35,681 bases of DNA from Streptosporangiales bacterium (lineage in GTDB: Bacteria; Actinomycetota; Actinomycetes; Streptosporangiales; WHST01). The translations under genes were made by a program, and so were the position numbers. This document shows, piece after piece, positions 1-35,681 of the stretch. The stretch lies in NCBI GenBank assembly GCA_009379825.1, contig WHTA01000060.1, positions 1-35,681 of the forward strand, read 5' to 3'. Under the pieces are notes generated by a model. That model was not told where the DNA came from. It did no database searches and worked only from the letters and a program-made list of their open reading frames with translations. Within the stretch, counting starts at the first letter, position 1. Each line of letters opens with the position of its first letter.

Positions 1-190
1 GGGCCGGTCACCGCACCAACAGCGAGAGGGTAGCGGTCTACGTCACCGCCACACCGCCGGGCCGGTCACCGCACCAACAGCGAGAGGGTAGCGGTCTACG
101 TCACCGCCACACCGCCGGGCCGGTCACCGCACCAACAGCGAGAGGGTAGCGGTCTACGTCACCGCCACACCGCCGGGCCGGTCACCGCAC
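1..190. repeat. 58-bp tandem repeat, three copies plus a partial fourth
   Basis: Three identical 58-bp units start at 1, 59 and 117, and a 16-bp partial copy runs 175-190. The array may continue beyond the left edge. The partial copy contains the stop codon (complement of 182-184) of the ABC ATPase gene, so the repeat appears to have grown from the 3' end of that gene. Within each unit the string GTCACCGC occurs twice (as CGGTCACCGCACC and ACGTCACCGCCAC). The unit is not a multiple of three and no spacers vary, so this is a minisatellite, not a CRISPR. An assembly artefact at the contig edge is possible. Confidence 0.9.
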
Positions 191-1969
191 GACGAGCGCG
201 GGTGTCGTGTCCAGCAGCTCCTGGGTGTAGGCGTGCGCGGGCGTGGCGAACAGCTGCTCGACCGGCGCGTGCTCAACGATCCTGCCCTCCTGCAGCACCG
301 CGACCTCCTGCGCGATGTTGCGTACCAACGCGATGTCGTGGGTGACGAAGAGCAGCGTCAGCCCCATCTCCGCGCGGAGGTCGGCGAGCAGCTCCACCAC
401 GGTCGCCTGCACCGAGACGTCGAGCGCGCTGGTGACCTCGTCGCAGATCAACAGCTCAGGCTCCGTCACCAGGGCGCGGGCGATGGCCGCACGCTGACGC
501 TCGCCGCCGGAGAGCTGGTCCGGGTACCGCTCGGCCAGCGACGCGGACAGCCCCACCCGTTCCAGCGTGTCGCGGGCCGCCGTCATGGCGTCCGCATTGG
601 AGGTGCCCGCGAGCACCCGCAGCGGCCGGGCGATCGAGCTGCCGATCGTACGCCGCGGGTTCAGCGACGCGTACGGGTTCTGGAACACGTACGCCACCGA
701 GCGCAACGACTCGCGGGTCCGGTTCGCGACGCCGAACGGCAACTGCTCGCCGTGCAGGAGGATCTCCCCGGACGCGTCGGCGTGCAGGCCGGCCACCGTC
801 TGGGCCAGTGTGGTCTTGCCCGACCCGGACTCGCCGAGCAGGGCCATGCACGAGCCTGCCGTCACGGTGAGGTCGAGGTCGTGCAGCACCGGGTTGTCAC
901 CGTACTTCGCGGCGAGCCCGACGACGTGCAGCATCACCTTCGAGTACTTCGCCGCCGAGCTGCCCTGCGCGCGCTGGGTGAACGCCGCGGTCACCTGCTC
1001 GGTGTGCACGCACCGCACCAGGTGGCCGTTCTCGAACTCCTCGATCTCCGGCAGCGCGGCCTCGCACTCGGCGGTGGCGAGGGTGCACCGCGGCGCGAAC
1101 CGGCAGCCGGAAGGCCGCCCGGCCGGCGTCGGCGCGGTGCCGGGGATGCCGCGCAGCTCGCGCTTGCCCTCCAGGTCGGGGACGGCCGCGACCAGCCGCG
1201 CGGTGTACGGGTGGCCGGGATCCCTGACGATGTCCTCGGTCGTCGCCTTCTCGACCATGCTGCCGGCGTACATCACCGCGACGTCGTCGGCCACGTCGGC
1301 GACGACGGCCAGGTCGTGGCTGATGTACAGCGCCGCGCAACCGTGCCGCTCCGCCAGCTCGTGCACCGTGTCGAGCACCCGGCCCTGGGTGGTCACGTCC
1401 AGACCGGTCGTCGGCTCGTCGAGCACCACGAGCGCGGGCCGGCAGGCGAAGGCCATGGCGATGCCGATGCGCTGCTGCTGACCGCCGGACAGCTCGTGCG
1501 GCCACCGCCGTACGAACTCGTCGTCGGTCGGCAGGTCGACCTCTTCGAGCACCTCGCGCACCCGCTCGTCGACGCCGTCCCACCCGTGGACGGCCAGCGC
1601 CTCGCTGATCTGCTTGCCGATCCGCATGGCCGGGTTGAGCGCGGCGCCAGGGTCCTGCGGCACGTAGCTGACCCGCACGCCGCGCACGTCGCGCAGCTCC
1701 CGCAGCGAGAGCGCGAGCAGGTCGGTGCCATCGAGCACGATGCTGCCGGCGGCGATCTTCATGCCCCGGCGCGCGTGGCCGAGCATCGCCAGCCCGACGG
1801 TGGTCTTGCCTGAGCCGGACTCGCCGACCAGCCCCAGGATCTTCCCCGGGGCGATGTCCAGGTCGAGCTCCTCGACGATCGCCGTGCCCTGCGTCGTCTC
1901 GACCCGCAGGCCGCGCACCTGGACGCCAGTGGTCGCCGTCTCCTCGACGCGTTCCGCAGCTTCGCTCAT
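182..1969 (-). CDS. Fused double ATP-binding protein of a peptide-type ABC importer (DppD-DppF-like)
   Basis: A 595-aa protein carrying two complete ABC ATPase domains in one chain, which would power the importer formed with the two upstream permeases. The first domain shows Walker A GESGSGKTT (about residues 49-57), signature LSGGQQQR and Walker B LVVLDEPTT. It is followed by the peptide-family C-terminal region with GHPYTARLV and a Cys-bearing CRFAPRC segment. The second domain repeats GESGSGKTT, LSGGERQR and LLICDEVTSALD. In many systems these are two genes (dppD, dppF); the fusion is common in actinomycetes and ensures 1:1 stoichiometry. The start overlaps the stop of the preceding permease gene by 4 nt (ATGA), indicating translational coupling. 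Substrate cannot be assigned; peptides, nickel chelates or sugar-like compounds are all known for this family. Confidence 0.95.
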   Translation of the reverse strand: MSEAAERVEETATTGVQVRGLRVETTQGTAIVEELDLDIAPGKILGLVGESGSGKTTVGLAMLGHARRGMKIAAGSIVLDGTDLLALSLRELRDVRGVRVSYVPQDPGAALNPAMRIGKQISEALAVHGWDGVDERVREVLEEVDLPTDDEFVRRWPHELSGGQQQRIGIAMAFACRPALVVLDEPTTGLDVTTQGRVLDTVHELAERHGCAALYISHDLAVVADVADDVAVMYAGSMVEKATTEDIVRDPGHPYTARLVAAVPDLEGKRELRGIPGTAPTPAGRPSGCRFAPRCTLATAECEAALPEIEEFENGHLVRCVHTEQVTAAFTQRAQGSSAAKYSKVMLHVVGLAAKYGDNPVLHDLDLTVTAGSCMALLGESGSGKTTLAQTVAGLHADASGEILLHGEQLPFGVANRTRESLRSVAYVFQNPYASLNPRRTIGSSIARPLRVLAGTSNADAMTAARDTLERVGLSASLAERYPDQLSGGERQRAAIARALVTEPELLICDEVTSALDVSVQATVVELLADLRAEMGLTLLFVTHDIALVRNIAQEVAVLQEGRIVEHAPVEQLFATPAHAYTQELLDTTPALVVR

Positions 1970-2856
1970 TCTTCGACCTCCCGGTCCAGACCGGCGGAAG
2001 CCTGGGCGATGCCGTCACTGATCAGGTTGGTGCCCACGGCGAGCAGACCGATCGCCGCCACCGGTAGCAGCACCGCCCACGGCTGCAGGATGAGACCGAT
2101 GCGGTTCTCGTTGATCATCAGGCCCCAGTCAGCGGCCGGTGGCTGCAGGCCGAGACCGAGGAAGCCGAGACCGGCGACCAGCCCGATCGAGTACGTGAAC
2201 CGCAGCCCGCTCTCGACCATCAGCGGGCCGGTGACGTTCGGCAGCAGGTCGGTGAAGCGCACCGGCCACCGCCCGATGCCGACCGCCTCGGCCGCCCGGA
2301 CGAAGTCCCGCGCGGCCACCCCGAGCACGGCGGCGCGGATGATCCGCGCCGTGCGTGGCGCGTGCGAGAGGCCTACGGTCAGTACGATCACCCACTGCTG
2401 CGGCCCCCAGACGCTGAGGAACAGCAGCGCGAGCACGATCTGCGGGAACGCCAGCACGACGTCGCTGAACCGCATCAGCAGCTCGTCCAGCCAGCTCCAG
2501 GTGTAGCCGGCGACCAACGCCATCAGCAGGCCGACGCCCACGCCGAGCACCGTGCTCAGGAGCGCGAGCAGCAACACCGAGCGCCCACCGGCGAGGAACC
2601 TGCTCAGCACGTCGCGGCCGAGGTTGTCGGTACCGAGCACCGCGTCCGCGGTGTGCGCGTAGAACGGCTGGCCGACGAACTCGGTCGGCGAGTACGGCGC
2701 GAGGAACGGGCCGACGATGGCCAGCAGCACGATCAACCCGGTCAGCACGATGCCCACCCAGGTGCGGCCGTAGCCGAGCGACTGCCGCAGCAATCCCTTG
2801 CTACGCGGCTGCTCCGGCGTTGCGGCGGTGTCCGCCGCCTGAACCTGTGTCGTCAT
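1966..2856 (-). CDS. ABC importer permease, DppC/OppC type
   Basis: A 296-aa inner-membrane permease. After a short cytoplasmic N-terminus there is a first membrane helix (near GIVLTGLIVLLAIVGPFLAPY), then a periplasmic segment and the core BPD_transp_1 domain. The loop EAVGIGRWPVRFTDLLPN is the EAA-type coupling loop that contacts the ATPase. Length and helix order match DppC/OppC. It overlaps by 4 nt both the preceding dppB-like gene and the following ATPase gene, so the four-gene unit is one operon read on the minus strand. Confidence 0.94.
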   Translation of the reverse strand: MTTQVQAADTAATPEQPRSKGLLRQSLGYGRTWVGIVLTGLIVLLAIVGPFLAPYSPTEFVGQPFYAHTADAVLGTDNLGRDVLSRFLAGGRSVLLLALLSTVLGVGVGLLMALVAGYTWSWLDELLMRFSDVVLAFPQIVLALLFLSVWGPQQWVIVLTVGLSHAPRTARIIRAAVLGVAARDFVRAAEAVGIGRWPVRFTDLLPNVTGPLMVESGLRFTYSIGLVAGLGFLGLGLQPPAADWGLMINENRIGLILQPWAVLLPVAAIGLLAVGTNLISDGIAQASAGLDREVEE

Positions 2857-3803
2857 TTGGCAGTCCGTAGTTTCGGGTTACTGAGAATGCCCACGATGTC
2901 CGCGATCAGGTTGAACAGTACGTAGACGAAGGCGATCAGCATGACCAGCGCCTGCAACACCGGCAGGTCCCTGTTGGTCACCGAGTCGACGAGCCCCTGC
3001 CCGATACCGGGGAACCTGAACAGGTACTCCACGACCACCACACCGCCGGCCAACCACGCCAGCTGCAGTGCGATCACCTGGGCGACTGGCCCGATCGCGT
3101 TCGGCAGCGCGTGCCGCAGCAGCACGGTGCGTTCCGGCACCCCCTTCAGCCTGGCCTGCTGGACGAACTCGCTGTCCAGCACCTCCAGCATGGTGGCCCG
3201 CATCATCCGGGTGATGTACGGCGAGACGGCGAGCACCAGCGTCGCCACCGGCAGCACCAGCACCGAGCCCTGGCTGAAGATCGACCTGCCGTCGTCGAGC
3301 AGCGCGACGGCGGGGAACCAGTTCAGCACCGTCGTGGAGAACAGCACGATCAGCAGGATCCCGACGACGAACTCGGGCAGCGAGGCCATCACCAGCGAGC
3401 CGGTCGACAGCACGTTGTCGACCGCCCGGCCGCGCCGCAGGGCGCTCCAGGTGCCCGCCGCGATTGACAGCGGGGTGGCGATCAGCGCCGACCAGAACAA
3501 CAACACCACGGAGTTCGCAGTGCGTTCCGCGATGAGCTCGCCCACCGGCTGCCCGTTCGCCAGCGACTTGCCGAGGCTGCCGCTGAACAGGTCACCGAGC
3601 CAGGTGAGGTAGCGCTGGTACGCGGGTTGGTCGAGATGCAGCTGCTCCCGCAGTGCGGCGAGCCGCTCCGGCGTTGCCGTACGGCCGAGGATGGCCTGCG
3701 CGGCGTCGCCGGGGAGCAACAGGCTGGCGGCGAACACCAGCAGTGACACGACGAAAAGCACGATCACGCCGACGATCAGGCGGCGGGCAACGAGTCTCAG
3801 CAT
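2853..3803 (-). CDS. ABC importer permease, DppB/OppB type
   Basis: A 316-aa permease of the DppB/OppB subfamily. It opens with the usual N-terminal helix (LIVGVIVLFVVSLLVFAASL) followed by the conserved extracytoplasmic segment with LPGD and a LREQLHLDQP-like stretch, then five further membrane helices. The EAA coupling loop is QARLKGVPERTVLLRHALPN. It forms the heterodimeric channel with the next gene's product. The gene starts 12 nt after the stop of the solute-binding protein gene and overlaps the DppC-like gene by 4 nt. Confidence 0.94.
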   Translation of the reverse strand: MLRLVARRLIVGVIVLFVVSLLVFAASLLLPGDAAQAILGRTATPERLAALREQLHLDQPAYQRYLTWLGDLFSGSLGKSLANGQPVGELIAERTANSVVLLFWSALIATPLSIAAGTWSALRRGRAVDNVLSTGSLVMASLPEFVVGILLIVLFSTTVLNWFPAVALLDDGRSIFSQGSVLVLPVATLVLAVSPYITRMMRATMLEVLDSEFVQQARLKGVPERTVLLRHALPNAIGPVAQVIALQLAWLAGGVVVVEYLFRFPGIGQGLVDSVTNRDLPVLQALVMLIAFVYVLFNLIADIVGILSNPKLRTAK

Positions 3804-3815
3804 TTGTTCACCGCC

Positions 3816-5393
3816 TCACACGAACCAGACGTCACGGAACCGGTACGCATCGAGCGGGAACCCGGTGGTGTTCGTCGACTTGAAGCCGGCGATCTTCCTG
3901 GAGTACGCGTCGACAAGGTCGAGGAAGCCCCACACGATGTAACCGCCGCGCTCGTACTCGATCTCCTGCGCGTCGTGCAGCAACCGGCACCGCTTGTCGT
4001 CGACGAGCGTCTTCTTCGCCGTGTTGACGAGATCGAGGTACTTGGGGTCCGCCCAGTGGCACTCGTTGAACGGCGACTTCGGCTGCGAACCGAGTGCCGA
4101 CTGCACGAGGTACGGCCAGGTGCCCCAGAAGTCCTGCGCGAAGTCCCACTTGAGGTAGTCGTCGCCGTAGAACACCCCGGTGTCGACCCGCTTCAGGCTC
4201 ATGTTCACGCCCGCCTTGCGGGCCTGCTGCTGCAGCACCTGCGCCGCCTCGACGATGCCCTGCGCCACCGGCGACGTCACCAGCTCGACGTTCAGGTTCT
4301 CGTGGCCGGCGGCCTTTAACAGCGAGCGCGCCTTGTCCGGGTCGTACTCACGTTGCGGTAGGTCCTTGGCGAAGCAGTCGTCGTACGGCGAGTACATGTC
4401 GTTGGCGACGCGGCCGTAGCCGGAGAGGACCTGGTTGACCATCTCCTCGCGGTCGGCACACAGCCGGATCGCCTCGCGCACCCGCGGGTCGCTGAACGGC
4501 TCGACGTCGACCCGCATGGTGAACGGGTTCCAGTTACCCGACTTGGACTTCAGCACGCGCATCGTCGGGTCGGCCTCGATCACCCGCACCTCCGCGTACG
4601 GCAGTGACTCGATCGCCTCGACCTGACCCGCGAGCAACGCGTTGGTGCGTGCCGTGTCGTCGGTGAAGTTGATGATCCGCAGCTCGTCGACGTACGGCTG
4701 CCCGTCGCGCCAGTAGTCGCCGAACCGTGCGAACACGCTCTCCACGCCCGGCTCGAAGCTGGAGAACTTGAACGGTCCGGTGCCGATCGGCTTCTTCGGG
4801 TCGTACCCCTCGGGGACGATGCCGATGCGGTAGTCCGCGACCACGTCGCCGAACGTCACGTCCGGCTGGGTCAGGCGGATCCGCAGCGTCCGCTTGTCGA
4901 TCACCTGGAAGCCGTCGCGGTCCAGTGAGCTCAGCAGGTTCGCCGCCGCCATCGGCTTCTTCGGGTCGGTGACCCTGCGGTACGTGGCGATGATGTCCTC
5001 GGGCCGCACCGGGCTGCCGTCGTGGAACAGGATGCCGTCGCGCAGCCGCACCACCCAGGCGAGACCGCCCTTCTCCGGTTCGACCGACTCGGCGACCGCC
5101 GGTTCGAGCGAGTAGTCGCGGGTGCGGTAGAGCAGCGGCTCGTAGAGGTTCAGCCCTCGACTGATGTCCGGCTTGGTGACCGGATTGTGGACGTCGAGGC
5201 TGTCACCGGCGCCACCGCCGGCGGTGCCGACACGCAGCACGCCGCCACGTCGGGGTGGCCCCGTCGGCTCGCCTCTGACCATCGGCGGTTCGGTACCGCA
5301 GGCAGTAAACAGTGGAGTGGCCGCCAGCCCGAGAAGCCCGGCTGTCGCCCCCCTGATTACTGCCCGCCGGCTCGGTTCCCAAGCGGGCGTCAA
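3816..5393 (-). CDS. ABC solute-binding lipoprotein, family 5 (SBP_bac_5)
   Basis: About 525 aa; the first gene of the importer operon. The N-terminus has a twin-arginine pair (SRRAVIRG) followed by a hydrophobic stretch and a lipobox ending LFTAC, so it is probably Tat-exported and lipid-anchored outside the membrane. The mature part matches extracellular solute-binding protein family 5 (DppA/OppA): LYEPLL near the start, then LRDGILFHDGSPVRPEDI. I prefer the TTG at 5393 because a GAGGAG lies 6 nt upstream of it; a GTG six codons further upstream (5411) is the alternative and has no clear ribosome site. Substrate is not deducible from sequence. Confidence 0.9.
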   Translation of the reverse strand: MTPAWEPSRRAVIRGATAGLLGLAATPLFTACGTEPPMVRGEPTGPPRRGGVLRVGTAGGGAGDSLDVHNPVTKPDISRGLNLYEPLLYRTRDYSLEPAVAESVEPEKGGLAWVVRLRDGILFHDGSPVRPEDIIATYRRVTDPKKPMAAANLLSSLDRDGFQVIDKRTLRIRLTQPDVTFGDVVADYRIGIVPEGYDPKKPIGTGPFKFSSFEPGVESVFARFGDYWRDGQPYVDELRIINFTDDTARTNALLAGQVEAIESLPYAEVRVIEADPTMRVLKSKSGNWNPFTMRVDVEPFSDPRVREAIRLCADREEMVNQVLSGYGRVANDMYSPYDDCFAKDLPQREYDPDKARSLLKAAGHENLNVELVTSPVAQGIVEAAQVLQQQARKAGVNMSLKRVDTGVFYGDDYLKWDFAQDFWGTWPYLVQSALGSQPKSPFNECHWADPKYLDLVNTAKKTLVDDKRCRLLHDAQEIEYERGGYIVWGFLDLVDAYSRKIAGFKSTNTTGFPLDAYRFRDVWFV

Positions 5394-5508
5394 ACCATGC
5401 TCCTCTTCCACCCCCGACCACGGCGCAACTGCTCCCCCTGCCGTGGACGGGGCTAGTCAACGGAAACGGCGTGCTCTGGTCAAGTCCCCCGAGAAACACC
5501 TTCCGCCG

Positions 5509-5540
5509 CAGTGCGTAGCCGCACATTACCAGTGCGTAGC
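5509..5540. promoter_or_regulatory. Two 11-bp direct repeats upstream of the ABC operon
   Basis: CAGTGCGTAGC occurs at 5509-5519 and again at 5530-5540, a 21-bp pitch (two helical turns), in the 5394-5592 gap upstream of the importer operon. Phased direct repeats of this kind often bind a regulator. No dedicated regulator gene is adjacent. Nothing else stands out in this gap. Confidence 0.35.
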
Positions 5541-5592
5541 TCTGAGGGCCCGCATCAATACCCGGCGTACGACAACTGCCATGGTTACCGCC

Positions 5593-6219
5593 CTATTGCC
5601 CAGGTCCGAGCTCCTTTCCCCGATACGGCTGCTGCACGATCTTTCCCCTGTCGCAGACCGGTCCGAACGACCACCGCACCCCCCTGGTGTGCGTCTCGTC
5701 CGGCGGCGTCACCTTGGCCACCTCGGCGACCCGTTGACAGGGTCCGCTGGTCTCGTCGCCTTCGCCGGCGACGGTCGACCACGTCAACGCCGAACGCACC
5801 GACCTGCCGGGCGCGACGGCGAGCGTCTTCGGTGTCGCGCTGCGGTCCCTGACCATCCTCGTCGGCACCTCGCCGCGCTGCTCGTCGTAGAGCTGCATCC
5901 CGCCGTAGCCGTAGACCGTGCACGTGGTCTTCGACGTGTTGCTGAGCACCAACCACGCGTGCCGCTGCCCGGCACCGCTGTCTCGCATCGTGATATGCGG
6001 TCGCAGGTGCGAGACGTCGCACCGGGTCGCGACCCGTCCCGGCACCGACCGGCTCGGCTCGGACTCGTCACCTTCCGGCCGGTTGGTCGACGACGACTGC
6101 TGTGCCGTGGTCGGCGACTTGGTCGCACCCGCCGGCCGGCCGCCGTCGGCACCACAGGCCGCGGCCACCCCGACCACGGCCAGGACGCCGGCCAGCAGGA
6201 CGAGCGGTCGCCCGCGCAT
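5593..6219 (-). CDS. DUF4232 lipoprotein
   Basis: A 208-aa secreted lipoprotein. The signal peptide is followed by a lipobox VAAAC with the modified Cys at about residue 22, then a low-complexity Ser/Thr/Pro linker. The C-terminal domain starts near CDVSHLRPHI and includes HAWLVLSNTSKTTCTVYGYGG, the hallmark of DUF4232, a beta-sandwich found in many actinobacterial cell-surface proteins. Two conserved cysteines probably form a disulfide. Function is unknown. It is divergent from the DUF5701 gene; the 123-bp gap holds a 19-bp palindrome. Confidence 0.85.
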   Translation of the reverse strand: MRGRPLVLLAGVLAVVGVAAACGADGGRPAGATKSPTTAQQSSSTNRPEGDESEPSRSVPGRVATRCDVSHLRPHITMRDSGAGQRHAWLVLSNTSKTTCTVYGYGGMQLYDEQRGEVPTRMVRDRSATPKTLAVAPGRSVRSALTWSTVAGEGDETSGPCQRVAEVAKVTPPDETHTRGVRWSFGPVCDRGKIVQQPYRGKELGPGQ

Positions 6220-6289
6220 GCGTACCCCCTTGGTTGCTCACCCCCTGACACGCAGAGTGACCGGCCGATGGTTGCCCGGCGGGAACAAC

Positions 6290-6308
6290 CAACGTACTCC
6301 GTACGTTG
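6290..6308. promoter_or_regulatory. 19-bp perfect inverted repeat in a divergent gap
   Basis: CAACGTAC TCC GTACGTTG: perfect 8-bp arms around 3 nt, centred between the divergent DUF4232 and DUF5701 genes. It lies 34 nt before the DUF5701 start. The form fits an operator for a dimeric regulator; which one is unknown. Confidence 0.5.
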
Positions 6309-6342
6309 TACGGCGTTGTTGGGGCTACCGGAAGGGTGACGC

Positions 6343-6978
6343 ATGGACCATGCCGACGCAGCAACCGAGTTCGATCGCCAGGTGCGCGTACTGCTCGACC
6401 ACGGGTACCCGGCCCTTGCGGGGATGACCGAGGACGCCTTCCGCGACCTGGTCGACCCACTGCGGGCCGAGGCGGTGCAACGCTCCGCCGACCTCGCCGC
6501 GCCGACCCGGGCGCGGGTGCCGTTCGTCCTCGTGGTCCGGCAGTCGCTGGTGCCGGCGCACGACGCAATGGCGGTGACGGCACTGGGCAGCAGGACGGGC
6601 TTCGCCGACTTCGACCCGGCGGACATCGCGCGGTTCACGGCCATCGACGGCCTCGACGCCCCCGACCGGCCGGCCTACCTGGCCTTCGACGTGGACCGCG
6701 GCAAGGAGACGCTCAACGTCTCCCCCGATGACGCCATGCCCACGATCACCGGCCAGGGACGGACGCCGATCACCGTCGCCGAGGGGATCGCGTTCCTCAC
6801 CCACCACCCGGACTCGCTGGAGAAGAACAGCTGCTACATGCTCGCCGGCAGCCGTAGCGGCGACCGTCGGGTGCCGGCGCTCTGGATCAGCAACCGAGCC
6901 CCGAAACTCGGCTGGTGCTGGGCCGGCAACCGGCACACCTGGCTAGGCATCGCCTCCTGTGCCGCCAGGTCGACCTAA
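6343..6978 (+). CDS. DUF5701 family protein
   Basis: A 211-aa soluble protein recognised as DUF5701 from its N-terminal pattern (FDRQVRVLLDHGYPALAGM) and its C-terminal block (NSCYMLAGSRSGDRRVPALW, then WCWAGNRHTWLG). No signal peptide or membrane helix. The start is supported by GGAAGGG 6 nt upstream. Function of the family is unknown. It converges on the EamA gene, with the two stop codons interleaved in CTAA (6975-6978). Confidence 0.82.
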   Translation: MDHADAATEFDRQVRVLLDHGYPALAGMTEDAFRDLVDPLRAEAVQRSADLAAPTRARVPFVLVVRQSLVPAHDAMAVTALGSRTGFADFDPADIARFTAIDGLDAPDRPAYLAFDVDRGKETLNVSPDDAMPTITGQGRTPITVAEGIAFLTHHPDSLEKNSCYMLAGSRSGDRRVPALWISNRAPKLGWCWAGNRHTWLGIASCAARST

Positions 6979-7944
6979 CGCCGGACAGTGGTACGGGCGC
7001 GGGCCCCCGCCGGCGGGCGGGGGCCGCGGCCGCGTCTCCTGGTCAGGGCGACGCCGGCCAGGCAGATCGCGCCGCCGGCGAGGGCCAGCGCCGGCGGCAC
7101 CTCACCGAGCATCGCCCAGCCGAGCACCACGGTCACCGCGGGCACCAGGTACGTGGTGGCGCCCTGCTTGCCGGCGCTCGTCCGGGCGAGCGCGTACGCC
7201 CACGTGGTGAAGGCGACGGCCGTCGGGAACGCGCCCAGGTACGCCACCCAGCCGGTCGCCGTGGCCGGGGCCGCGGCGAGCTCCCGCACCAGTTGCGGCG
7301 CGAACGGCAGGCAGACGAGCGCGCCGACGGTGCACGCCAGCCAGGTCGCCTGCAGCGCAGAGACCCGCCCGAGGGCCGGTTTCTGCGCCACCACCGACAC
7401 GGCGTAGCAGACGGCCGCCACGACGCAGAGCACGACGCCCCAGGTGTCGGAGCCCCCGCTGCCCGCGGTCGCGTACCCGATCACCACCGCGCCGCCGAAC
7501 GCGACCGCGCACCCCGCCAACAGGCCGGGCGGGAAGCCCTCCCGCAACACGACGCCGGCCAGCACGGCCACCAGGATCGGCCCGACGTTGACGAGCATCG
7601 CGGCGGTGCCCGCGTCCACCCGCAGCTCGGCCGCGTTGAGCGACACGTTGTACGCGCCGAACCACAACACCCCGACGAGCGCCACCCGCACCAGGTCACG
7701 CCGGCCGGGTAGCGGCTCGCGGCGCAGCAGCACCAGGCCACCTAGCAGCACGCTGGCGACCGCCAGCCGTCCCAACGCGAGCGCGCAACGCGAGCGCGCC
7801 CGGCGAGAAGGCGGCACCGGCCGCCCTGATGCCGACGAACGCCGACGCCCACAGCGCCACGGTCACGGCCACCGCGAGAAGCGGCAACACCACCTCGCGA
7901 CGCGCGCCCGTGGTCTCGGTCAACGGTGTGGTTTCAGTTGGCAC
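6975..7944 (-). pseudogene. EamA-type (DMT) exporter broken by a 13-bp duplication
   Basis: Two frames together encode one drug/metabolite transporter of ten helices. The N-terminal part (GTG at 7944, frame through LWASAFVGIRAAGAAFSPG) and the rest (from ALALGRLAVAS to the stop at 6975) are joined at 7773-7798. There the 13-mer CAACGCGAGCGCG is present twice in tandem. Removing one copy gives an uninterrupted 318-aa protein with the expected FSPGALALGRLAV sequence, a normal EamA length. As written the reading frame is lost after the first helix, so the gene is probably inactive unless the duplication reverts or is a sequence error. Such proteins export amino acids or metabolites. Confidence 0.9.
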
Positions 7945-8017
7945 GCCGTCACCGTACGGCGGTGCCGGCGGCGGGTGCTGGCCATTTTTCGACCCCGCGT
8001 TACCGCCCGCACACGGC

Positions 8018-8458
8018 TCAGTCCGGCCGCGGCCAGGGCCGCCCCCGCGCGGCCTCGACGGTGCCGTTGAACCGCGCGAGCAGCCCGGTCAGCGCAGCCA
8101 CGTCGTCGTGCGACCAGCCGGACAGCTCGTCCGCCACCCACTGCTGGTAGTGCCTCTGGTCGGCGAGCACGCGACGGGTGCCGGCCGCGGTGATCCGCAG
8201 CTTCCTCGCCAACCCGCCCTCGTCGTCGGGGATGCGTTCGATGTAGCCGCACCGCAGCAGCGCGCCGGTCTGCCTGTTCACCGTGGAGGTGTCGAGACAG
8301 AACGCCTCGGTCAGCTGCCTGATCGTCATCGGGCCCTCGTCAGCGAGCCGCCGGAGCAGGACGTACGCGGACTGTTCCAGGCGCTCCCCGGTCGCCGCCC
8401 GGACGTGCAGCTGTCGCCGTCCGACCAGCATGAGCTCCCGCTCGAGCCGTTCCCACAT
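8018..8458 (-). CDS. MarR family transcriptional regulator
   Basis: A 146-aa winged-helix regulator. The DNA-binding part is clear: LRRLADEGPMTIRQLTEAFCLDTSTVNRQTGALLR (helices 2-3 and recognition helix), then the wing around IPDDEGGLARKLRITAAG. The flanking helices form the dimer interface. It lies divergent from the MFS exporter gene with 165 bp between the two start codons, which hold two palindromes. By family precedent it probably represses the exporter and itself, released by a small ligand. Confidence 0.93.
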   Translation of the reverse strand: MWERLERELMLVGRRQLHVRAATGERLEQSAYVLLRRLADEGPMTIRQLTEAFCLDTSTVNRQTGALLRCGYIERIPDDEGGLARKLRITAAGTRRVLADQRHYQQWVADELSGWSHDDVAALTGLLARFNGTVEAARGRPWPRPD

Positions 8459-8543
8459 GCCGCTGGCTCCACCCGGTGAGATTCTCCGCCAACGCCCGCG
8501 CCCGCGTACGTCTCAGGAAACGGACGGACCTGCGCGAAACGAG

Positions 8544-8579
8544 ATGTGCATGATACACATGCTGTGTAGTGCACACAGC
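8544..8579. promoter_or_regulatory. Adjacent palindromes, probable MarR operator
   Basis: Two palindromes abut between marR and the MFS gene. ATGTG CATGATA CACAT occupies 8544-8560 and GCTGTGT AGTGC ACACAGC occupies 8561-8579 (perfect 7-bp arms). Both carry TGTG/CACA half-sites. The position upstream of a divergent transporter fits a MarR operator; the assignment is inference. Confidence 0.6.
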
Positions 8580-8623
8580 TGTGCCGCCTCGAGCACGTAC
8601 GCTCAACTGAAGAAAGCCGTCGC

Positions 8624-10055
8624 TTGCCGCAGCCTGCCCTCACCCGCCGAGCAACCCCTCCCTCCCCTACTGCTGCCCCACAGCGACGTGCGGTCGTACC
8701 CGTGCTCGCCTGTGCTGGCGTGGTGGTGGCCGTCTCGCAGACCATGCTCGTGCCGCTGATCGGCAGCCTCCCGACGCTGCTCGCCACGTCGAGCACGAAC
8801 GCCACCTGGGTGCTCACCGCAACGCTGCTCGCCGGCGCGGTCGCCACCCCGGTGCTCGGCCGGCTGGGCGACATGTTCGGCAAGCGCAGGCTGATGCTGG
8901 TCGCGTTGGGGCTGATGATCGCCGGCTCGCTGGTGTGCGCGGTGAGCAGCTCGCTCACGCCGATGGTCGTCGGCCGGGCGTTGCAGGGCTGCGCGATGGG
9001 CGCGATCCCGCTCGGCATCAGCATCATGCGCGACACCGTTGCGCCGCAGCGGCTGAGCGGGGCGATGGGGTTCATGAGCTCGTCGCTGGGCATCGGCGGC
9101 GCACTCGGCCTGCCGATCGCCGCACTGGTGGCCGAGCGCGCCAACTGGCACGTCCTGTTCTACGGCGCCGCAGTGCTCACCGCCGTGGTGTTCGTGCTCC
9201 TGCTGCTGGTCGTCCCCCCGTCGCCAGCGGCCGCTCACGGTCGGTTCGACGTCGTCGGCGCGATCGGGCTCAGCGCCGGCCTGATCTGCCTGCTGCTCGC
9301 CATCTCCAAGGGCGGCGACTGGGGCTGGGCGAGCGCGCGCACGATCGGCCTGTTCGTCGCCGCCGCCGTCATCTTCACGCTCTGGGGCGTGCTCCAGCTG
9401 CGCATCGACGACCCACTGGTCGACCTGCGCGTCAGCGCCCGTCGGCAGGTGCTGGTCACGAACATCGCGTCGATCCTCGTGGGCTTCGCGTTCTACGCGA
9501 TGCAGCTGGTTCCCGCGCAGCTCCTGCAGCTGCCGACCACAACCGGCTACGGGCTCGGCGCGTCGATGCTCACCGCGGGCCTGTGCGTCGCCCCGACCGG
9601 TGTGCTGATGATGCTCGTCTCCCCTGTCGGTGCCCGGCTGACGAGCGCGCGTGGCCCGAAGACCTCCCTGCTCGTGGGCCTCGCCGTCCTCGGTTTCGCG
9701 TACGCGTTCGGGCAGCTGCTGCTCGAACGAGGTGTGGAAGCTGTCGCTGCTGTCCGCGCTGATCGGCGTCGGTGTCGGCATCGCGTACGGCGCCATGCCG
9801 GCGCTGATCGTCGCCGCGGTGCCGCGTACGGAGACCGCCGCGGCCAACGGGCTGAACACGCTGATGCGCTCCCTCGGCACGTCGACGTGCAGCGCGGTCA
9901 TCGGCGCTGTGCTCGCCCACCTGACGGTGCAGTCCGGCACGATCAGCGTCCCGAGCTTGGGTGCGTTCCGGATCGCGTTGTTGCTAGCGTGCGGCGCAAG
10001 CGTCGCGGGCATGCTCGTCGCGGCTTGCATACCGACCCGACGCCGCGCGCTGTAG
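8624..10055 (+). pseudogene. MFS drug exporter (DHA2 type) with a +1 frameshift
   Basis: A multi-helix major facilitator transporter of the multidrug (DHA2-like) type. Start is a TTG at 8624 with AAGAAA upstream. The motif GRLGDMFGKRRLM is the MFS motif A between helices 2 and 3. The frame runs correctly to FGQLLL (9724) and resumes in the next frame as NEVWKLSLLSALIGVGVG from 9726. One surplus base, the G at 9725, accounts for the break. Without it the protein is 476 aa. As written, translation continues in the wrong frame and the last helices are lost. The gene is divergent from marR and was probably its target. Confidence 0.88.
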
Positions 10056-10085
10056 CGCAACGGAATAGCGAGGAGGACGATCACG

Positions 10086-10934
10086 TTGGCCGCCAGTATG
10101 GAGTTCGGCATAGCGACGTTCATCACCGACGACGGCATCCGTCCCGACGTACTCGGCAGGGCGCTGGAGGAACGCGGCTTCGACTCGCTGTTCATCGCGG
10201 AGCACTCGCACATCCCGGCCAGCCGCAAGTCGCCGTGGCCGAGCGGCGGCGACCTGCCGGAGAAGTACTACCGCACCCTCGACCCGTTCGTGGCGCTGGC
10301 CGCAGCCGCGTCGGTGACGCAGAACCTGTTGCTCGGCACGGGAATCGCCCTGGTCATCCAGCGCGACGTGATCCACACGGCGAAGGAAGTCGCGACCTTG
10401 GACCTGGTGTCCGACGGGCGCATGCACTTCGGCGTGGGCGTCGGCTGGAACCGGGAGGAGATGAGCGACCACGGCACCGACCCGCGCACCCGCGGTGCCC
10501 TGCTGAACGAGCAGCTCGCCGCGTTGAAGAGCATCTGGACCGAAGAGCCCGCCGAGTTCCACGGCAAGTTCGTGGACTTCGACCCGATGTACCTGCGGCC
10601 GAAGCCCGTACAGCGGCCGCACCCGCCGATCTACGTCGGCGGCGAGAGCGAGGCGGCCCTCGAACGGCTCGCCAAGTACGGCGACGCCTGGCTGCCACGC
10701 CCGGTCGCGACACCGGAGGAGATCAACCGGGTGCGCAGCTGGCTGGCCGACCGCGGCCGCACCGACGTCGGTGTCAGCATCTTCAACGCCGGGACCGACC
10801 CGGCGAAGCTCGCCGGGTGGGCGGAGGCTGGCGTCGACCGCGTGACGCTCAGCCTGGACACGCTGCCCGAGGCCGAGACGCTGGCGAAGCTGGACGAGCT
10901 GGCCGACGCCGTCCGCGTGTACCGCAACGGCTGA
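10086..10934 (+). CDS. LLM-class flavin oxidoreductase, probably F420-dependent
   Basis: A 282-aa TIM-barrel enzyme of the luciferase-like monooxygenase superfamily. The sequence follows the actinobacterial F420 subgroup: ERGFDSLFIAEHSHIP near the N-terminus, LLLGTGIALVIQRD, the GRMHFGVGVGWNREEM block and later PPIYVGGES. These enzymes use reduced F420 (or FMNH2) for hydride transfer to varied substrates. The TTG at 10086 is chosen because AGGAGGA lies 8 nt upstream; an ATG at 10098 is 20 nt from that site. It follows the MFS gene by 30 nt on the same strand. Confidence 0.88.
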   Translation: MAASMEFGIATFITDDGIRPDVLGRALEERGFDSLFIAEHSHIPASRKSPWPSGGDLPEKYYRTLDPFVALAAAASVTQNLLLGTGIALVIQRDVIHTAKEVATLDLVSDGRMHFGVGVGWNREEMSDHGTDPRTRGALLNEQLAALKSIWTEEPAEFHGKFVDFDPMYLRPKPVQRPHPPIYVGGESEAALERLAKYGDAWLPRPVATPEEINRVRSWLADRGRTDVGVSIFNAGTDPAKLAGWAEAGVDRVTLSLDTLPEAETLAKLDELADAVRVYRNG

Positions 10935-10941
10935 CCGCAGG

Positions 10942-11682
10942 TCAGCCGCGGCCGATGAACGGCATCGTGGTCGCCATGATGGTGAGGAACTGGACGTTCG
11001 TGTCCAGTGGCAGCTCCGCCATGTAGCGCACGGCGCTGGCCACGTGCGCGGCGTCGAACGTCGGCTCCGCCGCGATCCGGCCGTCGGGTTGTGGCACGCC
11101 GTCGGCCATCCTGCTGGTCATCTCGGTGGCCGCGTTGCCGATGTCGATCTGGCCGCAGACGATGTCGTGCCCGCGGCCGTCGAGCGCTATCGACTTGGTG
11201 AGGCCGGTGATCGCGTGCTTCGTGGCGGTGTACGCCACGCTGCCTGGCCGCGGACTGTGCGCCGAGATCGAGCCGTTGTTGATGATCCGGCCGCCGCGTG
11301 GCCGTTGCGCCTTCATCAGCTCCACCGCGTACCGCGCGCACAGGAACGACCCGGTGAGGTTGGTGTCGACCACCCGGCGCCAGTCGTCGACGCTGATCTC
11401 GTCGACGGCACCGACGCCTGGGATGCCCGCGTTGTTGACCAGTAGGTCGACGCGTCCACACTCTGTGCGAACCAGCCCGAAGAGCGCAGCCACCGACTCC
11501 GGCACGGCGACGTCGGTGGGCACGACGAGCGCCGCCGCCGCGTCGCCCGCGGTCTCCCGGAGCGCGTCCTCGCGCCGGCCGGCAAGCGCGACCTGGTAAC
11601 CGTCCTCGAGCAGGGCGCGGCCGATCACCCGGCCGAGGCCGGAACCGGCGCCCGTGACCACGGCGACTCGCTGCTGTGTCAT
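10942..11682 (-). CDS. SDR family NAD(P)-dependent oxidoreductase
   Basis: A 246-aa classical short-chain dehydrogenase. The Rossmann motif is TGAGSGLG, the structural motif is NNAG, and the catalytic set is visible as Ser in NNGSISAHS and YTATK (Tyr and Lys). It follows the IlvD/Edd dehydratase gene by 14 nt on the same strand, so both are one unit. This pairing suggests oxidation of a sugar or aldonic acid before or after dehydration, although SDR specificity cannot be read from the sequence. Confidence 0.92.
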
Positions 11683-11696
11683 CGGTGTCTACCCGG

Positions 11697-13433
11697 TCAG
11701 TGGTTGTGGCCGTGCACGAAAGTGCCGCGGCGGCCGACGAGGAAGTCCAGGTCCGCGCCCTCGTTGGCCTGCAGCACGTGGTCGACGTAGAGGCGTTGGT
11801 AGCCACCGGTCGCGGTCGGCTGCGGCAGCACCAGCTCGGCCCCGCGCCGCCGCAGCTCCTCGTCCGGCACGTCGAGCTGCAGCCGTCGCCCGGGTACGTC
11901 CAGCTCGACCATGTCGCCGTCGCGCACCAGCGCCAGTGGGCCACCAGCGGCCGACTCCGGTGCGACGTGCAGCACCACCGCGCCGTACGCGGTGCCGCTC
12001 ATCCGCGCGTCGGAGATCCGTACCATGTCCCTGACACCGCGCTGCAGCAGCTTGCGCGGCAACGGCAGGTTGCCGACCTCGGGCATGCCGGGGAACCCCT
12101 TCGGGCCGACGCCGGTCAGCACCAGCACGCAGGTCTCGTCCACGTCCAGGTCGGGGTCGTCGATGCGTGCGCGGAAGTCGTCGACACCGGCGAACACGAG
12201 CGCGCGGCCGCGGTGCTGCAACAGCTCAGGACTGGCCGCCGACGGCTTGATCACCGCGCCGTCGGGGGCCAGGTTGCCGCGCAGCACGGCGATGCCCGCG
12301 CTCTGCTGCACCGCGGTGTCGCGTTGCCTGATCACCTCGCCGTCCCATACCGGAGCATCCGCGTTGTTGTCGCCGATCGTCCTGCCGTTGACGGTGAGTG
12401 CGTCGCGGTGCAGCACGTCGCCCATCTCGCGGAGCACGGCGGGCAGCCCGCCGGCGTAGTAGAAGTCCTCCATCAGGAACCGACCTGACGGCATCAGGTC
12501 GACGAGCAGCGGGATGTCGCGCACCAGCCGGTCGAAGTCGTCCAGCTCGAGCGGCACCTCCACCCGTCCGGCGAGCGCGAGCAGGTGCACCACCGCGTTC
12601 GTCGAACCGCCGATCGCCGCGTTCACCCTGATGGCGTTCTCGAACGCCTGCCGGGTGAGGATCTGCGACATCCTGAGATCCTCGGCGACCATCTCCACGA
12701 CCCGCAGGCCCGCCTCGTTCGCCAGCACCCGCCGGCGCGAGTCGACAGCGGGGATGGCCGCGTTCCCCGGCATGCCGAGCCCGAGCGCCTCGACCATGGA
12801 CGCCATGGTCGACGCGGTGCCCATGGTGTTGCAGTGCCCGGCGGAGCGCGACATGCACGCCTCGGCGGCGCGGAAGTCGCACTCGCTGAGCTGGCCGGCG
12901 CGGACGTCCTCGCTCATCTGCCACACGCTCGTACCCGAGCCGATCTGCCTGCCCTGGAACCGTCCGGACAGCATCGGGCCACCGGAGACGACGACCGCCG
13001 GCAGGTCGCAGCTGGCCGCACCCATCAGCAGCGACGGTGTGGTCTTGTCGCAGCCACAGAGCAGCACCACGCCGTCGATCGGGTTCGCCCTGATCGACTC
13101 CTCCACGTCCATGCTCACCAGGTTGCGGAACAGCATGGTCGTCGGGCGCATCACCGTCTCACCCAGTGACATGACGGGGAACTCGACCGGGAAGCCCCCG
13201 GCTTCGAGCACGCCGCGCTTGACCTGCTCCGCGAGCTCCCTGAAGTGCGCGTTGCACGGGGTCAGCTCGGAGTACGTGTTGCAGATGCCGATCACCGGCC
13301 GTCCGTCGAACATCCGGTCCGCGATGCCCTGGTTCTTCATCCACGACCGGTGCGCGAACGCGTTCAGATCGGACCCGGCGAACCACTCCCGGGAGCGAAG
13401 CGCTCGCCCGTTCTCGGTGCCCGCTACTGTCAT
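11697..13433 (-). CDS. IlvD/Edd family sugar-acid dehydratase
   Basis: A 578-aa Fe-S dehydratase. Cluster cysteines are at about residues 60 (LTPCNAH), 128 (CGCDKT) and 201 (GHCNTMGT), and Lys130 of CDKT is the position that is carboxylated in family members to bind Mg. The spacing matches the [2Fe-2S] aldonic-acid dehydratases such as L-arabinonate dehydratase. The C-terminal domain has ARMSGT, whose Ser is the catalytic base in that group. A sugar-acid substrate is more likely than dihydroxy-valerate because of this match and the SDR partner. The ATG at 13433 is preceded by GAGGAG with 6-nt spacing; the longer frame to 13475 lacks a ribosome site. Confidence 0.9.
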   Translation of the reverse strand: MTVAGTENGRALRSREWFAGSDLNAFAHRSWMKNQGIADRMFDGRPVIGICNTYSELTPCNAHFRELAEQVKRGVLEAGGFPVEFPVMSLGETVMRPTTMLFRNLVSMDVEESIRANPIDGVVLLCGCDKTTPSLLMGAASCDLPAVVVSGGPMLSGRFQGRQIGSGTSVWQMSEDVRAGQLSECDFRAAEACMSRSAGHCNTMGTASTMASMVEALGLGMPGNAAIPAVDSRRRVLANEAGLRVVEMVAEDLRMSQILTRQAFENAIRVNAAIGGSTNAVVHLLALAGRVEVPLELDDFDRLVRDIPLLVDLMPSGRFLMEDFYYAGGLPAVLREMGDVLHRDALTVNGRTIGDNNADAPVWDGEVIRQRDTAVQQSAGIAVLRGNLAPDGAVIKPSAASPELLQHRGRALVFAGVDDFRARIDDPDLDVDETCVLVLTGVGPKGFPGMPEVGNLPLPRKLLQRGVRDMVRISDARMSGTAYGAVVLHVAPESAAGGPLALVRDGDMVELDVPGRRLQLDVPDEELRRRGAELVLPQPTATGGYQRLYVDHVLQANEGADLDFLVGRRGTFVHGHNH

Positions 13434-13469
13434 CGGCGACTCCTCACTCAGGCCTCGGCACCCGAAGCA

Positions 13470-13479
13470 TTGCATGCAA
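13470..13479. promoter_or_regulatory. Palindrome TTGCATGCAA upstream of the dehydratase operon
   Basis: A perfect 10-bp palindrome 37 nt before the dehydratase start, in the divergent gap with the MetE-like gene. Palindromes of this type are bound by GntR or LacI regulators of sugar-acid genes; no such regulator is in the window. The rest of the gap shows no strong feature. Confidence 0.35.
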
Positions 13480-13580
13480 ACCGCCCCGCTGTCGCGGGCT
13501 CGACGTGCTGCGCACCTGTCGCTGGTCGATTACCATGCTCGGCACCAACGTCCCGACACGACGACGTGACGAGGTGCCGC

Positions 13581-14621
13581 ATGCCCCCGACCAGCGTCCA
13601 TTTCAACGGCAGTGTCAACCTGGCCGACGCCGAGACCGTGATGCGCGAGATCGCCGAGCGCGTCCCTACCGGTGTGCGGCGGGTACCCGACGGCGAGACC
13701 GGTGACCGGCAGCACTGGATCGCATTCCAGCTCGCAAGGTTCTGGGAGACCCCCGGGCTGGAACAGGCCGGTACCGGCAGACCGCTGGAAGGTTACGGTG
13801 AAGCGCCCCAGGTCCGGCTGAGCGAGGGCAGCGACCCGGACGCGATCGACTGGCCCGACGTCGGCTACGCCAATGCGTACACCGAGTCGTACTCGGTGTA
13901 CCGCCGCCTCAGAGACACCGGTGTCATCGGCCCCGACATGCGCTTCCAGGTGGAGTATCCGACACCGCTCGCGTCGCTCGCCAGCTGGGTCGTACCGGAG
14001 GATCAACAGCGACTCGAGCCGTCGTACGAGCGGGCCATGTTCGACGACCTGCGCCAGCTGCTCGATGTGCTACCGCACGACGACATCGCCGTACAGTGGG
14101 ACGTCGCCGTCGAGTTCGCCATCCTCGACGGCGGCTTCGAGGGAGCCGACCGCTACCCGTTCGACGCCGTCGTGCAGCGCCTGGTCCGATGCGTGAACCA
14201 GGTGCCCGCCGACGTCCCGGTCGGCCTGCACCTGTGTTACGGCGACCTGCGGCACGAGCACTTCAAGGAGCCGGAGTCGTTGGAGATGCAGGTGCGGGTG
14301 GCCAACGCGGTCACGGCCGGGGCCGACCGAACGGTGGCATGGTTCGCCTTCACGGTTCCGCAGTACCAACGGGAAGCCGCGTACTTCGAACCGCTGCGGG
14401 AGCTGCGCGCGTCGAGCGACACCGAGCTCTACTTCGCGCTCGTGCCGTACCACCCCGACCGACAGCCAGCGGGAACCACCGACGAGCAGATCCGCCTCAT
14501 CGACGGTCTCCTCGGCGACCGGCCGTGGGGTGTCTGCACCGAGTGCGGCATGGCACGCGCGGACCGCGAGGACATCCCCGTGCTGCTCGACCTGCACCAC
14601 GAGCTGCTGTCACGGGCTTGA
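13581..14621 (+). CDS. MetE-like (cobalamin-independent methyltransferase fold) protein
   Basis: A 346-aa protein about the size of the C-terminal barrel of MetE. Two local motifs match the MetE zinc site: LHLCYGD (His217, Cys219; compare HMCYS in MetE) and TECGMAR (Cys322; compare DCGLKTR). The N-terminal FNGSVNLADAETVMREIAER and RVPDGETGDR blocks occur in uncharacterised actinobacterial members. I infer a zinc-dependent methyl- or alkyl-transfer enzyme or a relative; the MetE N-terminal half is absent, so methionine synthesis with polyglutamyl folate is unlikely. The ATG at 13581 follows GACGAGG. Confidence 0.65.
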   Translation: MPPTSVHFNGSVNLADAETVMREIAERVPTGVRRVPDGETGDRQHWIAFQLARFWETPGLEQAGTGRPLEGYGEAPQVRLSEGSDPDAIDWPDVGYANAYTESYSVYRRLRDTGVIGPDMRFQVEYPTPLASLASWVVPEDQQRLEPSYERAMFDDLRQLLDVLPHDDIAVQWDVAVEFAILDGGFEGADRYPFDAVVQRLVRCVNQVPADVPVGLHLCYGDLRHEHFKEPESLEMQVRVANAVTAGADRTVAWFAFTVPQYQREAAYFEPLRELRASSDTELYFALVPYHPDRQPAGTTDEQIRLIDGLLGDRPWGVCTECGMARADREDIPVLLDLHHELLSRA

Positions 14622-14639
14622 CTACGGGGTACGGCCGCG

Positions 14640-14651
14640 TACCTTCGACAA
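14640..14651 (+). promoter_or_regulatory. Leaderless-type -10 box before the AraC gene
   Basis: TACCTT at 14640-14645 fits TAnnnT and ends 6 nt before the ATG at 14652, with no Shine-Dalgarno sequence between. This spacing is the signature of leaderless transcripts in actinomycetes. Confidence 0.45.
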
Positions 14652-15532
14652 ATGGACAATGCGGCCGAGCTCACCGGCCAGAGCTACCGCGAACAGCGTC
14701 CGCTGCCACCGTTGCGCCACCTGATCACGACCGTGTGGGTGCAGCGCGTCGGCGCCCAGGCACCGGCCTACGCCAACCGCAGCCTGCCCAACGGTTGCGT
14801 GGAGCTGCAGTGCCCGGTGGGTGGCGAGCCCCGCCTCGTCGGCCCGGTCAGCAGCGCCAGCACGTACGTCCTCGCCCCTGGAACCACACTCGTGGGCGTG
14901 CGGTTCAGGCCCGAGGCCGCGGCCGCCTTCGGCGTGCCGTCGGCAGCACTGGCGGACGACGCGGTTGACGCGCGGGAGATCTGGGGTGACCTCGCCGAAG
15001 GCTCGGCGCACAGCTGGCCGCCGCGCCGTCACCGGACGACGCCACCGCGCTCGTCGAGCGGGTGCTGCAGACCCGACTGCACGGCGGTGGCACCGACGAG
15101 CTCGTGTCCGAGGCGGTACGCCGGCTGATGCCCTGGATCGGCTGCGACGTGCGTTCGCTCGCCGCCGACCTCGGCGTCTCCGACCGCCAGCTGCGGCGCC
15201 GCTGCCGCGACGCGGTGGGCATGGCGCCGAAGGAGCTCCATCGGATGCTGCGCTTCCAGGGCTTCCTCGCGCTCGCACAGCACGCGCTCGCCAGCGGCCG
15301 GACGCCGGCGGCCAACGGCTTGGCCGTACTGGCCGCCGACGCCGGCTACACCGACCAGGCCCACCTGAGCCACGAGTGCCGGCGGCTGACCGGTGTGACC
15401 CCACGGGTGTTCCTCGACGAGACGATGCGCAGCTGCGGGTGCGGGCACGACCATGCGGCCTCGTATGCCCCCATCCTGCGCCACCGCACGGATGTCCGTT
15501 CCTTACAAGCGCGCAGCGCCGTGCCCGCCTAG
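14652..15532 (+). pseudogene. AraC family regulator with a -1 frameshift
   Basis: The first frame encodes an N-terminal domain of the DUF6597 type (LPPLRHLITTVWVQR, CVELQCPVGG, VGVRFRPEAAAAFGVP) up to DLAE at 14999. The second frame picks up from about 15002 as LGAQLAAAPSPDDATALVERV and contains the AraC helix-turn-helix pair (LAADLGVSDRQLRRRCRDAVG and ADAGYTDQAHLSHECRRLTG). Adding one base near 15000 restores a 293-aa regulator of normal architecture. The C-terminal frame has its own possible GTG at 15062, so a free DNA-binding fragment could be made. The true state (decay or sequence error) cannot be told from this window. Confidence 0.88.
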
Positions 15533-15542
15533 CCTGACCGGC
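15530..15542 (+). promoter_or_regulatory. Leaderless-type -10 box before the PPOX gene
   Basis: TAGCCT at 15530-15535 overlaps the stop codon of the AraC gene and ends 7 nt before the ATG at 15543. No ribosome site is present. This suggests a leaderless mRNA for the PPOX-FAD gene pair. Confidence 0.45.
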
Positions 15543-15926
15543 ATGGATTCCGACGTACGCATCCTGCTCGACGGCGCCAACTACGCGCACGTCGCCACCG
15601 TGCTCCCCGACGGCGCACCGCACAGCGTGCCGGTCTGGGTAGGCGTCGAAGGCGACCTGGTCGCCTTCCTCACCTCACCGACGTCCCGCAAGGCGCGCAA
15701 CCTGGCCCACGATCCCCGGGTCGCCATCTCCGTCACCGACCACGAACAACCATTCGTCATGGCTCACCTCCGCGGCCGGGTCGTGCGGCAGCTGGACGGC
15801 GACGAGGCGTTCGAGGTGATCGACCGCATCTCCCACAAGTACATCGGCGCACCGTACCCGCTGCGCTCCGACCGGGTCGTCTATCTGGTCGAGCCGGAAC
15901 ACGCGCGGGCGCAGTCGTTCGGGTGA
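15543..15926 (+). CDS. PPOX-class F420-dependent oxidoreductase
   Basis: A 127-aa split-barrel flavin/deazaflavin-binding protein. The segments YAHVATVLPDGAPHSVPVWV, LTSPTSRKARNLAHDPRVAI and the C-terminal YLVEPEHARAQSF follow the F420-binding PPOX group of actinobacteria. Such proteins reduce small molecules with F420H2. The gene overlaps the next one by 4 nt (GTGA), so the two are translated together. The longer upstream frame is ignored because it overlaps the AraC gene. Confidence 0.88.
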   Translation: MDSDVRILLDGANYAHVATVLPDGAPHSVPVWVGVEGDLVAFLTSPTSRKARNLAHDPRVAISVTDHEQPFVMAHLRGRVVRQLDGDEAFEVIDRISHKYIGAPYPLRSDRVVYLVEPEHARAQSFG

Positions 15927-17332
15927 ACGAGCCGACACACTGGCAACAGTTGCAGGCCGGGCTCGACGGCGTCGTCGCGCTTCCGGGCACGCAGGCGTAC
16001 GAACGGTTGCGCCGTCCGGGCGTCGCCGGCCTCACCGAACCACACCCGCAGGCGGTGGCCAGGTGTGCCACTGCGGCCGACGTCGCACAGGTCGTCGCGT
16101 TCGCGCGCCGGCACGAGCTGTCGTTGGCGCCGCGCAGCGGGGGCCACTGTTTCGCGCAGCGCTCCACCGCCGGCGACGTGGTCGTCGACGTGGGCCCCAT
16201 GCACGCTGTCTCGTACGCAGGTGGCCTGGTCACCGTCGGCGCGGGCACCAGGCTGGGTGTGCTGTACGAAGCACTCGCCCCGGCGGGGGTCACCGTGCCG
16301 GCCGGGTGCGGACCGGACGTCGGGATCGCGGGGCTCACGCTCGGCGGCGGGCTCGGAATTCTCGGCCGCCGCTACGGCCTGACCTGCGACCGGTTGCGCG
16401 CCGCGTCCGTCGTGCTCGCCGACGGCACGTACGTGACCTGTGACGCCGACTCGTACGCCGACCTGTTCTGGGCGTTGCGCGGCGCCGGCGGTGGTCAGTT
16501 CGGCGTGGTGACGTCGTTGACCTTCGAACCGGTGCCCGCACCCGCCATGACCGCGTACCACCTGACCTGGCCGGCGGACGCCGCGCCGGCGGTGCTGGGC
16601 GGCTGGCAGAGCTGGGCTCCGGCAGCACCAGACGACCTCGCCGCGAGCCTGCTGCTGACCGTCCCCGCCGCGGTCGAGGAACCGTTGGCAGTCCACGTGT
16701 TCGGCGCGCTGTGCGGCGGCGACCGGCAGGTGGCAGCGGACCTCCTCGCCGCCCTGACCGCGGCGGTCGGGGTCGCGCCGGCGACGGCCACGTACCGCGA
16801 CGCCGGGTACCGGGAGACGAAGAGTCACCTCGGCCAGCTCGGCGAGCGGATCGGCGTCGCCGCGCACGCCGACGGTGCACGCCCGGTCGCGACAAGCAAG
16901 TCCGAGTTCTTCACCGACGCGGTGCCGCCCGCGACCATCGCGACCCTCGTGGAGCATCTCGTACAGGCACGCGTACCGGGGCAGGCAAGGGAGCTCGACT
17001 GCACGCCGTGGGCCGGCGCGTACAACCGCGTCGCGACCGACGCGACCGCGTTCGCGCACCGCGATGCACACTTCCTCGTCAAGCACACGGTGGTCACCGA
17101 TGCGCACAGCTCAGCACCGGCGCGAAGCGCCGCGACCCGCTGGCTGGACCAGTCCTGGGCGATCGTGCATCCGCACGGCGCCGGCGGCGGGTACCCCAAC
17201 TTCCCCGACCCCGCACTGGCCGACGCACCCGCCGCGTACCACGGCACCAACCACGCCCAGCTGACCCGGGTGAAGGCAGCGTACGACCCGACGGAGCTGT
17301 TCCGCTTCCCCCAGTCGATCCGCCCGTCCTAG
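15923..17332 (+). CDS. FAD-linked oxidase with BBE domain
   Basis: A 469-aa cytosolic flavoprotein of the berberine-bridge/oligosaccharide oxidase type. The FAD_binding_4 domain shows RSGGHCF, whose His75 is the usual 8-alpha FAD attachment point, and AGCGPDVGIAGLTLGGGLG, where Cys129 is a candidate for the second (6-S-cysteinyl) link, although it lies one residue further from the VG than usual. The C-terminal BBE motif is YHGTNHAQLTRVKAAYDP. No signal peptide is visible. Start is GTG overlapping the PPOX stop. Its stop interleaves with that of the convergent NUDIX gene in CTAG. Members oxidise sugars or secondary metabolites; the substrate is unknown. Confidence 0.9.
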   Translation: MNEPTHWQQLQAGLDGVVALPGTQAYERLRRPGVAGLTEPHPQAVARCATAADVAQVVAFARRHELSLAPRSGGHCFAQRSTAGDVVVDVGPMHAVSYAGGLVTVGAGTRLGVLYEALAPAGVTVPAGCGPDVGIAGLTLGGGLGILGRRYGLTCDRLRAASVVLADGTYVTCDADSYADLFWALRGAGGGQFGVVTSLTFEPVPAPAMTAYHLTWPADAAPAVLGGWQSWAPAAPDDLAASLLLTVPAAVEEPLAVHVFGALCGGDRQVAADLLAALTAAVGVAPATATYRDAGYRETKSHLGQLGERIGVAAHADGARPVATSKSEFFTDAVPPATIATLVEHLVQARVPGQARELDCTPWAGAYNRVATDATAFAHRDAHFLVKHTVVTDAHSSAPARSAATRWLDQSWAIVHPHGAGGGYPNFPDPALADAPAAYHGTNHAQLTRVKAAYDPTELFRFPQSIRPS

Positions 17333-17344
17333 CGGCTGCGCAAC
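17328..17344 (+). repeat. Left copy of a 17-bp direct repeat flanking the nucleosidase module
   Basis: CCTAGCGGCTGCGCAAC. The identical string recurs at 21188-21204. This copy covers the stop codons of the FAD oxidase and the NUDIX regulator. The two copies bracket exactly the NUDIX, nucleosidase and membrane-protein genes. Confidence 0.7.
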
Positions 17345-18048
17345 ATCGGCGGGTGCAACAACGTGGCCGGGCCACGCCGGAAGAGTGCAGCAGGACGACC
17401 CACCTGCCGGGCAGCACGCTCACCGGTAGGCACCAGGAACCCTTCCGTGCTCGAGATCTTCCGGTGGAAGTTGCGCGGATCGAGCTTGGTGTCCCAGACG
17501 ATCTCGTACACCTGCCGCAGGTCGGTCATGGTGAACTCGGGCGGGCAGAAGGCCGCTGCCAACGTCGTGTACTCGAGCTTGCTGCGCGCCCGCTCCACCG
17601 CGTCGGCGACGAGTCTCTTGTGGTCGAAGGCCACCGCGGCCTGCCGGCGCAGCACCTTCTGCACCGGCATCAAGGTGGCGTCGCGTGCATCACCGCCGGC
17701 CGCGGGCGACGGCAGGTTCGGCGAGAAGGCGAGATAGCAGACGGTGACCACGCGTCCCCGCGGGTCGCGGTCCGGCACACCGTAGGTGCCCAGCTGCTCG
17801 AGGTGGAGGTCCGCTGCGCCCAAGCCGGTCTCCTCAGCCAGCTCGCGTGCCGCCGCGGCGTCCAGGTCTTCCCTCGTGGACGCGAGGAACCCGCCGGGCA
17901 GCGCCAGCATGCCTTCGTGCGGCGGGATGCCGCGACGCACGAGCACGACCTGCAGTGCGTCGTCGTGCACAGTGAGCACGGCGAGATCGACGGTGACCGC
18001 GACCTCGGGGATCTTCCAGGTGGACCGTGCGGTCGGACGGGTCTTCAC
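17329..18048 (-). CDS. NUDIX/winged-helix regulator, NrtR-like
   Basis: A 239-aa protein with an N-terminal NUDIX domain (about residues 15-150) and a C-terminal winged helix (LEYTTLAAAFCPPEFTMTDL, VWDTKLDPRNFHRKI) as in NrtR. NrtR proteins bind ADP-ribose-like ligands and repress NAD-metabolism genes. The NUDIX box reads GFLASTRE...RELAEETGL: the REUxEExGU half is intact, but six rather than five residues separate the first Gly from Glu, so hydrolysis may be impaired, as in sensor-type members. Start is GTG with TATACT 7 nt upstream (leaderless). Divergent from the nucleosidase operon and probably its regulator. Confidence 0.87.
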   Translation of the reverse strand: MKTRPTARSTWKIPEVAVTVDLAVLTVHDDALQVVLVRRGIPPHEGMLALPGGFLASTREDLDAAAARELAEETGLGAADLHLEQLGTYGVPDRDPRGRVVTVCYLAFSPNLPSPAAGGDARDATLMPVQKVLRRQAAVAFDHKRLVADAVERARSKLEYTTLAAAFCPPEFTMTDLRQVYEIVWDTKLDPRNFHRKISSTEGFLVPTGERAARQVGRPAALFRRGPATLLHPPMLRSR

Positions 18049-18055
18049 GACGCTC

Positions 18056-18117
18056 AGTATAACCTCGCCAGCTTAATAATCGTCATATTGACGAAAACGT
18101 GTCGCCGCACCTAGCCT
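18056..18117. promoter_or_regulatory. Back-to-back promoters sharing one palindromic operator
   Basis: The palindrome TCGTCA TAT TGACGA lies at 18080-18094. Its right arm supplies the plus-strand -35 (TTGACG, 18088-18093), followed after 18 nt by -10 TAGCCT (18112-18117). Its left arm, read on the minus strand, is the -35 TGACGA (18080-18085), followed after 18 nt by -10 TATACT (18056-18061). A single dimer bound here would block both the NUDIX regulator gene and the nucleosidase operon. Confidence 0.7.
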
Positions 18118-18157
18118 TTGGTCGACCGTTGCGGGGAACGGAAAGCTAGGGGCACAT

Positions 18158-19054
18158 ATGATCGCCATCCTCACGGCACTCGAGACCGAGTACGCCGCCA
18201 TCCGGGCTCACTTGATCAGCACCAAGCGGCACGAACACGCGAAGGGAACCATCTTCGAGGTCGGCGTGCTCGCCGCCCGCCCAACCTGCCGAGTCGCACT
18301 CGCGGCAACCGGGATGACCAACCTCAACGCCGCCCTGCTCACCGAACGGGCGATCGCGGAGTTCAACCCGTCGACGACGATGTTCGTCGGCGTCGCGGGC
18401 GGTCGGCGCGACTGGCTCCAGCTCGGTGACGTCGTGGTGGCCACGCGGGTGTACAGCTACCACGGCGGCCGCAGCGAGGACACCCGGTTCCGTGTCCGTC
18501 CCCGCGCATGGGAGATCTCGCACCGCGCAGAACAGGTCGCGCGGTGGCTGTCCAGGTCATCCGACTGGTACCCGTCGGCCGCGGAAGCACCGGCACCCGT
18601 CGTGCACTTCGCGCCCATCGCGGCCGGCGACGTCGTACTCGACTCCCAGACCTCCGACGTCGCACAGCACCTCGACGATCACTACAACGACGCCATCGCC
18701 GTCGAGATGGAGAGCGCCGGCTTCGCCGCCGCCGGCCAGGTCAACGAACACGTCGTGTCAGTGACCATCCGCGGCATCAGCGACGGTGCAGGTGGCGCGA
18801 AGGAGCAGACCGACAACAAGGGCTGGCAACAGATCGCCGCACGCAACGCCGCAGCGTTCGCCGCCGCCGTAGCAGCCGAGCTAGGCGACGAAAGCGAGAC
18901 GGGAGCCGGTGAACCAGCCGCCGACCCGGCCACACCACCCACCCCACAGGTGCACAACACCAACATCGCCAAACACAACGCGACGGTGGGCTACCAACTC
19001 GGAATCAACCACGGCGAACTCCACAGCGGCACGGACCCCAGAGACCGGAGCTGA
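18158..19054 (+). CDS. Nucleosidase/phosphorylase-fold protein with C-terminal RHIM-like motif
   Basis: A 298-aa protein. Residues 1-242 are a PNP_UDP_1 domain of the MTA/SAH nucleosidase type. Catalytic positions are conserved: Glu11 in ALETEY, Met184-Glu185 in VEMESAG, Asp209 in RGISDGA. It should cleave an N-glycosidic bond of a purine nucleoside or nucleotide. A Pro/Ala-rich linker (243-265) leads to a terminal motif, residues 267-289, containing ATVGYQLGINHG. The next gene begins with nearly the same motif. PNP-fold enzymes serve as immune effectors (for example ATP nucleosidases in Detocs and CBASS), which fits this design. AGGGG lies 5 nt before the ATG. Substrate (ATP, AMP, NAD-derived or MTA) is undetermined. 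Confidence 0.88.
   Translation: MIAILTALETEYAAIRAHLISTKRHEHAKGTIFEVGVLAARPTCRVALAATGMTNLNAALLTERAIAEFNPSTTMFVGVAGGRRDWLQLGDVVVATRVYSYHGGRSEDTRFRVRPRAWEISHRAEQVARWLSRSSDWYPSAAEAPAPVVHFAPIAAGDVVLDSQTSDVAQHLDDHYNDAIAVEMESAGFAAAGQVNEHVVSVTIRGISDGAGGAKEQTDNKGWQQIAARNAAAFAAAVAAELGDESETGAGEPAADPATPPTPQVHNTNIAKHNATVGYQLGINHGELHSGTDPRDRS
18956..19024 (+). other. Amyloid-signalling-like motif, effector copy
   Basis: Encodes residues 267-289 of the nucleosidase, containing TNIAKHNATVGYQLGINHG. Compared with the copy in the next gene, 13 of 21 aligned residues are identical while several codons differ synonymously. The Q-[LI]-G core resembles the RHIM tetrad (IQIG, VQVG). Confidence 0.6.
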
Positions 19055-19056
19055 CC

Positions 19057-21153
19057 GTGCCGCCGCGGCAGGAGGACCCCACGCCGACGTCCCACACGAA
19101 CATCGCCGGCGACCACGCGACCGTCGGCGCACAGATCGGCATCAACAACGGCACCGTGGTCCACACGAGACACGTCTACATCGGCGGCCTCGGCGACAGT
19201 CCACAGGAGCGACTCCGACGCGCCATCGGTGCCCTGGAAACCGACCCGCCGAGGGCACAAGCCCAGCTCCGCGAACTGCTGGAGGCGGGGCAGTACTCCA
19301 CGCAGTTGGCGTACTACTACACCTTGTCGCTGTTGAGCGGTCTGCCACTGCACGATATAGGTCAGGTGCGCGCCGCACTGAAAGGCGTGCGCCCCACAGA
19401 CCAACAACCAACGGACGAGTGGTCGGCCGCGCTCCACGTCATCTGGCGGTACCTCGACTGCATATCGCAGGGAGCCGGGGAACGGTTCGATCGGAAGAAC
19501 CTCGATCGTGCGCAGCAGCAACTGGAAGGTCTGCACCGGGAGCGCCGATGGGAGATCGCTCAACACGTCGGTAACGTCATCGACGGCGCCGGTCAGGACA
19601 GGGCAGATGACATCATCGCCAACCAGGTTCCGGCGTGGCGGATGGCGAACGACCGCGCGGGCCGTGCATGGAAGTTCTTCGAAGACGTGCCCGCCAAGTC
19701 CAGACAGGAACACCAGGAGCGCACGACGATCAGGCTGGGCATCTGGGGCCGCATATTGGCCGGTGGGATCCCCCTACCGTTCGCTCTCGCGGCGCCGTTC
19801 TCGCCCCTCGGCAGCGGGCGCCTCGCTGTGGGGATACCGGCGCTCGTCATGTTCCTTGCCGGTGTCTTGGCGGCAGGTCGGTTCGGCGCGCAGCGAGCGA
19901 CCCAGCGAATGCGGCTGGAGCGCAGGGATAGCGAGCACGGCATCCCACTGAACGTACAACCGCCCGTATCACCGGGTCACTGGGTGAGGACCCGGTTCGT
20001 CGAGGACATACACCGTTGGGTCGACGAATGGTTCACCGCATCGCGACCGCACACCGAAGGCCAGTGGAGCGAGGACACCCGGGGCATCCGCGAGTACCTG
20101 AAGGGACGATTCGTGTCGCTCTACGGCAACGCACACGTGACGGCTGGTCAGGTGGACTGGCTGATCAGGTGGCACGCGAAGCGAGTGGCGCAGCGCTGGC
20201 GAACGGGCAAGCTCTTCGCGTATCGCGAGGAGTTGCGGCCGTCCCGCGACACCGCGACGTTCTACTACCTCAGCGTTGCCGTGGCGTTGATCGGTGTCGT
20301 GATGATGCTCGGCGCCGGTGGTGGGTTCGCCGCGACAGCCGTGCTGCTCGGGATCGGCCCACTCCAGGCCATGCAGGCGGTGACCGTCGTCATCGCCACC
20401 CGACGGTGCGACAGCGAGGCTCGGATCCTGAGCGCACAGCTGGCGAGAGAGGAGAAGGATGCCCACACCGAGTGGCAACAGCTTCTCCGGGACCAGCCGG
20501 ACGACACGGAGTTGGCACGGTGGCTCAACCTCGACAAGTCGTTCCTCTGGGCGAAGGCGTGTGAGCAATACGCGCTCAAGAGCCGGGACGTGCTCAGCTA
20601 CGCCGTGCTGACCGAAGGCCGTTCGGCGGCGGGACGCGCGCGGGAGGTACGTGGACCGTGGAGGTACAAGTCGTACCGCGTACTGGTCTTCCTGCTGACC
20701 AGGAGCGGGATGCGGGAGGCCGACTTCGAGCTCGACTTTGTCACCGGGAACGCGAGGTTCGTACGTCGGATGTCGTTCCGGTACGACGTGCTCGCTTCCG
20801 CCCGGGTCTCCGAGTACGGCGTGCGATACCGCGGCGACCGGCCCCGTACACAGCAGAACTTCGTGCACAGGAGCACCTTCCGGCTCTCGCTGCTCAGCGG
20901 CGAGGAGATCAAGGTCCGCACCCAGGGGTTCACCGACACGATGGACAGCCAGCTTGAGGACGAGCTCGAGCTACAGCAGACGGAACTCGTCGCCTCGGGC
21001 ATTTCCGCGGCCCTGCAACTCCTCGAGGCGGTCACCGCAGAAGGGCGGGACTGGATCTCCCAGCAGCAGCAGCGCAGGCGCATCGGCATCGCTCATTGGC
21101 GCCGGCAGCGCGTCGCCCCCACGGCCGGTGAGCCCGATGACCCGTTCGAATAG
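19057..21153 (+). CDS. Four-helix membrane protein with N-terminal RHIM-like motif
   Basis: A 698-aa protein of no family I recognise. Residues 13-36 hold the motif TNIAGDHATVGAQIGINNG. Residues 45-225 are alpha-helical and TPR-like in texture (ERLRRAIGALETDPPRAQAQLRELLE spans the first pair). Membrane helices are at about 228-248, 255-275, 402-420 and 423-447. The C-terminal 450-698 has a helical part, then a beta-rich part (about 535-625) that could be PH-like. The GTG start lies 2 nt after the nucleosidase stop, with GGAG 6 nt upstream, so synthesis is coupled. Five Ile codons are ATA, unusual in this GC-rich setting. Likely the membrane-bound sensor or scaffold partner of the nucleosidase. 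Confidence 0.85.
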   Translation: MPPRQEDPTPTSHTNIAGDHATVGAQIGINNGTVVHTRHVYIGGLGDSPQERLRRAIGALETDPPRAQAQLRELLEAGQYSTQLAYYYTLSLLSGLPLHDIGQVRAALKGVRPTDQQPTDEWSAALHVIWRYLDCISQGAGERFDRKNLDRAQQQLEGLHRERRWEIAQHVGNVIDGAGQDRADDIIANQVPAWRMANDRAGRAWKFFEDVPAKSRQEHQERTTIRLGIWGRILAGGIPLPFALAAPFSPLGSGRLAVGIPALVMFLAGVLAAGRFGAQRATQRMRLERRDSEHGIPLNVQPPVSPGHWVRTRFVEDIHRWVDEWFTASRPHTEGQWSEDTRGIREYLKGRFVSLYGNAHVTAGQVDWLIRWHAKRVAQRWRTGKLFAYREELRPSRDTATFYYLSVAVALIGVVMMLGAGGGFAATAVLLGIGPLQAMQAVTVVIATRRCDSEARILSAQLAREEKDAHTEWQQLLRDQPDDTELARWLNLDKSFLWAKACEQYALKSRDVLSYAVLTEGRSAAGRAREVRGPWRYKSYRVLVFLLTRSGMREADFELDFVTGNARFVRRMSFRYDVLASARVSEYGVRYRGDRPRTQQNFVHRSTFRLSLLSGEEIKVRTQGFTDTMDSQLEDELELQQTELVASGISAALQLLEAVTAEGRDWISQQQQRRRIGIAHWRRQRVAPTAGEPDDPFE
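19093..19164 (+). other. Amyloid-signalling-like motif, partner copy
   Basis: Encodes residues 13-36 of the membrane protein, containing TNIAGDHATVGAQIGINNG. Position at the extreme N-terminus mirrors the C-terminal copy in the preceding gene, as in effector/receptor pairs joined by BASS motifs. Confidence 0.6.
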
Positions 21154-21187
21154 CATCGCGGTCGCCCCACGGGAGCAACCGCCGTTA

Positions 21188-21204
21188 CCTAGCGGCTGCG
21201 CAAC
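21188..21204 (+). repeat. Right copy of the 17-bp direct repeat
   Basis: CCTAGCGGCTGCGCAAC, identical to 17328-17344 and in the same orientation, in the 50-bp gap between the membrane-protein gene and the lrp-like gene. Beyond the perfect 17 bp, CGGC and GG further right also align. No integrase gene lies between the copies. Confidence 0.7.
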
Positions 21205-21662
21205 TACGGCTGGGCTGGTAGGGGGCGTTCGTGGACTACGTGTTTCATGACGAGGGTGGAGGTCAGGCGCTGGACGCCGGGTAGGGCGGCGAGGACATTG
21301 TCCTCCAGCTCGGCGTAGGCGGCTAGGTCGGCGGTCACCACGCGCAGGAGGTAGTCGGGGTCGCCGAAGAGGCGCTGGGCCTGGACGACGTTGGGGATCG
21401 CGGCGAGGGCTTCTTCGAAGCCGAGCAGGGTGTCGCGGTCCTCTTGGCGCATGGTGACGAAGACCAGTGCCTCGAACGTCAGGCCGAGCGCGGCCGGGTC
21501 GACGGTCGCGCGGTAGCCGCGGATGGCGCCCGAGCTCTCCAGGTCGCGCAGCCGGCGATGGGTCGGGGACACGCTGAGGCCGATGCGCGACGCCAGCTCG
21601 GTGACGCTCTGCCGCCCGTCGTCCTGCAGCTCCGCAATGATCTGCCGGTCGATCGCGTCCAT
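21204..21662 (-). CDS. Lrp/AsnC family transcriptional regulator
   Basis: A 152-aa regulator. The N-terminal helix-turn-helix is LDxx-like (MDAIDRQIIAELQDDGRQSV, then LASRIGLSVSPTHRRLRDLE) and the C-terminal RAM/ligand domain runs from ALGLTFEALVFV to the end, including GDPDYLLRVV. These proteins form octamers that sense amino acids. The ATG at 21662 has GGAAAG about 10 nt upstream; a GTG six codons earlier is possible. It is divergent from a LysE-family exporter, the standard arrangement in which the Lrp protein controls amino-acid export. Confidence 0.93.
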   Translation of the reverse strand: MDAIDRQIIAELQDDGRQSVTELASRIGLSVSPTHRRLRDLESSGAIRGYRATVDPAALGLTFEALVFVTMRQEDRDTLLGFEEALAAIPNVVQAQRLFGDPDYLLRVVTADLAAYAELEDNVLAALPGVQRLTSTLVMKHVVHERPLPAQP

Positions 21663-21746
21663 GGCGCGATATCTTTCCACAACATGCCCCGTACGGGAGC
21701 GAGATCAGGGAACACATTCGGCGGAACCTGCCGTAACTTCCTGCCC

Positions 21747-22361
21747 ATGGACCCCGGCCTGCTGCTCGCGTTCTGGGCGACGGCGTTCCTGCTGATCGTC
21801 GTCCCCGGGCCGGACTGGGCGTTCACCCTCGCCTCCGGTGTACGCGACCGGGTCGTGCTCCCCGCGGTGGCCGGGCTGATGCTCGGCTACGCCGCGCTCA
21901 CCGTCGTCATCGCGGCCGGGGTCGGCGCCGTCGTCGCCCGCACGCCCCTGGTGCTGACGGTCCTCACCGTGGTCGGCGCGGCGTACCTGGTGTTCCTCGG
22001 CGCCTCGCTGCTCGCCCGGCCCGGCACCCTGCACACCGTGGACGGGCACACGGTGCCCGGCCGCCGGTGGCGGCGGACGCTGCGGGGCGTGGGGGTGAGC
22101 GCGCTGAACCCCAAGGGCCTGTTGATCTTCCTCGCCATGCTCCCGCAGTTCACCGACCCGGCCGGCAGCTGGCCGTTCCCGCTCCAGATCGGCGCGCTCG
22201 GGCTGGTCTTCGTCGGGACGTGCGGCGCGTTCTACACGGCGCTCGGCCTCGGCGCCCGCGCGGTACTCCGGACCAGCCCGACGGCGTCCCGGGTGGTCTC
22301 CAGGATCTCCGGCGCCGCGATGATCGCCATCGCCGTCGCCCTGCTCGCCGAGCTCGGCTGA
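21747..22361 (+). CDS. LysE family exporter
   Basis: A 204-aa membrane protein with six predicted helices. The first helix ends in the family motif VPGPDWAFTLASGVRDR, and the second half contains LNPKGLLIFLAMLPQF, typical of LysE/RhtB. It exports amino acids or related metabolites. The ATG at 21747 is the first of the conserved region; the longer upstream frame overlaps lrp and is not used. The 84-bp gap to lrp should hold the operator but shows no obvious long palindrome. Confidence 0.92.
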   Translation: MDPGLLLAFWATAFLLIVVPGPDWAFTLASGVRDRVVLPAVAGLMLGYAALTVVIAAGVGAVVARTPLVLTVLTVVGAAYLVFLGASLLARPGTLHTVDGHTVPGRRWRRTLRGVGVSALNPKGLLIFLAMLPQFTDPAGSWPFPLQIGALGLVFVGTCGAFYTALGLGARAVLRTSPTASRVVSRISGAAMIAIAVALLAELG

Positions 22362-22382
22362 CCCAGCCTTGGAGGGCTTCGT

Positions 22383-23336
22383 CTACCGCCCGGCCGGGTA
22401 GATCGCGCCTGTCAGCTGCCGTTTCACCCACAGCTGGGGGATCAGCGGGTTGTGGTCGGACGTCCTCGAGGTCCGCGCGTTGGCGACGAGGTTGTAGCTG
22501 CCGACGCGTAGTGCCTTCGACACGAAGACCATGTCGATGTGGCTGCCTCGCCCGTTGGCCCGGCACTCCTGCTTGCCGTGACCTGCCCGGCCGTTGTGCG
22601 AGTCGCAGTGGTTGCCGAAGCGATACTTCGGCAGGTAGCGGGTGTAGGTCAGCCCGGCGCCCTTGAACACCCGGTAGGCGCCCATCCGGCCGCGCGTTCG
22701 GTCGTTGCCGTTGATGTCGCCGGCCACGACGAACGGGAGGCCGTTGGCCACCCGACGCATCTTCCTGACCGTGCGTTCGGCGCCGGCGATCCTGAGGTGC
22801 TCGCGCTTGTCACCCGCGGCGAGGTGCAGGCTGGAGACGATTCGTTGTCCGGACCGGCGGTGCTGCAGCTTCATCCAGACCTGAGGACGGGTCACCGTCT
22901 TGCGGATCCGGACGTCGAAGCGTCCCGTGTCGAGGTGCTTCCAGGCCTTCGCGTTCCAGATGATCGCGGTGTCCGAGCGCCCCTTGACCCCGGATGCGTA
23001 GAAGTTCTTCGGCAGGTGCTTCATGATGCCGCGGCGCTCGTCGTGGCGGACCTCCTGCACCGCGATGATGTGCAGGTTCTTGTTCTTTATGAACGTCGCG
23101 ACGCGTTCCATCCGCGCGGCGTCGTCGCGGTCGTACTTGGCGTCCGGGTCGCCGGCCCACTTGTTGTTGAGGTGGCTGGTACGGACGTTGTAGGTGGCGA
23201 ACCGGACACCGGTAGCGCCAGGACTACTCATCCGCGCCCCGTCACCCGCCTGGGAGCCCGAGGCGGGTGCGGCGTTCGCGGTGCCGCCGGCGCCTACCGC
23301 CAACCCCACCGCCCCACCCAGCCGTCCTCGACGCAT
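22383..23336 (-). CDS. Secreted endonuclease/exonuclease/phosphatase-fold protein
   Basis: A 317-aa protein with a signal-like N-terminus (Arg, then an Ala/Gly-rich core ending TANAAPA). The EEP fold is evident from FATYNVRTSH, VQEVRHDER (metal-binding Glu), VVAGDINGND (Asp and Asn) and TSDHNPL (Asp-His). It probably hydrolyses phosphodiesters outside the cell, such as DNA or phospholipid head groups. It ends 21 bp from the convergent lysE gene. The 107 bp between its start and the symporter gene holds no feature I can name. Confidence 0.88.
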   Translation of the reverse strand: MRRGRLGGAVGLAVGAGGTANAAPASGSQAGDGARMSSPGATGVRFATYNVRTSHLNNKWAGDPDAKYDRDDAARMERVATFIKNKNLHIIAVQEVRHDERRGIMKHLPKNFYASGVKGRSDTAIIWNAKAWKHLDTGRFDVRIRKTVTRPQVWMKLQHRRSGQRIVSSLHLAAGDKREHLRIAGAERTVRKMRRVANGLPFVVAGDINGNDRTRGRMGAYRVFKGAGLTYTRYLPKYRFGNHCDSHNGRAGHGKQECRANGRGSHIDMVFVSKALRVGSYNLVANARTSRTSDHNPLIPQLWVKRQLTGAIYPAGR

Positions 23337-23443
23337 CCCCCGGGCCCTCCCGAATCCGTCCGCCGCTGACAGGCAACGTAACGACCGCCGAGGCCACCGT
23401 GGGGTGGTGAGGGGGAATCAATTCCACCGGCTCTCGCAGGCGG

Positions 23444-24922
23444 TCATACTCGTTCCTCCGGTTGCGATGGTGTCGTCGCAGGTTGTGGCCGCCGCAACCG
23501 GTCGAATGTGGCGGTCGCCACCGGGTCGGTCGGCGTCACCAGCGACACCACGACGACGATCACGACGGTACCGAGAAGGGTCGGCAGGACTGGGTCGAAC
23601 CAGTCCGGCGTGAGACCCATCGCGACGACAACGCGGCCGATCACTGCTGCTACCGCGCCGAAGATCAGCCCTCCCCACGCGCCGGCGCGGGTGGTTCTGC
23701 GCCAGTACAGGCTGAACAGGATCAGCACACCCCCCGACGCGCCAGCCACGGTGTAGGCGATCGTCATCATGTCGGTGATGTAGGTGGGACGCCACAGGCC
23801 GAACGGCAGCGCGGCGAGCCCGAGCAGCACGACCAGCAACTTGGTGCGCCGCAACAGTTGGCTGTCGGTCCACTCGCTGCGGATGGTCTTGCGCAGCAGG
23901 TCGTGCGTCCCCGACGACGCGGCGGTGAGCAGCCAGGTGTCCGCCGAGGAAAGAATGGCACCGAGGATGGCGGCCAGCAGGATGCCCGCGATGATCGCCG
24001 GCGTCTGCTCGAGCACGAACCGCACCCACACGGTCTCGGTGTCGGCGACGTTCGGGTAGAGCGCACGGGTCGCTGCCCCGGCGAGGCCGATGAGTGCCCA
24101 GAACGGCAGGTACACGGCGGAGACCGCGATGCCGGTCTTGATGACGTCCCGTTCGCTGCGCGCGGCGTAGAACCGCGTCAAGAAGCCCGGGTGGCCCAGG
24201 TAGCCGAGGAACCACACGAAGAACAGTGCCATCACGTTTACTACGCTCAGCGCCCCACCGGTGATGCCGAAGAAGCCGGGCTGCTCCGCCTCGACCGTCG
24301 CGGTGATCTCACCCCAACCGCCGGCGGCGCTGATGGTGAGCGGCACCACGACGGCGACAGCGAGCAGGAACGCCGCTGCCTGCACGAAGTCGGTGTAGAG
24401 CACGGCCTTCTGGCCGCCGAAGAACGTGTAGAGGATCACCACGACCGTGATCACGACCACGGAGGTGCCGTAACTCCAGCCCCACAGCGAGCCGAACAGC
24501 AGCCCGCCCTGCACCAGTACGGTCGCTAGCAGGAACACCATCCACAGCACGGTGATAGCGGAGAACACCACGCGCAGTCCCGGCGAGTTGAACCGGTCGG
24601 CAAGGTATTCGGGGATGGTGAACCGGCCGTGCCTGCGCAGCCGTGGACCGACGGCGAAGCAGATCACCAACCACGAGAACGCCACGCCGAGCGGGATCCA
24701 GTGCACCGAGAACCCGGTGCGGTAGTACGAGCTGATCAGGCCGAAGAACGTAGCCCCGGACACCGTCGAGGCAATCAGCGAGCCGGAGATCAACCACCAT
24801 GGTGCAGACCGACCCGCGACGAAGAAATCGGCCGACTCGCGGGTCTTTCTGTAACCGTGCCAGGCCGAGAACCCGATTACTAGCGCGAATACGACTATGC
24901 AACCAGTTATAACCGCGTTCAT
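23444..24922 (-). CDS. Sodium:solute symporter (SSS family)
   Basis: A 492-aa integral membrane transporter with about 13 helices. Family landmarks are SADFFVAGRSAPWWLISGSLIAS near the start, FTIPEYLADRFNSPGLR, and ILGAILSSADTWLLTAASSG near helix 8, the region that forms the sodium site. It imports an organic solute with sodium; in this locus the solute is probably the substrate of the hydantoinase-type operon. Its ATG overlaps the stop of a 39-aa membrane peptide gene by 4 nt. Confidence 0.93.
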   Translation of the reverse strand: MNAVITGCIVVFALVIGFSAWHGYRKTRESADFFVAGRSAPWWLISGSLIASTVSGATFFGLISSYYRTGFSVHWIPLGVAFSWLVICFAVGPRLRRHGRFTIPEYLADRFNSPGLRVVFSAITVLWMVFLLATVLVQGGLLFGSLWGWSYGTSVVVITVVVILYTFFGGQKAVLYTDFVQAAAFLLAVAVVVPLTISAAGGWGEITATVEAEQPGFFGITGGALSVVNVMALFFVWFLGYLGHPGFLTRFYAARSERDVIKTGIAVSAVYLPFWALIGLAGAATRALYPNVADTETVWVRFVLEQTPAIIAGILLAAILGAILSSADTWLLTAASSGTHDLLRKTIRSEWTDSQLLRRTKLLVVLLGLAALPFGLWRPTYITDMMTIAYTVAGASGGVLILFSLYWRRTTRAGAWGGLIFGAVAAVIGRVVVAMGLTPDWFDPVLPTLLGTVVIVVVVSLVTPTDPVATATFDRLRRPQPATTPSQPEERV

Positions 24923-25038
24923 CCCTGGTCACCCTTTCCTCGCCTGCTGCGCAACATGCGTACCCCAATGGTGAACGCTAGAAGCATCTGCAATATCCCG
25001 AGCACAAGAAGCGGGACACTCTCCGCTAGCCAGTCCAT
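24919..25038 (-). CDS. 39-aa single-helix membrane peptide, symporter partner
   Basis: A short gene starting MDWLAESVPLLVLG and ending in a basic, polar tail (RSRRGKGDQG). Residues 7-27 form one hydrophobic helix. It has a good ribosome site (AGGAG, 5-8 nt before ATG) and its stop overlaps the symporter ATG as ATGA, so the two are translationally coupled. Some sodium symporters (for example PanF with YhdT-like partners) have a small companion membrane subunit; this one does not clearly match a named family. Probably an accessory or assembly subunit. Confidence 0.75.
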   Translation of the reverse strand: MDWLAESVPLLVLGILQMLLAFTIGVRMLRSRRGKGDQG

Positions 25039-25041
25039 ACT

Positions 25042-25063
25042 GGTCTCCTAAGGGGGAGAGACC
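25042..25063 (-). promoter_or_regulatory. Hairpin over the ribosome site of the small membrane gene
   Basis: GGTCTC and GAGACC form a perfect 6-bp stem around a 10-nt loop in the 53-bp gap after iclR1. On the mRNA the 3' arm includes the GGAGA of the ribosome site for the 39-aa peptide. It could limit translation of the symporter pair. Confidence 0.4.
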
Positions 25064-25091
25064 TGGTGATGCGATCGCCCGAGCTAGGAGC

Positions 25092-25850
25092 TCACAACCG
25101 TCCCACCAGAATCGTCGACATTTCCTCGGCCGTACTGTTGAGATCTTGCAACCAGTCCGACGGCTCGAACCGCGGTATCGGCCCCGCCACGCTCAAGGCC
25201 GCAACCACCTCGTTGCGCCGATTTCGGACCCCGGTCGCTATCCCCCGTACCCCGTCGGTGTATTCCTCGTCGATCGTCGCGTAGCCGTCCCGCCGTACCT
25301 CGGCGAGCTGCCGCGACAACGCGGACTTTTGGCGAAACGTGTTCTTCGCCGCGGCCGGCAGCGTCTCCGAGGGAAACAGCGCGTCGAGTTCTTCGACCGG
25401 CAACTCGGCCAGGAAGACCTTGCCCGAGCCGCAACTGTGCACGGGCATTTTCGTCCCGATCCGAATTTCCGCGCGGAGAATGCTGGCGCTTTCGAAGCGC
25501 TGCACGATGAGTGCGTCCCGGCCGCGGTGAATGGCCAGCGAGACCGCCTCGCCGGAGAGGTCCGCAAGCTTGCGCATCGGCGGCGTCAGTGGGCCACCGA
25601 AACGCGAGCTTTCCGGCACCGCCGACCCGATCTCGAATGCGGCGATGCCGAGGCAGTAGGTACCCGCCTCGAGGCGCTCCACGAATCCGTGCTCAGCCAA
25701 GGTGCTCAGCAGCAGGTGCGCGGTGCTCTTGCCCACCTCCAGCCGCGTGGCCAGGTCGGACACCCCTAGGCCGTCCGGGTGCTCGGCCAGCACGGTGAGC
25801 AGGCGCAGCGCATTGCCGACACTGTGGACACGTCGAGGTGTGTTCGACAT
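25092..25850 (-). CDS. IclR family regulator 1, head of the transport operon
   Basis: A 252-aa IclR protein: winged helix at residues 1-70 (VGNALRLLTVLAEH, VSDLATRLEVGKSTAHLLLSTLAEHGFVE), then the ligand domain with LSGEAVSLAIHRGRDALIVQRFES and SCGSGKVFLAELP. The ATG at 25850 is chosen because it aligns exactly with the divergent paralogue, which has the same length; an upstream extension to 26138 overlaps that gene. The promoter TTGACC-17-TAAACT (25905-25910, 25882-25887) precedes it. Two operator copies cover the transcription start and start codon, implying autorepression. The symporter pair follows 53 bp downstream. Confidence 0.92.
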   Translation of the reverse strand: MSNTPRRVHSVGNALRLLTVLAEHPDGLGVSDLATRLEVGKSTAHLLLSTLAEHGFVERLEAGTYCLGIAAFEIGSAVPESSRFGGPLTPPMRKLADLSGEAVSLAIHRGRDALIVQRFESASILRAEIRIGTKMPVHSCGSGKVFLAELPVEELDALFPSETLPAAAKNTFRQKSALSRQLAEVRRDGYATIDEEYTDGVRGIATGVRNRRNEVVAALSVAGPIPRFEPSDWLQDLNSTAEEMSTILVGRL

Positions 25851-25910
25851 GGACGAACACCTTTCGTAAGGAGCGAACCGGAGTTTATGGGCGGGCTGTC
25901 GAAGGGTCAA
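25840..25910 (-). promoter_or_regulatory. iclR1 promoter with two phased operators
   Basis: The -35 TTGACC (25905-25910) and -10 TAAACT (25882-25887) are separated by 17 nt. Operators TTCGTAAGGAGCGAA (25863-25877) and TTCGACATGGACGAA (25843-25857) start exactly 20 bp apart. The first covers the expected transcription start, the second the ATG. The second is part of a longer palindrome GTGTTCG-7-CGAACAC (25840-25860). Confidence 0.7.
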
Positions 25911-25959
25911 GGCCGGGCGAGGTGTCATGGCTGAGACTCTTGGCGGGCCACGTGGCACC

Positions 25960-26025
25960 TTGACGGGATCACTGCCGCGTGATTCTCTGTTCGTGTCGTA
26001 CGAAAGGCGTTCGTGTATGACGAAC
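25960..26025 (+). promoter_or_regulatory. iclR2 promoter with two phased operators
   Basis: The -35 TTGACG (25960-25965) and -10 TTCTCT (25983-25988) are 17 nt apart. Operators TTCGTGTCGTACGAA (25990-26004) and TTCGTGTATGACGAA (26010-26024) again start exactly 20 bp apart and again cover the transcription start and the ATG. The consensus TTCGn-5-nCGAA is shared with the iclR1 side. Confidence 0.7.
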
Positions 26026-26775
26026 ACTTCCAAGATATCGAGCTCCGCCAACACGTGCCTGCGCGTGCTTCGCGCGGTCGCGGACCACCCCGAGGGGGTC
26101 GGCATCACGCAGCTGGCTCGAGAGCTCGACATCGGCAAGAGCAGTATTCATATGTTCTTGGCAACCTTGGCCAGCCACGGCTTCGTAGAGCGGCAGGCCG
26201 CCAGCAGCTATCGGCTGGGCATGACCGCCTTCGAAGTCGGTTCCGCCACGCCGGAGACCGCCCGTTTCGGCGGCCCGGTGCTCGAGCCGATGCGAAGGCT
26301 CGCCGACCTCTCCGGCGAGGCGGTCACACTCGCCGTCCTGAGCGGCCAGGACGCGCTGATGGTGCAGCGTTTCGAGACGGCTCACATCCTGCGGGCCGAG
26401 ATCCGCGTGGGCACCCGGATGCCGCTGACCAGCTGTGCGTCCGGAAAGTTCCTGCTCGCGCACATGGACGACGCGGAGGTCGACGCACTTCTGCCGGAGG
26501 AACGCCTGCCGGCGACGACTCCGCACAGCGAGCGCAGTAAGACGAAGCTGCGGCGCGGCTTCGCCACGATCCGCGAACGCGGCTGGGCGACCAACGACGA
26601 GGAGTTCGCGGAAGGCATCACTGGCATCGCTACCGGGGTGCATGGACGCGACGGCAACTTCGCCGCTGCGCTCAGCATCGCCGGACCGACAATGCGCTTC
26701 GAACCCGAGAGTTGGGTGGACGACCTGCTCCGCACGGCAGCCGAGATGAACCAGTTGATCGCCGCCCGCCCTTGA
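26017..26775 (+). CDS. IclR family regulator 2, head of the enzyme operon
   Basis: A 252-aa IclR protein, a paralogue of the divergent IclR1 and of identical length. The winged helix holds GITQLARELDIGKSSIHMFLATLASHGFVE; the ligand domain holds LSGEAVTLAVLSGQDALMVQRFET and SCASGKFLLAH. Aligned blocks such as SRFGGP/ARFGGP, ILRAEIR and the C-terminal GIATGV indicate a duplication followed by divergence. GAAAGG lies about 9 nt before ATG. The hydantoinase gene follows after 41 nt on the same strand, so iclR2 is probably its first cistron. Confidence 0.92.
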   Translation: MTNTSKISSSANTCLRVLRAVADHPEGVGITQLARELDIGKSSIHMFLATLASHGFVERQAASSYRLGMTAFEVGSATPETARFGGPVLEPMRRLADLSGEAVTLAVLSGQDALMVQRFETAHILRAEIRVGTRMPLTSCASGKFLLAHMDDAEVDALLPEERLPATTPHSERSKTKLRRGFATIRERGWATNDEEFAEGITGIATGVHGRDGNFAAALSIAGPTMRFEPESWVDDLLRTAAEMNQLIAARP

Positions 26776-26816
26776 CGCACGGCACGACAGAACACAGTCA
26801 AAGGAGCAATTTCCGG

Positions 26817-28850
26817 ATGAAGCTGATTGCCGGAGTCGACGTCGGCGGCACGTTCACGGACGTTCTGCTGTACAACACCGAGACGACCGAGCTGGAGTTG
26901 GCGAAGGTCTTCTCGACGTCGGGCATGCAGTCAGCAGGCCTGATGACCGGCCTGCGGCAGACCGGTGCACCGTTGGATCGGCTCGATGCAGTCGTGCACG
27001 GCACCACGGTCGCGACGAATGCCGTGCTGGAGCGCAAGGGTGCCCGCACCGCCCTCGTGGTGACAACCGGGTTCCGCGACGTGCTCGAGCTGCGGCGTCG
27101 CGACCGGCCGACCACGTACGGGCTCACCGGGACCTACGTGCCGCTGATCCCGCGTAGCCTGTCTTTCGAGATCGACGAGCGGATCGGCGCCGACGGCCAG
27201 GTAGTGACCGCTCTGGAGGACAGCGTCATCGACGACCTGGTCGATCGACTTCGCACCGCTGAGGTCCAAAGCGTGGCCATCTGCCTGATGAACAGCTACG
27301 TGAACGCTGCCCACGAGGAGAGGCTCGCGGCTCGCTTGCGCACGTCGTTGCCGGATATCTCGGTGACGACGTCGGCAGAGGTGGCGCCAGAGTCCGGCGA
27401 GTTCGAGCGGGCGAGCACCACCGCCGTCAACGCATTCGTCGGGGCTGGCATGACGCGCTATCTGGACGCAGTCCAGGACGAGCTCGAGTCCGAGGGGTTC
27501 GCGAACGACGTCCAGGTCATGCAGTCGAACGGCGGCGTTATGCCAGTACGCCGTGCCGGTCCCCTCGCCGTACGGACGCTCCTTTCCGGGCCCGCTGCGG
27601 GAACGATGGGCGCGGCGGCATTCGGCCGTGCCGCCGGACTCCCGGACGTCATCTCGTGCGACATGGGCGGCACCAGTTTCGACGTCGCCCTGATCCCGGA
27701 CGGGCAACCCACGCTGACCGCGGAGAGCAGCATCGAGTACGGGATCCCACTGCGAGTCCCGATGATCGCCATCACCACCATCGGTGCCGGCGGTGGCTCG
27801 ATCGCCAGTATCGACCGTGCTGGGATACTCCAGGTCGGACCGGAGAGTGCCGGTTCGACGCCGGGACCCGCGTGTTACGGGCGCGGTGGGACCCGTCCTA
27901 CCGTGACCGACGCCAACATCGTCCTCGGCCGCATCGCCGCGGATCAGAAGCTTGGCACCCAGACGGGCTTCAGCCTCGACCAACAGGCTGCCGTGGAGGC
28001 GATCCGTGAACATGTCGCGGATCCGTTGGCGATGAGCATCGCGGACGCCGCGCTCGCGATCGTCCGGTTGGCGAACGAACGGATGGCCGGCGCCATCCGA
28101 GGAGTAAGCGTGGACAAGGGGCATGACCCACGTCAGTTCGCCCTGATCGGGTTCGGTGGCGCAGGTCCACTGCACGTAGCCGAGTTGGCGAGGATCATCG
28201 GCGCGACGAAGGTGCTCGTGCCGCCGAATCCGGGGGCGCTGAGTGCATACGGGTGCTTGATCGCGGACGTGAAGTACGACTTCGTGTCCGCCGTGGCCGC
28301 CGATCTCGCATCGTGTACCGCTGATCACGTCGCTCGAGTGCTGGCCGACCAGGCGCAGCGCGGGCTGGCCACGCTCAGCAACGACGGCTTCGCGGAGGCT
28401 GACACGACTGTCGAGCATGCAGCCGAGATGCACTTCAGCAAGCAGATGCACACGATCCGAGTTCCCCTCGGGCACGACGAGAACGGCTGGACCCCAGATC
28501 GTCTCGAGGAGGCCTTCCTGGCGGCCTATCGAGAGCTCTACGGGGGCCGCATCCCCGCCAGTCCGGTGCGCGTGGCCAGCCTCCGTACGGTGGTGCAGGG
28601 AAAGCGGAACGCCGTGGGCACCGTACGGACGAGCCGCGTAGGCGACGGCGTCGCGTCCGAGCCGCGCGCCGTCGTCTTCGAGGACGGCGCCCATGTCATC
28701 CACGAGATCGACCGCACCCAGCTCGGGGTCGGCGACATCGTGGAAGGCCCCACGATCATCGTCCAGACCGATTCCACCGTCCTCCTTCCGCCCAAGGCCA
28801 CCGCCGTCGTGCACGAGAGCGGCAGCCTGATCGTCGAGGTGAACCAATGA
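26817..28850 (+). CDS. Hydantoinase/5-oxoprolinase A subunit (HyuA-like)
   Basis: A 677-aa ATPase-fold subunit. The N-terminal phosphate loop is GVDVGGTFTDVLLYN, then VVHGTTVATNAVLERKGART. The central domain has LLSGPAAGTMGAA and CDMGGTSFDV, a second nucleotide-binding signature, and the C-terminus has GFGGAGPLHV. With the B subunit it hydrolyses ATP to open a cyclic amide (hydantoin, oxoproline) or to carboxylate a ketone in related enzymes. AAAGGAG lies about 10 nt before the ATG at 26817. The gene overlaps hyuB by 4 nt (ATGA). Confidence 0.94.
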   Translation: MKLIAGVDVGGTFTDVLLYNTETTELELAKVFSTSGMQSAGLMTGLRQTGAPLDRLDAVVHGTTVATNAVLERKGARTALVVTTGFRDVLELRRRDRPTTYGLTGTYVPLIPRSLSFEIDERIGADGQVVTALEDSVIDDLVDRLRTAEVQSVAICLMNSYVNAAHEERLAARLRTSLPDISVTTSAEVAPESGEFERASTTAVNAFVGAGMTRYLDAVQDELESEGFANDVQVMQSNGGVMPVRRAGPLAVRTLLSGPAAGTMGAAAFGRAAGLPDVISCDMGGTSFDVALIPDGQPTLTAESSIEYGIPLRVPMIAITTIGAGGGSIASIDRAGILQVGPESAGSTPGPACYGRGGTRPTVTDANIVLGRIAADQKLGTQTGFSLDQQAAVEAIREHVADPLAMSIADAALAIVRLANERMAGAIRGVSVDKGHDPRQFALIGFGGAGPLHVAELARIIGATKVLVPPNPGALSAYGCLIADVKYDFVSAVAADLASCTADHVARVLADQAQRGLATLSNDGFAEADTTVEHAAEMHFSKQMHTIRVPLGHDENGWTPDRLEEAFLAAYRELYGGRIPASPVRVASLRTVVQGKRNAVGTVRTSRVGDGVASEPRAVVFEDGAHVIHEIDRTQLGVGDIVEGPTIIVQTDSTVLLPPKATAVVHESGSLIVEVNQ

Positions 28851-30562
28851 GTGCCAGCCGTACCACCAACCACGACGACGTCGACCCGCTTCTCCTCGCT
28901 GTCATCCGCGGGCGGCTGGAGCAGATCGCCGACGAGATGGACACCGTGTTCGAACGGATGGCGTTCTCGCCAGTCGTCTCCGATGCCTGGGACCGCGCTG
29001 ACGGTATCTACTCCGCGAGCGACGGCAGCATGATCGTGCAAGGCGGCCGTGGACTGCCAATCTTCGTCGGAACGATGCAGTACACGGTCGCGAGCGTCAT
29101 CGACACCGTGGACAGCCCTCGGCCCGGCGACACGTACCTCGTGAACGACCCGTTCGCCGGCGGCACCCACATCATGGACACGAAGATGGTCCGGCCATTC
29201 TTCTACCAGGGCGAGTTGTTCGCGTTCCTCGCGAACACCGGACACTGGCCGGACCTCGGCGGGCGAGTCCCTGGCGGGTTCGCGGCGTCGGCAAGCGACT
29301 GCTTCCAGGAGGGTCTACGCGTCCCGCCGGTACGTCTGTTCGTCGATGACGAGCTCCAGACCGACATCGTCTCGATCCTTCAGACGAACTCGCGGATCCC
29401 CGACGATGTGCTCGGCGACGTCGACGCCCAAGCCACGGCGCTTCGTGTCGGCGAGACGCGTCTCACGGAGCTGCTCGACGAGTACGGCGTGGATCTGATC
29501 ACGAACATGATCGACACACTCAACCGCCGTTCGGCCCAACAGATGCGCTCCCACATTGCCGACATACCAGACGGCAGTTACCACTTCGTCGAGGTGATGG
29601 ACAACGACGGCATCGTCGACGAGCCGCTGCGGGTCGATGCCCAGCTCACCGTGGCCGGAGACCATCTCACGATCGACTTCAGTCGGTCCTCCGCACCGTG
29701 CACCGGCCCGATGAACTCGGTCCTGGCCGCCACGGTGTCGAGCAGCATCGTCGCGATCAAGCACGTCTTCCCGGAAATTCCCATCAACGCCGGCATCTTC
29801 GAACCCATCAGCTTCATCGTTCCAGAAACGGTGTTCCTCAACGCCCAAGTACCGCGGCCGGTTGCCGGATGCGCCGCTGAGACGAGCCAGCGCATCATCA
29901 CCGCGGTCATGGGCGCGCTGGCGGAGGCGGTGCCTGAGCAGGTGCCAGCGGGATCGTCGGCAACGGCCAACAACCTCTCCATGGGAGGGACCGACGTCGA
30001 TGGGAACCCGTACGTCATGTACGTCTTCCTAGGTGGCGGCTACGGCGGCCACCTGGCGGGCGACGGTATCTCCAACGGCTGCTCGCTGATGAGCATCGGC
30101 CGCACCCAGTCGATCGAGACCCTCGAGCAACGATATCCCGTGCGATTCCGTCGGTACGGGCTGCGCGAGGGCTCGCCCGGTGCAGGCCGCACACGTGGCG
30201 GGTTCGGCGTCCACTTCGAGTTCGAGCTACTCGGCGATGACGCCCAAGCCAGCCTGCTCGGGGATCAGGCGCGCACCGAGCCCGCCGGTCGGGCTGGCGG
30301 GCAACCGGGCACGACGTCGTCGCCATGGTTCCGCATCGACGGCGAGGAGAGCGTCCTGCCCATGATCAGCAAGGGCGAGAACGTCCCCCTGCGACGCGGC
30401 GACATCGTCTGCCTACGCACACCGGGGGGCGCCGGGTACGGCCCGGCCGACGAGCGTCCCTACGCCGCCGTGGCGGCCGACGTCCAGGCCGGCTATCTCG
30501 ACGAAGCGACTGCCAACGAGCTCTACCCCCGATACGCGAACGGATCCCCGAATGACCGCTGA
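28847..30562 (+). CDS. Hydantoinase/5-oxoprolinase B subunit (HyuB-like)
   Basis: A 571-aa catalytic partner of the A subunit. Typical HyuB blocks are LLAVIRGRLEQIADEMDTVF near the N-terminus, SDASDG-like YSASDGSMIVQ, NDPFAGGTHIMD, FLANTGHWPDLGG and the glycine-rich RRYGLREGSPGAGRTRGGFG. Length is normal. The gene overlaps the aminotransferase gene by 11 nt. An acetone carboxylase is less likely because no gamma subunit gene is nearby. Confidence 0.94.
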   Translation: MSASRTTNHDDVDPLLLAVIRGRLEQIADEMDTVFERMAFSPVVSDAWDRADGIYSASDGSMIVQGGRGLPIFVGTMQYTVASVIDTVDSPRPGDTYLVNDPFAGGTHIMDTKMVRPFFYQGELFAFLANTGHWPDLGGRVPGGFAASASDCFQEGLRVPPVRLFVDDELQTDIVSILQTNSRIPDDVLGDVDAQATALRVGETRLTELLDEYGVDLITNMIDTLNRRSAQQMRSHIADIPDGSYHFVEVMDNDGIVDEPLRVDAQLTVAGDHLTIDFSRSSAPCTGPMNSVLAATVSSSIVAIKHVFPEIPINAGIFEPISFIVPETVFLNAQVPRPVAGCAAETSQRIITAVMGALAEAVPEQVPAGSSATANNLSMGGTDVDGNPYVMYVFLGGGYGGHLAGDGISNGCSLMSIGRTQSIETLEQRYPVRFRRYGLREGSPGAGRTRGGFGVHFEFELLGDDAQASLLGDQARTEPAGRAGGQPGTTSSPWFRIDGEESVLPMISKGENVPLRRGDIVCLRTPGGAGYGPADERPYAAVAADVQAGYLDEATANELYPRYANGSPNDR

Positions 30563-31739
30563 CACCAACCCGAGCGAGCGCACGGAGGCCACACTCGTCG
30601 ACCGCGCCCGGAGCGTGCTGCCCGGTGGCATCACCCGTTCGACGGTGTTCGTCCCTCCACACCCGCCGTATGCGGTCGCCGGAGAAGGGGCGTGGATCGT
30701 CGACGACACGGGACACCGGGTCCTGGACGCGAACGGGAACTACACCACCCTCATCCACGGGCATGCCCGACCGGAGATCGTCCATGCCGCCACAGCCGCC
30801 CTCCAGAACGGTTCGGCTTTCGGCCTGCCGACGCGTTCAGAAGTCGCCCTCGCCGAGATGCTGCGAGAACGCACGAACATGGAGCAGTGGCGCTTCTGCA
30901 ACAGTGGCTCAGAAGCAGTCATGATGCTGCTGCGCGCCGCCCGCGCGGCCACGAAACGATCGAAGATCATCCGGTTCCGCGGCAGCTACCACGGGACCAG
31001 CCCCGACGCCGTCGGCAACGAGTCACACGGCGACGTGATCGTCGTCGACCAAGGCGACACCGAAGCCGTCGCGAATGCCCTGACGACCCACGGGGACGAC
31101 GTGGCAGGAGTCGTGATCGACCTCATGCCGAACCGAGCAGGGCTTCGACGGGCCGATGCCGCACACGTGCAGGAGCTGCGTTCACTCACGCGCGAGCACG
31201 GAGCGCTACTCCTCGTCGACGAGGTCATCACCTTCCGGCTGGGGGTGGGCGGCCTGCTCGAGCAGTACGACGTGGAGGCGGACCTGGTCTCGCTCGGGAA
31301 GGCAATCGGAGGTGGCTTCGCGGTCGGCGCCATCGGTGGGCGCCGCGAGCTGCTGCAGCCGTTCGATCCGCGGGAACAGAAGCAGCCCAGTGCCGTTTCG
31401 TGGGGCGGCACGTTCAGTGCCAACCCCGTGACGATGGCTGCCGGAAAGGTAGCGCTCGACCTGTTCGACGCGACGAGCGTGGCTTCGTTGAACGCCGCTG
31501 GTGATGCGTTGCGGGCTCGCTTGGTCGCTGCGGGTGTACCGGCCACGGGATGGGGCTCTCTCCTTCGTCTGCACACCTCCGACAACCAACAGGCGTGGTG
31601 GAGTCTCTACGAGCGAGGCGTGCTCGCCGGCACCAACTGCCTCCTCGCGCTCTCCACGGCCATGGGCGAGGAGGACGTCGAGCACTTGGCCGACGCGATT
31701 CTCGCCATGGCGGACGAACATCCGCAGTACTTCCAGTGA
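30552..31739 (+). CDS. Class III aminotransferase, GSA-aminomutase-like
   Basis: A 395-aa PLP enzyme of fold type I. PLP-binding features are SGSEAVMMLLRAAR (phosphate), SYHG, LLVDEVITFR (Asp223, pyridine nitrogen) and VSLGKAIGGG with Lys250 as the Schiff-base residue. The closest pattern is glutamate-1-semialdehyde aminomutase, but the catabolic operon argues for an aminotransferase acting on the amino acid released by HyuAB rather than heme synthesis. It is shorter than HemL (about 430 aa). Confidence 0.9.
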   Translation: MTADTNPSERTEATLVDRARSVLPGGITRSTVFVPPHPPYAVAGEGAWIVDDTGHRVLDANGNYTTLIHGHARPEIVHAATAALQNGSAFGLPTRSEVALAEMLRERTNMEQWRFCNSGSEAVMMLLRAARAATKRSKIIRFRGSYHGTSPDAVGNESHGDVIVVDQGDTEAVANALTTHGDDVAGVVIDLMPNRAGLRRADAAHVQELRSLTREHGALLLVDEVITFRLGVGGLLEQYDVEADLVSLGKAIGGGFAVGAIGGRRELLQPFDPREQKQPSAVSWGGTFSANPVTMAAGKVALDLFDATSVASLNAAGDALRARLVAAGVPATGWGSLLRLHTSDNQQAWWSLYERGVLAGTNCLLALSTAMGEEDVEHLADAILAMADEHPQYFQ

Positions 31740-31749
31740 GGGCGGACGC

Positions 31750-31797
31750 ATGCCCGACCAGGCTCCCGCATACGTAGACAGCGAGGACGACGGATGA
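31750..31797 (+). CDS. Possible 15-codon micro-ORF before the CoA-transferase genes
   Basis: ATG at 31750 with GAGGG 7 nt upstream opens MPDQAPAYVDSEDDG and its stop overlaps the next ATG as ATGA. This placement could couple translation across the 54-nt gap. It is too short to tell from chance and is listed with low confidence. Confidence 0.25.
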   Translation: MPDQAPAYVDSEDDG

Positions 31798-32483
31798 GCC
31801 GCGCAACGTTCCACGACAGCGCCGACGCCGCCGTCGCCGGGATCGAGGACGGCTCGACCGTCCTGGTCGGTGGGTTCGGCATGGCCGGCATGCCGGTCAC
31901 TCTGATCGAAGCCCTGACTCGGCAGGGCGCCACCGACCTCACCGTCGTCAGCAACAACGCGGGCAACGGCGACACCGGTCTTGCGGCGCTGCTCGCCGCC
32001 GGTCGCGTGCGCAAGATCATCTGCTCGTTCCCGCGCCAGGCGGACTCTTGGGTCTTCGATCGCCTCTACCGCGACGGCCGGATCGAGCTCGAAGTCGCGC
32101 CGCAGGGCAACCTCGCCGAGCGCATGCGCGCCGCCGGCGCGGGCATCGGCGCGTTCTTCTGTCCGACCGGTGTGGACACGCCGCTCGCCGAGGGCAAGGA
32201 GACCCGCGTCATCGAAGGCCGCGAGCACGTGCTGGAGTACCCGATCAAGGGAGACGTCGCCCTCTTCGGCGCCCACCGCGCCGACCGGCTCGGCAACCTC
32301 GTCTTCCGCAAGACGGCCCGCAACTTCGGCCCCGTCATGGCCACCGCCGCCACGACCACGATCGTCGAAGTCGGCGGCGTCGTCGAGACCGGCGCACTCG
32401 ACCCCGAGGCCATCGTCACCCCGAGCATCTACGTCGACCGGGTGCTCGACCTGTCCGCACTGCAGGAAGGGGCCGGCCAGTGA
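31794..32483 (+). CDS. 3-oxoacid CoA-transferase, subunit A
   Basis: A 229-aa subunit with the family signature DGSTVLVGGFGMAGMP (glycine-rich loop) near the N-terminus, then SNNAGNGDTG and FPRQADSWVFDRLY. With the next gene's product it moves CoA from a donor such as succinyl-CoA to a 3-oxoacid. GAGGA lies about 7 nt before the ATG. The stop overlaps the subunit B start by 4 nt (GTGA). Confidence 0.94.
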   Translation: MSRATFHDSADAAVAGIEDGSTVLVGGFGMAGMPVTLIEALTRQGATDLTVVSNNAGNGDTGLAALLAAGRVRKIICSFPRQADSWVFDRLYRDGRIELEVAPQGNLAERMRAAGAGIGAFFCPTGVDTPLAEGKETRVIEGREHVLEYPIKGDVALFGAHRADRLGNLVFRKTARNFGPVMATAATTTIVEVGGVVETGALDPEAIVTPSIYVDRVLDLSALQEGAGQ

Positions 32484-33208
32484 CCTTCACCGTCCCAACG
32501 ACCACCTCCGAGCACACCGATCGCGGTCCCCTCGCCAGGGACGAGATCGCCGCGACGATCGCGCACGATATTCCGGACGGCTCGTACGTCAACCTCGGCA
32601 TCGGACAGCCGACACTCGTCGCCGACCACCTCTCCGCCGACAGCGGCGTCATCCTGCACACCGAGAACGGCATGCTGGGCATGGGACCGGCCGCCCACGG
32701 CGACGACGTCGACCCGGACCTCACCAACGCGGGCAAGATCCCCGTCACCGAGCTCCCGGGCGCGGCGTACTTCCACCACGCGGACTCGTTCGCAATGATG
32801 CGCGGCGGCCATCTCGACGTATGCGTGCTCGGCGCGTTCCAGGTCTCCAGCGGCGGCGACCTCGCGAACTGGCATACCGGCGCGCCGGACGCGATCCCGG
32901 CCGTCGGCGGCGCGATGGACCTCGCGGTCGGCGCGAAGGCCGTGCTCGTGATGATGACGCTGTTCGGCAAGGACGGCTCGCCGAAGCTCGTGCCCGAGTG
33001 CACGTACCCCCTGACGGCCGTCGGCTGCGTCAGCCGGGTCTACACCGACCTTGCGACATTCGCCATCGGGCCCGACGGTGTCACCGTCCACGAGACCTGG
33101 GGCACCACCGTCGACGAACTCACCACCCGCATTACCATCCCCCTCCGCCGGCTCGGGGCCACCCCGACCAGGGAACGCAGGGCCTACGGGGGCTCGGGCC
33201 CCCCGTAA
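32480..33208 (+). CDS. 3-oxoacid CoA-transferase, subunit B
   Basis: A 242-aa catalytic subunit. LHTENGMLGMG is the second family signature; Glu62 is the residue that forms the glutamyl-CoA thioester. YVNLGIGQPTLV and VLGAFQVSSGGDLANW are also characteristic of Sco/Pca/Ato-type transferases. GTG start overlaps the subunit A stop. In this operon it would activate the oxoacid produced by the aminotransferase step. It ends at the convergent terminator of the tmRNA gene. Confidence 0.94.
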   Translation: MTFTVPTTTSEHTDRGPLARDEIAATIAHDIPDGSYVNLGIGQPTLVADHLSADSGVILHTENGMLGMGPAAHGDDVDPDLTNAGKIPVTELPGAAYFHHADSFAMMRGGHLDVCVLGAFQVSSGGDLANWHTGAPDAIPAVGGAMDLAVGAKAVLVMMTLFGKDGSPKLVPECTYPLTAVGCVSRVYTDLATFAIGPDGVTVHETWGTTVDELTTRITIPLRRLGATPTRERRAYGGSGPP

Positions 33209-33260
33209 AAGAAATAGCGGCCCCCGCGAAGGTGAGCAACGCTCACCGAGCAGGAGCCGC
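33207..33260 (-). terminator. Rho-independent terminator of ssrA
   Basis: Read on the minus strand, GCGGCTCC pairs with GGGGCCGC around an inner perfect hairpin GGTGAGC GTT GCTCACC (33231-33247), followed by TATTTCTTTT. It lies 8 nt beyond the tmRNA 3' end and next to the stop of the convergent CoA-transferase gene. Confidence 0.7.
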
Positions 33261-33267
33261 CGGCTCG

Positions 33268-33638
33268 TGGAGGTGCCGGGAATCGAACCCGGGTCCTTCG
33301 GTGTCACAGCAGGGCTTCTCCGGGCGCAGCCCGTATTACGCCTTACTCGGTCCCGGCAGTCCTACAGGCGAGCTGCCGACGGACCCAGTCGCTGTGCGCT
33401 TTCCCCGACCTGACCCGCGACCGGTCAGGCAGGTGAGCCTTCTCGCTGATGCCAGTTACCGGGCCGAAGGCACTCCCGGGCTGACAACTCCGCTTACTCG
33501 CTTAGGCAGCGAGCGCGAAGTGGTTGCGCTTTGAATTGGCGCTTGTGTTTATTGCAGCGCATGGTTTGCGAGGTCAGCGCTACCATCCTCGGCCCGCTTC
33601 CCCTACTACGGCATCCGAAGTCGAAACCGTTCACCCCC
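33268..33638 (-). ncRNA. ssrA: tmRNA (ssrA), one-piece
   Basis: The 5' end is GGGGGTGAACGGTTTCGACT (from 33638), the standard tmRNA start, and the 3' end has the T-arm CGGGTTCGATTCCCG and acceptor strand CACCTCC plus A at 33268. The seven-pair acceptor stem has one G-U pair. CCA is not encoded: the genome continues CGA. The tag frame (33540 to 33502) reads ANSKRNHFALAA then TAA, with GCC as resume codon. The tmRNA rescues stalled ribosomes with SmpB and marks the product for proteolysis. Length 371 nt is normal. A possible -10 CATAAC is at 33650-33645. Confidence 0.95.
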
Positions 33639-33661
33639 TATGCAGTTATGCCACCAGTCTA

Positions 33662-33873
33662 GCCAGTCCGGCCGTCCGTCTGCACGCGCATAACGGCGCC
33701 GCCTCGCGGCCGTGGACTGGCAAGAGAAAGGGGACCCCGTGGCGACGAAGCACCCCGAACTGCTACGCGCCACGGGGGTGTGGGCGCCCGCCGGTGCCTG
33801 GAGCAGGCACCCACCTCGTGCCCTCTTGGAGAGCACTGTGCAGGCAGTTCATTGCCCCCAATGCCGCCTGCAC
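33662..33873. other. Run of strong hairpins, possible structured RNA
   Basis: The gap 33639-33942 has no convincing gene but holds successive stems: GCCAGTCC/GGACTGGC (33662-33722, with inner GGCCG/CGGCC), CCCCGTGGCG/CGCCACGGGG (33735-33777), GGTGCCTG-GAG-CAGGCACC (33793-33811), a small CTCT/AGAG, and GTGCAGGC/GCCTGCAC with inner CATTG/CAATG (33838-33873). On the minus strand the 33735-33777 stem is followed by a pyrimidine run (TCCCCTTTCTCTT), so it might end a minus-strand transcript. Orientation and role are unknown. A weak 57-codon frame (GTG 33739 to 33912) runs through the same bases. Confidence 0.5.
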
Positions 33874-33942
33874 ACGGAACAACGCGCGAGACGGGTGTTT
33901 GGTTGCCTCTGAAACACGGAAACTTCGCTCTGGTGTTACCAG

Positions 33943-34836
33943 TCAGCAAGACAGGCCGAGTAGCCGGCGTGGGTTGTCCCAGCAGACGGCGCGGAGGAAG
34001 TCGTCGCCGAGGTCGAGCCTGGTCAGCGCCTCCAGCTGGTGGGCGTACGGGTAGGGGATGTTCGGGAAGTCCGAGCCGAGGACGATCCGGTCACCGTGGT
34101 CGGCGAGCCGCGGGACGGCGGCCGGCGGCAGCGGGGCGCCGAGCTCGGCGAAGAAATCGGTGGCCGCCATGGTGGTGTCCAGGTGCACCCGGTCGTAGCG
34201 GTCGAGCAGGTCGAGGAACTGGCCGTACTCGGGCGCACCGAGGTGCGCGACGACGGCGGTGAGGCGCGGGTGCTCGGCCAGCACCTCGGCGAACACGTCG
34301 GGACCGGTGTACGCGCCGGGCTGCGGGCCGCTGCCACAGTGCACCACGACGGGTACGCCGGCGTCGGCGAGGTCGCCCCAGACGGGCTTCAGCAGCGGGT
34401 CGCGCGGGTCGTAGCCGCCGACCTGCACGTGCGCCTTGAACAGCTGCACCCCGTCGTCGAGCGCGGCACGGACGTAGCCGGCGGCCGCCGGCTCCGGGTA
34501 GAAGGTCGCGCAGCGCAGGGCGCCGGTGGTGCGGTCGGCGAAGTCCACGGCCCAGGCGTTCAGCGACGCCGCCATGTCGGGTTTGTGCGGATAGCTGAGC
34601 GCACCGAAGACCCGCACCCCCAGGTCGCGCAGCACCTGCACCCGCTCGGCTTCGGCGAGGCGGTACGTGATCGGCCACGGGAAACCGAGCAGCGGCCCGC
34701 CCTGTTCGAAGTACTGCCACACCCGTTCGAGCAGCCGGGGCGGCATGAAGTGGACATGCAGGTCGACCAGGCCGGGCAGGCCGAGGGCGTCGACGAACGA
34801 CGGCACCTCGGCGTCGGTACGCGGTGGCTGGCTCAC
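33943..34836 (-). CDS. Amidohydrolase family protein (Amidohydro_2)
   Basis: A 297-aa metal-dependent hydrolase or decarboxylase barrel. DLHVHFMP provides the first metal ligands; Lys in LFKAHVQVGG, His in VVVHCGSG and AHLGAPEY, and GSDFPNIPYPY complete the site. Proteins of this group include aromatic acid decarboxylases and lactonases; substrate is unknown. Its start overlaps the tetR stop by 4 nt, so it is translated with and probably regulated by the TetR protein. Confidence 0.9.
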   Translation of the reverse strand: MSQPPRTDAEVPSFVDALGLPGLVDLHVHFMPPRLLERVWQYFEQGGPLLGFPWPITYRLAEAERVQVLRDLGVRVFGALSYPHKPDMAASLNAWAVDFADRTTGALRCATFYPEPAAAGYVRAALDDGVQLFKAHVQVGGYDPRDPLLKPVWGDLADAGVPVVVHCGSGPQPGAYTGPDVFAEVLAEHPRLTAVVAHLGAPEYGQFLDLLDRYDRVHLDTTMAATDFFAELGAPLPPAAVPRLADHGDRIVLGSDFPNIPYPYAHQLEALTRLDLGDDFLRAVCWDNPRRLLGLSC

Positions 34837-35438
34837 TGATCGGATGCTACGTGCTCACCGAGCAGTCCGCGCAAACCCGCGCGGTAATCGTCCACGTCGA
34901 CGTCGCCGAGCACGGTCAGCTGCAGCATGAAGCCCTGGTTCACCGCGGCGAGCACCCGGGCGATCGTCGCCGCGGGGACGTCGGCACGCAGCACCCCCGC
35001 CTCCTGGTAGGCCGCTGCGACGCGGCTCAGCCGGTCGAAGGCGATGCCGATGTTGGCGCGCAGCGTAGCGGCGACCTCCGGCGAGCGGATCGCCTCGCCC
35101 CAGATCTGGCTGACGAGCTTGGCGAACTCGTCGGCGTCGTTCGCCGCTTTGATCCTGAGCAGCAGCTGGCCGAGCAGCTCGTCCAGCGGCGGCAGGTCGC
35201 TGGTGTCGACCTCGTCCAAGATGCTCGTGACGTCGGCGATCTTGCTCTGTGCGATGGCGCCGATCAGCTCGGCCTTGCTGCCGAAGTACCGGTAGAAGGC
35301 GCCGGCCGACAGCCCGGCCTCCTTGAACACGTCCTGCATCGACGTGGCGTGGAAGCCGTTGCGGACGAAGCAGGTGCGTGCCGCCGCCAGGATCTGGGCG
35401 CGGCGGGCGTCGAGGTGTTCCTGGCTGACTCGTGGCAT
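34833..35438 (-). CDS. TetR/AcrR family regulator
   Basis: A 201-aa regulator. The helix-turn-helix is ILAAARTCFVRNGFHATSMQ...AGAFYRYFGSKAELI, as in TetR proteins; the rest is a helical ligand/dimer domain. The ATG at 35438 is the natural start; upstream codons overlap the promoter TTGTCA-17-TATTTT, and the transcript probably begins just before the ATG. An operator sits inside the promoter spacer, so autorepression is likely. Confidence 0.92.
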   Translation of the reverse strand: MPRVSQEHLDARRAQILAAARTCFVRNGFHATSMQDVFKEAGLSAGAFYRYFGSKAELIGAIAQSKIADVTSILDEVDTSDLPPLDELLGQLLLRIKAANDADEFAKLVSQIWGEAIRSPEVAATLRANIGIAFDRLSRVAAAYQEAGVLRADVPAATIARVLAAVNQGFMLQLTVLGDVDVDDYRAGLRGLLGEHVASDQ

Positions 35439-35445
35439 GAGACCA

Positions 35446-35523
35446 AAAATAGAACGTTCGTTCTCTATTGACAACTCCACCGCGCGGGCGCACAGTTATG
35501 GCTATAAAAAGAACATTCATTCT
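35446..35523. promoter_or_regulatory. tetR promoter and two TetR operators
   Basis: For tetR, -35 TTGTCA (complement of 35469-35474) and -10 TATTTT (complement of 35446-35451) have a 17-nt spacer. Operator AGAACGTTCGTTCT (35451-35464, perfect AGAACG/CGTTCT arms) fills that spacer. A second, 12-of-14 matching site AGAACATTCATTCT (35510-35523) lies just upstream of the ribosome site of the divergent interrupted gene. Confidence 0.7.
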
Positions 35524-35536
35524 CTTAGGAGTAGGG

Positions 35537-35546
35537 ATGTCAGCTA
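35537..35546 (+). pseudogene. Start of a TetR-controlled gene cut by an IS element
   Basis: AGGAG (35527-35531) and ATG (35537) open a frame MSA on the plus strand, right after a TetR operator. At codon 4 the sequence changes into the end of an IS5-type element, and the frame stops after 14 codons. The rest of this gene should lie beyond the IS, outside the window. The identity of the target gene is unknown. Confidence 0.6.
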
Positions 35547-35681
35547 GGCCGTGTCTCGTAAATGCGTGGTCCAGGCGATGACAGCGTTCAAGACGGCGGC
35601 GGCGTGGTAGACGATGGCGAGTTTGTCGTAGCGGGTGGCGAGGCCGCGCCACTGCTTGAGGTGGCAGAAGCGGCGTTCGAC
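35544..35681 (-). mobile_element. IS5-type insertion sequence, transposase C-terminus (partial)
   Basis: The last 45 codons of a DDE transposase, running off the right edge: VERRFCHLKQWRGLATRYDK, then a hydrophobic segment (LAIVYHAAAVLNAVIAW) and stop TAG at 35546-35544. VERRFxxLKxWR is the conserved region containing the catalytic Glu of the IS5 family. The element end, beginning about 35547 as GGCCGTGTCTCGTAAA, directly follows a TA, a likely target dinucleotide. Confidence 0.85.

Follow-up and report, generated by a model that had tools for sequence, protein, structure and literature searches.

Two head-to-head IclR regulators at a composite actinomycete locus, with matching tandem operators that each is expected to share

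The window, by which we mean the whole analysed stretch of 35,681 nt from a Streptosporangiales bacterium (GCA_009379825.1, contig WHTA01000060.1, positions 1-35,681), contains two divergently transcribed genes for IclR-family regulators, each heading its own operon, with four copies of the motif TTCG-N7-CGAA in the region of the two gene starts. The features of the locus are given below, where types A and B are the two kinds of operon compared with relatives.

23444..24922, minus strand: SSF sodium:solute symporter, type A (82-87% identical to type A operons)
24919..25038, minus strand: small membrane peptide of 39 aa between iclR_A and the symporter gene (from its translation)
25092..25850, minus strand: iclR_A, IclR-family regulator, 252 aa, type A lineage
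25843..25857: predicted operator over the ATG of iclR_A, centred at 0, TTCGTCCATGTCGAA on the minus strand (window motif search and relatives)
25863..25877: predicted operator over the predicted transcription start of iclR_A, centred at -20 (motif search, relatives and promoter match)
25882..25910, minus strand: predicted sigma-70-like promoter of iclR_A, TTGACC-17-TAAACT (TTGAC likewise placed in relatives)
25960..25965, plus strand: probable -35 of iclR_B, TTGACG (from the sequence, with TTGAC in relatives too; the -10 is weak)
25990..26004: predicted operator over the predicted transcription start of iclR_B, centred at -20 (motif search and relatives)
26010..26024: predicted operator over the ATG of iclR_B, centred at 0, TTCGTGTATGACGAA (motif search and relatives)
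26017..26775, plus strand: iclR_B, IclR-family regulator, 252 aa, nearest the type B lineage
26817..28850, plus strand: hyuA, hydantoinase/oxoprolinase A subunit, type B
28847..30562, plus strand: hyuB, hydantoinase/oxoprolinase B subunit, type B
30552..31739, plus strand: class III aminotransferase, GSA-aminomutase-like
31794..32483, plus strand: 3-oxoacid CoA-transferase subunit A
32480..33208, plus strand: 3-oxoacid CoA-transferase subunit B

Both regulators score above the Pfam cut-offs for PF09339 and PF01614 and belong to the IclR family, as defined by N-terminal HTH_IclR and C-terminal IclR_C domains in a protein of about 250 aa. They align without gaps at 54% identity, in agreement with the first-pass annotation, which had described them as paralogues of identical length. 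Their relatives fall into two types, and in each the search gave a single close homologue per genome. Type A operons have the order iclR-SSF-hyuA-hyuB, the last two genes being seen wherever the fetched locus reaches that far, and are found as solos in Qaidamihabitans (L024), a Pseudonocardiaceae MAG (L025), Saccharomonospora (L026) and on contig C76 of the same genome as the window. Type B operons have the order iclR-hyuA-hyuB-x-aminotransferase, where x is an MFS transporter in L073, the sole one examined, and occur as solos in nine further genomes of the L024 family (L073-L081). Judged by sequence, types A and B are two regulator lineages that normally head separate operons. In the regulator tree iclR_A falls with type A (support 86/67), while the placement of iclR_B with type B is weak (37/36) and on a long branch; by identity iclR_B is nearest type B. 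Local inverted duplication as the origin of the mirror-image pair was rejected. Identity to the solo regulators of the matching type is 70-78% for iclR_A (type A) and 54-63% for iclR_B (type B), against only 54% between the two; instead, two normally solo lineages have been joined, each with its own operator pair. The sole other close iclR paralogue in the genome, P0003 on C76, is 77% identical to iclR_A and 53% identical to iclR_B. Transposase-like sequence lies just upstream of the promoter region of this C76 gene (L023), at about -130 and beyond.

The division of transport and enzymes between the two operons that had been proposed earlier is seen in the gene content, iclR_A being followed by the SSF symporter and iclR_B by hyuA-hyuB, the aminotransferase and the CoA-transferase genes. 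The window hyuA and hyuB are 64-69/77-79% identical to those of type B, versus 53/68% for type A, and in the hyuB tree the window gene groups with type B at 94/100, a clearer result than that of the regulator tree. Together with the identity of the symporter to type A, these data indicate a composite locus in which the head of a type A operon (iclR_A-SSF) faces, head-to-head, a type B operon devoid of the MFS gene; this gene is present in the L073 operon but does not occur between hyuB and the aminotransferase gene in the window. The composite arrangement was found in no other genome, and two close homologues only here, among 61 relatives, 395 class members and 390 members of the L024 family. 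At the thresholds used there were no relatives in the organism's own order and class, and plasmid records gave only distant homologues (34-39% identity); in the two actinomycete plasmid homologues that were read (L061 and L062) the operator sequence differs. The best match for the window hyuA and hyuB is caprolactamase CapAB (NCBIfam NF050156/NF050157), which consists of ATP-dependent hydantoinase-like subunits, with scores far below the cut-offs (523 and 300 versus 1000). The 39-aa membrane peptide had no NCBIfam family match, and L059 appears to encode a similar small peptide in the equivalent place. Elsewhere in the window, a PNP_UDP_1 phosphorylase-superfamily protein matching PADLOC effector models is followed directly by a 698-aa ORF that had no family match (18158-21153), and the two are possibly a defence-type pair. 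An ARAGORN call of tRNA-Ile(tat) at 20190-20280, inside the 698-aa ORF, is probably false. A tmRNA gene (33267-33638, minus strand; tag ANSKRNHFALAA) lies directly downstream of the CoA-transferase genes.

The motif TTCG-N7-CGAA occurs four times in the window, at 25843, 25863, 25990 and 26010, in two pairs with site centres 20 bp apart, exactly as the first-pass annotation had placed them. In 100 dinucleotide shuffles, which give the chance expectation, the motif averaged 0.46 copies and never came to four; the spacing variant TTCG-N5-CGAA had no match in the whole window. A search of the genome for the 15-bp motif, which had been suggested as a check, separated the single site from the pair. 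Single copies are found at 98 places in 6.15 Mb, against about 79 predicted from the window shuffles (0.46 per 35.7 kb), so that genome-wide enrichment of the single motif was rejected and a lone copy carries little meaning. The 20-bp-phased pair, in contrast, is rare: 0.0016 exact copies are expected in the genome and two were found, both in the window. Allowing two mismatches adds one genomic pair, with one mismatch, on C76, and the genome thus has only three promoters with such a pair, one before each of the close iclR paralogues. The two pairs in the window are separated by 147 bp, or 14.0 helical turns, a phasing which we do not press, since in solo type A operons the distance to the upstream element does not come to whole turns. 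Among members of the L024 family, exact pairs in L084-L086 are apparently within reading frames and away from regulator starts. An exact 35-bp pair is also seen at L088:1501-1535 (genome G695), in the apparent promoter region of an unrelated gene, and may belong to another IclR regulator.

Within each pair the A of the ATG marks the centre of the outer site, while the inner site lies 20 bp upstream, just downstream of the promoter. As the TTGACC-17-TAAACT match ends at 25882, the predicted transcription start of iclR_A falls inside the 25863-25877 site, and from the promoter match transcription is likely to start over the inner sites. The site coordinates and this match support the earlier proposal that each promoter has one site over the transcription start and one over the ATG. 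Conservation in relatives, a further check that had been suggested, was found in both lineages: the pair centres are at exactly -20 and 0 in 15/15 iclR homologues, five of them of type A and ten of type B, with 30 matches to TTYG-N7-CRAA across all 15 upstream regions and 0-3 matches for each other spacing, and nearly all half-sites conform to TTYG...CRAA. Between types A and B, mean identity rises from 0.25-0.27 in the stretch from -180 to -60 to 0.67-0.86 across the operator segments, where the conserved columns concentrate in the half-sites. The left half-sites serve neither ribosome binding nor coding. Those on the right extend over the ribosome-binding site or codons 2-3, and part of their conservation therefore has another cause. 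At the ATG site, seven genes keep CGAAC while codon 2 varies between TCG, ACG and CCG (S, T, P), and the other eight genes, all type B, have CAAAC; in L079 the change is matched in both arms (TTTG...CAAA). Solo type A operons carry an extra element, TTCG-N7-CGAA-N5-TTYG, in which a site centred near -108 is joined by a third half-site 20 bp further along. The element lies near -115 to -92 in L023:9086-9208 (C76), L024, L025 and L026 and has a half-site identity of 0.86 versus 0.30 in the left flank. It was not found before either iclR gene of the window, and upstream of iclR_A there now lies the operator pair of the other gene.

We interpret the locus, with a probability of about 0.75, as a composite in which each regulator is controlled through its own tandem operators and is expected to read the pair of the other. 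The 35-bp pair would be an autoregulatory IclR operator, bound by a tetramer, as a dimer of dimers, on two palindromes two helical turns apart. Transcription start, ATG and ribosome-binding site would all lie under the bound tetramer, which may repress rather than activate, blocking expression of the regulator's own operon until an effector binds. iclR_A, iclR_B and probably also the C76 paralogue would read each other's pairs, linking uptake with catabolism. Mutual reading is expected because the two lineages share an inherited operator and have recognition residues that hardly differ. When aligned to TtgV, iclR_A has GKSTHL at the DNA-contact positions of TtgV and iclR_B has GKSSHM, such that their recognition-helix residues differ only by T/S and L/M, and the type B member L073 has GKSTHL exactly as iclR_A. 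These similarities make cross-regulation of iclR_A and iclR_B plausible. The identity of 54% between the two proteins counts against a shared specificity, as even IclR regulators that are 60-70% identical may differ in specificity (Suvorova & Gelfand 2021, PMC8222616). It is conceivable, though on the whole unlikely, that specificity or effector has diverged so that each regulator acts on its own pair only, the match between sites reflecting shared ancestry. The DNA-binding domains are only 51% identical, and solo genes of both types, which have no partner, still retain a pair of their own, so that autoregulation alone explains the pair; however, the contact residues are nearly identical, and none of the eight window half-sites departs from TTCG/CGAA, though most type B solos have a degenerate half-site.

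Mutual reading of the pairs could be taken further, to mixed tetramers in which one dimer of each regulator occupies a pair and two effectors exert joint control. The regulators are related, equal in length and probably co-expressed from one divergent region, and their sites are alike; solo relatives nevertheless manage with one regulator, and we regard mixed tetramers as improbable. Equally doubtful is the full picture of a closed network of three paralogues and three promoters, with possible mixed tetramers integrating two effectors, a motif of 7-bp spacing, and uptake coupled to lactam/hydantoin-type catabolism. It is very improbable that the palindromes work at the RNA level, as mRNA hairpins that enclose the AUG, instead of as operators in the DNA: GTGTTCG-N7-CGAACAC, the extended palindrome of the 25843..25857 site, could give a 7-bp stem with the AUG in the loop, and the stem is present in the predicted iclR_A fold, but the folding of the four leaders tested has at most a weak advantage over that of shuffled sequence (z -0.5, -0.4, +0.3, -1.7), predicted structures differ between relatives, and the solo type A copy near -108 lies upstream of the promoter and hence is not transcribed, which argues for DNA binding.

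The autoregulatory operators of our preferred interpretation agree in most respects with published rules for the IclR family. Tandem IclR sites 18-22 nt apart are found in 94 orthologous groups, a spacing consistent with tetramers whose dimers lie on one DNA face, and the preferred positions of site centres, counted from the gene start, are -22 and -3 to +1 (PMC8222616). The operators described here have centres at -20 and 0, well within this class, and resemble published IclR tandem operators in their inverted TTCG/CGAA-type half-sites, their tandem arrangement at about 20 bp and their position near the gene start, the published examples being typically autoregulatory (PMC8222616). Their half-site sequence is that of group 1 (TYCR...YGRA, inward facing), but the group 1 motif GKTYCRYW3-4RYGRAMC has 5-6 bp between half-sites (GTNCG-N5-6-CGNAC; PMC8222616), whereas in all 15 genes here the half-sites are 7 bp apart (N5, 0 matches; N6, 2; N7, 30). 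The GenR motif, ATTCC-N7(5)-GGAAT in Table 1 of the same study (PMC8222616), provides precedent in the family for a 7-bp spacer. To all appearances, the architecture of the pair is thus that of an ordinary IclR tandem operator with an unusual half-site spacing of 7 bp. With that spacing, and with one site lying centrally over the start codon, it adds an IclR operator subclass that would be useful for regulon prediction in actinomycetes. The double site itself is ordinary for the family, and greater interest attaches to the composite locus, where two readers stand head-to-head. If the cross-reading is true, this would be a clean case in which an operator kept in sister operons lets modules, here a transporter from one and enzymes from the other, recombine with regulation retained.

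Among known systems, regulators such as PcaU, PobR and HmgR use three-box operators, and the -108 element of solo type A operons looks similarly three-boxed, although it is absent before either gene of the window. TtgV binds its own operator as a tetramer. TtgV and TtgT, two IclR paralogues of Pseudomonas putida, reportedly cross-regulate (Teran et al. 2007, as listed in PMC7275096), as we predict for iclR_A and iclR_B. TtgV and TtgT control efflux pumps, while the genes described here lie head-to-head, one before a transporter and the other before enzymes.
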